Shown here piece by piece: positions 1 to 64,000 of a stretch of 64,000 bases of DNA. Numbering within the stretch: the first letter of the stretch is position 1; every line of letters begins with the position of its first letter. Below the pieces are notes generated by a model. That model had not been told where the DNA came from. It did not search any database and saw only the letters and a list, made by a program, of their open reading frames with translations. Location of the stretch: contig CACVBU010000274.1 of the NCBI GenBank assembly GCA_902728285.1, positions 1,939,234-2,003,233 of the forward strand, read 5' to 3'. The position numbers and the translations under genes were made by a program. This DNA comes from Clytia hemisphaerica. Lineage: Eukaryota > Cnidaria > Hydrozoa > Leptothecata > Clytiidae.

Positions 1-954
1 AACTGATTTTGCCGCAATTTTTTCTAACAATTTGTTCGCAATCAAACGTTTTTTGTTTTGTTTGTGTAATAGTGCCTTTTTTTAAGGTGGTTACACTACA
101 ATAATTCCCAAATGGAAGCAATGCAGCAAAAGTATTAAAGCTGTTGACATCAAATATCTTAAGTCGTTGCATTGGTATTCTCGCAGGCACAGATATCCTT
201 TCATCGTGTTAATGATTGCTAAGGTGTATTAATATCATATTTTAACGTTAGACATTATTCTTTCAATCTAAAAATCGGAGTATTTTGGTGTAGCATAGCA
301 AGCACAAAATATGCATTTTTCTGTCAATTTTGTACCTGGTTTAGATTCATTTGTATGACAAGTACCATATAATTCCACTGTTATTGGCTCCTAAAATTTG
401 AAAAAAAAGTGTGTGGTCATACACGTTTTTGTTTTTTTAAGAAACACACTTTTAAGAAACATGAGGCTCAGAATGCCTAAAAACTAAGAAACATCTAAGA
501 AACATGCTGAGGCTGAGAATGAGAAAATAAAATTTTTTAATTCGGTTTTTTAAGAACCTTCCAATCCAGCTTTCCATGAGGCTGATTATGTCAAAAAAAT
601 TAGAAACATGTGAGAAACATTTAAGGCTCAAAAGGCCGATTTCTTAAGAAACATTGAGGCTGCTTGGTAAAACTAGTTTCTTAAAAAAAAAGGTGTACAT
701 AATGACGAGTAAAGAGATTTCGGAGGAAATAACCAAAACAGGAAAAGAAACTATTGATATAAAGTTTGTATGTTTCTACTTTGAAAAATGTTATTCTGTA
801 TGGCTGTATTCGCCAGGTAAGGTTTTTACAGTATTAAAAATACGACTAAAATCTCAGCTTTCTTGTGATTTTTGACATGACGTACATAAACAAAAACAAC
901 TAAGAAAGCACTTTTACAATAAATAAATAAATCAACCAAACGGAAATTACAAAC
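1..954. other. Left-edge non-coding stretch beside CFAP65
   Basis: No recognisable exon here. Positions 1-187 are open on the minus strand without a stop, bounded on the right by a weak acceptor-like sequence, but the translation does not resemble the part of CFAP65 expected next, so I do not call it an exon. Positions 430-700 hold imperfect short repeats built on 'aagaaacatgaggct', reading like a decayed minisatellite. Confidence 0.4.
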
Positions 955-3900
955 CTGATTCTCAATCAAACAAAAGACTTTTCGATAATAGACCATAGGT
1001 TGATTTGGTGAAAACTTGACATGAATACTTTTAGTTGAATTGGCTTCGATAACACCGTTAGTCACGTTCATTTTGAAAACGCTATTCTTTGAGTTGATTT
1101 TGAACTGAAATCGAAATTTTATATAATAATACAATCTTTTAAATGCATAAAAAAAATCATTGCGAACTTAATTTTTAAAGTATGTTACCAAGATACTTTA
1201 ACATTATCAGATAAAATCAGTGACTGTGAGAGTTTGCATTTTTGTATCAAAATGAGAAAGTCCTTTGAAAACGTTTTATATTCGAAAACGTGCGACAATT
1301 TTGATAAATATGTCGAGAGGAGTGTTTTAATGAATAGGTAGAACAGCCAAGTAAAAAAACAGAATACAAAAAAATTCGTCTTAAGTTCCGCATCTTTTAA
1401 ACAAATGCTTAAAATGGTCTTAAATAAGTATAAAAAGAAGCATAACCCAAAAATAAACATTTCCTTGGATTTTTAAATAAAAAACAACAAGAAAATAGAG
1501 TCGATGCTGTACGTACAACATCGACTCTATTTTCTTGTTGTTTTTTATTTAAAAATCCAAGGAAATGTTTATTTTTGGGTTATGCTTCTTTTTATATTTT
1601 TTGAAATTGTCTGGCACTGTTGGATTTTGGTCTTAAATAACTTAGATTCACAAGTTTGGAGGTAAGCAGCAACGAGTTAATGGAACATCCAATCCGACAA
1701 AAGAAAAAATGGAAATTTGAAGAAAATATCCAAACCTGAAATACAGCATCCATATCTAAATTATTCTTCAGTTTAAAAGAACGAGTCACAAAATGCGATG
1801 GATTAGTTATTCCAAAATTCACCAAGTCATTCTCAATGCAAACAGATGGACCGATAGCTTTGCCAACACATTTGATGCATGATTTGCTAGCCATTCCAAC
1901 AGCTAGAACATCAAAATTCTCAACATAGGTCTGATTATGAAGTTCTGGTTTGAATGATAATTTGATTTGTGTAGAACCTTCTGCTGGGATAACACCGTGG
2001 TATTTAGAGCACGAGAAAACATTGTCTATAACCATGCTTGATTTAGGCATAATTTGAAATGGTGCATCAACCTAAAACATTAAGAAAATGATAACCAAAG
2101 TTTAAGAAGGGGATATAAACAGAAAAAAAAATTAAAGAAACCTTTAAAAAAGCCGTTTAAAAAACTGGAAACTTCGAATTTCTTTGATTGAAAAAGCTGA
2201 GATATTTGGTTTCGATAATTTAGAATTTACTAAATAAACAAAATGTCTTTCCTCATTTTATGAAAAGAAATCATAAAACTTTATAATCAAGCTTGGAAAA
2301 GTTATTTTGGTAAATAAGTTTAAAAAGATTACAAAGTACTAAATGCCTAAAATGTAAAATTTCATCTGGTAAAGTCACAACAATAATTGTTAATCTTTAT
2401 TTAGCAGATTTTAACATCAACCCAACCAACTTACAGGTGACAAATTCTTGATTCGAAAGCTTTTGTCCACTTTATTACCAAGATGTGTGGTACCATAATC
2501 AATAGAGATATCATGACTGGCTGTTCGTTGCTCACCATAAGAAATACCAAGATGAATATATTTGCCTGCAAAAAGAGAAGGTGTAAACAATCATATCACA
2601 ACAAAGAAATCAAGATTTAACTTGTACTTTCAGACTTGTACTTTCGGAGGATGGGAAGTAGTAAAGTAACACGATATAGATATACATTCATTGTTTGGCA
2701 ATATTGTTTGCTAACTCAATAATATTTTGGGTAAAATTGTCCCAACCGAAGGTCAGATGTACTATTATAATACATTCGCTTTAAGTAAGCACTTTTTGCA
2801 CACACTATCATGTAGAAACCACACTCAACGGAATAACTCTAATTATGCTGACATGGTTTCCACTTGTCCCAACCGAAGGTCAGATGTACTATTATAATAC
2901 ATTCGCTTTAAGTGAGCACTTTTTGCACACACTATCATGTAGAAACCACACTCAACGGAATAACTCTAATTATGCTGACATGGTTTCCACTTGTCCCAAC
3001 CAAAGGTCAGATGTACTATTATAATACATTCGCTTTAAGTGAGCACTTTTTCTTACACTATCATGTAGAAACCACACTCAACGGAATAACTCTAATTATG
3101 CTGACATTGTTTCCACTTGTCCCAACCGAAGGTCATATGTACTATTATAATACATTCGCTTTAAGTGAGCACTTTTTGCACACACTATCATCATGTAGAA
3201 ACCACACTCAACGGAATAACTCTAATTATGCTGACATGGTTTCCACTTGTCCCAACCGAAGGTCAGATGTACTATTATAATACATTCGCTTTAAGTGAGC
3301 ACTTTTTGCACACACTATCATGTAGAAACCACACTCAACGGAATAACTCTAATCATGCTGACATGGTTTCCACTTGTCCCAACCAAAGGTCAGATGTACT
3401 ATTATAATACATTCGCTTTAAGTGAGCACTTTTTCTTACACTATCATGTAGAAACCACACTCAACGGAATAACTCTAATTATGCTGACATGGTTTCCACT
3501 TGTCCCAACCAAAGGTCAGATGTACTATTATAATACATTCGCTTTAAGTGAGCACTTTTTCTTACACTATCATGTAGAAACCACACTCAACGAAATAACT
3601 CTAATTATGCTGACATGGTTTCCACTTGTCCCAACCAAAGGTCAGATGTACTATTATAATACATTCGCTTTAAGTGAGCACTTTTTCTTACACTATCATG
3701 TAGAAACCACACTCAACGGAATAACTCTAATTATGCTGACATTGTTTCCACTTGGTGGTACAAAAGAGTGCACACATGAAACGAATGGACTAAATGTTTG
3801 GATTTTAATTTTGCAAATATGGATTTTTCAAAACAAAAGGGATCTATTGGCCGAAATTTGTCATTTCTTATTAAGTAAATCAAGAAAAATAGCTTTCAAA

Positions 3901-5906
3901 TTCATCACAAAATTATTTGCATTGCTAGGTAAAGCGAATGTTTGGATTTTAATTTCATACGCTGCAAGACACATTAGTTAAACGAACCTTGAAGGAAGCT
4001 GAAAAAGCACTGAAATATTTCAACCAACAAGGAATTACTTACCAATTCCTTCCATTTTGATAGATTTGACAATCTTGGTTTCATTTTGATCATTTCCAAA
4101 TACACATTCAGTGTCCACTTCGTAGACCAAAGCACCCTGAAAATCATGAAAGAAAATCGTAAAGTAAAACTTCTAATGTAGAAGGGAATCGTAGAAAAAG
4201 GGGTGAAAGCATTTCTTAAATGCTAAAACATTACTTTAAAAAAAAGCTGAAGAAATATGCGAAAAATGAAGAATTTGATACCCTTGTTTTTCTTCTTTTT
4301 TTTTTTTTTTTGAAAAGTAGTGTTTTAGCATTTAGGCCATAACTTTTGATCTAGTTGACCAAATTTGACAAATGACCCCCTCAAAATTTAAGGTTATTTT
4401 TCATAGAAATTATTAAGATTTCATAGAACTCAAGAAAATTCACTTCAAGGGGGGACTTTTTTTCTGCTACACCCGGTAAAATGTAAAATATTCTATTTTT
4501 TCGACTAGAGTACTATGTAATGCCTTTAGTAAAATATTATCATTGTAAGCACTCTTATTTACTGTTGCAAGAAGACCTCTAATTTACCTCTGGTTTAAAA
4601 ACAGCAACAATTTCGCAATGAGTTTTTGGTGCCAATGTCCCACTTGTTGGTTTCACACTGAAGGGATTTGATGTCTTCAGTTGAAAAGTTACTTGAAGAT
4701 CACTGGAAAAAGAAAATGGAAAATTTTCAAAGTGCTTCTGTGTGAACTACACCTTTTCGACTGTAGTCGCATGGTCAGGCATGTGTCAGTTTATTATTTA
4801 CTATCCCTCTAAACTCAATCCAATCCTTTTTTAAACCTTTTTCTATTGTTGATAAGTGAGAAAAAAGACTGGGACTGTTTTGCCCTTGCGACAATTGGCG
4901 GCTACGGCTTGTATTGGACGACAACTATCTGGTACATTACAGCATAATATTCTGATTAACTTTGATACCTTGTGTTTGATATTTGAAAAGGTATTGATAA
5001 TTGATCCTTTACAGCACACATGCCAAATTTGATCATCTCCGGAAGATTAAGGGAGGATTCTGGAAGAATAGCCTTCATTGAAACTTTAAATTGACCTTCC
5101 TAAAAATAAAACATTATGAAGATTTTATTTTGATTAACTGGAGGGGAATAACTCTTATGGTAACAATTTTATGTTATTATAGACTTGTAAATTTTTAAAC
5201 AAGCGTGTTTGTAAAAAAATAGAAACAGTGATTACCTTTGTTTGAAATTCTATTGAATATTCATACTTATCCTAAAAAGATATTATTTGAAAGGAAAAGG
5301 TTATTAAAACTGCTCAAAGTCAAATAAGAAAAAAACAGATCTGACATCTACTTACCAGGCAAAAAGAACATTTCATAAACAAGGAAAAAGAAGATTATTC
5401 AAAATGACGACAAGTAACTGTAATTTTCTCTAAAGATCGTCATCATAGGTAAAACTGGTGCGTAGTTATTTGAAGAACAAACCTTTTTCAAGGGCCTAAA
5501 AGTTACTGGAACGTCTATACTCATTCCTGAACTCAATATGATGGGTTGTGGGTAGCGTGTTGTGAAAAAGTTTGTATTGCGAATTCTAAAAAAAAATATT
5601 ATCATATTATGAAGACGAAAATTTAGATGAATTTGCTAGCTTTCGTGATGACTTTTTAAGTAATTGACTAAAATAGAAAGATTAATTACCGACAATTAAA
5701 ATATTTCTCTGTAAAGTCAAAAAGAATTTTTGATAAATTTGATATACAAACCTATACTTCAGCTTCTTAGTTTTTGAATTAACATTTTTCAATGTCATAA
5801 GTTGAGTGTATTCTCCTCCAGGTTCCCATTGGTCCCATTTCAATGACTTGGTGACTTCAATCCCATAATGATTCTTTATTGTTGGGGAAGATAAATGGAC
5901 AGCCAT
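955..5906 (-). CDS. CFAP65: CFAP65 (cilia- and flagella-associated protein 65), N-terminal nine coding exons, partial
   Basis: Nine minus-strand exons with consistent GT-AG borders and phases: 5752-5906, 5483-5585, 5236-5271, 4969-5099, 4588-4702, 4043-4136, 2435-2565, 1736-2071, 955-1104, giving about 417 residues; the 3' part lies left of the window. I start at the ATG at 5906 because an in-frame stop lies just upstream and no acceptor is evident. The order matches vertebrate CFAP65: a GIEV-x4-L-x-W start, a YPQPI-x-LS-x-G segment with 'VTFRPL', a CAV-region beta-sandwich, then 'SKYHGVIPAEG' and 'ASKSCIKCVGKAIGPSV'. These are repeated ASH/MSP-type immunoglobulin-like folds. CFAP65 is a central-apparatus protein of motile axonemes needed for sperm flagella. 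Introns host repeats (2741-3755, 1429-1596). I see no breaks, so the gene looks functional. Confidence 0.9.
1429..1596. repeat. 168-bp near-perfect palindrome in a CFAP65 intron
   Basis: Two 78-bp arms (1429-1506 and 1519-1596) are exact reverse complements. The 12-bp centre (1507-1518) itself contains the palindrome tgtacgtaca. A 13-bp direct repeat, tggtcttaaataa, lies at 1415-1427 and 1628-1640. It could be a foldback element, a recent inverted duplication, or a read/assembly hairpin artefact. Confidence 0.95.
2741..3755 (+). repeat. Tandem array, eight ~127-bp units, in a CFAP65 intron
   Basis: Units beginning 'cccaacc' start at 2741, 2868, 2995, 3121, 3251, 3378, 3504 and 3630 (spacing 126-130 bp), followed by unique sequence at ~3755. 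Copies differ by a few substitutions, by gcacac versus ctta in the middle, and by one extra atc at 3190. The 126-bp units are multiples of three and lack stops, which makes an artificial 228-codon open frame of a 42-residue repeat. It sits between CFAP65 exons 2435-2565 and 4043-4136 and is most simply an intronic minisatellite. Confidence 0.93.
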
Positions 5907-5942
5907 CTTGTAAGGGTGCTTTGTTCCCACATGGAATTTCAA

Positions 5943-6493
5943 TATTCAAAGGTTCATGACAAAACCTTTTTGGATAATTTAAATACTAAATGAGAGGAAT
6001 AAACCTTCTGGGTAACAGGACAAGCCTTATCACAATCCTAGGACAGTTTTCACCAGTATAATATAGGACTAGGTTTATCAGACCAATAGACATTTTTATT
6101 TCTATTTAGATGAGTTGTAGGAGGCTTTGAGACCCATTTTTGCAACTATAGACGCTTTCAATGAGCATCCCTTCAGCACCTTGGACTGACTATCAAATTC
6201 CCCTCACATGGCATGGGTTGACCCAGTTAAAGGTTCATTCACTTGCCAAGTGAACTGCTGCAAGTGAAAATCGAACCTCAGTCGCCTGTGTAGCAAACAA
6301 GGTCAATGACTATATACCACATAGAACTTGTGGCATATAACACTCACTATAAGGAAAAATGATGCACCATTCTTCACAAGGGCCAATCATAACAAGTGTT
6401 TATACCACACCACAGAATCTAGCCTCTCTCCCTACAATCATGTATCAGAGCCATTAGAGCCATCAGAGCCATTTTTACCTTTTTGACCCAACT
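5943..6493. other. CFAP65 upstream region with a possible tRNA-like SINE head (minus, ~6190-6330)
   Basis: No gene. On the minus strand, around 6260-6275, the sequence contains aggttcgat, close to a Pol III box B. A box-A-like tggtatatagtca lies about 40 bp before it, as in tRNA-derived SINEs. No tail or target duplication was found, so the SINE idea is weak. The CFAP65 promoter should lie here but no specific motif stands out. Confidence 0.3.
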
Positions 6494-6957
6494 TGACAAC
6501 AAATTTGTTTCGATAACTCCACCAAGTTTATCAATCATAATTTCTGTCATAACATGTCACGATAACTTTCACTGATAGCACGCCCTTTTAACTTTTTTGT
6601 TTTCATTCGAAATACTGGGACGCCGATTGGAGGATTAAAGAACGCCCGCCACCTAACCGCCTATTGCACGATGGGATTAACAAATAACGAGCGTGTAACT
6701 TGCCGCTCGAGTGACGTCAAACGCTCCATCGTTTTGCCACTAAATGGTCTTCTTCGTTCCAAACATTCGCGTGTTCCACTACAGATTTTTTTCATATTTC
6801 GATTTAAAAGCCTATTCGGTACGAAAGAGAAATTGTGTATTTTTTAATACTCCGTTCATTTTAACTCAAATCAAATGACTTTGGAGGTTCGGTGAAATGA
6901 TGGTGGAATGGCCATCCCATGTTTTGTCAGATAGTCCCAAGTTGGAGCAGTTGACGG
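6494..6957 (-). mobile_element. MITE copy A, truncated
   Basis: Inverted copy of the element at 7942-8500. It keeps the end ccaagttggagcagttgacgg at the right, followed by TA, but similarity stops at 6494, so roughly 95 bp of the other end is missing. Similarity to copy B is high over about 460 bp with scattered substitutions. It is non-coding. Confidence 0.8.
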
Positions 6958-7941
6958 TACTTTTTGAAGGCTCCCAGATCAGTTTCTCCTTCATCAAGTG
7001 AGGATGTCAAAAAATCTTTCAAAGAGAAGACAAGCTAAGTTATGACATAATTTACCTTCTGGATGATCTTGAGCACAACTAAAAAGGAGGCATACTAAGA
7101 TTTTAGCAAAAAAAATCAATTTATGTTTTTCTTTGTCATATCTTTATAACTAACACATTCACTACCACTGCAGAAATTAGTCTTATGAAAATCATTACTG
7201 TTGAGAATTTTTCTCTGTATTCACTTTCCATATCAACTTCAGGCCTTAGCAACGGACACTGGATTTTCAAAAGATTTACGTCGTCATCTTGATCTCTGTT
7301 AGCATTATTTATCTATCTCTAGCATTATGAGGTCTTCTTTTTTACCCAATGTCTCGAATGTTTTGATTGCAATGTAAAGTCTTCTTTTTCTTATTTTCAG
7401 TTTTGGTTGCTACACTTTGGAGGTCTAATCTCAATACTATTTTGATTATTATTGCTATTTTGATTAATTAATGCTTCTCTATTCCATCACTCTCATATTA
7501 ATCTAAATTTTTCTTCTGTTTAGCTCCAATGCTTGGAGGTCCTGGGAAAGCATTAGTTTTTGTTTCTATTTATTATCTTTATAGATTTTATTAAAACAAA
7601 TTTTCTTTTTCTCAATCACAATTTCTCACATTTTTCTGAGCCTTTTGCAGCTTCCTATCCATACTGTAACTTAGTCCAACTTTGACATCCCTCATCTAAT
7701 TCATACACCCTTTTTTAGAGTCAGTGTAGGTGTGGAACTTGGACATTCCAGGATTACAATTTTACCAGCTTTTTAGAGATTTTCACCACGCTAACCCAAA
7801 TCCCGCAGCCTCTTTACACCTTAAGGAAGATTTAAATTAGTTCAAAGCCCCTTTTAGCTTTATTTGTTTTCATTTTATTAGGCATTTTTAAATTACTTTT
7901 ATTTTCAATATCACGATAATGTACGTTAGCGTACTGTATTA
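6958..7941. other. ~980-bp spacer between two inverted MITE copies
   Basis: AT-rich, no ORF or recognisable motif. It includes several 'cttggaggtc'-like short repeats (7420-7545). It could be the interior of a larger composite element bounded by the two inverted copies, but no outer target duplication supports that. Confidence 0.4.
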
Positions 7942-8500
7942 CCGTCAACTGCTCCAACTTGGGACTATCTGACAAAACATGGGACGGCCATTCCACCATC
8001 ATTTCATCGAACCTCCAAAGTCATTTGATTTGAGTTAATGAGCCGCGTATTAAAAAATACACGATTTCTCTTTTGCACCGAGTAGGCATTTAAATCGAAA
8101 TATATGGAAAAAATCCGTAGTGGAACACGTTACGCGAATGTCTGGAACAAAGAAGAACAAATTAGTGGCAAAACGATGGAGCGTTTGATGTCACTCGCGC
8201 GGCAAGTTACACACTCGTTATTTGTTAATCCCATCGAGCGATAGGCGGTTAGGCGGTGGGCGTTCTCTAATTCTCCAATCGGCGTCCGGTCATTTTGAAT
8301 AAAAACAAAAGTTAAAAAGGGCGCACTATCAGTGAAAGTTATCATGACATGTTATGACAGAAAGTGTGGTTGATAAACTTGGTGGAAGTATCAAAACAAA
8401 TTTGTTGTCAAAGAGATTTAACAGTAAGTGAAAATACAGGCCAGATATTAAACAGTCCCATATGTTTCGACCGATTGTCCCAAGTTAGAGCAGTTGACGG
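7942..8500 (+). mobile_element. MITE copy B, complete, TA-flanked
   Basis: A 559-bp element bounded by inverted ends: ccgtcaactgctccaacttg at 7942 and its near-complement ending at 8500. It is flanked by TA on both sides (7940-7941, 8501-8502), as expected for Tc1/mariner-type target duplication. No coding capacity. Copy A (6494-6957) is the same family in opposite orientation. Confidence 0.8.
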
Positions 8501-8786
8501 TATGTGATTAAGTGATTAATTAATAGAACTATAACTAGAACTTAGATGGTACGGTTAAAGTTATGCTGGGAATGCACTAGAATTGCTCATAAAAAATCAG
8601 CAATAATAGTTTTTGAGCAAAGCAAAGGAAAGGTCATGGACTAGGGGGGGGTACAGACACAGGGTACTGACCCATAGCCAGGTGGTGGTGTCTATTTTTG
8701 CATTTCAAAAAAGTTAGTACCCGGTACTACTTTGGGGGTGGGGGTGTGTATTTTTCACTCTTCAAGCAAGTACAGGATACTATTTG

Positions 8787-9155
8787 CAGCCCTCGAAATT
8801 CAAGTAAAAGTAAGTCGGCACGTAAGTGCCGTCCAAATCCGGCCGAAGGCCGGCAAAATTTTGCCGACCTAAGCTTGTTTTTAGGTCGGCAATGCCGATC
8901 TGAGCTATATTTTAGGTCGGCAAAATTGTTTAAAGGCTACGGCAATGTTTGTTTTTTTATTTGAGTGCGATATGGTTCTTATTAGAGACTTTCATTTTAC
9001 AGTTACAGGTCGGCTTTGATGACCTAAAAGATAACTTATGGTCGGCTGCCGAGAGAATCAATGAATATGGTCGGCAATGAACTGCCGACTATACGCACTC
9101 TTTGGTCGGCTTTTAGGTCGGCACTGCCGAATGCCGACCTGAAATTCGAGGGCTG
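8787..9155. mobile_element. hAT-like MITE, 369 bp, TIR CAGCCCTCGAA
   Basis: Ends cagccctcgaaattcaag and its complement ctgaaattcgagggctg are terminal inverted repeats. The flanking ctatttg (8780-8786 and 9156-9162) is a 7-bp direct duplication, close to the 8 bp typical of hAT. The interior is rich in GGTCGGC/GCCGACC and GGCCGG palindromes. No ORF. Inserted in the outer element 8644-11386. Confidence 0.78.
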
Positions 9156-9419
9156 CTATTTGGGTACTTTTTCACAGAATTTTGCTGTTTTTCAATAAAA
9201 AAAGTAGTTTGTTGTAATATTTTGACTTTTTTCAAATATTAATTTTTTTGATTTGAAATTTTTTTAATCGACAAATCTTTTTACTCTTTTGAGAAATTTT
9301 TTGATTTTTTTTAAGACAAAACTTCCAAAATGGTCAAGAAGTGTGTGATGAAAATCAAAGGACAAAAGCTTCTGACTCCATCATTGATAGTTTGCTTGAA
9401 TTATCTGTCAATTTTCAGT

Positions 9420-9570
9420 CTGAAAAACTAACAATACTTTAGGCGTACAAACTTTCGCGAGCAGAAACTTTCGCGATTTTCGCGAATTTTGGCCCTTTTC
9501 GCGAAAGTAAATGTATTTGAAAATTCTTAATAGGGCAATTCGCAAAAATTTATGCTCGCGAAAAATTCTC
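9420..9570. repeat. 'TTTCGCGA' motif cluster
   Basis: About eight copies of cgcgaa/ttcgcg within 150 bp in otherwise AT-rich sequence. A similar cluster occurs at 36340-36410, so it is a dispersed repeat rather than a single-site feature. No function can be assigned. Confidence 0.6.
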
Positions 9571-9749
9571 AAAAAAAATGTAAATCTATAAAACCTCAAA
9601 ATCGTAATAAATATCGAATTTTCGGCATATTTTTATCCTTAAATGCCTTTTTAAAGTCGAAGAGCAACCGTCTTTATCAGATTTAAGGAATATTTTTCAC
9701 TTTTAAGGCAATTTTTCATTCGAAAATTCTCATTTTTATCCTAAAGTAG

Positions 9750-10078
9750 TACTCTTAGGTGCCAAATAAACGGGGGGTCGAATAAACGGGGGGGTTGGAA
9801 AATTTTCGAAATTTTAATAAACGGGGGGTACCTAATTGCCGGGGGTTTGGAAATTGTACTTCTGAAACCCCAAAAATAAGGTAAATATAGGCTAAAATCA
9901 GGCTATTAAGAGCAAAATAAGGGGCCTTCTCTTTGACAGCTGAAAATATTCTTAAGAATTAATAAACGGGGGGGGGGGGGGTCCTTATAAGGTCCGGGGG
10001 GGGTTGGAAAATTTTCGAAAAAGTAACAAGCGGGGGGGGGGGGGGGGGGGGGGGCCGTTTATTTGGCACCTAAGAGTA
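9750..10078. mobile_element. MITE with TIR TACTCTTAGGTGCCAAATAAACGG
   Basis: tactcttaggtgccaaataa at 9750 and the exact complement ending at 10078 bound an element full of repeated 'aataaacgggggg' and long G runs (one of ~26 G at 10031-10054). A second, more decayed copy lies at 49457-49668. It is non-coding, and the G-runs are on the same strand throughout. Confidence 0.8.
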
Positions 10079-10228
10079 CCCCTCTCTTGGTCTTAATCTG
10101 TAAAATTTAAGATTTTAGGGGTGGTGTCCCTATTTTTTACAGCAAAAATGAAGTAGTACCCGGTACTAATTATGGGTGGGTGGTAGTAAACAAAATTTTA
10201 GTAAAAAATCAAGTTAGTACCCTATGGG

Positions 10229-11353
10229 CAGTGCGTCTCAAACCGCGATATTTCGAGAGCACGGAAGCGCGTCAAAACACCAGCTTTTTTAGAGTTTTGT
10301 CTCGTTTACCCAAACGCTGCAATCCTGCGTAGGCTTTGGGCTCAAGACTAGAACCCCCAATACGAGACATTGGCCTGACCGAAAAAAAATCATCATCATC
10401 AATTTTGTTAATTGTCAGAGTCGTTTACTCACTGGAAATACGCAACTTTCTGAAGTTTCGTTTTTTTTCGGTTGTGCTTCATTTTTAAAATAACGAAGAT
10501 GAAAAGTTACCATCAATCCCGCGAGTAAAAGAAAGTACTCCGACTAGTCTACGAAAAGTGCGCTCGCGCGGCGAATAGAATATCTCGCAAATTAATATAT
10601 GCATAAAACTGACGAAATCCTTTTTTTTATGCTTAGGTGACGTCACCATCGATCCTGACTCGACAATGGAGAACCAATTGGCAATGTATAATTATTACGA
10701 CGAGCGGCCGAGAAAGTTTGTGTGACGCAAAAATTGCGCGATAAACGAAGTCCTAGAAGAACGCCCACTGAAAATTGAAACCAGGAATTTATTGAATATT
10801 TCACTAATGAAGTATCAAACTTTTTGTTTTTTGTAATTATTATAAATTCATAATTTTTAAATACTATTTTTTGAATGTCAAAGGACAATTAAAGTGAATT
10901 TAAGCTGATTGGGTGGATATTGGGCGGACGGGCGTTTTGCACGTGCCGAGATTGGAAATTAAATGAGAGTAAAAGACGGGGGCGTGTTAGTATGTAATAT
11001 TAATTCATTATTCTTTTATTTTTATTTTTCGCGAATGAAAAATGAATTTTTGATTTTTGAATTAAGGAAATATAGTGTATATTATATTGTATTTGATTGT
11101 CAATGCCAAAAGATACTTACGAATAATCTGCTGTGTTGCTTCGCTATTTACCCCCGGATTGTTTTAGTAGGCACTTCGGTCACGTAAATAAAAACACGTG
11201 TATATGTTGAAGCCGACTGTGGACTGACCGCCGCAATTGCAATTACATAAATTATTGTGGAAGGGAACGCTTGAGACGAATGTTTGGGAAATCAAAAAGA
11301 CAACTTTTGTGAGAATGTTGAGTTTTGTTTATATGGCTGTTTGTGACGCACTG
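10229..11353. mobile_element. 1.1-kb TIR element with 5-bp target duplication ATGGG
   Basis: Starts cagtgcgtctcaaac and ends with gtttgtgacgcactg, a TIR of about 15 bp with one mismatch. The 5-bp direct repeat atggg flanks it at 10224-10228 and 11354-11358. The inside contains only short open frames without family resemblance, so it is non-autonomous. A 5-bp duplication with a CA-starting TIR is seen in Transib/RAG-type elements, but other superfamilies cannot be excluded. Confidence 0.7.
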
Positions 11354-11386
11354 ATGGGTTAGTACCCTGCCTCTGTACCCCCCCCC

Positions 11387-12239
11387 TGCATGGACACAAA
11401 AAAGTCTGATGAATTTAGTTGAATTTACTGAATCTCTGACTAAATTTTACTTAATTTTCAAGATAAAAATAGTTCAAGGAAGATATTTACTAAAAGGAAC
11501 TCTTCAGAAGTTTTTTTGTATGATTATTCTGGGTTCAAAAACATTTGACCCGACTGCAACTGCATGCAATGCAAACTAGGAATGGATGGTAACTGGGGCA
11601 GGGCAGTGGACTCCTTCTGTCCCCGACAAACAATCCCACCCCACGTTCAGCCGTTTTTTCAAAGAAATGGCAGGAAGAAAATGTACAGGATAATTTAGTA
11701 ACACTACGTGCTTTTATTGTTCCCGTTTTTTTTATAGACACCAGCCCAGCAGATAGAATGCAGTCAGAGTTTGATCAATATAAACAGGCTATTTTTCTCA
11801 ACTGAAAGGAATCCAAAATCTACCTTGTCACTGCATTAATGTGTTATCTAATCCAGATAAGATATCAACATAAAGAAGAGATAAAACGAAGAAAAATTCA
11901 TCCATGAGAAATCTGAGCAAGTGACTTCTTACGTCGCCATTTTGAATTTTGATTTGTTTACAAGTTGCTAAGAATATGTACCGTGTATATGGGGCCTTAT
12001 CCCGCATCAGTAACATTCTAGTGATTTCATTGGTCAAAAGAAATCCTTCCTCGCATTCGATTGAGAAAAAAAGAAGACATTGCATATTATTGACGAATGC
12101 GCTTTGTGCTTTTGTTTAGTTTTCGTAGATACACAACACATTTTTGTATAAGATAACTTGAAAATTTTAATTTGACAAAAAAAACGAGTTAGCTAACTCG
12201 AAAGTTTTAATTTGGTAAAAAAATCGTGTTAGCTAAAAA
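11387..12239. other. Intergenic, no feature recognised
   Basis: No gene, RNA or repeat can be supported in this stretch. Short open frames on the minus strand lack any family resemblance or splice context. Confidence 0.5.
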
Positions 12240-12395
12240 GAGGCCCCCCCCAGCGGACCCAAATTTCACGCATTCACGCAAAAAATTTTCGCAATTCACG
12301 CATTCACGCAAGTTTTTCTCGAAATTCACGCAAACCAAATTTTTTGGGAAATCGGGGAAATTTTCGGAAAAATCGGGGAAAATGTCAAAAATAGA
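12240..12395 (+). repeat. 'TTCACGCA' repeat cluster 1
   Basis: Six or more copies of 'attcacgca(ttcacgcaa)' follow a C-rich tract (12244-12250). The same motif with the same C/G-run neighbour recurs at 13620-13810, so both are copies of one repeat family. Open frames crossing it are by-products of the repeat. Confidence 0.8.
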
Positions 12396-13619
12396 GGTCT
12401 TGCACATTTCGCTAATTTACGTAATTTCCGCCATTATGGAGTAAAACGTTCGATGTGCATAAAAAAGTATGACAAGGCTGTACTCGAGATATTATTCGAC
12501 CGGATCTGGTCAAGCACTTGAGAAAAACTTAACTCAGTAGTGATTTTTTCCTGTAGACCTGACTATAAAACACCTTGTTTTTGGTAGCGTCATAAGAAGC
12601 CCCCAAATAGAAAGCGTTACGTAATTTTTCAACTTTAATTACATGCCATCACGCAAAATATTTGATTCTTCTAACTTGTCACGATCGTTTGGAAAAGGTG
12701 AAGCTTCTGCAGTTAACGTATCGCGATAGTAAGTGAAAAGATATGCGCCGCAGGCAAATTTTTGTACATAAAATAGCTTAAACATTATCAAAAATAGGTC
12801 AAACAAACTCGAGGATGACACCATGATGCTTAGCTCAGGGGTAAGGAGGCGCAACCATGGTTTACGCAGAGAGGAAATTTTTGCATTTTTGTCCTTCGCG
12901 TTTGGCTAAAAATGCTCTCTTTAAAACCATTGGAAAAGAATGTAGTCTAAATTCGTTAGAGGCAAGGTACGATCGCTTGATAGCTTGTAAAATAAGGTAA
13001 AAGAATGAACATTTGTTGCGAGCAAAGCGATCAAAAGAATTTAAAAAGAAAGGTTTCAATCAGGGCTCGCGAATTAATTTCCTAACGTGGAGGGCCGAAA
13101 ACATAGTGACTAAGGAGGCGCAACCATGTTTTGCGCCGACAGGAGAAAATTTCTATTTTAACCCTCTGATGTGCTTAAATACGACTCCATTTCAGACTAA
13201 TTTTGCCAAGAAATCAGGTTAAACGAAAGTCTACATCATGGGTAAAAATTTCTTTGAAATAAGTTTCTTTTTATTTGCAAAAACGTGGTGAAGTCATGGC
13301 CGCCTCCTGCCCCCAGTGGCTCTAGCCCTGGCTGGCCCTGGCCCTGGATCACTCATCATGCAGAACCATGGTTTTATCTTAAACAAACACTTTCAAAGGG
13401 GCAAATTAGAGTTTTTTAAGATTCGAGGGCCAATACATGTTTGGCCCGAGCGAAAAAATCTGGAAATTTAAGGTGTCTAGATTGCTAGAAAGCGCATCTA
13501 AATCATGAATCGTTATATAAAATAGAGAATTTGAAAGTTGCTGATTTTTTGTGCACCTTCACCTGGTATCCCTTGTATTCGGGATAGGTGCGCACCTTGG
13601 GGTTTTCTACAAACTGTGA
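12396..13619. other. Gene-free stretch between repeat clusters
   Basis: Contains 'taaggaggcgcaaccatg' twice (12841-12858 and 13110-13127), each followed by a short 'gcgccgacagg/gcagagagg' segment, so it is partly duplicated. No coding region or RNA gene is supported. Confidence 0.45.
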
Positions 13620-14402
13620 AAAGGAAAAATTCACGCGTTCACGCAAAAAACAGGGCAGATTCACGCATTCACGCAATAGAAATATGGATTTTCACGTTCA
13701 CGCAAGTTTTTTCAATTCACGCATTCACGCAATTTTTTTTCGATTTTCACGCATTCACGCAACCAAAAAAGCCCATTCACGCATTCACGCAAACCGCTGG
13801 GGGGGGGGCCCTAAAAAATCATCAAAAAAATAGTGACCCACGCAAAAACTTTGACCCACGCAAAAAATAATGACCCACGCAAAAAATATGACCCACGCAA
13901 AAAATAATGACCCACGCAAAAAATATGACCCACACAAAAAATAATGACCCACGCAAAAAATATGACCCACGAAAAAAATAATGACCCACGCAAAAAATAT
14001 GACTCACGCAAAAAATTTGACCCACGCAAAACTTTTGACCATTGAGTTTAAAGCCCGAAGGGCTAGAGTTCAATCTCTAACCTTTCTCAGGCAAGAAAAA
14101 GTGAAGCCTTAAAAAATGCGCCGCATTTTTGACGACAGATTGAATCTAGCAATTCCTTTGTTTAAGATTGATATTTTTTTCGAAACTTTGCGGTAAGTTT
14201 TAGTTTCAATATGTCATTTGTGTAAAAACCAGGCGAACCGCCCAAGGCCGTGCAACTTTGGTAGGATTTGTTAGCTTCAAATCCTACCAAGGAGATTGAC
14301 TTCTAGCCCTTCGGGCTTATACTTCATTGCTTTTGACCCATGCACCCACGCAAAAATATTGACCCACGCACCCACGCAATTTAGCAGACTCGTTCACGCA
14401 AG
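13620..14402 (+). repeat. 'CACGCA' minisatellite, two unit types, split by a MITE
   Basis: 13630-13795 carries ~10 'attcacgcattcacgcaa' units ending at a G9 run. 13833-14039 carries 11 units of 'atgacccacgcaaaaaat(a)', alternating about 17 and 19 bp. The array resumes at 14330-14402 after an inserted 290-bp MITE. Because the unit has no stop on the minus strand, it produces three overlapping artificial ORFs there. Confidence 0.88.
14040..14329. mobile_element. hAT-like MITE, 290 bp, 38-bp TIRs, 8-bp duplication CTTTTGAC
   Basis: Both ends share a ~38-bp inverted repeat containing aagcccgaagggctaga. Direct repeats cttttgac at 14032-14039 and 14330-14337 are a perfect 8-bp target duplication, typical of hAT elements. 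It inserted into the CACGCA array. The internal segment 14080-14215 ('ctttctcaggcaagaaaaa', 'gaatctagcaattcctttg') recurs at 49685-49830. Confidence 0.85.
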
Positions 14403-15452
14403 GATACTTTAATCACACCAGCCATGAGACCATATGCTCAGATAAAAGGTATTGTAATACTGTACAGTATTGGGTCAGTAAATTACACGCTATAATAATA
14501 AGTTCTTCAGAATTTTATTATCTGTTGTGGACTCGTGTCGTAGTCGTTACTAAGTTTGAAGACCCTTGGGGCTAGAGAGGGATCTTCAGATCTCCTAGGC
14601 GATGACGGAAAAATAGTGTCGGTAGAGCTTGCAGTGAAGTCAAAGGTCAAACTGGGAAAAAAACCGAGATTTGCAGTCTTTGAGATCCTTACCGAAACTT
14701 GCTCAAAATCTAGCTTTTCTAGGGACCAAAATCATTTTTCATATTCTAGCTTAAAGGGATAATCAGATGGTTTGAGATGTTTCGATTACAGAAACCTTCT
14801 GTGGTCCTTAGTAAAACCTCAAAGTATTTTTGTGTAACAATTTTCCAAAATCGAGATATCAGAATTTGAAATTTTTGAAAATGGGTTCTTACGTTGAATT
14901 TCTATTGTTTTTATTCTAAGCCAAAATCTCAAATATCTCGACTTTGGAAAATAGTTAGGCTAAAATATTTTGAGATTTTGCTCAGGACAATGGAAAGATT
15001 ACACATTCTAAATATCTCAACCCATCTGTACCCAAGGATAGGAAGTCCACTTTATAAGCAATTAAGCATTCGATCTGAAAAGTTTTGTACCCTTTTTGGG
15101 TACCCCTGGAAACAAGATTTATCTGAAAAGTAGATGACAAAAATAGTTAACACCATAGAAGAGAAATCAATTTCAATGTGACCAGTATTATATTATTTTG
15201 AGTGAAATGAGGAAAATACACGAATGACGAATTCCTCAGCTTGGGTGATACACAGGAAGAAAAGGTAATATAAAGTGTACACTATTTTCTATGTTTTTCT
15301 AAAAGTTTTTATATAAAATTGATAAAATCATCAATCAGTAGCGAGAGGTCAAAGTAAATATTCACAAAAATCTAGCCCTAAAAGTAATAACATAAAGGTG
15401 TTGTTATACTAAATGACAATGCAAAGAATCTTAGAATATCTAAAAAAAGAGT
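14403..15452. other. Region downstream of the SR gene
   Basis: AT-rich. This likely includes the 3' UTR of the minus-strand SR gene (15000-15452). No other gene is supported; short plus-strand frames at 14556-14762 and 14894-15133 have no splice or family support. Confidence 0.45.
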
Positions 15453-18400
15453 TCAACGAGGTGATCTGGATCTTGAGCGAGAGAATGATCGTCGAGCTTG
15501 AGGACTTCTCGAGAAGCTCCTTCGTGGACTTCGAGATCGTGAGCGACCGCGTTGTGGTGAGCGGGAGAACGAGCGACGACGAGGTGAACGACTACGACTG
15601 CGTGATCGTGAACCAGAGAAATTCTAAGGTTTGAAAAAAATAAATGAGAATTATTTTTTGTTTTTACAGTTACAGTGTCTAGAGTAAGAGGTGAAACAGT
15701 ACTAGTGTGAAACTATCGTCAGAATCTGTCAGAATGTTTTCTTTACAAGCAATTAAATAGTTTTTGAAAAAATTTGAAAATTGATACTTACACAAATGAG
15801 TTTTACTCTTTTTCCAAAAAGCTCTGTATCATCAAGTTTTCTCATGGCGTTGTTCATGTCTGACTTGTTTGCGAATTCAACAACACTGAAAATAGATAAA
15901 CAAAATCAGCTTCAATGAAGGTTTGGACCACAAATTGGTTGGCGAGTTTCAAATTCATAAAATTTACAATGGATAGCCTTGATGGGATTACCTTCAGTGG
16001 ACTTTTTCTCCCCAAATTCCTTATTTTCCTAGGGGTTTCCTCGGCTGTCCTAGGTCCAATTATGGTCGGTCCACTTACCCTTCTCCCATCTTTTCTCTAT
16101 GGCATTTTGCAAAAGTTACTTCACCAGCTTGTCTGAAGTAATCTTTAAGATCCTGAAGTGAAAAATTTATGACACTCGGTTATAGATAGAATAAAGATAA
16201 TGCAAAAGCCTTAAATGAACCTGATTTGAGTTGGCTTGCTTGAAAAGATTATTTGAATGAGAACTTTTTTATAGAACATGAGAAATACAAGTATCTTTGA
16301 CACTTTACTGTACCTCTGCTGCTCAAAATTAACAAAAAGCAAAAACAACCCAGCCAAGGCAAAGAAGAGCAAGACCAGCCAATTTAGTAGCCATGTCATG
16401 TATAAACCTGGATTGCACAAGGACATTCCAGACATAGCCACCAGAAATTCTTAATTGAATTTTGCCAAAATCCACCCAGAGAGCATTTCATCTTCCCGGA
16501 TTGACATATTTCAGCCACCAAATCAGAAATTCTTAAGCCAAGTATCACATTTCACCCAACACATATCTTATTAGATTTTGGGCACACAAACTTGGCATTG
16601 GCCACCATACAAGCGCAACACCCACTACACAAATCATTCATTCATTTACACCAATTCTTAGAACTGGCCAACAACACTTAAGTGCACAACAACAAATGCT
16701 AGAAAAGGGAATCCAGGATTGAAAATTAAAATTAATAGTATTCAAAAATCTAGTGAAAGCAAGGAGTATGTCTAGTTGGTATAAAATTTAACAACCTTAA
16801 AATTTCTTAAAAAAGGTAAATCTTTTTAATAATTTCTCAAGCTAAAACTTTTAAAAACAGAACAAAGCAATTTCTATTTTAGTGGTCAGTTAAAGCCAAT
16901 GAAAATTAATATCCTTGATATAAAAATCATACAGATAAATTTTACCTGCCAACTTGCTCTAGTTGATAGATTTTCAACAATAATTCGGTATTCTGTGTTG
17001 TATGGACGACCATAGCTGTAAAGGAAAGTATTTGAATAAATTCATCATAAAATGGATGACAGCGATACCACATTGAATGTTAAACTGTCCAGAGCCAGAA
17101 CTGGTCAATGGTAAGATATCTTTGTAAACAATGGCATGTGTGTCCAATAATGAAATTATAACTCACCCTCCACCGCCAGCCGCCACCACCACCACGTCCG
17201 CCTCGATCTCTATCTGATCTGTAACCCCCACCCCCACCACCACCACTACCACCATAGCCTCCACCACGTCCACGACCACCGCCATCTCTGTCTTCGAATC
17301 TCCCAGACGGCTTTGCGAATTCAACTTGAAGTCTGAAAGAGAATGAATAGTTACACCAAAACAGTACCAAATATGAAAAAACTGTCAAATCACTTTTCAT
17401 GACACTTTCAGGGTCTGGTCATCAGACAGTGCCTTTCTAAAGTTTAAAGAATAATTGTAAAATGAGCCTTTTTCATGATAAAAAAAAAGCATAAAAAGAG
17501 CTTTTTTGGCTTCCAAGGGGAACTTGCTTGAATATAATACCTTCCGCCAAGTAACTCCTTTCCATTTAATTCATAGATTGCATCATCTGCATCTCTTCTG
17601 TCGTCAAAAATCTAAAAGAAAATTTCAGAAATTTGATTTTTGGAGAGGGACTTTATATTGTTAACTGCAAGATGGACTCAAAATCAAAGTAACTCGCTTA
17701 GTAGTAATTCTTTATTTGTGTTTCATTGGGCTAATTCCAAAAACAAATTAAACAGAGGGTATTGACAAAGTTTTTACCAACCCCTGGAAATTTTGAACCG
17801 AAAATTATCCTCTTGGCTTGGTTCTGCTTGGTTGTTCAAAAGTTGATTAGATTAAATCCTGAGCTAATCCTGGGTCAGAGCAGGATTAAAATTTTGCCTT
17901 TTTATTTAATCGGAAATTGATCCAGATTCATGCCTAATTTTTTAACACCAGTGGTACTGTACTAATCGGGATTTAATAATCAAAAGTAATCTGCTGCTAA
18001 TCCACTTTTGAACAACAAATTACTTTCAAATAAAAAATATATTGACAATGAATGGGTAGGCTTTCTAGAAATCCAAACATAAATTGCATAGCTTTTACCA
18101 AAAAGATCAGAAACAATCAAAACCAGCTTTTTCCAATTTTCATCGAGTTACAGGAATTAATTCATTGTTTGTTTTGATCTGAAATTTTCAGTAGGGGTGG
18201 CCAACATGGTTCACCTGCTCATATCAGGGGGGCCCGAGACGGGGGTAAGAGAATTAAAGTTTCTAAGTAAAATCTTAATTATCACCCAAAATAGTGCCTT
18301 TTTTTGTCCATTTCTTTTAAATAGATAGCCCCAGCCTTATCCCTCTTTCAGTAAAGCTTCCTATACCTTTTGTCCTTCAGAAAAACCAAAAATATTGGCC

Positions 18401-20136
18401 TTAAAATTGTTTGCTTTCAGTTCCTGTAGCCAGTAGTGTGACCCCCTGTATTTCTATTTTATTCCGCGAGGGTTTTTCAATAGAGATGTCACATGACTCA
18501 AATCCCGCAGTCTTATTGGACTAGAGAAAGCGAAAGTGAAATCGCGCGATCTGATTGGATGAAAAAAAGACCGTGGGAACTGGAACCGAAAATAATTCTC
18601 ATTCTAAAACAAGATGGCGGCGAGAAAAGCATGTCTTTTGCTTTGAACGAAATGTTGTAAATTCTGGTTGATTTTAAGGTTTTATCTTATCTTATCTCAT
18701 TTACTTTGATTAGCAGAGGCTTCTTCAATGTTTGGGGAAGGTAAGTCTATAAAAGTTATTTGTTTTTCGGTGGAAAAAAGTGTTTAAAAAGCATTTTTTG
18801 TGCTCAAGGTTTATTTTTCTTCGCAATTTTTGTCTTCAATCTTTAAATAGATGAACGCGTATTTGACTGATGGTTAGGCGATGGGAATTTGATGTTCTGT
18901 TTACCGTCGCGTTTCAAAAAATATTTGATGCGGCAAAATTTCATTATTCATTATTCCTAACTGGTGCTTCCAATCTCCAACGAAGTTGAATTCCACCGTG
19001 AAATCGAGCTGCTTTCACTTTCGAAATCAAAATAACATACGCGCAAAATTCAAACGCGTTCGAGACGCGTCTAAAACGCGAATTTCTAAAACGCCCTTGA
19101 TGCCGCCCACTGCTTAAAAAAATCCCCACCCCATTCGCGGACGTGATTGGAACCATATTTCTTACTCGAGGCGCACATTTTGTTAGCGAAGATGTTATTT
19201 TTGATTCACTTTGAGTGTTTTGGATAGCTTGGCACAGGAAAAGAAGAAAATAATGAGTTTTTAAGAAATAATGAACTTTTTTGAGCGGCGGCTTAAGAGC
19301 ATGCAGGCGGTCGCCTTATGATTTTTTCACAGAACATAGTAAAACTATTCAGGAACTTGGACCTTTTTACAGAATTTCAAAAAGTCTGTTAGTTTTGGAG
19401 ATATATTGAAAAGTTTAGACATGGGTAGTTCGCATTCGTGTTTCGCGTTCCCAAACCAAACGCACGTGGGAGATTTGTGGGTGAAACCCTATGCCGCTAT
19501 GGGAAACTATTTATGCCAGCTTGTGAGGAAAGAGCCCCTCTAAATCTTTGTTGACACTTGGAAGGACCTGCAAACTTCCAATGATCCCCTGTGAATATAA
19601 TAAATAAGTGACTAAACCCCTTAGAAAAGCCAAGCTCAGTCCCCCCTCTGGAAAGGGTTGCCGATACCCTAGCCTAGGGATCCATGATATGGTTTTTATT
19701 TTAGTAAAAGAGGACAGCACTATTTCGAATTTCCCATTGTAAGTTTTTTGAGGCAGAAATCTGCCTCACAGCTCGTACCTGTCCTGTATATGTCAGATTA
19801 TAAAAATACAGGACAGGTGTCCTGTCTACCGATGCCCTTGCCTGGTTTAAGAATGGAATAGCCTTTCATTTAAAGATTAGATCATCAAAAAATATATCCA
19901 TTGAAGAACATGTGAAATGCCCAAGAAAAGTCGGACTTGATTAGGAATATGCAAACCTTTTCGAAGAAAAAAACTATCTATTTGCAGAGAAAAAGACTTA
20001 CGACAAAGCCATATCCAGTTTTCACAACGACTTCTACAATCGATTTAGAAAACCCATGATCTTTAAAGAATCTTTCAACATCACGAGTTCTTGCATCTGG
20101 TGATAGATGACCGAGAAAAAGCTTGTAACGACTCAT
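15453..20136 (-). CDS. Dual-RRM SR splicing factor, SRSF4/5/6 type
   Basis: Seven minus-strand exons: 20002-20136, 17541-17611, ~17174-17332, 16946-17015, 16079-16152, 15792-15885, 15453-15623, giving about 257 residues. RRM1 spans exons 1-3 (starts [16 protein letters not shown], 'TGYGFV' as RNP1). A glycine/arginine hinge follows in exon 3. RRM2 begins '[17 protein letters not shown]' and carries '[13 protein letters not shown]', the SWQDLKD signature of two-RRM SR proteins. The last exon is an RS domain (repeated RSRSRSP) read in a different frame from the plus-strand ORF overlapping it. The protein should bind exonic enhancers and recruit spliceosome components in the nucleus. Exon 3's end is uncertain: the strong GTGAGT donor after 17167 breaks the frame, whereas a GTGGAG donor after 17174 keeps it. 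Which SRSF paralogue it is cannot be settled. Confidence 0.88.
17831..18016. mobile_element. Small MITE in SR gene intron 1
   Basis: A 186-bp segment bounded by gttgttcaaaagttgattag and the inverted ctaatccacttttgaacaac. The interior is AT-rich with several 'aatcc/ggatt' inverted pairs. No ORF. No clear target duplication. Confidence 0.6.
18017..20001. other. Remainder of SR gene intron 1
   Basis: Long first intron without a supported gene. Around 18600-18640 a short CpG-richer patch with aagatggcggc resembles a promoter/YY1-type site, but the ATG there opens only a ten-codon frame. A short inverted pair ctgtcctgta/tacaggacag lies at 19787-19822. Confidence 0.4.
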
Positions 20137-21436
20137 TTTTAGTTAGAAAAGGTGAACTTTTTGGTCAAATTTTGATGATTTCTCTGTTCACAAGTTGTGC
20201 TCCGCCGAAAATTGGAATCCCACTTCAAACAAAGGAGACTGAGAACGAATCGAATTAATCGGAATTTTTTCAGGCTGGCAATTAGTCCGAAATATCTAAT
20301 TTTTTTCTTTTTGAAGTTTGTCTCCGAAAAAAATTGTAAACAAAGATTTTAGTGCAAAAGCTGTTTCGGCAAATATAATTTACTAAAATGGTATCCGAGT
20401 TGCGGTGAGCAAAATGTGCAGAATTGGAATAATTTATTTGCTTTTTGGTTCCATTTTGCTTGAACAGTTGAGGACTCTGACACGTTTGTACGGCACAATC
20501 TCCCAATAAATATGTTGAGACCAACAACATTTTTACCTTAGAAATCCGTCCCCCCTGCCCCATTGGCAATGTTGGACAAGAAATACCGGCCGTTAGAGTT
20601 CCCAACACTGCTAGTGGGGTAAGGGGGACCGCGTCTCATGTATTTATTGGGGGATTGTCTGATTTTCAAGAAAAAAAAATGAAAGGGACAGGGGGACACA
20701 GGGCATACCGAGGTCCAGAAAGTAAGCTGTAAACACAATAACAGTGGTCAGAAATCAAAATTTTTGTCCCTATGTACATCAAAGATATCATAAATTACTA
20801 AGCCAGTCATTCCAAAAGGTGTCTTCTGCCCATTTCAGACCCAAACAGGGAGCTTTTTCACTTCAGATTTCCCTGCAAAACGGCCGCCATCTTGAATTTC
20901 GAAAAATCTAGAAAATACTTTCACTCTTGCAAAGCACATGCGAAAATAACTTTCGTCACCAGGCCTAATTGCTTCCCAAACCTCTCAGACGAAAATTCGT
21001 GATATTTCGTGCATTTTACACCACACCAAAACAAATAGAAAATGGCGGGAAAAATGTTGGTGGGGAATTCAGGGGAGGGGGTGTTTACTTGGGTGGCTCT
21101 GGATGTTATGCTTTAAAAGGGGGATGCATGCTCTTAGTTGGGTCTCTGACACCCACAAGGAATGACTTCTTGGCAAATCCAAACTACAAAAGACTAAAAA
21201 GACTATAAACATCAATCAATAACAAAAGGTATGTTGCAAAAACTAAGAAATATTTACACTAAAAATGGTGCTTTCGTTTTAAGTCTATGTACAGTTTAAA
21301 AGCAAGTGAAGTACTATTCACAAGATCTACTTCAATATAATACATATTAACAGGGGCCCCGTTGCATTGGGGAGGGAACTACCAAGTATGTAAACATCAG
21401 CGCTATCCTTTTTTTCAGACCAACCCTGCAACGAAG
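20137..21436. other. Intergenic between the SR gene and the Rep ORF
   Basis: Upstream of two divergently oriented genes. It contains the presumed SR promoter (20137-20280) but no motif I can name. Short open frames on both strands lack resemblance to known proteins. Confidence 0.4.
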
Positions 21437-22267
21437 ATGGCTGGCGTTGAGTTTGAGACGACGGAGAGCACATTGAAAGAACTATCGAAAAATTCCATCA
21501 GACGTGCCTACCTTGTCACATATTCACAATGTGATCTCCGCCGCTTTCCCACCAGACAGTCATTTGGGGATGTGGTTGCAGAGGCATTTCGGGCTGTTCC
21601 GGGTAAAGTTCAACCCCTCTACTGGGCATGCGGTAAGGAACCCCACCCCAACACCAGTGGGTACCACTATCACGTCAGCGTGCTTTTGAATGGGACTCAG
21701 CGCTGGGGGGCTGTCAAAGACTTTCTGACAAAAAGGCATGATGTTGTTGTAAACTTTGTTCAGAATGACAACGGTTATGATTCCGCCTACGCCTATGTCA
21801 CCAAGGCTGATGGGGATGTCTACCACAGCGAAAACCACCCACACACTCTGCCAGTAGGAACCCCGGGGACCCGAGCGGCAATGAACTCCTATGCCAAACG
21901 TCGCCGCAAACGTGTTGCTGAGAGGGCTGCTGATGCCTTGGGGGCAGACGATACAGGTTTTGCTGACATGGTCGTTGAAGGACATGACCCGCGCGCTGAA
22001 GGAGAGAAGTCATGTCACAGACTCACTTTGGTCGAGGTTGCAGACTTTTGCATCCAACAGTCGATCAAGACCCGGAAGGAGCTCCAAAGGCAAGCGGAGC
22101 TGCAGAAAAGGGACGGGAAACTGGACTTGTATCATTTCATTTTGGCTCGGCGCAAACAACTTGTGGAAAGTGAAATCGGGGTGGTTTTTTTCCAAAAATT
22201 GCAAAGTGACCCTCCCCTACAATTAAGCACAAAAGAGTATTTGAATTATCTGTTTTTTGTAAGATAA
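21437..22267 (+). CDS. HUH endonuclease (Rep-like), helicase domain absent
   Basis: Intronless 276-residue ORF, started at ATG 21437 (the open frame begins 75 bp earlier but this is the first ATG in good context, gaagATGG). It has the three Rep motifs: YLVTYSQ at residues 25-31 (motif I), HYH at 77-79 (the metal-binding HUH pair) and YAYVTK at 118-123 (tyrosine plus lysine, motif III). Such enzymes nick single-stranded DNA and covalently join its 5' end through the tyrosine. The C-terminal part (165-230) is helical and basic, similar in kind to the linker before an SF3 helicase in Rep proteins of CRESS-type elements or viruses, but no Walker motif follows: the frame stops at 22267. It may be a domesticated or truncated copy, or a Replitron-type transposase. 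Base composition is richer in GC than its surroundings. Confidence 0.8.
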   Translation: MAGVEFETTESTLKELSKNSIRRAYLVTYSQCDLRRFPTRQSFGDVVAEAFRAVPGKVQPLYWACGKEPHPNTSGYHYHVSVLLNGTQRWGAVKDFLTKRHDVVVNFVQNDNGYDSAYAYVTKADGDVYHSENHPHTLPVGTPGTRAAMNSYAKRRRKRVAERAADALGADDTGFADMVVEGHDPRAEGEKSCHRLTLVEVADFCIQQSIKTRKELQRQAELQKRDGKLDLYHFILARRKQLVESEIGVVFFQKLQSDPPLQLSTKEYLNYLFFVR

Positions 22268-22372
22268 TGCACAAAGATATGAGCGAAGATCTCTAAGATC
22301 TCGTATTCATGGCTGAAAAGATTTCTATGCTTCACATAACATTTCTACAATTTCATTGATTTTTTTTCGTAG

Positions 22373-25097
22373 CGTCTCAAACCAAGGCACAATGGGATTC
22401 GCCCAGCAATCATTTTAATGGTGGAAATATGAGGAACACTCGTAAGTTTGATTATTTAAAAGGCTATACTAACATGAGGAATACTGTAGATAATTTTACG
22501 AAGTACTTCAGCTTGAGTCTATTTCTCCAAAAAGTCCTATTAGGGGAAGACAGTAGTGATTCGTCTTGGGTGTAGAAATTACAAATTAGTGACATTGACA
22601 TTGATATGTATTCCGTAGGAGTTTCTTTCGGTAACTTTTATGACAAATTATTTTGGCTTTTAGATTTCGGCTTCGACCCCAATGATTGTAGGCTTGGATC
22701 AGGATCTAGATCAGGTATTGATTTTGCTTAAAGCTTCTCATTGGTTGGTTGGCGAACGAGTACTCCTCATGACTTCAAATTAAGGAAGATAAATTGAAAG
22801 TGACATGGCAACGCGTTTAGCCTTTAGTGCACTCTTCTATTATAAAACATAAAACATTTTCATATATTTCCACAACACACTAGCTAGATGGTGGGGGGGG
22901 GGGTAAGACTTTCTGAAAAATGTTGAAAAGGAAGTAAAGGAAGTGTTTACAGGGATTTCTTGGATTAGGGAGGGACTGGAGGAAAAGGGTGGTGTTCTGC
23001 TTCCGAGGGTGGGGTATTGAATATTCATTTTAATTACAAACGATCAACTTGATAATCAATTTTTATTGCATGTTTCATATTAAAACGAATTTTGTGTTCT
23101 TTTAAAAACCAGGTAGATCCATAAAAGTATCTGTTGTGCAATATATTTTATTGATTTTTTCCATAGCGTTTAAAACTAAGCCACCACGGATGACGAATCG
23201 TGGAGAATCTTCAAGCACTGGACGAAATCAGTCATTTAATGGTGGAAATGTAAGAAACAATAGTAAGTTTTTCTTCTATTTTGAATTATTTCAAAACTTA
23301 TTAACTCTTTAGGAAGCTAATAATTGGGTGTAATATAGAAGAGAGTTTACCTTAGGGGCCATCCATATAGTACTTACGAAATCTTTTTCCAAATATCGGA
23401 TAGCCCTCCCCCTTCTACGCAAAGACAATAGAAATGACGCCATTCAAACAATAGATGTACACACTTTTGCTAAATCCCTTCTCCCCCTTCACTGCGTATA
23501 CACTGTATGGATGGATGGCACTAAATTGCACTGGGACGAGTTTTCGCGTTCGAAAGAAATCATTTCTAGATACATATAGGGAATCTTTTCTCATATTACT
23601 TTTTTCCTTTAAATTTCAGAGTCCAGTTTTGGTCAACACTCTCCAGCACAAAAAGGTAAGCGTTTTTAATTAATAATCTAAAGAGATTTTGTAGCCTCCC
23701 ACCCACGACTTGTTTCTGGAGAATTCAAACGCGACAAATAATTCTTTTTTCTTTCTCTTAAATATTGATAATTGTTTTTTATATTGATAATAAGAACTTT
23801 CAATGCTAATTTTTCTTTATAAGTATCCCAGACGAAGCGATCAAAGTATGGAGATGGTGGAAAAGATTTCCAAGAGATGTCAAACAAACGTAATTAGTTT
23901 AAACATTTCATTGCAAACATTTCTTTTCAACAAGTCAACTAAGTGTTTTTTTGCCAAACAAGTAGTATTTTTTGTTACATGCGGTGAAAAAAAACACATT
24001 TCTCCTTGTTATCTTTGACGAGCCTTTTTTGCTGCCATGGTAACCGATGACGACATGTTTCATGGCAACTGTAATTCTTTAACACGTCTATGCACACGAG
24101 AACTCTTCTTGGTATACAGGCCACTGAGTTTTTGTCATCGTATTTTATTCTATTTTAGAGTTTCAATATACCATGCTCATGGAGATGGAATCATTCAAAA
24201 CGACTCAAAACCAAATATTGCAACAAAGAAACAAAGACGATGATGACGAACAAGATGAAGACGAACCTCCAAGGCCGCTTAAAGATATGGAGGAGTTTAA
24301 CGTGGCGGAGACCGCTTTGCAGAAATCAAGCAAGAAAAGAAGGGCAAAGGTACGTATAGATCTGTTATCATTAAAATTTTTGTTTAAGATTTTGGACTTT
24401 TGGACATAATTTTGAATTTTAAAACAGAAATTCATTGAACTTTCTCTTATGGGTAGTTTTAGTATATCAGAGTACAACGATCCTACCTATTTGTTTACTT
24501 CGAAATTTCAGCGAAGACAGCTCAAACGTATTGGCGGAAAGGACACCAGAACAGCTGTCCGTCTGGCACTCGACGCCATGATGTCAAAGGGCCTTCAATC
24601 GAAATTCAGCAAGGAGGGCACAAGCAAAATGAGAAAATTTATAGACACAGAACACTACAATTGTTTAGCAGGTACATAATGGTTAATTTTTACAGTGAAC
24701 ACTAGACGGTTCCCGTCGATTTCTTTCATTTTAGCGCTATTTCTGAGTAAAAAGGGAATCGGGCACCAAAAGTACTATTTCGTACCCCTCCCTTTTTGCC
24801 TCTTAAAACTTCGCTGGAGTAATGGCCCCTTTTTCCTGTTCGAAGTGAAATTACCCACGTGGTATCGATGAAATATTTTATAAGTTCTCGCAACATAATT
24901 ATATTTTTGTTTCTTTTATAGACGCGTTGATGATGGACGATAAGCACAAAAAAGTTGACATCGATACACAACTTGGAGATGTCATCAAACGAGCAAAAGA
25001 TGATGAACAAGTGGAACGTGGAAAAAAGAAGAAAAAGAAGAAACACAACGACGGAGCATGCGGACATGACAATCCTGAGGAGTCCGACAACAACTAG
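22373..25097 (+). CDS. DUF4806-like protein, eight exons, 5' end unknown
   Basis: Exons 22373-22441, 22664-22714, 23167-23262, 23620-23655, 23824-23889, 24159-24349, 24512-24671 and 24922-25097. The first five borders are all phase 1 and the whole chain stays open, which is strong support. The N-terminal part is Ser/Asn/Gly-rich; exons 1 and 3 are related ('FNGGNMRNT' / 'FNGGNVRNN') and exons 1 and 5 both start with SQTK. The C-terminal three exons carry an acidic DDDDEQDEDE tract, 'EEFN-x-AETAL', 'LKRIGGKDTR', 'MMSKGLQSKFSKEGTSKMRKF', then a lysine tail. This matches exon for exon the end of the DUF4806-like gene at 32694-36850, although the N-terminal 'WHEGND' part is lacking. DUF4806 proteins often travel with transposons. 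The initiator exon was not found; the Rep ORF upstream does not join in phase through its obvious donor. Confidence 0.65.
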
Positions 25098-25931
25098 GGT
25101 TAATTTATACACATAACTCTTCTGTGCTTAATTGTAGCCGCTGGTGGCATCATAAATTTTCAACCCCAAAACCACAACTTTTGTCCCAAAAATGTACTAA
25201 TAAACCTTCATTTTCCTAGGAAAAATCACTCCAATATCCCTAAATTATGACCCCTCGTTTTATTATATTTCAAGCGGTGTGTCGATCCCTCCCCTGCTTA
25301 ATAGACCCCCTACAATCAAGCATAGAAGTGTACGTAGAGCATTTATTTTTGAACGATTTTTCTTCTTTTTTCCATTTTCCGCTTGTTCATCATCTTTTGC
25401 TTGTTTGACGACATCTCCATTGCTTGTTTGATGACATCTCCAAGTTGTTTACCGATGTCAACTAATTTCTGATGATAAGGCAAATTTGAACACGTTTAGT
25501 TTGAATTTGTCATCAATAAAAGAAACTTACATGTGCCAAGATAAGTTTTCACGAAATTCAAATTTTCTGGTTTTTGCTTTTGCCTTCTTTGTTGTACTTA
25601 GATTACAGCGCTTTTGACATCAAAATTGGTTCCTGCTAGAATAAGCCCATTTCATTGTTATTTACCAAGAATAAAAGCTTCTTCACTAAAATTCATATTT
25701 CAATCATTAAAGTTATTTCTAATGACTTTTACTTTCAAATTAACATTTCCGATTCAATATCTGTAGAAAAAAATGTACATAAAGAAAATTGTACATTTTT
25801 GTTCCATATAAACAATTATTTATTTTTATCTAAAATATAACATCAAGAAATTTCAACAATATTTTCTATTTTGATCTTTTGTACCCGATCCTGGTCAAAG
25901 CACCTTGCGCTCCTATGATGTACAGGATTCT
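25098..25931. other. Region with an inverted fragment of the preceding gene (25371-25461, minus)
   Basis: At 25371-25461 the minus strand encodes 'QLGDVIKQAMEMSSNKQK', matching 'QLGDVIKRAKDDEQ' of the last exon at 24922-25097, with an internal duplication of about 25 bp. So a piece of the same exon lies inverted ~300 bp downstream. The rest shows nothing else. Confidence 0.6.
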
Positions 25932-25935
25932 CCCC

Positions 25936-26390
25936 GGTAAACACAAGGACGTCTTTAACACGTCTTTTCTCGTTTTTAACTCGTCAGGACGTCTTTGAAC
26001 CAGTTTTGAACGTCTTAAAGACGTCTTCAACTGGGTTCAACTGGTACGAGTCAAAGCCCCGTTCCGACGAGACGTCTCTGAGACGTCTTTTTTTCGTACC
26101 TTTAAGACCACATTTTGACTCGTCTTAAACACGTTTTCGTGCGACGTTTTAAAGCCGTCTTTTCTTGGTCTAATAAAGACGACTTTTGACTCGTTTTAAA
26201 CACGTTTCCGTGAGACGTTTTGAAGTCGTCTTTTCTGGACCTACTAAAGACGACTTTTAACTCGTTTTAAACACGTTTTCATGAGACGTTTTGAAGCCGT
26301 CTTTTTTCGACCTACTAAAGACGACTTTTGACTCGTTTTAAACACGCTTTCGTGAGACGTTTTGAAGCCGTCTTTTCTTAACCTGATAAC
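25936..26390. repeat. Left subterminal repeats of the large transposon
   Basis: Four tandem ~61-62-bp units containing 'cgacttttgactcgttttaa' with 'acgttttgaagccgtctttt' (from ~26110 to 26390), preceded by denser gacgtct/cacgtct motifs. Subterminal motif arrays are where CACTA accessory proteins bind; that role here is an inference. Confidence 0.8.
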
Positions 26391-27882
26391 AGCTGTTGAT
26401 AATTTTCTTACGTGCACGGTAAACCTCTGAAGGCACTTGAAAATTAAACATCTGAGGGAAATAGTCCTCCGGCCGCAAATTTTATAACAAGAATCTTTTT
26501 ATCTTTTTATCTTTATTCATAAACAGAATCACGCAACTTTGTTGTCGTTCTAGTCCTTTTAGACGATCGCGGACCCGCCCCAAGAAAACGAGATTGCATA
26601 TTCGTCAGATTGCCCCTCCTCGAAATGGAGATTATTTGACACGCCGCAAAGTACGTTAGTCATTTTGATTATTGTAAATGACACACAGATTTAAAAACCT
26701 CCGCCCCGGGATTACGTTCCTTTTCAAATTTATCCCGCCTTCTAAATTATACTTCTTTTTAGTGTCGGGCCTAGCCGAAATTTATTTAGCTTTTTTAATC
26801 TAGCAATTGAACCCGACTGACTTTTGTAAAAATATGCGGGATTATTTTTCGAGCAGTCATTCTCGTTTTACCGAGACGTGAACGAGACGAGTTAGAGCCC
26901 AGTTGTTTAAAAAGACTGGGGAGAGTATTTTTCCGGGGGATTGTTTTAATTTTGTATAAGCTATTTGAAAAAATATATGTGTAAAAAAGCAAACATAAAT
27001 GAAGAAAAATTGTTAAACTATTTAAGATCTTTAAATAACATTGATAGAATGTACCTTATCTAAAAATGGTAATGAAATAGAAAAAACATAAGAAGTTGAA
27101 AGTACCCCCGTCTATTATTTTTCAACTGTCCAAAAAATTCTGTAGCTGCGCGACGAGTATTCCAAACAAAAGACATCTTTTCAAAACGACAGACCACCGA
27201 AGAAAAGTCGCAGCTTCCCTGAAATTTTATAAAAAAGTAAGTAATAAATTATGTATATGTTTTGAGATTTAGACTGATCATTTTGTTTTTAGCCTGCAAA
27301 TATTAAAGCAGAAACTGAAAGTAAAAGTACAAAGTTCATATTCCATGAACAACAACAATATAAGCCAAAGCCTTAGCATATTTTCGTGTCTCTCTTTGAA
27401 GTTGTTGCTCTTCTTGTTAGACTGGATTGTTATTTGAGTGGTTGTGCTAGTGGGATCAACTGTACTGTAAGTTTATTTGACGATTGTGTAAAGGTTTTCC
27501 AACTAAATTTTTAAGTTGAGATGAGAGGTGAGAAATTAAACACAGCAACACATCCTATTTTGCTACCAAATAACTTCAAACCCAGAAAGATTAAACAAAA
27601 AGAAACCTTAAAAATTTCCTTATAAGTTTATCTTTCTTTATACCTGCTATGCTAATGGCCAGGCCCAATAATTGATAGTTTGGTTTGTGTTGTCCTCCGT
27701 CTCCAACCGACTCAAAGTATTTGAGAAAGATGCTTAATTTTAGTCAGAAAAATTTCTTCTTTCCTCCTTTTCATGTGATTGACATTTTTTTCTTTTTAAC
27801 AACATCCACTTCGTGCACCGAAACAAAATATTATAACATTTTTTAAGCACCTAAAAGTAGAGAGTTGAGACTGTATTCCTTA

Positions 27883-28181
27883 GGCGGTTGTCAAAGAATT
27901 GTTCTATTTGCGTCACCCGCCCGCATCATATTTTCTGCTGATTTTCCGGTGCGCAGATGCGGAAAAAAACCCGGGTAAACCAATTTGTTCTTTCAAAGTA
28001 TAGCTTTTTTCTCAATTGCTCTGATGGCCATCGAAAAATTGTTTTGCTCGTGTCACCACCCGCCCCTGAATTACTGACGTGATTTAAAAAAATCCTGGGA
28101 ATTTTTTTTGACCGCCCGTCCTCCCGCATGCATTTTTAACACCAGTTGCAACGCGAACAGAGCAATTTTTTGATGACCGCC
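27883..28181. mobile_element. Tourist/Harbinger-type MITE, TSD TTA
   Basis: 299 bp with inverted ends ggcggttgtcaaagaattgt and the complement of ttttttgatgaccgcc. It is flanked by TTA at 27880-27882 and 28182-28184, the 3-bp duplication of PIF/Harbinger elements. It contains cccgcccgcatca-type motifs. A second copy is at 53684-53940. Confidence 0.82.
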
Positions 28182-28599
28182 TTACAAGAACACGCATCAA
28201 ACGCCTCAATCTGCAAATGTAGAAGTGAATTTGTGATCACCCACTTGCCTTTGTGGATGCGTTCTCCTAAACCAATACAGTACGGGGTCCTAATTCCGTC
28301 AGTACAGGTTTTTAATCCGTCCTGTTCTTTCAATGATACAAAATAGTAAAGCAACAAACCTTTGATCATACGATTGCAGAACATGTAAAACATTCCAGTT
28401 GACAACCAGACACTGCAATTTTAATTATTTCATCTTGTAAAACATTGACATTGACATTGTTGCATTAATAATTACAAGCAAAAAAAATTCAATAACAATT
28501 TAATTACATGCATGTTTCAACAGTTCGAAGTCATAAAAATCAAAATGAATTCGATCTTGCAATGTTTTTTTGCGGGCGCTAAAAGACAAGCTTGCAGAC

Positions 28600-29860
28600 A
28601 AACAAGAAGCTTGTTATGAAATTGTTCAGGTCACTTTGGCGGCTAAATAGACATGGTTACTCGGGTGGCTAGTTTTTTCATGGACCGTCTTTCATTGTTA
28701 TGTAGTAGTTCAGGTCACCTTGGTGGCTAGGATAGGCATGATCACTCCAGTGGTTAGCTTTACATAACTTCCAAATTTCTTCCCTGCTCATGAATACGTA
28801 CCCTCCTTTCATTGTTAATAAGTGGTGCATGCGACCCGTGTCACTGAAATAGGCAAGGTCTTTCCAGTAGTCTACTATCTGTGATTTTTAAAATGTTTCC
28901 CTTTTTATGAATTTTGTTTTCATTGTTATGAAATTGTTCCGGTCAGCTTGGTAGCTAAAAAGACATCGTTACTCAGGTGGCTAGCTTTGTGATTTTAAAA
29001 TTTCCCCTTTTTATGGACTATCTTTTCATTGTTATGTAGTAGTTCAGGTCACCTCAGTGGCTAGAATAGGCATGATCACTCCGGTGGTTAGCTTTACATA
29101 ACTTCCAAATTTCTTCCCTGCTCATGAATACGCACCCTCGACTTTCATTGTTAATAAGTGGTGCATGTGACCCGTGTTACTGAAATAGGCAAGGTCTTTC
29201 CAGTAGTCTACTATCTGTGATTTTTAAAATGCTTCCCTTTTTATGAATTTTGTTTTCATTGTTATGAAATTGTTCAGGTCAGCTTGCTAGCTAAAAAGAC
29301 ATCGTTACTCAGGTGGCTAGCTTTGTGATTTTGAAATTTCCCCTTTTTATGGACTATCTTTTCATTGTTATGTAGTAGTTCAGGTCACCTCAGTGGCTAG
29401 AATAGGCATGATCACTCCGGTGGTTAGCTTTACATAACTTTCAAATTTCTTCCCTGTGTACAATTATGTGCCTTCCTTTCATTGTTATTAAGTGGTGCAT
29501 TTGACCTGTGTCACTGAAATGGGTAAAGTCTTCTGTAATTTTTATTTGCTCCCCTTTTTATTGAAGCTCCTTTTCATTCTTATGAAATGGTTCAGGTAAC
29601 CTTGCCAGCTAAATAGACATATGGTTAATTGGGTGGCTAGCTTTGTAATTGTAAAAATTCTGTACTTTTTATTGATTGTCTTTTCATTGTTATGTAGTGG
29701 TTCAGGTCACCCCGGTGGCTAGAATAAGCATGATCACTCTGGTGGTTAGCTTCACGTAACCTACAAATTTCTTCTCTGCCTACGAATTTGTGCCTCAATT
29801 TTGTTGCTTGAATAGGAACAGTCAGTCCAGAAGTTGAGACAACTTTGACCTTTGATTCAG
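28600..29860. repeat. ~333-bp tandem array upstream of the transposase
   Basis: Units starting 'ggtcacc..ggtggctag' occur at about 28715, 29047, 29383 and 29705 (spacing 332, 336, 322 bp). Each unit contains three related sub-repeats around 'cattgttatg..ttcaggtca'. It is non-coding and lies between the left subterminal repeats and the transposase ORF. Confidence 0.8.
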
Positions 29861-29864
29861 GGTC

Positions 29865-29904
29865 AAACTCATTTTCAGAATCCATTTCAATATCTGAGTT
29901 TTGC
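29865..29904 (-). repeat. Inverted copy of a transposase N-terminal segment
   Basis: On the minus strand this 40-bp stretch repeats almost exactly plus-strand 30278-30320, encoding 'MDSENEFDP'. It therefore forms a hairpin-capable inverted pair across the transposase start, and continues into the tandem array. Confidence 0.8.
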
Positions 29905-30119
29905 TTTCTATTGATTTAACTTTCTTCAAATGCTATAAAATATTGTTCCCACTAGTCAATTACTTTCAATAGAATCCTGGCTTTAGTGCAGAGCTTTATC
30001 ACTTAAAATAGAGAAATGAAGAATTGCTAAGGGCAAGTGCGAGGATTTTCAGTTTAATTAAATTTAATTCAATTGTAGTGAGCTTTGTTTTGCTTTGATT
30101 CACTTTCAGTTATGTATAT

Positions 30120-32057
30120 ATGGCTTCTCGTTTGAAGAAATGGAGGGAAAAACAGAAAAAGATTTGTCGATACCTTGAAGATAGTGATGAAGAAATTGAG
30201 GACGATTTTGTTAATTCATCAAGTATTGAACATGAAGACAATGATCCTGAACATGATTACAACTATGAACTTAATCAAAACTCAGATATTGAAATGGATT
30301 CTGAAAATGAGTTTGACCCTGAATATGATATTGGCGACTATATCATGTCAAGTGATGAGGATGGTGAAATTTTTGACGTGGAAGAGCCATTAGAAGATGT
30401 TCAGATTACTTTCAACCAGTCATTGGCAAAGTGTGCACTTGACAATGGATGGACACACAACTCAATAGATCAATTGCTAAAGGTTCTGAGAAATCACGGT
30501 CATGAAGAGCTACCCAAAACTGCTCGAACTCTTTTAAAATGTCCACGAGATATTGGTGTTTCAAACAAATGTGGTGGGGATTATGTGTACCTTGGCTTAA
30601 AGGATAATATATTGAGAACTTTAAATGATGATCCATTGTCAAGCAATGATACATTAGAACTTTTGGTCAATGTTGATGGTCTACCTTTGTTTAAGTCAAG
30701 CCCAAAGTCTGTTTGGGGCATATTGTGTGTATTGAATAACTCTGAAGTTTTTGTTGTTTGTCTGTATTACGGAAAAAAAAAACCAGATCCAGTTGATGAA
30801 TATTTATTTGACTTTCTAACAGAGTGGCGTGAGGTTAGGCAGCATGGTATTGTGTTCAATAATGAAACTTATCGCTTTAGAATAAAAGCCTTTATGTGTG
30901 ATGCTCCTGCCCGTGCCTTTTTGAAGGGTATTGCTTACCACACCGCATACAATTCATGTGAAAGATGCACCATCAAAGGTGATTATGATGGCAGAGTGAT
31001 TTTCAACAACTTTCCTGATAACCTGCAGTTGCGAACAGAAGAAAGGTTTTGCCAGTTTGGCTATCCAGAACATCAACGCACTGTTTCTCCATTGGTGGGT
31101 GCAGAAATTTCTTTGATCAATGGCTTTGTCCTTGATTATATGCATTTAGTCATGCTAGGCGTTGTTCGGAGATATTTGACAGGTCTTGTACAACCATCGT
31201 TTGGTTCAAAGTTGAGACTGTCAGCAAATCAAAAGGAGCTACTCAACTCTCATATGACATCTTTAAATGGTTCCTTGCCTTCTGAATTTAGCAGGCAACC
31301 AAGGCCGTTAGATGAACTAAACTATTGGAAAGCAACTGAATTTCGACAATTTCTTTTATATGTTGGCCCAATTGTACTACATGATATCCTTTCATCTGAT
31401 GCCTATGAGCACTTCATGTATTTGAGTATAGGGATTTCGATTTTGTTGAACACCAATGATGAATTTCGAACATCAAACATACCCTTGGTTAAAGAATTTC
31501 TCAAGTGCTTTGTGTTAAACTGCAAGGCTGTGTTGGGAAACACATTTTGTGTGTACAATGTTCATGGCTTGTTACATTTACATGAAGATGCTGTATACCA
31601 TCAATGCTCGTTAAATGACATTTCCTGTTTTGCGTTTGAAAATTTTTTGCAAAAAGTGAAAAGATCAGTGAGAAGTCGACGGAGCCCACTTGTTCAAATT
31701 TGTAAAAGACAGCAAGAAAGGTTTCGTTTTCCACTGAAAAAGTCAACCCATTTCACCAAAATAAGAATTAATTCATTAAAGGATGGTGTTTTCACGGATG
31801 GAGATAGTGTACTATTTGTCAAGGAAAAAAATGGCGAGAACTACACTTGTAATGTTTTTAAGAACCATCAAATGCATGATATTTTCTTTGACCCTTGCCC
31901 ATCAAAGTCATTAAACATCTTTCTTTTGAGAAATAATTTGAGACCACATTGTCAGCGGGTGGTTACAAAAGACAGTTTTAAAAGAAAAATGGTTTGTTTA
32001 CCGAACAAAGATGGAAAATGTCTATTCCCTTTGTTGGATGAAATTGAAAGACACTAA
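30120..32057 (+). CDS. tnp2-like (En/Spm-CACTA type) DDE transposase, intact
   Basis: Single-exon 645-residue ORF with no breaks. Residues 1-110 are basic then very acidic (EDSDEEIEDDF and repeats). The catalytic region reads 'VNVDGLPLFKSS' (D186), 'MCDAPARAFLK' (D261), a 'CERC' zinc pair just after, 'DYMHLVMLGV' and 'FAFENFLQKVK' (E507), the order of the tnp2 transposase family. The DGLPLFKSS and CDAPARAF blocks are the family's usual hallmarks. It should bind the element ends and cut and rejoin DNA. The complete frame, the matching TIRs and the target duplication suggest a recently active copy. Its neighbour downstream on the same strand is the DUF4806-like gene, 637 bp away. Assignment to En/Spm rather than a sister group is inferred. 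Confidence 0.82.
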   Translation: MASRLKKWREKQKKICRYLEDSDEEIEDDFVNSSSIEHEDNDPEHDYNYELNQNSDIEMDSENEFDPEYDIGDYIMSSDEDGEIFDVEEPLEDVQITFNQSLAKCALDNGWTHNSIDQLLKVLRNHGHEELPKTARTLLKCPRDIGVSNKCGGDYVYLGLKDNILRTLNDDPLSSNDTLELLVNVDGLPLFKSSPKSVWGILCVLNNSEVFVVCLYYGKKKPDPVDEYLFDFLTEWREVRQHGIVFNNETYRFRIKAFMCDAPARAFLKGIAYHTAYNSCERCTIKGDYDGRVIFNNFPDNLQLRTEERFCQFGYPEHQRTVSPLVGAEISLINGFVLDYMHLVMLGVVRRYLTGLVQPSFGSKLRLSANQKELLNSHMTSLNGSLPSEFSRQPRPLDELNYWKATEFRQFLLYVGPIVLHDILSSDAYEHFMYLSIGISILLNTNDEFRTSNIPLVKEFLKCFVLNCKAVLGNTFCVYNVHGLLHLHEDAVYHQCSLNDISCFAFENFLQKVKRSVRSRRSPLVQICKRQQERFRFPLKKSTHFTKIRINSLKDGVFTDGDSVLFVKEKNGENYTCNVFKNHQMHDIFFDPCPSKSLNIFLLRNNLRPHCQRVVTKDSFKRKMVCLPNKDGKCLFPLLDEIERH

Positions 32058-32693
32058 ACTTAAGTTCTTCATTGATTTATCGATTTGAATTTTAATTATT
32101 TAAAATACCGTTCATGATTTTGGTTCTTTTTGAATATAGTCTAGAGACATTTCTATTGCATCTATTTTATTCTGTACCGGTCCTACACAGGTCTGTCCTT
32201 AGATTTGCCAATATATCTAGATTTATCCCATTGTGACTGTGTATGCAAAATAGAGACTGAGTGATATGACTGATTGAGTCAGATATATCTAAAAATGTGC
32301 ACCTTATTTTGTATAAACTTTGGCAGAGAGAAATATAAAGCATAATTTATCTAAATTAGTCCCCCTTTTCAAGACATCAAATTTAATGCATATTAAGTAT
32401 CATAATTCAATTAGTTATACTTTTAAGAAGGCCCAACCTGTCATTAATTTAAACCATTTTCTAAAACAGCTTTGCTTTGTTCAGGTTTTGAAGTTTTTAG
32501 TGGTGAATACAGCAGCCTACTATTACATTACGATAGGCGTTTTTTTATGTTTGAATGAATGTTTGAGCATATTTGACTGATTAAAACTCCTATTCTTACA
32601 ATTTTGTCAATTTTCACCCTGATACTCTTATAGAAGATATTCTTATTTAAAAAAAAGTAATGTAACTTCGTGCTTCTAATTTTCGTATGTAGA

Positions 32694-35600
32694 ATGAAAG
32701 TTTACGCAAGATGTGTGTGGCACGAGGGTAACGATCAACTTGAGGAAGAGGAGACTCTTTTGGGAACTTGGGTGGATGAGAAGAACCACACTATTCGTTG
32801 GCCAACACGGGTCAATGTGCTAAGAGCATTGCGGGAGATGCGGGATCCAGAACCCCATTGGAAGACTTTCACTTTGATCAAAGTCAAGTTATGGAGTAGT
32901 AAGTTTTACGATTATATGATACCCATTCCAATCAGCGAAATAAAAATTATAAACATCAGGGTTTTTCTATAAGGTTTTTATCTCGAATCAACAAGACGTA
33001 TCCGAAAATTATTTCATATCAGGCATCATCAACAGATTAATTTGTACAAGCCTAAGTTTAACAAATAGCTCAAGAATACTTTCTTTTTTCTTTCTTAGAT
33101 AGCATAAGAGAATGTGACGAATATAACTTTACCACATCTGGTGAAACGGAAGATGATGAAAATACAGGTTATTTAATTTTCAACACTCCTATGTCACAGA
33201 CCCGGGGAAATTTGATCAAAATTTCGACCCAAGTAGGAAGAATACCCAACAAATTCAGCCCCACTGGAGAATTAACTTTTACTTCATCCACATTTGAGAT
33301 TCATTGTAAAAAACCGCACTCCAAAACTGTCTCCACTGGATGTTTTGAGCTTTGGACAATAGAAGTTTGAAAAGAAATTTTTATCCCGACTGTGAGAAAA
33401 AGGTTACTCGAAAAAGGCTACTCGAAAAAGGCATGTTAAGATCGTTAAATATCAAATGATATAATGTTTGATCTTCATTCTCTGATTTTAGCTGAAAGTG
33501 CCAAGATTCCGACAAAGGAATTTCATACCAAACAAAACTCTTGTAAGTTACATATAGGAAGGGGAGTTGATTTTTTTGTGCAAGACCTTTTTCCTGGATT
33601 TTATTTTACTTTTTTCTGTGGTTGGTTCTTTGGAAAAGTTTCTAGTTTTTACTAAATTAAAATTTATGCACAGAAAAAGAGTTCTGGGATCCCTTAGCAT
33701 TTTTAGTGTGGTCTTTTTAAACACCCCTGTCTTAATCAGCCGAAAACTTATAAACCTTTTGAGATACAATGAATGAGTTAAATATGCCAAAAGCGGTATT
33801 ACATGCATCTTTCTTCCACTCAGTGGAGATTCTATTATTTACAGCTATAAAACTTTAGCGGAAATCCAAATCCTTATTGTCTTTTCAATTCTTAATTTAC
33901 TTGTACCTGGTACCTATCTTATAAGTTATAATTGTTTTCTATTTCAGCAATTATTTCCAAGGTTGCACTTTCTGAATCTCCTGCGTCACCAGACACGTTC
34001 AAAAGTATTCGTAAGTCGTTTGCCGATGTTAACACTTTATTTTTATTTTATTTGGTAATCTTTTGATGAGTTTTGGACAAAATTTTGATCAAAATAATTA
34101 TAGGTTGCTGTGAAGAATTTTCTCGTACACGTTTGACCAACTACCCTATTTTTTTTTAATTTGCAGTTAAAAGACCAAAAATCAATTCGATTTCCAATAG
34201 CACCCATACGCACAGCACCGTTGAAAAGAGTAAGTTACACTAAATAGTTACATTTTAATTATTTTATTTTGAAAATAAAGAATCTAGTATGTGATGACCC
34301 ATTCAAAATTTTGACCAATCTCACAGTCATTTCGCTTTTGTTTCGTAGAAGAGATCTCTTCACAAAACAAACATCGAACTGAAGATCCGATAGATTATAC
34401 ACCACCTCCAAAGAAAGCTCACACTGAAAGTAAGTATACATTTCCCATGATATCTATGTATTCAAACAAAATACTCTTACTCTTTTCAATGTAAAGTTTG
34501 TACTTCTACAGTACTTGCCAACTAATCATTGTATTATAAAGTCTATAATATTATAAATTTTTATACAATTTCTTTATTTATAGAAGTAAAAACACCTTTA
34601 TCTGGGAAAAGCGCCAGCAGAATTCCTACGGACAGTAAGTACATTTTTATAATGGCTTTCTGAGTATTTATTTGAGTATTTATTCCCAGCTGGCACACAA
34701 CGTTGTTTCAACGTTTATCACAACGTTTATCTAACGTTCACAACGTCCATATAACGTTATATTAACGTTTAAACAACGTTGTGTGCCAGCTGGGTTTGCT
34801 TTTCTCATCTAAATGGGATTTTATTATTTCATGATATGCGCCACTGGAGAGTCTTCTGAGAACTTTTAAAATGTTCCACCTGTTACGTCACTTAAAAAAT
34901 AGAAATTGTGGCGTATTGAGTGGAAATTTTTGAAAATTCTTGGAAGGCTCATTAATATTAGACCTTTCTTACAGATGAAAGAAATGTCACCCATTCCCCA
35001 GCTGGCTCTAGCAGTTGGTTGCTTTCCAAGCCAAACAAAAGCAAATTTCCACTGCAGGAAGCAAGTAAGTTCATTTCTCTATTAAATAATATTGCATTAA
35101 ATATTACAAAGCTTATACACTCAAAGGTCCTTAGTACTTTCTTATTTTCATATTTCTAATGTAATTTTTCAGATTACCAATATCGAACAATCTCCCTATT
35201 AGTGGAAATTTTGGAGACACTAAAAAAGATGTCAACCGGCATGGATGTCGAGGGTGACGAGGATGTACAAGTGTGTGGGTCATTTGAGGAGCTGGACGAG
35301 TTTGAGAGCATCCTGTCCCAAAACACTCATAGAAAGAAAATAGTAAGTTATTATAATTAGTACTTTGCAGTCTGATTTTAAGTATCAATTTTTGCAAAAA
35401 AAAAATTATGTAGCAAAAATCACACAGCTCTATGCAGAACGATGGTCCTGAGAAGACGCAATTAGTCCCGAGAAGACGAAATTAGTCCCGATAAGAATAA
35501 AAATGGGTAGCATTTATATCATAGTAGCCCTAAAGATTTAAGTATATGTGATCTAAAATATCAATTCTCAAAATTTAATCCATTTTATTATATGAAATAA

Positions 35601-36850
35601 ATCCCGAAAACCCTTTCAAATTTAGTACTCATGCAAATCGAGAACTAAGTACTGACCCTCCAATTCATTGATCAAAAGTTACTGAATGATGTGATGTTTC
35701 TTTTGTAGCTTAAAAATTTATCGAAGATTGGCGGGCAGCAGTTTGAAGAAAACACAAGAAATGTGATGAGAAAGTAAGTATTTGATATCTTAGAGTACTG
35801 TGAAAGCAAATTTTGTTATATTTTTCTGAAAATTGTATCATGCCCCTTCATCTTGTAGAGTAGTCTTGAAGCATCGCTTAACCTTTAATACATATTGATA
35901 TCTTCTGTTAACACTACAGGTATTTTCCCATATATGACCTTATATTCGATTAAAATTCTATATATCATTCTTTATCAGGTTGATGTCAAATGGCCTAATG
36001 TCGCAGATGAATAAAGACGGGCAAAGAGGGAAGCGAAGATTTCTCGATTTCGAACGAGTCGTAGAACTTATCAAAGGTGCAAATGCTTTCTTATACTTTT
36101 ATTTTTAGATACAATCTAAATTTCAGCTCAAACATACTCAAACTAACATGATATATAATTTATCGCAACCACCAAATAATTTGATTATTTTCGCTAAATC
36201 TGTACCGTGTCCCGTCCGAAATTAAGTTCTAACGAGGGTAATGTGCGATGTGAAATCAAAGAAAGCTTTTTAGTGAGTTTTTTCTGCCTTTGTTCGATTA
36301 AAAAAGACATCTCTTTTCTAGTTTTGATTTATTTAGTCGTGAAATTCGCGAAATTTGATCCACGCGAAATTTTTAAATTCTTCTCTCGCGAAAATTAGAC
36401 ACGCGAAAATTTATCCACTTAAGTTAAATAAACATGTTTACTATCACGTTCCCATATTTGTCACCTTGATGAAATTACCAAAGTTCAGTCCAATAAAGAA
36501 TCATTTCTCAGAGATGTTGTAAATAATGTTATAATTATAGAATGAAGGTGATAGATAGGTCATGGGACGTAAGATTGACAATCATCCGTTTATTTGAGTA
36601 ATGTATTCATTTTATAGACGCAGTTTTGATCAACTTTCCACCTTCGTCTGATGGTACTCCGAAGGTAACAGGGGCCCAAGTTGAAAAATACATGGGTATG
36701 GTTTTGAAGCGAGCCCCCGATCGAAAGGGAGGTGCAGGAAGACCTGAAAAAGTAGACTTCGAGAAAGAAAATGTGAGTGACCAAAATACAAGTGACCAAA
36801 ATGCGGATTCGGAAGTAAAGAAAGTAGTGTTCGACGAATCCGAAGAGTAA
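32694..36850 (+). CDS. DUF4806-like protein, 12 exons, partner gene of the transposon
   Basis: Exons 32694-32898, 33099-33167, 33492-33542, 33958-34010, 34167-34229, 34349-34429, 34584-34634, 34975-35064, 35173-35342, 35709-35773, 35979-36076, 36618-36850; phases fit throughout, about 410 residues. Starts MKVYARCVWHEGND followed by a W-containing N-terminal module (residues 1-68). A low-complexity Ser/Thr/Lys/Pro linker made of seven short phase-1 exons follows. The C-terminal domain has 'EELDEFESIL', 'LSKIGGQQ', 'MSNGLMSQMNKDGQRGKRRF' and 'DAVLINF', the pattern I associate with DUF4806. The tail is acidic. DUF4806 proteins recur beside transposases, so a DNA-binding or accessory role comparable to plant TNPA is plausible but unproven. 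It lies wholly inside the 25.9-38.8 kb element. Confidence 0.75.
34685..34794. mobile_element. 110-bp MITE, TIR CCCAGCTGGCACACAACGTTG
   Basis: Both ends read cccagctggcacacaacgtt in inverted orientation; the interior is a run of 'aacgtt' palindromes. It sits in an intron of the DUF4806-like gene. Its terminus resembles the element end at 39204 (cccagtgggcacaagacgtc) and its motif logic (TIR plus short palindrome repeats) matches the big element. Confidence 0.88.
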
Positions 36851-36879
36851 CTACAAATATAAAGTAATTTTTTGGACCT

Positions 36880-37830
36880 ACCCCGGTTGGGTTGGAGGTC
36901 CTATAAATTAACCTTTGTCCGTTCGTTCGTTCGTTCGTCCGTTCGTTATTACCTTTCCTCGTGATTGACTCGTTAGTTTTTTTCTGATTTTTTGCACAAA
37001 GATGTGTAAACAACTATAAACCCTCGAATATGACGGAGCCCGATTTTCGAAAAACAAAATTTTTGGGCAAATTTGGGCCAAAAAACGGGTTTTTTGGACT
37101 TTTTGAAAAATTGGATCGTTAACTTTTTCTGATTTTTTGCATGAAAGTAGGGTACCATCATAGGTAAAAGATGGCTCAAGCAGATTTTTTCAAAAAAAAA
37201 ATATTGGCTCAAAAAACGCATGTTTATCTATAAGAATCACTATTAATAAGCATACATCAATGTTCTTGGTTAAATTACTCAATTTTTTATGAGATAAAGG
37301 TTTTTTTTGCTCATGAGGGCTTACTTATGAAGAATGTGTATGTTTAAACATGAAATTTTGGTTACTTGGCGTGTTTTTATAGAAAAACTTGCCAAATTCG
37401 ATATTTATTTATAAGCATATTATCAATTACCTAGGAATTAGCTTTTCTCGAGATTACCTCTTTAATTCTTTATGATTTTTTGCACAAAGATGCATAACTA
37501 TAAACCCTCGAATTTGACGGAGCCTGACTTTCAAAAAAAAAAAAATTGGGGGGAGAATTTGGGCCAAAAACGGCTAAAAAACGGGTTTTTTGGACTTTGT
37601 GAAAAATTGAATTATTAACTTTTTCTGATTTTTTGCATGAAAGTAGGGTACCATCATAGGTAAAAGATGGCTCAAGCAGGCTCAAGTAGATTTTTTCAAA
37701 AAAAATTTGTTGGCTCAAAAAACGCATGTTTATCTATAAGAATCACTATTGATAAGCATACATCAATGTTTTTAGCCAAATTACTCAATTTTTTGATGAG
37801 ATATATATTTTTTTGCTCACAAAGTCTTGA
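36880..37830 (+). repeat. Two direct copies of a ~350-bp repeat, with GTTC microsatellite
   Basis: Positions ~36985-37300 and ~37473-37800 are near-identical ('gcatgaaagtagggtaccat', 'aaaacgcatgtttatctata'), offset about 488 bp. Each starts near tgattttttgcacaaagatg. A (gttc)n tract lies at 36920-36945. The same family appears inverted at 63840-64000, so it is dispersed. It lies within the 12.8-kb element. Confidence 0.85.
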
Positions 37831-38554
37831 ATATGAAAGAATATTTCAAGAGCATGAAATTTTGGTTTTTAAACGTTTTTTTTATAAGAAACAAACGACT
37901 AATTTTAATAGATCGTCACTATTTGTGTTCTGAATGATTGTTTAATGGCCACGCTCACGTAGATATCAATTATATATGTGTTAAATGCATAACTAGGTAG
38001 GTCCATAAAAGTATTTCTTGTTAACTTTTTATTACCAAGAACATTAATATTGTATTGTATGAAAATGGTGTAAGGTCAATTTTTCATCATTAAGTTTTTC
38101 AATCCAGGTCTGAAAGAGGTATTTCCTTGGTTTTAATTTTAGATCAAATATAAGTCTCTGAATAAATTGTCTTATTAATGTAAGCAATTTAAAACCTCCC
38201 AATGAAAACTTTAACTAACCCATTAATAGTTTATTTCGGTTCTAAACGGATAATTAATTCTATTTTTAAAAGATTTCAGTTATTAATATATAATTATTTC
38301 ATGTATCATTTGTAGATAATATTCAGTTTGAATTTATGGTATCTCTGTAGAATATATTTAATGAAATTGTACAAATTTAAATTTATTTACAATAAAATAT
38401 CTATTTTCCGAAATAATCGTTCAAGTAAAAAAACTGCTTAGACCTTACTATTGTATCCGGGATTGTTTAGTTTTAGAGTAATTTTGATTTATTAACTATT
38501 AAAGTTTTAAAAGCCAGCATTTCTTTGACCCCTTCGTCTAACAAATTGGTCAAT
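37831..38554. other. AT-rich interior of the large transposon
   Basis: No ORF or repeat of note. This is simple AT-rich sequence between the repeat pair and the right subterminal repeats. Confidence 0.5.
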
Positions 38555-38774
38555 AGGACACGTTTTAAAGACGTGTCAAAGACGATTTCTAAGGACGTAA
38601 AGACGTCTCAAACACGTCTTAAAGACGTCTTTATCAAGACGTACCAATCTCGGCTCTTAAAAGACGTCTTTCAATGTTTCATAATGGAACCAGTGAGAGA
38701 CGTGTTTGAGACGTCCCAACTGGGCACAAAAAGACGTCTTTGAGACGTCTTTAAGACGTCTCGTGTTTAACGGG
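38555..38774. repeat. Right subterminal repeats and TIR of the large transposon
   Basis: At least twelve gacgt(c/g)t motifs in 220 bp, ending with gtgtttaacggg, the inverted partner of the left end at 25932. Confidence 0.82.
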
Positions 38775-38797
38775 TCTGCTTAATTGTGATGTCCTTT

Positions 38798-39204
38798 AGT
38801 ACGTAATCCTAGCGCCTAAAAAAGAAAGTCCGGACGTCCGTATTAAGTCTGAAATACGTCCGTCGGACGTCTCCAAGACAAAATGGAGTCCGAGACACGT
38901 CCTTTTCAGGTCCTTTTAACGTCTATAGTACGTAATCCTAGCGCCTAAAAAAGAAAGTCCGGACGTCCGTATCACGTCTGAAATACGTCCGTCGGACGTC
39001 TGCAAGGCAAAATGTAGTCCGAAACACGTCCTTTTCAGGTCCTTTTAACGTCCCTTGGACGTCCAGAACGGACCAGTATCGGACGGACCAAAAGCGTTTC
39101 ATTTTTCACGTCCTCAGGACGTCCTCAAGCCGTCCCGATTGGACGTCCCTTCGTCCGAAATGGACCTCTCAGGGACGTCCTAAGGACGTCTTGTGCCCAC
39201 TGGG
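38798..39204. mobile_element. End of a second, related CACTA-like element
   Basis: Two ~129-bp tandem units (38798 and 38927, 'acgtaatcctagcgcctaaa') rich in ggacgtcc, then a dense ggacgtcc/gacgtc zone ending cttgtgcccactggg at 39204. Read inward, the end is cccagtgggcacaagacgtc. The partner end is not visible in the window. Confidence 0.65.
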
Positions 39205-39274
39205 TAGAGTGACGGTAGTTATACACATGTTCTTTCTCTCCTAATCTACCAGGGAATGGAAGCATTAACCATTC

Positions 39275-39682
39275 TTACAGAGGAAATATTTCTTCACCAA
39301 GAAGAAAGTAAGGGATATCCATTTCAGTCCCCGGAACCATTTCTCGACCCGGTACGTTCTGTGTGTTGTTTTCAAAAGCATCGAAAATCTTGGAGTAAAG
39401 AAGAATTCCGCTGTCATTGTTTGAACCATACTGACCCACATCTACAAATGTGAAATTATATTTAGCATCGCATATAGCCATTAGCACTATACTAAAAAAA
39501 CCTTTGAAATTATGATGAAGACTACCAGAATTAGGAGGTGCTTCGATCATTACATGTTTTCCGTCGATTGCCCCGAGTACGTAAGGAAATTGCCATAAAC
39601 ATTCAAAATCACTAGCAATATTTCTCCACTGATCTTGATGTGAAGGAACAGTAACGTATGAGTCCATCAAGACTGAAACCAA
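39275..39682 (-). pseudogene. PIF/Harbinger transposase (DDE_4) fragment
   Basis: About 136 codons containing 'LGAIDGKHVMIEAPPNSG' (first catalytic Asp in GAIDGKH) and 'FVDVGQYGSNNDSGIL' (second Asp), the core of the PIF/Harbinger nuclease. The third acidic residue and the C-terminal third are missing at the left, and the N-terminal part runs out near 39700. No paired Myb-like protein is nearby. Harbinger-type MITEs at 27883 and 53684 may have used a relative of this enzyme. Confidence 0.8.
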
Positions 39683-39699
39683 CGCCTCAGAGGTTTCAC

Positions 39700-40388
39700 T
39701 AAGTATGCGACTTACACTCTTCGGTCCCAGTCTGGCTATTCAGCGCAAGCTATTCGCGCGAATCTTTAGAATTGGGCGTCAGATCAAAGCGAGAGGGCGG
39801 TACAAACAAGCGAGAGGGCGGTACAAACAAGCGAAGAGGCGTACTTTTCCCGCCCACCAACAAAAGTTGCCTTTTAACCAGCTTGTAAGCTAAATGCTTA
39901 AAAAATATTGATTGAATAAGCCAGACATACATCTTGAAAAACTAAAATAACCATAAACATACCAATATATGCTTTGATCTGACCAAAAAACTTGATTTAT
40001 CTTCCTTCCTCAAACACTGGTAGGTCACAAAAAGAATGGGCTTGATTGGGAGTATGCTCTAACAACGATTTAAAAAAAATACTTCCACCCATTGATGAGA
40101 GACTGAATGTCTGTTCTTAAAAGTCATTTTTTAAACAAGATTACCAAGCCAATTTCAAGTCACAATTTTGATAAATTCTCTTCTCACTTCCCATGTCAAC
40201 ATATTCCGCCATATTTCTTTTGTCAATTTTCACAACATTCGAATCCGGAAAACGTTCGAAAATACTAGTTCCCAGTCGGGAACCGCGCAAAAAAAAAAAA
40301 AAAATGCGCGGGAAAGTTCTAAATGAAAACAAACAAAAATATTTGACAGGCTTCCAGACAATTTGATGGTGCTTTCCTTCCTAAAAAC
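39700..40388. other. Flank of the RAG1-like element
   Basis: 39787-39845 holds a short direct repeat 'gcgagagggcggtacaaaca' (two and a half copies). No gene. The left terminus of the element below should lie here, but I could not match it to a right end. Confidence 0.4.
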
Positions 40389-43300
40389 ATGGATAAAATA
40401 CATGAAAAGGCAATGAATGACTTATGTATGGTTTGTGGAGTCATACCCATGGGAGAATCATCGAGCTGGACTTGAGCCTGCTTTTCATTTTGATTTATCC
40501 CTGGAAGAGACCCGTCACTATCCCAAAAATATTTGTATGAAGTGCTACTAAAAAATGAAAAATTTCACTAAAAGATCAACAGCAACATCAACCGGGTCAA
40601 CATCAAGTCCCCTTACTAGACCCTCCTGGCTACCCCACACTGACGATTCCTTTAAGGTATGTGAATTGTACCACACTTTGACAAAGAATCCAAAACAAAA
40701 CAAAACAAAGAGCATCAAGAACAGAAGGGGTAGACCATCAGGACAACCGGCATCACATTCAACATATTGGACAAGATCTGACAGTGAAGAACTAGAGGCC
40801 ATGATACTATGTCCTTTCCAGATTCATCTTTCCCTCCAAGACTTTGAGGAAAAGTCGAACCCACAACTGGCCTTATGTAAATGTGATTTATGTTGTCAGC
40901 TTTTAAGAAAACCTGTGGTGATTTCAAAGTGTCAACATTGTTTTTGTTTTGGATGTCTAATCCGCACCATCGAGGGCTGTTATGAAAATGGCATGTGTTG
41001 CCCAATTTGTAATGAAAAAATTACAAAGGAACATCTCATCCCATCCAAAATTTTATCAAAATTATTAATGACATTGAATTCGACCTGTTTGAAGGGTTGT
41101 GGTGAGAAATTTTCAACAAACGATCTATATGCTCAGAAGAAACATGAACTCTCTTGCGAAGGTTATTCAATAAAGAATTTGTTGAGCATTGCACTGGTTG
41201 ATAACCTTCCAAAAGTTGCTGAAAAACCTGCCGGGGTATTAATCAAGAACAAAATTGAAAATTCAGGAAACAATTGTATAAATATCTTTTCCGGTAGACC
41301 AAAGGTGAGATTATTATTCTATATACTAGAAATAAAAACTTGAATTAAAAATTATAAAAATTTAAAATATAGGTTAACTTTGTGCTGATACTGATATGAA
41401 AACTTCAGGAAGGCACTTTAAGAAATATTTTACAAACAGATTCTGTAGAAAAATATGTAAATAATTCGAAAATAAACAAGATAAAAATGCGAAAATTTAT
41501 GAGGATGGAGGGTGTGGGAAGTGGTTAAGAGATATCTAATAGAATATTTTCAAAAATTCAATTCAATTCAATACTTTTAAAGCCATTGATGTTGACGGTC
41601 ATACCTGCGACAGAGAAGGACAGTACCGAGTCGTCAAAACGCACAATCCAAAAAAGAACAAAACTATTAAGAGAGACGATTGCTTTGGCTTCTGGAGGGG
41701 TATTTCTTCATCAAACAAGAGACATTTTAAAATCGATTGGGGCAGATGATAGGATGAAAATCTTGGATAATAGTGGTATTTCGACAGTTCATATTGATGC
41801 TGAACTATTAGTTGCAATGAAAGCTGACCTTGACCTGTCCTGGCAACGCATGAAAGCACTTTCAAGGCAAAATCAATTCTTACAGTATGCCTTATGCTTT
41901 TCTTAACCAACACTGAATCTTTATCAAATTAAAGGTGAAGTGGATACAATTTTTCCAGACCAGTCAAGTCAATCTAACATGAAATTATAATTTCTATTAG
42001 ATGGATGTTAACATTCAACATTTCGATGGCTTCCAACCATAAGCAAAGAGCATTCTCTAAAGAATGGTGTGGTGAAAACTTCTGCGTAGAAGAAGCTCCT
42101 TTCTTATTTGATGTAAAGGACAAGAAGGGCGTCCACGTAGTTGGTTCTGCTGCATGGGGCTTCATTCCTGATCTTCCAAGTGCTGTAGTCACATTTGTGA
42201 ACAATCTTGATACGTAAGTCTTCCTGAAGAAAAAGGACAGTTTTGTGAAAGAAAACATATAAATGGTAAATATCTTGAAATTCTCTTATGTCTAAAATTC
42301 AAAAAGAGCTTTTGAAAATCAGATACAAAAATTTCTGTTTAGGGAAGGCAGATTGGTACATCATCCACAGATGGATGATGAAATTCATATCAAGATTGGC
42401 GGTGACCATGGAGGGAAGTCGTTCAAAGCCTGTTATCAGGTCTGCAACACTGTGAATCCTAACAGCAAGGACAATACAGTTGTATTTTCCATGTTTGAAG
42501 CAAAAGATAAACGCCGAAACCTACAAACAGGTCTCAGTATGTTTACCAGTCAGGTTGACCAATTCCAAGAAATGAAATGGAAGTGAGTCTTTAATAATAT
42601 TTTTATTTGGTTAAGCAAATTTGATATTTCAGGATGTTAAAAATCGCAGCTTTAAAATTGGATTCCCCAGGAGGCCTTATGAATCAAATTCTTATCTCAA
42701 TCATTACAGAGGAACGGCCCAAAACAATAATCAAAATTTTGAGACTATAAATTTCTTTTACAGTGATCACCCCTTCAGAGTTTTCTTTACTGGTGACTAT
42801 GAGTTTTTGTGTGCAGCTTGTGGGTTGACAGGAGCAAGTGGTAAGTATTAACTATTATTAACTGTAAAAGTCCAATTTCAATTGTCCACCATGAAAATCT
42901 TTTTTGTTTCATCAGCAAAGTATATGTATACAACTAAAGTTTTTCTTTTTTCAGGAAAGTACCCATGCTTGTTGTGTGACATCAAACAATCTGATCTAAA
43001 AATTCCCAAAGACGAACGCTACAACAAGCCAAGAACACTTGCCTCTTTGGATGAAAATTTGAAGAAATTTGTAGAGACCTTCAAGGGACATCTGAAAAAT
43101 GTAATATTTCAGGGGCCAGGACGGGTTAACAAGATTTTAAAAACTGAGATTCAAAATATGTTTGGACTGAGATTGCTATTTTCAGCTTTATTTTCCTATT
43201 TCATCAATCAGAGATCAGAGAATACATGAAATTAAAGCCCATTGAAGAACAGCTAAAGAAGGGAAAATGTACCAAAGCTTTGGATGATATGTTGAAATCA

Positions 43301-44289
43301 GTCAATGTAGAACGACAGGCCTATCACGGCAAATCTTTTATTGGCAACCATGTGAATAAGCTTCTAAAGGTATTTTGTTTTACACATAGTTTCTCATGGC
43401 CAATTTATCTAAATTTCAATCAAGCATATTCCCCTGGAAAAATCATACGAATCTTGACTGTTAAACAGTTTAAATCAAGTAATATTTAAATCAATTTTAG
43501 GGAGAAAACATTAGAATGTTGGTTCAGACTCTACTCAAGTATGTTTGGAGGAATAACCTTGCTGGTTCGCAAGTGCATATGGATAGCATCCAAGTTTGCA
43601 AGACTTTCAAGACATTATTTGACTTGTATGCTGCTTGTCAAACTGTTTTGAATCGCGCAGAGGGAATATACCCAGACGAAACTGACATTCTAGGTAAAGC
43701 TTGTTTGACTTAAGAATGACTTAATATTTCAATTTTTTAATATCTGCAAAAAGAGACAAATTAGTTAAGTTCTTCTTGTGTTAAGATATCTTTTTAATAA
43801 AGTCCTTTTACATATGAAGTCGTTTCTTTCCCATCACTCTTCATGGAGTGAACTTATAGCTATGATAACAAACTTTGAATGGCACATTTGAGATTGTTAC
43901 CTCTTACCTAGGCTTTCCGAATAAAAAAAGGGATTTTATTCCTAACTTTATTCCTATTCTTTTCATTATTCATAGAGCACGATATCAATGAATTGATGTC
44001 CTTTTACCGGGCTAAGTTCCTAATTGAGACGGTAACACCAAAGTTACACTTACTTGAGGATCATGCCATCAACTTTATGAGAAAATGGAGATCATCCTTT
44101 GGGATATATGGCGAGTAAGGCCTTGAGTTAATCCACAACATCTTCAATAAGTGCAAGCAAAAGTAGGTAGGAATGAAGAAAAGTACAGCTCGACTTGGAT
44201 CAATGCTTAGTGATCACTATTCTCGTGTATATCCAAAATCTGTTTCATTTCGCCCTGAAATAAAGAGGAGAAACGTATCAGAAGAATGA
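40389..44289 (+). pseudogene. Decayed transposase with RAG1-like zinc-binding N-terminus (N-RAG-TP-like)
   Basis: Coding pieces: 40389-41304, 41583-41884, 42001-42213, 42343-42582, 42633-42840, 42955-43369, 43501-43693, 43976-44289, with good GT-AG borders. N-terminal order matches vertebrate RAG1: a CMVCG pair and a later CMKC pair, 'SWLPHTDDSFKVCELYH', a RING (CDLC, CQHCFCFGC, CCPIC, the same spacing as RAG1; ~40882-41010), then 'CLKGCGEKF' to 'HELSC' as an extra zinc finger, then a GRPK stretch. The catalytic part is different: 'IKIGGDHGGKSFK' (Asp at 42404), 'FFTGDYEFLC' (Asp at 42795) with 'GLTGASGKYPCLLC', and 'TPKLHLLEDHAINF' before a GE-stop where GEQ-x2-E would be expected. Breaks: a shift near 40474, stop 40549, shifts within 42715-42765 and 43150-43200, stops 44116 and 44164. 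It is therefore dead. Confidence 0.78.
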
Positions 44290-45330
44290 CATGGAATAAA
44301 ATAAATGCTACGTTCAAAGCCAGTCTTTACAATTTTCTAGTTTTTGATAGTATTTTTATTTTTACTAGTTCTTTTAGTTCAATTTTTTGGGTGATTTCAA
44401 AATCCTTGTATATGTCAATCACACATCATTTGAGTTAAGGGCTCTGACCATAGTGATTTTTTTATAATTGCCGTGTTTAAAATGTGTTTTCTGACTAATA
44501 TAACCAACAAAACTATGGCATGTTATACATTTTTTGTTAGACAAACTATTCCTGAATCTGAAAATTCAAAAATTGCAATGAAAAAATTTGATGAAGAAGA
44601 AAATGAAGACTTTTGCGAGGAAGAGTATTTCAACTTTGAAGAGCTTAGTTTCGGCGAAGAAAAAACATTTTGAAAAATTTTTCGCAGTAGATGGTGTATC
44701 TTTTACCTAACAATTAAAATCTTTGCGGAAAATTTTTGTATATGCTTCTTTGTCTCAAATCTTCAAAATAGTGGTTTTTCATCAATTTTTCATCTGGATT
44801 TTGCTTAAAAAAACAGTCACAACTTTTGACACATCTTTTTAGAAAAATTTTCCGCAAAATACAACACGTATTACATTAAAATATCTACGGACAAACCAAA
44901 TTCAGCAGAAAACTCTGCTTTATGCTCACAGCAAAAGTAATTGGTATTTTTAATACATTTTTTTTGGATGGCAATGCAGATCAAGAAGTCGAGGCACAAG
45001 GAGTCATTGAGATTGCAGACGGTGACAAAAGCAACGAGCAAGACGACCCTCCGGAAAACGAAGCACCAGGTGTGTGTATTTGATTCGCATAATTTTGCTG
45101 AGTTATAAAAATCAGTTTGCAATAGGTTTTCTATCCAATCAATATATGAGCACACAATGTTCAATAAAAAAAGTAAAATGACATCAAATCTTTTGTTAAA
45201 ATATGCTAAAGAAGCTTCAAGTATGTAAACAGCTCATTATATCTTTTAGATTCAAGCACACCACGTATTACATTTAAATATCTTTAGACAAACCGAACTC
45301 TGCAGAAAACGTTTCAACCAACCCAAGTCA
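44290..45330 (+). other. Region with acidic exon-like pieces and a duplicated 50-bp segment
   Basis: 44545-44673 encodes an acidic stretch ('EEENEDFCEEEYFNFEEL') ending in a stop. 44980-45069 looks like an acidic exon ('DGDKSNEQDDPPENEAPG') before a gtgtgt donor. 'acacgtattacatt..aaatatct' with the following 'gacaaaccgaa' occurs at 44864-44915 and again at 45263-45312. No protein family recognised; probably remnants of an element. Confidence 0.35.
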
Positions 45331-45623
45331 ATACACACGAGTACTATCGAGAGGTGTGCCGGGATTTATTTACGCACATGTTTTCGAATGAAAAAGTTAA
45401 CGTTGGAAGGTATTTGGCTTTTTGTAACAGATACCATCGTGAAGGTGGTATTAGAAATCGTGAATGTTCACAACCTCGATTCGATGCTTGGTGTTTGGTG
45501 CGTGGCTGTTCAAGAAATCTCTTCAACCTTAAGAAATTTTTTACAAGATATCCATCTTGCTATGAACAAATAAAACAATTAAGAAAGTTATTAGATATTG
45601 TTGTGGAAGATAGATTTTTGTAA
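45331..45623 (+). CDS. Unidentified exon-like ORF, ~90 residues
   Basis: Open frame with Cys/His-containing, basic sequence ('FCNRYHREGGIRNRECS', 'WCLVRGCSRNLFNLKKFF'). I cannot assign a family. It follows the duplicated segment at 45263 and ends at a stop overlapping a possible gtaagt donor (45619). It may be the tail of a transposon protein. Confidence 0.3.
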
Positions 45624-46143
45624 GTTTTTGTTTGGTTTTTGTTTTTAAATCTTTTTCATTGCGTATAGATTATAGATTATAGATATAGGGCCATTTATGT
45701 TTCTTTTTCGAGCAACAAATGTATTAACGCGTATTCAAATCTGTTTTCTCGTTATTTCCATTATATAAAATATGAAATGCCATAACTACAAATTGATATT
45801 ATATCATACTGAACGATAATTTACCTAAAAGTAGTTCTCATTAAAACCTATTACAAAATTGTTACAAATCTGTTATATTTTCCTTCAAAATCTAGCCTCT
45901 GCTCCAATTTAATTCTAATCGAAAAGCTCAGAGACTGGAAAATTTTTAGTTTAAAAAGTACTCAAAGACTTTCTTCATATTATCAAAGAAATAATTCAAT
46001 ATTTACCCATCATTTTATTTTTCTATTAAATACTTAATAGATTGAATAATATAGAATCTGATACAAATGTACATTAAATATAATATAAAATATCATAGTA
46101 AATTCAAAATTCTACATAAAAAGTCCAAGCACAACAATATATT
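45624..46143. other. AT-rich, no feature recognised
   Basis: Nothing coding or repetitive stands out in this stretch. Confidence 0.5.
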
Positions 46144-46854
46144 CTAAATGTTTTTTATGTAATCATCAAGGACCTTGTCACCTTCAATAGGAATCAAATT
46201 ACTTGTATTAGTAGGTCTTTTAGGCAAAGTTTTTGTCGTGGCTTGCTCTTTTGTTGTAGATTCATCCCCAGATATTTCAGACTTGCTATCGTCATCAGAA
46301 CAAAGGCACATTCCCTGTCTCTTCGATCTTTTAAACATTGGAGCAGGAAACTTTTTCTCCTTAACCTTTCCACTGTTGAATTTGTCAAATTCGAATTCTG
46401 ATTCTTCTGAAGATGAAATTTGTTCAAATTCATAGTAAAGTCTCATTAATAATGCTGGAAGTGTACAAAACATATTTTATTTACAAATTTTAATCAACAA
46501 TTAACTTTTTAAAACAGGCGCTATTAGCCCTGACTCTTAAAGAGTCTTTAGTCGTTTAGGAGTGCGAAAGCGGAATGAGGGATCTTTCAAAATGAAGGAC
46601 CAAGATTTGCGTCCATATTGTGTGATACCTTGCTTCAGAAATTAGTCTTCTTCACTAGTAAATTTAACAAATCTCTTTGTTACTTGTTGTTGAGCAACCT
46701 CTCTTTTAATCTCAATGTTATTATTAGGTATGTGATCCATTCTGGCACGAATTGTCAACACTTTGGTACAATCCACTGGAGCAGATTCTGTCATTGTAAG
46801 ATCTATAGATTCGTTAAGAGATTCACTACTCGAGTGACTTAGGGCAAGTCTCAA
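46144..46854 (-). CDS. Two small acidic, Ser-rich minus-strand ORFs
   Basis: 46144-46473 (109 residues from ATG 46473) is rich in Ser/Glu with basic patches ('FKRSKRQGMCLCSDDDSKS'). 46642-46854 (70 residues) has 'SHSSSESLNESIDLTMTES'. Both look like disordered nuclear-protein segments and could be exons of one gene, but no homologue is recognised and splice joins were not proved. Confidence 0.3.
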
Positions 46855-46974
46855 AAACCTAACAGTTTACCCTAAGTTTTCGCTACCAATAGCAGCCAGA
46901 TTCAGAGATCCACTTAGGGCTCTAAAGTACCTCTAGACCTTAAAGTTTCAGGACCCGGTGTTACGCAATTAAAT

Positions 46975-47385
46975 ATTAACCCAAAAATTAATTATTAAAG
47001 AAATTGTAATCGTGACGTCATAATTTGATCGAATTTGGTGACGTCATGAATCGTATAATCGCTATAATAATAAAAATACATGTCTTTCCCAAATTTTAAC
47101 TAAAGATGCATCTAACTGAAATGTATCTTTTTGAAAAAAAAATTTTGGAAAGATTTGATGACGTCAGCAAAAAATTGCATTTTTCGATTTTTTGCATTTT
47201 TTGCTGACGTCATCAAAATCTTTTAAAAATTTTTCATTGAAAAGTTTGGCTCCATTAAGATGCATCTTTGGTCAAAATTTGACAAATATTTGACATGTAC
47301 TTATATAGTTAGAGCTAATTTTCGATTTATGACGTCATAAATTGATGACGTCATAATTCACACTTTCTTTAAAAATTAATTTTAC
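46975..47385. repeat. Inverted-repeat element with six TGACGTCA sites
   Basis: Imperfect palindrome centred near 47185; outer arms 'attaattattaaagaaatt' and 'aaagaaattaattttt'-like. Six perfect TGACGTCA octamers at about 47012, 47039, 47158, 47203, 47329 and 47345, in mirrored pairs. TGACGTCA is the CREB/ATF full site. It lies directly upstream of the DIRS-like ORF1 and could be a foldback MITE or part of that element's terminal repeat. Confidence 0.75.
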
Positions 47386-47500
47386 TTCTCTCAAAATCAG
47401 ACGAATTCAGTTATGCCGTTGCGGACGCAGTCTAGTGAAACTTAACTAGAGGCTGCGGACCGCAGGCTACGTCCTTGTTTGTTTCATTCCTCGAACCAAG

Positions 47501-48211
47501 ATGGCGGCATCTAAGCCCGAGGATGCAACTATGAAAACGAACGAAGAAGAACCTGCAAAAATCAACAACATCAATGGAAGTAAGACCGAGAAAAGGTCAA
47601 GAAAAAGGAAACGGAAGGATAAAGATCGATCTGTTTCACCTAGTTCCAGTTCAAGTGGAAGCAGTAGCGAAGAAACATCATCTTCGTCTAGCTCCAGTAG
47701 CTCTGAAGAAGAGAGGAAAAGAAAATCAAAGAAGAAGAAAAAGAAACAAACTAAACGCAGAAAAAGAGAAAAGCAGGGTAAGAGGCCCAAGCTCCAACTC
47801 TTCAGCATGGAAGAGAACAAAAATGGCTGGGACCTGGATGAAGAACTGGCCCAGTACATCGAGGACAATACTGTCAACTATATTCCAGACAAGGACATCT
47901 TAAAAGATGTCATGGACAAATATCCAGTCCCTCAAAATGTATCAGAAGTCCTAAAAATGGATCTGACTATGGATACTTTCCTGAAAGGGAAAAACACCCC
48001 AGGAAAAATAACAATCTCCAAGGACAAATCTTTGTCGAGGATTTCAAATAAAGTCCGAGATATCCTTGGACCATTGACAGCAGTATGGCAACAAGTCGAA
48101 CAGGTTTGCAGTGAGAAAAGCGACAACCACCTCATTGACGTTGAAGAGCTAGCACGCACATTTCAACACAGTGTGCTATTGATTGGACAAGCCATGAATG
48201 CTATAAATTAA
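47501..48211 (+). CDS. DIRS-type retroelement ORF1 (gag-like) fragment
   Basis: 236-residue ORF starting ATGGCGGCATC. Residues 25-95 are Ser/Lys/Arg-rich. 'WDLDEELAQYIEDNTVNYIPDKDI' and the end 'FQHSVLLIGQAMNAIN' fit the conserved helical part of ORF1 in cnidarian/fish DIRS-like tyrosine-recombinase retroelements, whose LLLGQA-x-N block is diagnostic in my experience. Here the protein stops right at that block, so it is C-terminally truncated. No reverse transcriptase or tyrosine recombinase ORF follows. It may be a solo domesticated or dead copy. Moderately sure of the family. Confidence 0.55.
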   Translation: MAASKPEDATMKTNEEEPAKINNINGSKTEKRSRKRKRKDKDRSVSPSSSSSGSSSEETSSSSSSSSSEEERKRKSKKKKKKQTKRRKREKQGKRPKLQLFSMEENKNGWDLDEELAQYIEDNTVNYIPDKDILKDVMDKYPVPQNVSEVLKMDLTMDTFLKGKNTPGKITISKDKSLSRISNKVRDILGPLTAVWQQVEQVCSEKSDNHLIDVEELARTFQHSVLLIGQAMNAIN

Positions 48212-48224
48212 AAACGTTCGAGAA

Positions 48225-49467
48225 ATGGCGGCCTCAAATATAAACAAATTTTTCTCAGAAAAAGATCTCAGACAAATTGTGTTTGAAAAATTACTTCCAG
48301 ATTTTTGGAATGTTGAAACTAGTCAAGTTAGCTACAAGATTCTTTCTGAAATTTTCTCTTTCCTTGATGAAATTCTCTCTCTGTCAATGCCAATGTAGTC
48401 CCAATTTTGAGTTTGTTGTGTAATAGAGATGTCTCTGCAATTATCAAGAATACTTCAAATTTTCAAAGAAAAATTAGGAATTATATTTCCAAAAATAAAG
48501 ACTGCCTTGACAATAGAGTTGTGGATCTCTATAATGGGGAGGGTTCATCATTACAAATTGGTCCTCTATGTGATTCCATTGGGTTCACCTAAAAAAAACT
48601 TGATGTGAATGATGTTAACTGTTTAAAAAATGTATTAACGGAATTGAAAGATAACAACAACAGTGGTGAAGTAGTTTTAACAAATGGAATGGTCTTGGAG
48701 TTAAAGTCCTATTGGCTTAAAAATTTTGATTGGAAAGATTTCATCAATCCTTTATTCCATTGTTTTCTGAATCTGCCCATTCATTTGACAAGTTTCGCAA
48801 ATTCGTTAAAAGTTTAAGTGAGTAAAAAAAATCCTTGCGAAATGAAAATTTGAAGACCTTTTTAAACAAGCCATTTTGTTTTCCACTTCCTTCGACCAAG
48901 AAGACCTCAAATGTTTCTAGCAACAAGCCAAATTGCAGTGAAATTGTAAGTCCTGAAGAGTTTGATAAAACAATTACTTCCTTATTAGAAAAGATAGACG
49001 AAGTAGAATCTAAAGTTTTTATTTTATCCGAGTCCCTAAGCGAAGAGAGTTCTGAAAAAATAAAGAACTTGGATGAACTCAAATGTCTTCAAAAAGAAAA
49101 TGCTAGAACTAATTTAGAACTAAGCGAAGCTTTAACCAAGTTGTCACGCTTGTCAACACGCAATGTTAACAAACGTGTGAAACGAAAAAAGATTGAAAAT
49201 AAATCTTTGAAAGAAGAGGTAGATCAGAAAAATGAAAAAATTGAAGCTCTTGAAGCCTCCTTAGCAGAAACCATTTTTGACAATGAAAAATATGTTGAGA
49301 AAATGAATAAAAAACTCTCAAAAGCCTTAGCAAAATCAACCAAGTATAGAAGGCGGGGTTATGAATGGAAGAAAAAACATAAACTTTTCGAAAAAAAAAT
49401 TAGCGAAACAGATGGTGAAGGGTTTCAATCCCACACTAAAAATCTTAAAGCTTGGGGGGTACTCTGA
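48225..49467 (+). pseudogene. Broken coiled-coil protein ORF
   Basis: A run of coding-like pieces: 48225-48398 (ATGGCGGCC start, 57 codons), a frame from ~48404 interrupted by a stop at 48590 and ending at 48817, then another frame 48835-49467. The last is a Lys/Glu-rich coiled coil ('KIENKSLKEEVDQKNEKIEA') ending 'RRRGYEWKKKHKLFEKK'. At least two frame changes and one stop separate them. I recognise no family; proteins of this style accompany DDE elements in invertebrate genomes. The 3' end is cut by the MITE at 49457. Confidence 0.5.
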
Positions 49468-49668
49468 GATGCCAAATAAACGTGAAAATAAGATATTTAT
49501 ATAAATAGGCTAAAATGAGGCTATTTATTGGAGCAAAATAGGGAGTCTTCTCTTTGAAAGCTTAAAATATTTTTAAAAATTACTAAACAGGGGAGCAGGG
49601 TCCTTATAAGGTCCGGGGGTTGGAAAATTTCCGAACGAGCGGGCGTGTATTTGTCACCTAAGAGTATA
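49457..49668. mobile_element. Second copy of the TACTCTTAGG-type MITE
   Basis: Begins tactctgagatgccaaataa and ends with the complement tgtcacctaagagta, matching 9750-10078. It shares 'taggctaaaatgaggctatt' and 'ggtccttataaggtccgggg'. Shorter and without the long G-run. Confidence 0.8.
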
Positions 49669-49674
49669 AATCAG

Positions 49675-50137
49675 ACTGCAGATAAATTTTAACTGTAACC
49701 TTTCTCAGGCAAGAAAAATTGATGATGATTGATGATAAAAAATGCGCCGTATTGAATCTAGCAATTCCTTTGTTTTCGAGTGATATATTTTTTCGAAATT
49801 AGGTGATAATTTTTCGAAATTTTAGTTTCAATCTATCATTTGTGTAAAAACCAGTAAAGCCCGAATAGGCAGCAACTTTAAGCTTTCTCCAGCAAAAATT
49901 TGACTTTTTTAATTTCGTGCCGATGGATAGGATCTAGCATTTTAATTGTTTTCGGAGAGCGAAATCAAAAAAAGTAGGCGGCAAACGCTATTTCACATCT
50001 CTCAAACCGGTGAAATTGCATATTTTAGTCACGTGACTCTGGTAGGAAATCCTACCAAAACTTGGCTTCACTTTTCGATAAAAGCCGCAAATCTACGGGC
50101 TTTACAGATCTGTGCTTATACTTCATTGGGATGCCCC
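49675..50137. mobile_element. Second copy of the 14040-type hAT-like MITE, enlarged
   Basis: Shares 'ctttctcaggcaagaaaaa', 'tgaatctagcaattcctttg', the 'ggtaggaaatcctacca' inverted core and the end 'gcttatacttcattg' with 14040-14329. The left terminus is lost next to the MITE ending at 49668, and extra sequence is present in the middle. Confidence 0.72.
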
Positions 50138-50199
50138 TCCCCCTTACGACCAATTTCGTAGATATCTGATCTGCTCACTTTTTTCTCATCTGATTCTAG

Positions 50200-53100
50200 C
50201 GACGAAAAAAGAGCTGAACGAATTTGAACTCGAATGGGAGAAAAGGAAAGAACAAGAAGAAGAGGTATAAATCATATATTTAAGTAAATGTTCGGGTTGG
50301 GTGCATCGAGATGGGTACGTTTCGAGTTTGATACGAGTCGAATTAATATATTACGAGAATTTTCGTTTGGACGCATAGATATTGCCTCATTAATTTTCTT
50401 GCAAATTCGGGTTAGGTGCATCTAGATGGGCACGTTACGAGTTTGATGTGAGTCGAATTAATATATTACGAGAATTTTCGTTTGGATTCATCGATATTGC
50501 TTCGTTAATTTTCTTGCAAATTCCGATTGGGTGCATATAGATGGGTACGTTACGAGTTTGATGTCAGTCGAATTAATATATTACGAGAATTTTCGTTTGG
50601 ATGCATCGATATTGCCTCGTTTCCAATTTCGTTTCGATATGTTTAGATAACTATTTCTTCAAGTTTGACGTCAATGATCTAAAATAGAATTGAAACGCAT
50701 GTGACTTTTCGAATTAGCGCAAGGTTCTTAGCATTTAACTTCTGGTCTGTATTTTAGACAATCCAAAAATTGAGCTTAAAGTTATGCTGAATTTTTTTAT
50801 ATGATCCACCCAATTTTCTCATCCGACCACCTGTTAAATGACGTCATTAGTTAACAGAGCAGAAAAATATTTTTTAAGAATTTTTAAAATCTGATTATAC
50901 CATTGAGAAGAACGTATAAAATTCTGGCGAAATTTTATATATAAACATACCCGGATGAGAAAATTAGGTGTCTCTTTGTTTTCTTAACTTTGCAGTTTTA
51001 GCAATTTTTTTACTGAAATTTGAAATTTAGTACGGTTTAAAATTGTCAAAAATCCTAAATTGCAAAATCTAATACATGAAAAATTTCAAAAATGAAAGAG
51101 AAGAGTGAGTTTATTTTTTAATTTAGACAAGAACTAATTTTGACAAACTCATTGAAAAGGTGTACTTGATAACAAAAAAGAAAGAAGTTATAATCTGCCA
51201 CTCACCAAAATAAGTTTGTCAAAATTAAACTCACTTTTCTCTTTCATTTTAGAATTTTTTTCATTAGTAATTTCTCACTTTTAGAAAAAACAGAACGAAA
51301 CATCTAAAGCAACCTTGACCCCTGAGAAACTACCATCTGAATCAACCTCCAACGCAACTATGACAGCCGCCAATAAACTTTCTAAAGCAAAAGCACCCTC
51401 AGCCGTCAAAAAACCTTCCAAAACAGCAAAAGCACCCTCAGCCGTCAAAAAACCTTCGAAAGCAAAAGAACCCTCAGCCGCCAAAAAACCTCTCAAAGCA
51501 AAAACACCCTCAGCCACCAAAAAACCTGCCAAAGCAAAAGCAACCTCAGCTGCCAAAGCTGCGAGAGCCAAAGACTCAGAGAAAGATAAAAGTGGCCCAG
51601 AACCAGTAAGTTACTTACGATTCCTTGGCATTCCAAGCATCATTCTTTTTGTTATTCAAGTTGCGGACTGTAAGTTATGTAGTCAAGTTGGATAGTCATC
51701 AAAACCTGAAAATAACGAATAATAGTAATAATTGTGATTTCTATTTTATTTTTGGCAAGATTAAATTTTGATAATTTTTTGTAATATTCAAGTGTCTCAA
51801 CTAATTGATTTTAGGCAAAAAAGAGATTTTTTTTGAAAATTAGCCAGTTGAAAATTATTTTCGAAGGTTGTCCCATTTTTTGGCCTTTAGTTTCATGATG
51901 ATTAATTATTAACCAAGACTTTATTTTATCTTTTCAGGCTAGAGCCTTGACTACAAAGGAGCAAGAGACAATGAATGCTTTTCGTGAGCGACAATCAGAG
52001 AAGATTAAAATGGTCAATGGCTTCCTGATTGAAAAGGTTGATCTTTGTTCAAAGAGGGAACGCATTAAATCAAAAGAACGCAAAAACTTCATGGAAAAGG
52101 AAGTCAGACTAAACACGCCACAATTTGCAGTCCAGTCTAGACCGAAACGTACACTGTCACCAGAACAAACCGAAAAGAGCAACAAACGGAAAACCCTGAA
52201 TGCAACCGAAACACCACCAGAAACACCGGAACAAACAGAAACACTGGAACAAGCCGAAACACTGGAACAAGCCGAAACACTGGAACAAGCCGAAACACTG
52301 GAACAAGCCGAACACTGGAACAAGCCGAAACACTGGAACAAACCGAAACACCACCAGAACCAACCAAAGCACCACCAGCAACACCGGAACCAATCAAAAC
52401 ACCACCAGAAACACCGGAGCCAATCAAAACAATGGAACAAATGGAAAAACCGGAACCAATCAAAACACCACCTGGAACACTGGAGACAACATTTTTTGAA
52501 CAAACCCCGCCAGCATCACCCGAAACATGTAAGAAATTACAATCAACAGAACAGACACTGACAGTAAGACGCTCATTGACTTCCCCTCGCCAACACTGGA
52601 CACTACCAGGAGCGGGAAACCCTGTGATTTTAAGTGGAGCTTCGTCAAGACCTCGAGAGTCAAACTTTGAGACCAAATTGGACGAACTAAAAGACTGGAT
52701 GAAAATTGAGTTCAATAGAATCCATACCAGAATTGACAAAATAAATGACATTAAATTGAATGACATTGGGCAAATTGACAATTTTGTCAACAACAACAAC
52801 CTTAAAGATTGGATAACATCACCACACGAACGAGAGAGAGAAGTTGAAGTCATTGAAGTCACGGCCACAGAAGTCCAACCAAACGCAACTGCCGAACAAC
52901 CATTAGCAAATTCAAACCAACAGATACAGCGTATTGCAGAACAGCTTGCCGCATCTGCAGCTAGTGTTGAATGCGATGGAGTTATCATCAAACTTGCCGC
53001 AGAATATGCTGTCAGTGAAATCAAAAAGTGGTATACCATTCCAGAAATTGTAAGCTGCAACATTAATGGCAAACAAGGTTTACAAAAATTTGATGAAACA

Positions 53101-53226
53101 AAAATGCAAACAATTTTAAAATCTGCATATCAAAAGTTTAACATTCCTAAGTCTTTAGAATCACACGTTGAAAGGATGATTACAGCAAGGCTAAAAAAAT
53201 ACAGACAATGGATTAAAAAGCATTAA
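50200..53226 (+). CDS. Lys/Pro-rich protein with BEN-like C-terminus; one frameshift
   Basis: Exons 50200-50264 ('NEFELEWEKRKEQEEE'), 51285-51605 (histone-H1-like 'KAPSAVKKPSK' repeats) and 51938-53226; the 5' part is unknown. Exon 3 carries 18-bp repeats encoding TLEQAE, then 'ETPPE/PEPIKTPP' repeats, an unstructured linker, and a C-terminal ~100 residues ending 'KFDETKMQTILKSAYQKFN' that resemble a BEN domain, a DNA-binding fold. At ~52311 one repeat copy lacks one A ('gccgaacactgg' instead of 'gccgaaacactgg'), moving the frame from phase 2 to phase 1; the repeat pattern and the C-terminal domain continue only in the new frame. It is either a real frameshift or a sequence error in a repeat. 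Likely nuclear; possibly mobile-element derived. Confidence 0.55.
50265..51284. other. Intron with a ~120-bp triplicated segment
   Basis: 'gggtgcat..agatgggtacgtt' followed by 'gaattaatatattacgagaattttcg' occurs three times (about 50297, 50408 and 50529), spacing ~110-120 bp. Further right, 51100-51240 contains an inverted pair around 'actcacttttctctttcattt'. Confidence 0.6.
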
Positions 53227-53683
53227 AAAAGCTAATAACTAATCATGAAACACTTTCATTTTCCATTATTGAAATTATTTTAACGTTTGGAAATGGTTTC
53301 TGTCAGAATGATTTTAATTTAGTTTTGAAATGTCCAATCTTTTACACAAGATCTTGCCTTTTATTATCTATTCATTTAAAGGTTCTGTTCTGAGATAAAA
53401 TGATTTCATTTGCTAACTCATTTGCTAACTTTTTTTAAATTACAAGTTCTTTCTTATTGAATAGATACAAATGTGAAGCAATTTTTGATCGAAAACAGAG
53501 AGAAATCTAAAATATTTGTTCATTGACTATCACAACGAACATAATTTTTTTCACCCACCTTGTTTCTAGAAATAGAGCTTAATTGTTGATTGGGAAATGA
53601 GTACAGGGTTCAGGGTCAAACACCCTTAGTTATTTGTGATATGAAAGTTTGTAATTTGTATATTTTCAGTTTTTGAAATTATA
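53227..53683. other. 3' flank of the BEN-like gene
   Basis: AT-rich, presumably 3' UTR and intergenic; no distinct feature. Confidence 0.45.
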
Positions 53684-53940
53684 GGCAGCCATCGAAAAAT
53701 TGTTCTGTGTGCGTCGCCTGCCCGCATCATATTTTCACTGATTTTTAAGTGCGGAGATGCAATAAAAATTCCAGGAAAAATCCAGAAGAAACAACTTAGT
53801 TCTTCAAATGTATTTCTTTTTCTTTGGGGCAGAGGGCTTCAGGCGATATTTCAAAAACCCGGAAATTTTTCTGCCCGCCCGTCCGCATCAATTTTTGAGA
53901 CCTTCTGCGACGCGAACATAACTAATTTTCGATCGCCGTC
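53684..53940. mobile_element. Second Harbinger-type MITE copy
   Basis: Ends ggcagccatcgaaaaattgt and the complement of attttcgatcgccgtc, flanked by ata (53681-53683) and tta (53941-53943). It shares 'cgcctgcccgcatcatatttt' in part and 'cgacgcgaacata' with 27883-28181. Confidence 0.7.
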
Positions 53941-55087
53941 TTAGTTTGTTTGAATTAAACAATTCATACTTTTGAATATCAATCTTGAGATTGTTTTGAA
54001 AAAATAATGTTTTCTTCCCTCCAAAACCTGAAGAAGCAGTTCTTCTTCCCTTTTTTTCTTTTTACTTTCTTTAAACAATATCCTGTCGAACTAGAAAGCC
54101 CTTGGGGTTGTACTAGGAGTTTTTAAATGTACATAGTTTGAAAAAAGTAAATAAAACTTGAAATTTGTCCTGCTTTTTGCTTTGGTACAGTAAGAGAACT
54201 TTGGGTTGACACAAGCAAAAGTCTTTTTCTTTGCAAAATCAAAATTCTCAATTGGCTTAGCTGGTTCAATTATTTAAGTGTCAGTTTAATAAATGTTTTA
54301 AAATACTTACAATCTTAGATATAAAGATAAAAGCCAACAAAATAAATTTTCTGACACTACATCCAAGCACCTGACTCTTCAACAGCTTGAAGGCAAAAGA
54401 AAAGGTTCTTCGCACGTTGAGATTTTGATACTTTACGGAACGGTTTATTTCTTGACAAACAAATTGATTTCGGTACGTTCCGCAATATAAACTTTATCTA
54501 AAAATACTAAAAATATTACCGAACGATTCCCTAAAATACACATCGTTTGTTATGCTTTTATCGTTCGCCGGTAAAAAGACCGGACCAAAGGCCGCTTCAA
54601 AATTCATCCAAAGGCCGCTTCGAAATTCATCAAAGGCAGCTACAGTCGAAAAGGGCCGCTACAGTCGAAAAAAAACAACTGGGCAAAATTTTTCTTTTGC
54701 CCGCTTTTTGGCCGATCAAAAAAAACAATGGACCGGTCGTATTTTGGCCGCTGCATAACCGGTCTCTTGGCCGGCCTAGACCGGTCAGATTTTTATGTAC
54801 TCCAGTTCGCTTGGGGAGTCACATTTTAGGGAATGAATACAAAAATCTAAATATGGCAGGAATTTCATTTGGCAGTTGGTGGGAAAATTAAATTTGGAGG
54901 GAACTTAATTTTGCGGAATTTGCTTAAATCCGCCAAATCCGCCAAACCCACCAAATTTTATTTCCGCCAAAATTTCTTCCCTTAAGGTATGTGACTATGT
55001 GACCTTCTTGTAACTTCCTTTTACCTCCAACATTATCTTTACTGAAAATGGAAATATTTCAAACATAATATATAATAATTGAAATAC
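53941..55087. other. Intergenic with a GGCCGG/ACCGGTC patch (54560-54800)
   Basis: 54560-54670 contains direct repeats 'aaaggccgcttc..aaattcatc' and 'gctacagtcgaaaa'; 54730-54790 holds nested ccggtc/gaccgg palindromes. 54930-54965 repeats 'ccgccaaatcc/cacc'. No gene found. Confidence 0.5.
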
Positions 55088-56791
55088 CTATTCTCAATTC
55101 GAGTAAGTCAAGCCTTTTGTTAAGTATGGGATCGTCTGGATTTTGACACAAGCCTTGTTCAAACACTAACTTTGCACCATTTAGATTCTTCTTCATTTCG
55201 AAAACATCCCCCAGTCTTGTTAGTATTTGACAACCCTGTAAAAAGTAAAAAAATTTTTATCATAGTAAACTTATTTTCCGTAGCTCCAACAAGAGGCGGG
55301 TGTGCTAAGGAAGAAATGATTTCAATGCAAGGGCTTAATATAGTTCAAACACCAGGCTCTACGAATACAGTACGAATCGACATTTCATATAACCCAAATT
55401 CACCTTTCAAAATTAAGAAGAACATTCCGGAAGCGGAAGTGCCGATAAAAGTTCAAACATAAAATGACAAGTACTACAATATAAAGATAAATATTCTGGA
55501 TGTGCATTATTGTCTTACCAATTTTTTCATCAATTCCTCATTTCGGTTTTTGAGATTGTGTAGCTCAGTCGCGTGTTCGATAGAAGCTTCTTTCAATTGC
55601 TAAGAAAAAGTGAGACGCATCCATGAGTTTGCATTTTTAAGCATATCTAGGCTCACATTTGGTAAAAATTCAAAAACATACTAAACCCATTCCTGACGCT
55701 ATGGAAAATGTATTTCCTAAATTTGGCTTTCTTCGCTGGGATTTAACCGATTTTTGGAATTTCCCTAAAGCATTTTTAGCCTTTTCAATCTCTAGATCTA
55801 AGCATCTCCGAGCCAGTTTTGAATTTTCGTATGCTTATAAAACAACATGCAGGAAAACTTGCTTTATCCATAAAAAATTCAAATCTAAAATATTATACTA
55901 ACCTTGTCTTTCTCGAGGGCTATTTCAACTGAAACTTCGGTCACCTAGAAAAAAAAAAAAAAAAAAAAAAAAAATTAAAAAAAGCTTAAAATTTCTTTTC
56001 TCTATAGACGGGATAGTGGTACATTTTATTCCTTTTAAATTAAAACAGAGTCAATTTTCATCAAATGTCGCCAGGGCAAATAGAGGTTACTTAGAGGGTC
56101 CTGGACACTGAAATACCGACAGTTTTTCACAAAATCACAGCAATACGGACACATAATTAGCTTTTTATCAGGTTTTCTTTTCAAAAATCTTAATATGAGA
56201 TAGGAGGATAAGAGGGATTCCTGAAAAGTAACCCTTGATTCAGCACCATTTCTCCGACGTTTTAAGCAAGATTACTATATCAGCTATTTAAAAATTTAAC
56301 ATTTTTCGTCACCGGAAAGCATCTCAAACACCGACACATTTTTTGTTGATAACCGAATTACCGACGCAAAAAAGATCGTAGCGACACACCAACAAAATAA
56401 TACGCCCCTCTCTTAAGATAACACTCCTTTGCACAAGCACACAGGAACATCCTCACAACTTGGCATAAAACATACAGAATTCTACGAAACTTCATCACAC
56501 CTCATTTTCGAGTTCTTCTATTTGTAACTTTAATTGTGCATTGTTCGATAGGCTGTCAGAATAAACAAACATAAATCTGCATTATCTTGAGTTGATAGTT
56601 TAACTTGATAATACGCTTACTAACCATTTGCTTTTACATTTTAACATGAAAATAAAAAATAGGTATGGAATCAATGATATACCTGAGAGCCAGCTCTTTT
56701 CTCAATTTATCATTTTCTACTTGTAGTTTACAACCAACCAAAGGTAAGGGTTTTTTCGTGAAAACATAATCCATAAGACCAGGGAACCGTT
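55088..56791 (-). CDS. Unidentified coiled-coil protein, six internal exons
   Basis: Minus-strand exons 56683-56791, 56501-56552, 55903-55944, 55682-55833, 55519-55599 and 55088-55235. Phases join for 56683 to 56501 to 55903 and for 55682 to 55519 to 55088; the 55903/55682 junction is off by one base, so a border or a base is wrong there. The protein begins 'FPGLMDYVFTKKPLPLVG', then heptad-rich helices ('QLKLQIEELENE', 'LKNRNEELMKKL') and ends '...LTRLGDVFEMKKNLNGAK' and 'NPDDPILNKRLDLLELRI'. I do not recognise the family; a cytoskeletal or centrosomal coiled coil is only a guess. Both gene ends lie outside the identified exons. A poly-A/T run (~30 A) at 55947-55976 abuts exon 55903-55944. 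Confidence 0.55.
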
Positions 56792-58691
56792 CTAAAAATG
56801 TAAAAAAAATAATTACCAAAATTTGTTAAAGTTTTCTTTTCTTAATAATACATTGACGCCATGGTACTTAAAATGATGTAGGATGAGGTATACTACCACT
56901 GTTGTTCATATTATTTCTATTAGTAGTAGGGGGGTGGGGATTTGTTCGATTTTTCGAGGTGGTTCGACTTATTCAGTCAAAGCACTTGTTATACCTTTTT
57001 GAAAAGCTAAGGGGTAGGGGAATCATGTATCAAAATAACTAAGGTGCCAATCAATACAAACATTTTTCCTGTTTTTCCAGCTTGGCAAAAACTGGTTTTA
57101 TTGTTTCAAGATACCATGCGATGAGATTTTATTTTCTCATTTTATGGTGCCTTGGGACTTCAAAACCAGTTTTGGAAAAGCTGGCAAAACCGAGGAAAAT
57201 CTTTTCATGGGCCTTGAAAGGGGCAGGGTCCTTTTTGCCTAGAGATACACTTAGGAAGCCAATTTTTGGAGTGCCTAATTGACAAAAACTAATTATAACA
57301 TCAGATAAGGCTTGAAGAGCAGATCTCCAAAATTGGGTCATGTGTATCATTTGCTCGAGTCAGTCACAGGAAATGGACGCCTAATTAATAGTGCTCTTCC
57401 AGATGCGTCTGTTGAAAGTAATTTTTTTTCGTCAAAACTTTTCTCAAAAATACCGACGTCAGCAAAGAAATTAGCATTTTGAAGACGTATCGTCCATTTC
57501 CGGTGGCTTAGTTGAGTTTTTGTCAGTAAGGAACTTCAGAATTGACTTTTAAGTGTCTCTCGGCCAAAAATGGTTTTGAAGTCTAAAAGGACCATGTAAT
57601 GAGAAAGTAAAATAAAAACCCATATATACTATTTTTGTTAATGTACCAACCAAGTTTGCAACTGGACTAACTGTCTTACCATCTTTACTGTCTAGCAAAC
57701 TTCCTATTAATATTGTATTAATAACTTATTTTACGCACTCTACTTGACTACCTAATACAACAACCTAAGAAAACCTCTTTTAAACAAATTGCTTCATTTT
57801 CTAGGCTGTCAAGTTTACTAAACTTAACTCACCAGTAACCCAGTCAACCTTAAATTTTCTCAGTGTAACTACCCTTAAACCTCCTATCTAGCCTTCTCAT
57901 ACAAGCTACTATATAAAAGTCTCTCCCAGTCCGTGTATAATTTCATACATTGATCCCTAAGAAGAAAAACTACAGATATACTTCACTGGAAAGATAATTT
58001 CAAGTAGATTACTTTTTAAGGTTTTATAATCTTTCAACACTTCGAAAATGAAGAGGAAAGCACAATTTTCCACTATACCTAAAGTTTTTACAGTTTTCTC
58101 AAACTTTAAACTTTTCTGCTTTCAAATATGTATTCAGATATATGCTGAATATAACTTTATTATGAATACATATTTGAAATCAGTGAAGTTTAAAGTTTCA
58201 GGGAAGTGTAAATTTTAGATTTTTGATAGAGTGGAAAAATTATTTTATTTTGTTTTCATTTTGATGTTCTTGCAAGATTTTAAGGCCGTAAAATAATCTG
58301 GTCAAATTTTTTTCTTTCTAGCAAGGTCTCACTTTTCATGATATAATCTTTCCTTCCAGAGCAATGTATGAAAATGCGCAGACTGCCAAATTTTCGGAAC
58401 AAACTTTATTTTTCTTTGAAACTTGCCTTGTCTTGTTCTACCTAAATGAGAGTAGTAGCCTAGTCTATGTGATCTTCCATCCCAATTAGATAATCCCTAC
58501 ACAACCCCATAAATAACCAGTAACTATATATAAGTAAAATACCCGACTTAACCCCTTATCCCCACAATGTAACTCTCCTTCTCTATCTTGATTTTACTAT
58601 TCAACTTAACCATCTAATCTCTTAACTATTCTATTCCATCCAAAACTACTCGATTACCCCTCTTCTAGTCCATGTATCACGCTATATAGTA
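56792..58691. other. Gene-free stretch with small inverted repeats
   Basis: 57371-57504 is bounded by ggaaatggacg and its complement cgtccatttcc, a ~135-bp MITE-like unit. 57070-57200 carries 'aaaactggttttatt' against 'aaaaccagttttgg', a second inverted pair. 58121-58176 pairs tttcaaatatgtattca with its complement. No coding region found. Confidence 0.5.
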
Positions 58692-59270
58692 GGGGGCCAA
58701 GTCTCAGGTCCCGTGGCAACTTTTATAGGAAACCAAAATAGTGACGCCATAGGCAAAACTGCAAAGGGAAAATAATGGGTAGAGAAATAGCTTATTTTCA
58801 AAAGTCAAAAAAAAAGAAAATGATTGCGATACCATCTGATAACTAAAGCACACAAAGAAATACAGCTGCTTTAAGACCAACTAACTGTCAGCTCTACTGT
58901 GATTTTGACGTCAAATCTTGTCTTGATCGTACTGACGTTGGTATGTTTTTAAACTTCAAGCGGCTGTATTTCTTTGTGTCTTTTAGTTAGAGAGTTGGTG
59001 TAATACATTTTTTTGCTCAAAATTTCATGCTCTATCTGATGGTACCGATCATTTTCGTTTATTTTGACTTTTGAAAATAAGCTATTTTTCTACCCTTTAT
59101 TTTCCTTTGCAGTTTTGCCTATGGCGTCACTATTTTGTTCACAAAAGATTTTCCCGGGCCTTAAAAATTTGACTCTTCTCAAAAAATTTTAATTATATAC
59201 TTAACTTTGAAATGGAACAGGCTTCGTTTAGTCCTATAAAAGTTGCCACGGGACCTGAGACTTGGCCCCC
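58692..59270. mobile_element. 579-bp MITE with long TIRs, TA-flanked
   Basis: Ends gggggccaagtctcaggtcc and its exact complement; TA at 58690-58691 and 59271-59272. Similarity between the arms extends far inward ('atagcttattttcaaaagtc', 'ctatggcgtcactattttg'), so almost the whole element can fold back. Probably mobilised by a Tc1/mariner-type transposase. Confidence 0.85.
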
Positions 59271-59282
59271 TACTAACACTAA

Positions 59283-61592
59283 TTAATTAAACGACGAGTA
59301 TATAACTTGACCATCCTAGTAATCCTTAATTCATCCAATTCAACATCGCTACCTTAATGACCAGCTAGTCTATGTAACTCCACTGTCTTACTCAACCCTG
59401 AACTATCCAATCCAATACTGCTTCAACAACTAACCAGTCCGTTTAACTCAAATGTCTAATTAATCCAACTATGCCATCCTAGTAATCCTGAATTCATCCA
59501 ATTCGACATTGCTACCTTACTGATCATCTAATCTATGTAACTCCACTGTCTTACTCACCCCTGAACTATCCAATCAAATACTGCTTCAGCAACTAACCAC
59601 TCTGTTTAACTCAAATGTCTAATTAACCCAACTATGCCATCCTAGTAATCCTGGATTCATCCAATCCAACATCGCTACCTTACTGATCAGCTAGTCTATG
59701 TAACTCTACTGTTTTACTCACCCCTGAACTATCCAATCCAATACTGCTTCAGCAACTAACCAGTCCGTTTAACTCAAATGTCTAATTAACCCAACTATGC
59801 CATCCTAGTAATCCTGGATTCATCCAATCCAACATCGCTACCTTACTGATCAGCTAGTCTATGTAACTCCACTGTCTTACTCACCCCTGAACTATCCAAT
59901 ACAATACTGCTTCAGCAACTAACCAGTCCGTTTAACTCAAATGTCTAATTAATCCAACTATGCCATCCTAGTAATCCTGGATTCATCCAATCCAACATCG
60001 CTACCTTACTGACCAGCAAGTCTATGTAACTCCACTGTCTTACTCACCCCTGAACTATCCAATCCAATACTGCTTCAGCAACACTAACCACTCGTTTAAC
60101 TCAAATGTCTAATTAATCCAACTATGCCATCCTAGTAATCCTTAACTCATCCAATTCAACATCGTTACCTTAATGACCAGCTAGTCTATGTAACTCCACT
60201 GTCTTACTCAACCCTGAACTATCCAATCCAATACTGCTTCAACAACTAACCAGTCCGTTTAACTCAAATGTCTAATTAATCCAACTATGCCATCCTAGTA
60301 ATCCTGAATTCATCCAATTCGACATTGCTACCTTACTGATCATCTAATCTATGTAACTCCACTGTCTTACTCACCCCTGAACTATCCAATCCAATACTGC
60401 TTCAGCAACTAACCAGTCCGTTAAACTCAAATGTCTAATTAATCCAACTATGCCATCCTAGTAATCCTTAACTCATCCAATTCAACATCGCTACCTTAAT
60501 GACCAGCTAGTCTATGTAACTCCACTGTCTTACTCAACCCTGAACTATCCAATCCAATACTGCTTCAGCAACTAACCAGTCCGTTTAACTCAAATGTCTA
60601 ATTAATCCAACTATGCCATCCTAGTAATCCTGGATTCATCCAATCCAACATCGCTACCTTACTGACCAGCAAGTCTATGTAACTCCACTGTCTTACTCAC
60701 CCCTGAACTATCCAATCCAATACTGCTTCAGCAACACTAACCACTCGTTTAACTCAAATGTCTAATTAATCCAACTATGCCATCCTAGTAATCCTTAACT
60801 CATCCAATTCAACATCGCTACCTTAATGACCAGCTAGTCTATGTAACTCCACTGTCTTACTCACTGTCTTACTCAACCCTGAACTATCCAATCAAATACT
60901 GCTTCAGCAACTAACCACTCTGTTTAACTCAAATGTCTAATTAATCCAACTATGCCATCCTAGTAATCCTCATCCAATCCAACATCGCTACCTTACTGAT
61001 CACAGTCTATGTACTCCACTGTCTTACTCCCCCTGACTATCCAATCCAATACTGCTTCAGCAACTAACCAGTCCGATTTAACTCAAATGTCTAATTAATC
61101 CAACTATGCCATCCTAGTAATCTGATTCATCCAATCGACATCGCTACCTTACTGATCATCTAATCTATGTAACTCCACTGTCTTACTCACCCCTGAACTA
61201 TCCAATCCAATACTGCTTCAGCAACTAACCAGTCCGTTAACTCAAATGTCTAATTAATCCAACTATGCCATCCTAGTAATCCTTAACTCATCCAATTCAA
61301 CATCGCTACCTTAATGACCAGCTAGTCTATGTAACTCCACTGTCTTACTCACCCCTGAACTATCCAATCCAATACTGCTTCAGCAACTAACCAGTCCGTT
61401 TAACTCAAATGTCTAATTAATCCAACTATGCCATCCTAGTAATCCTGGATTCATCCAATCCAACATCGCTACCTTACTGACCAGCAAGTCTATGTAACTC
61501 CACTGTCTTACTCACCCCTGAACTATCCAATCCAATACTGCTTCAGCAACACTAACCACTCGTTTAACTCAAATGTCTAATTAATCCAACTA
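59283..61592 (+). repeat. 163-bp satellite, ~14 units, with higher-order structure
   Basis: Phase marker 'ctaattaa(t/c)ccaactatg' at 59456, 59619, 59782, 59945, 60109, 60272, 60435, 60598, 60762, 60937, 61091, 61250, 61413 and a last one at 61577; spacing is 163-164 bp except 175, 154 and 159 in the degraded units. Variants recur in order: units with 'acactaaccactcg' end at about 60095, 60748 and 61563, four to five units apart. No coding capacity. Confidence 0.93.
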
Positions 61593-62685
61593 CATCCCAT
61601 CAAAAACCACCTTATTAACTAGATAAACTGTCTAAATCAACTATTTAACTAATCACTGAACCAGCCCAACCAGCAGGGCACTGTCTAGCTAACCAGCTAG
61701 TCTATGTAACTAATCTGTCAAACTAATCCCTAGCCACCCAGTCTTTCCCACCTAATAGACGCGTCACCTATTCTCTTCAGAACAATGCTTCCAGTATTAT
61801 TAGGCCCTGGGAATCAAACTTCCACATGCAAGGTTAAATCTAGGAGATTATACTGCTACTCCAAGCAGTTCTAGAAAGCTTTGGCTTCCATGCTTGGGAT
61901 TTACCCATTCCTCCTTTGCGAGGTGGCATGTTCACAAAACAACAACAAAAAAATCAACCAAAATTAAAAAAACTTCGGTGACCTCCCTGTGAACCTGCCA
62001 ACCTGTAACCATCGTTTTTAAGACTATCTAAGATAAAACAATCAACACGAGATTGTGTCCAATTTACACCGAGAAATATATAGCAATGATTGTCGTTATA
62101 ATAAAGCGAAGATGAAACACTTCTGATTGTAAGAAACTGCGTAACGAATATTAACAAAATTATTAGAAAATAAGTTCTGATCGAGCAGTTGCTTAGAAAT
62201 AAAATCTTTTGTCAATCTGGCCCCATTTCAGAAAGTAGTCTCGGAATCTATTCATTTTAAGTCCACCTCTTTTTATTTTTGTTGAAGAAAGTTATGAGGA
62301 AAAACTTGATCTACGACGCGCCATGTCGAATACAGCAATTAACTATGTGCTACCCTAGAAAAAAAAACAGGTCAATCACAAGTAAACCTAGAGAAAAGAT
62401 CTAGAGAAAGCGAATACCCGATTAAGATTCATTCGGCCAAGTTATCTCCTGGGATGAAAGAACTTTTTTATTTTAAGAGTTTATTTTTCCCTGAGAAGAT
62501 TTCCATTAAAATTTGTAACTTGCTCTCTGGGATGTATCAAGGTTGAATAGTCTGTCTTGCCTCCCAAAAGCCAAATGTAAGTTGCTTGTGTTTATACCAT
62601 CACCTTGAAGGATACGTAGAAAGTGTCAATAAAAGATGAAACCTACCCGGGTAAAGTTATCCTTGATTTGATGACTTTGCCTAGA
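61593..62685. other. Intergenic with a tRNA-like SINE head (minus, ~61800-61875)
   Basis: On the minus strand the segment reads 'gagtagcagtataatctcc' (box-A-like) and then 'gaagtttgattccc' (box-B-like) about 35 bp later, as in tRNA-derived SINEs. No tail or duplication was seen. The rest holds nothing recognisable. Confidence 0.4.
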
Positions 62686-62787
62686 CTAATCTTTCCCCTT
62701 CTTGTTGCGCTTCGTTCCCTCACCACAGATAAACTCCATGCAAATGCCCACCAATGACAAAGCACCACGAATGAAGGTTAAAAGCAT
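62686..62787 (-). CDS. Candidate terminal exon, 33 residues
   Basis: Minus-strand segment after a good acceptor (tttttcacag), beginning 'MLLTFIRGALSLVGIC' and ending 'TKRNKKGKD' with a stop. A hydrophobic stretch with a basic tail suggests a membrane or signal-like end. Upstream exons are not identified. Confidence 0.35.
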   Translation of the reverse strand: MLLTFIRGALSLVGICMEFICGEGTKRNKKGKD

Positions 62788-63009
62788 CTGTGAAAAAAAT
62801 ATAAATCTTAGAAAATTAGGTAATAATTATGTTTTCAACGCAAGGGAATTTAGTTTATAAAGAAACAAATGCATTCTTGAAAATGAAAATATAGTTTTGT
62901 TTAAGAATATTCTTTCGCGTCCCACCGTTTTACCTTGAAAAGACTGGTACTAATGTTATAGTGTCCCGTTGAAACGTCATTTTTTGAGCTCAATACGGAA
63001 AGTTAGAAC

Positions 63010-63500
63010 GACAAAAGGACTCACAAGAATATCACTTATCACCAATCATCGTCTTCTTCCTCGTCCGTCGTGTCTTGGCTACCTAAACTTTCGTAACGCC
63101 CGTCCTCTTCACCACAGCTGTCATCAGTCTCAGACCCAGTCCCACTACTTCTTCAAGAATCTCATCTTTACTTCCACTATCATGCACCATTGGTTCTTCG
63201 TTATCTTTGAGTTCATTATGTTGCTCCGTTCCCATGGTTTCTCCTTCCTCTTCCCGCCTAGTTTCTCGTATCTCCTTAAGTAAAGTTCCTTCCTCATACT
63301 CAATGCACAGAGTTTCTCCAACCTCTTCCAGCCCTATTCTTTCAATCTCCTTCGTCGTTGTTTCTCTATACTCAATTCTATTGGTTTCTCCATACTTGAT
63401 CCGCTCAGTTTCTTCAATCTCTTTTTGTCCAGTTTCTTTGCTCACTTCCGTTAAAGTTTCTTCATCATCATTTCTTTTTGTTCTGTTTGTTCCTTCTCAT
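63010..63500 (-). CDS. Glu-rich repetitive exon, probably frame-broken
   Basis: Minus-strand frame with imperfect repeats around 'GETNRIEYRETTTKEIERIG' and 'EEVGETLCIEYEEGTLLKEI'. Near 63160 the sensible reading changes frame: from there the frame encoding an acidic end 'DDSCGEEDGRYESLGSQD' then 'DTTDEEEDDDW' runs to a stop at ~63040. It is either an unseen splice or a one-base shift. The family is unknown. Confidence 0.35.
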
Positions 63501-64000
63501 TCTCATTTATCTTAGCTGTAATAAAAATCAAAAGAAAGGTTTTCATACACTTAACGATGGAAATTTGATTGTAGGTTAAAAAGGAAATGTAAACAGTCAA
63601 AAATCATTTCAAATTTGACCCAGTTGGATATGATGTTCAAGTTATGTTAAAAAAGTATTAGTCTAAATTCGATACCAAGAAGAAACACGCAACATGCTGA
63701 ATGGACCTACCTAATGATTAACATCAGATGAAAATAAGAAAAAAGTGACAATAATTGTACAAAAATTCAGAATGGAAAAATAAAGCTTGTGTGTTGAATA
63801 ATGTAAAATGGTAAAAATAAATTTCCCCAAATACGAAAATCACTTAAACCATTCAGGCCCAAAAAACCTTTTAAGCTGTTTTTGGCCCAAATTTGCCCAA
63901 AAAAATTTTCCTTAAAAATCTGGCTCCGTCACATTTTGGGCATTGCCATTTTGCATCATTGTGCAAAAAATCAGAAAAAAATTATGAGTCAACATTGAGA
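63501..64000. repeat. Right-edge region with an inverted copy of the 37-kb repeat (63840-64000)
   Basis: 63840-64000 is the reverse complement, diverged, of the repeat at 36990-37110 ('gggcaaatttgggccaaaaa', 'tgacggagcc', 'cttttgcacaa'-like). The rest of the interval is AT-rich without features. The copy runs off the window. Confidence 0.75.

Follow-up and report, generated by a model that had tools for sequence, protein, structure and literature searches.

The window, a 64,000-nucleotide stretch of Clytia hemisphaerica DNA, carries on its forward strand a degraded transposase gene with introns, at 39734–44289, broken by a frameshift, stops and an internal deletion (table). The main point of comparison is RAG1, the enzyme by which vertebrates shuffle their antibody genes. 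The overall observation of an earlier note, that RAG1-type zinc modules stand ahead of a DDE-type core, is confirmed, and every motif it listed is present. The element begins not at 40389, the start of the piece described in that note, but at 39734, where homology with two related loci (L021 and L025) sets in; the sequence up to 39733 is flank, a 97% match to L042. The host site is a remnant of a DDE_4 transposon.

Table. Features of the transposase gene in the window (L numbers are related loci of the same genome).
Feature	Position	Strand	Basis or remark
Left terminus, GGCTATTCAGCGCAAGCTATTCGCGCGAATC...	39734..39800	+	Homology to L021/L025; terminal CAC missing in window copy
Exon 1, 5′ part: CxxC and C..C zinc pairs, pre-RING (Chapa / RAG1_imp_bd-type)	40389..40546	+	
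Rest of exon 1	40552..41304	+	Motifs; family profile matches RAG1 101–381
W-x-PH..C motif (W-L-PH...C)	40627–40662	+	Exon 1
RING	40882–41010	+	Exon 1
C2HC finger, C-x3-C...H-x4-C	41086–41157	+	Exon 1
SGRPK before donor, end of exon 1	41290–41304	+	
Exon 2	41583..41866	+	AG acceptor; expected donor reads GC in window copy
Exon 3	42001..42213	+	Comparison with relatives
Exon 4: IKIGGDHGGKSFK, first putative catalytic Asp (GGDHGG), DUF1280/PF06918	42343..42582	+	Pfam E 3.6e-15
Exon 5: GDYEFLC, second putative catalytic Asp (TGDYEFL)	42764..42840	+	
Exon 6, truncated at its 3′ side; CxxC lies 19 residues past second Asp	42955..43104	+	
Exon 8 equivalent (QSEIREYMKLK...)	43205..43369	+	
Exon 9 equivalent	43501..43693	+	
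Last exon: TPKLHLLEDH, HxxxxH pair, putative catalytic Glu (HLLEDH...GIYGE)	43976..44289	+	

The N-terminal zinc pairs remain legible in the exon from 40389, as LCMVCG and CMKC. Exon 1 is uninterrupted in L021; in the window its frame is broken, with a TAA at 40549 and a frameshift marked by some 36 bp fewer than in L021. Exon 2 could be modelled in all 11 loci, some of which have stops in it. Near 43105, a deletion leaves the window copy 764 bp shorter than L021 and removes the exon that follows exon 6 (PALHISLG in relatives), and the last exon contains two in-frame stops ahead of the terminal one. No right end was recognised downstream. A GCCGTG at 44469 was rejected as part of it, because it lies inside a separate repeat (44435–44860; about 30 copies among the matches listed).

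The 417-Mb genome holds 56 matches to exon 4, and related loci show the exons again in unchanged order. One copy, L034, reads intact: 981 residues over ten exons, with GT–AG sites and no stop. Homologue searches with the window RING exon alone (411 candidates) and with the spliced L034 protein (7,994 scored) led to no accepted sequence in a database that is probably poor in animal proteins. The core profile, run over contigs of viruses and of prokaryotes, gave 89 and 78 pattern matches, respectively, none confirmed, and a literature search joining Chapaev and Hydractinia found no paper.

Comparison of the N-terminal exon with RAG1, proposed in the earlier note, was made with a profile from six loci searched against the PDB. 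The top match is full-length mouse RAG1 (E 6.6e-17), in a single stretch over RAG1 101–381 that runs collinearly through the pre-RING part, the RING and the second finger; the best non-RAG1 entry is BRCA1 (2.3e-10). Given this match and the recurrence of the exons in order in relatives, the motif set is more than chance. The alignment supports full-length, collinear homology of the N-terminal half to the N-terminal region of RAG1. What does not extend to the family is the GRPK segment, which the earlier note counted in the RAG1 order: other loci read GGPK, SGPK, GGPR, GSSR, GSSS or GGSR at this position. GRPK is a quirk of the window copy, and the GRP motif is not conserved.

Single sequences give a different ranking, on which one could argue that the modules are generic (a RING E3 with ZAD-like treble clefs) and that their likeness to RAG1 arose by convergence. 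When the window exon is the sole query, TRAF6 (3.3e-8), BRCA1 (1.6e-7) and RNF168 (2e-6) outscore RAG1 (9.1e-6), and L034 retrieves RNF125 first, with RAG1 absent among 55 sequences. Even in the profile search, RAG1 chains that lack the pre-RING part and offer the RING only (3jbw, 4e-8; 6dbi, 3e-7) fall under BRCA1, TRIM31 and TRIM5; there are also weak zf-AD matches. Pfam RING models stay below their cut-off on the window RING (18.6 bits vs 21). The C-x-H-x2-C-x2-C spacing that had been read as exactly that of RAG1 is therefore present but not RAG1-specific, and the outcome that the earlier note feared, a better match to generic E3 ligases, appears with single sequences but not with the six-locus profile. 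Convergence is nevertheless very improbable in our judgement: the profile sets full-length RAG1 more than six orders of magnitude above the best non-RAG1 protein, the match is one collinear stretch, and the RAG1 chain 21wb is found over pre-RING columns alone (5e-7).

The core matches DUF1280 (PF06918) in the window and in L034 (E 1.1e-12), a family that the available part of PMC3985635 describes as the Chapaev transposase, in one clade with RAG1. Searched against the PDB, the core profile finds no transposase, nor RAG1 or RAG1L at E 10, and the alignment with Transib named in the earlier note as fatal to its interpretation did not emerge. Against RAG1 itself the profile scores 0.2 bits, exceeded by at least five of 1,000 shuffles (the best five reaching 1.9 to 9.4). 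The claim that the catalytic half is unlike Transib/RAG stands at this level but is partly wrong: the half carries RAG1-like active-site and zinc spacing, and its family has been placed in a clade with RAG1. Besides L034, D-x18-CxxC occurs in all 10 loci with exons 5 and 6 modelled and HxxxxH-x16-E in all 8 with the last exon modelled, the window copy belonging to both sets. The Asp–Cys–Cys and His–His spacings are identical to those of RAG1 (D708-x18-C727-x2-C730; H937-x4-H942), and Glu follows the second His at +17 and again at +21, RAG1 having E959 (+17) and E962 (+20). We take D708, C727, C730, H937, H942 and E962 to be the catalytic and zinc residues of RAG1; the positions match the mouse chain. 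The distance from first to second Asp is 70 in the core vs 108 in RAG1, and the spacing from the second Cys to ALH (at 793 in RAG1) is unequal, at 67 in L034 vs 63.

The ends sought in this genome were found in the relatives. CAC stands at one or both ends of L021, L025, L027, L028, L029, L030, L031, L032, L033, L034, L036 and L037, with L021 and L025 reading CACGGC; CAT replaces CAC in L039 and in two pattern matches (C421 and C753). All six copies with both ends read have a 4-bp target duplication (ATCG, TGCT, ACTC, CCTT and TTGG in the set L027, L030, L031, L034 and L036; TGAT in L033), and a 5-bp duplication proved false in the five copies tested. Chapaev hallmarks, according to passages of PMC4079192, are CAC...GTG ends and duplications of 3–4 bp, the Chapaev3 subgroup having a 3-bp TWA duplication, to which those observed do not conform. 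The two ends of an element have few terminal bases in common: 7 in L034, 14 in L030 and L031. In two subfamilies the left end differs from the right by 10–11 bp, about one helical turn; the ends may be read as bipartite, with an inner block that much deeper on the left.

Because of its DUF1280 core, the CAC ends and the 4-bp duplications, we are confident that the element is a decayed autonomous cut-and-paste Chapaev transposon (CMC group), with a RAG1-type N-terminus and an RNase H-like core. We counted against this reading the few terminal bases common to both ends, the core profile's want of a transposase match in the PDB and its score against RAG1 below the best shuffles, the window copy's want of an intact left terminus or recognised right end and, for the N-terminus, the preference of single-sequence queries for other RING proteins. 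Assignment to RAG-like elements (RAGL/ProtoRAG) or Transib could appeal to the RAG1-type N-terminus, the initial CAC and the RAG1-like catalytic and zinc spacing; with a core profile blind to RAG1 and RAG1L in the PDB at E 10, and duplications of 4 bp where 5 bp are given for Transib and ProtoRAG, it is extremely unlikely. PF12940 is unmatched in the genome, but its control gave no match either, so this result carries no weight. N-RAG-TP of Aplysia, reportedly the work of Panchin and Moroz (2008), is said to have been proposed as donor of the RAG1 N-terminus, and the earlier note saw such an element here. That identification would make the window element a donor distinct from Chapaev, and it shares with N-RAG-TP, by description, a RAG1 N-terminal-like protein inside a transposon. 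As reviewed in the accessible text of PMC8355894, N-RAG-TP consists wholly of RAG1 N-terminal-like sequence, whereas the window gene adds a full DUF1280 core, and ends, duplications and core fit Chapaev. We consider the N-RAG-TP identity improbable, and the earlier interpretation partly supported.

As a Chapaev transposase, the protein would act as a dimer gripping both CACGG ends, with the core cutting at the CAC/GTG borders through two putative catalytic Asp and one Glu, and reinsertion of the element would duplicate 4 bp of target. For RAG1, the N-terminal part is reported to dimerise, to help nuclear entry and to act as a ubiquitin ligase. By analogy, the zinc/RING part may dimerise, aid nuclear entry and regulate by ubiquitin ligation.

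The pre-RING module seems not to be confined to these elements. Sixteen of 28 RAG1_imp_bd matches are followed within 3 kb by a P-element-like transposase domain. Three loci (L050, L051 and L052) combine a pre-RING zinc module matching RAG1 with a P-element-like core of PF21787/PF12017, not DUF1280; no RING was matched in their first ORFs. In a tree of the module (10 rows), RAG1 falls next to the P-like rows, a tentative placement given the long branches and the weak support (72/80). Because both match RAG1, we infer that the module in the P-like elements is probably a Chapa domain. These fusions bear on the 2015 statement, in the part of PMC4411706 available, that RING and Chapa domains occur in no other known transposable elements. 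The relatives in this genome hint at module sharing between different transposon kinds.

The genome adds many copies, one reading intact, of a Chapaev class that has its N-terminus in common with RAG1. Through such copies, the origin of the RAG1 N-terminal region can be tested, as can whether 12/23-like end asymmetry is older than RAG. Hallmarks of V(D)J recombination might extend beyond RAG, given an N-terminal cassette common to at least two unrelated superfamilies (Chapaev and P-like) and ends of 12/23-like form; both the pairing of 12/23 type and the N-terminus of RAG1 could then be older than RAG or come from several donors, a tentative idea that we think more doubtful than probable.

Among known systems, RAG1 and RAG1L are alike in the collinear N-terminal homology and the D-x18-CxxC and HxxxxH spacing, and unlike in a core beyond profile detection, a duplication of 5 bp and the GRP motif. 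The 10–11-bp offset of the two Chapaev subfamilies resembles the asymmetry of 12/23 RSSs. Chapaev transposons are the closest in kind; Kapitonov and Jurka (2007) are reportedly also to be named for them. Chapaevs with a Chapa zinc domain, a RING and a core that is no more than a distant relative of Transib have been known since 2015, when Kapitonov and Koonin published them (PMC4411706, seen as an excerpt); the excerpt does not mention end asymmetry for these RING-bearing elements. The 10–11-bp end difference in two subfamilies and RAG1_imp_bd upstream of P-like transposase domains look newer. Likened through published descriptions rather than sequence alignment, the window element and those Chapaevs share a RAG1-type zinc domain followed by a RING, a DUF1280 core, CAC ends and a 4-bp duplication.

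Judged by its sequence, the window element is a known kind of transposon in a broken copy: a Chapaev element whose transposase carries a RAG1-type zinc module and a RING. The gene originally had about ten exons, most of them still present, and all motifs named in the earlier note fall within it. Exon 1 is frameshifted, about 36 bp shorter than in L021 (a related copy in the same genome) and interrupted by TAA at 40549. Two stops fall inside the last exon, and between exons 6 and 8 the copy lacks 764 bp that L021 has. These lesions leave the copy dead. Homology to L021 and to a second relative, L025, starts at 39734, within a remnant of a DDE_4 transposase (Pfam, E 2.1e-10). L042, a second copy of that remnant, continues into different sequence beyond the breakpoint, resembling an empty site. 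No match to this continuation turned up in the window, which leaves the right flank of the insertion unconfirmed. The terminal CAC is absent from the left end of the window copy, and a search for its right end found none. Just 3′ of the gene lies a repeat of ~427 bp, probably a young MITE, with at least about 30 copies at 96–97% identity among the matches listed (the best 40 of 2,033 candidates scored).

Features of the window and of related elements in the genome
Feature	Location	Details
Transposase gene, decayed	window 39734–44289	
DDE_4 (Harbinger-type) transposase remnant	window 39275–39733	interrupted by element; element-free copy L042, 97% identity through 39733
Repeat, probably a young MITE	window 44435–44860	
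Second repeat	window 44861–46828	common to C854, C788, C473, C257 and C163; identity mostly 92–96%; may be part of the same element or another transposon
Target duplications	six copies	ATCG, TGCT, ACTC, CCTT, TTGG, TGAT
RAG1_imp_bd with PF21787, 16 places	L050 (C327), L051 (C861), L052 (C185) and 13 others in the genome	
Second DUF1280 family	L048 (C793:494168), L049 (C852)	

As sole query against the PDB, the window RING exon scores TRAF6, BRCA1 and RNF168 above RAG1; RAG1 is absent among the 55 matches listed for the N-terminus of L034, another related copy, and no Pfam RING model reaches its cut-off in either sequence. A profile of the N-terminal region built from six loci has full-length mouse RAG1 as its top PDB match (E 6.6e-17), in a single stretch covering RAG1 101–381, the best non-RAG1 chain being BRCA1 (2.3e-10). 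RING-only RAG1 chains (4e-8 to 3e-7) rank under BRCA1, TRIM31 and TRIM5, and RAG1 chain 21wb is matched in pre-RING columns only (5e-7). These rankings, single query versus profile, indicate that the RING by itself is not diagnostic of RAG1, whereas the whole collinear region is. The homology of the element's N-terminus to the RAG1 N-terminal region is real; the RAG1 order of zinc modules described in the earlier note holds, and the RING spacing noted there is not specific to RAG1. The GRPK segment, also listed there as RAG1-like, is not conserved, other loci having GGPK, SGPK, GGPR, GSSR, GSSS or GGSR.

Exon 4 encodes DUF1280 (Pfam 3.6e-15), which is named Chapaev transposase and, in the accessible part of a published classification (PMC3985635), is grouped with RAG1 in one small clade. 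The core profile matched neither RAG1 nor RAG1L chains in the PDB, the sole hit listed at E 10 being an unrelated antigen (0.86), and directly against RAG1 it scored 0.2 bits, under some shuffles. For the catalytic and zinc-binding RAG1 residues D708, C727, C730, H937 and H942, whose positions agree with the mouse chain, the L034 counterparts keep the same local spacing, D-x18-C-x2-C and H-x4-H, with a Glu at +17. Among the 11 loci modelled, the Asp-Cys-Cys spacing recurs in 10/10 further loci with exons 5 and 6 modelled, and the His-His-Glu spacing in 8/8 with the last exon modelled (window included in both). The combined pattern, defined after inspection of both sequences, was reached by 3/20,000 shuffles for RAG1 and 1/20,000 for L034; the Asp-Cys-Cys part alone by 193 and 212, and the His-His-Glu part by 899 and 912, respectively. 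Since the pattern is post hoc, Glu 962 of RAG1 lies at +20 rather than +17, and distances between motifs differ, the RAG1-like active-site and zinc spacing is support, not proof, of a relation to RAG1. The earlier claim of a catalytic half unlike Transib/RAG agrees with the profile searches against RAG1 and is partly at odds with the local spacing.

Exon 4 has 56 matches at E ≤ 0.001 in the genome (417 Mb, 951 contigs), at 29% to 100% identity. Across 20 sampled regions of 9.5 kb each, exon order is constant in several subfamilies. The earlier note had proposed looking for intact copies and their ends. L034 reads as intact: its ten exons are bounded by GT-AG sites, join in consistent phase and are free of internal stops (981 aa counted from the second ATG). 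The 98% identity between L030 and L031 over their main stretch suggests recent movement. In L048, of the second DUF1280 family, the reading frame stays open over at least 678 aa; a PHD-like finger scoring below threshold separates its second catalytic region from the third. In the sampled loci the ends start with CACGG, the exceptions being the truncated window copy and L039, which has CATGG; among pattern-hit ends, two short ones (inner block less far in; C421, C753) have CATGG and one long one (C566) CACGACC. All six copies with both ends readable (L027, L030, L031, L033, L034 and L036) have a 4-bp duplication. The elements thereby share the Chapaev hallmarks, CAC/GTG termini and a 3- to 4-bp duplication, and in all six the duplication departs from the 3-bp TWA of Chapaev3 (both as given in the available text of PMC4079192).

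The RAG1 module also accompanies transposases of a second superfamily. Pfam RAG1_imp_bd (PF12560) has 28 genome matches at E ≤ 0.01. Eight are followed within 12 kb, in the same orientation, by a match to exon 4 or DUF1280. Another 16 are followed, again in the same orientation and at a distance of 0.9 to 2.9 kb, by PF21787, which is the RNase H domain of P-element-like transposases (chance expectation ~0.025, resting on 150 scored PF21787 places), and four have neither downstream. At C394, C824, C435 and C254 the open frame is equally long at both hits (642, 703, 701 and 730 aa), pointing to one uninterrupted gene at each place. RAG1_imp_bd scores 1.3e-13 to 4.7e-13 in L050, L051 and L052, and PF21787 3e-24 in L050 and 3.2e-26 in L052; PF12017 in L050 is under its cut-off (8.2e-4). 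As single queries, the first ORFs of L051 and L052 return RAG1 chains only at E ≤ 10 in the PDB (3/3 distinct sequences each), at best 1.7e-6 and 5.2e-7. We found no published report of this module on P-like transposases in the partly covered open-licence literature, including the available portion of PMC7204232.

In two subfamilies the element ends are asymmetric. At left ends, which were covered for five subfamilies (L021/L025; L027/L029; L030/L031/L033/L037; L034/L036; L039), the inner block CGCG (CCCG in L036) begins at position 25–26, and at right ends it begins at 15 (L030, L031) or 16 (L027, L028). Ungapped comparison of both ends of one copy, with 2,000 shuffles, gave offset 11 for both L030 (TCGCGCATCTCAGATTT versus TCGCGCATTTCAGGTTT; equalled by 1/2,000 whatever the offset) and its subfamily mate L031 (0/2,000 as good), and offset 10 for L027 (37/2,000 at any offset, 4/2,000 at offsets 9–12). 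For L034 the best diagonal, −13, was matched by 848/2,000, with weaker blocks at offsets 10 and 12. Across subfamilies the best offsets are 12 (L039/L034), 13 (L021/L034), 10 (L021/L030) and, no better than shuffles (741/2,000), 12 (L021/L027). Bipartite ends with the inner block 10–11 bp deeper at the left are therefore clear in two subfamilies, L030/L031 and L027, and not established for L034. Genome-wide, 10 long and 13 short ends belong to these two subfamilies; within 12 kb they form six inward-facing long–short pairs and zero long–long or short–short pairs. As the copies share ancestry, the pairs do not test a pairing rule independently.

The accessible text of Kapitonov and Koonin 2015 (PMC4411706) places the Chapa domain with a RING in two Chapaev subgroups, and the window element likewise combines a RAG1-type zinc module with a RING. 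The observation of the earlier note was sound as a whole; its proposal of an N-RAG-TP-like donor of RAG1 gains no support beyond the RAG1 N-terminal homology of a Chapaev element. Further work is best spent on the asymmetric ends and on the P-like fusions. ProtoRAG ends measure 27/31 bp in the available part of PMC8289069, and the offset seen here is closer in size to the 11-bp difference of the 12/23 RSS.
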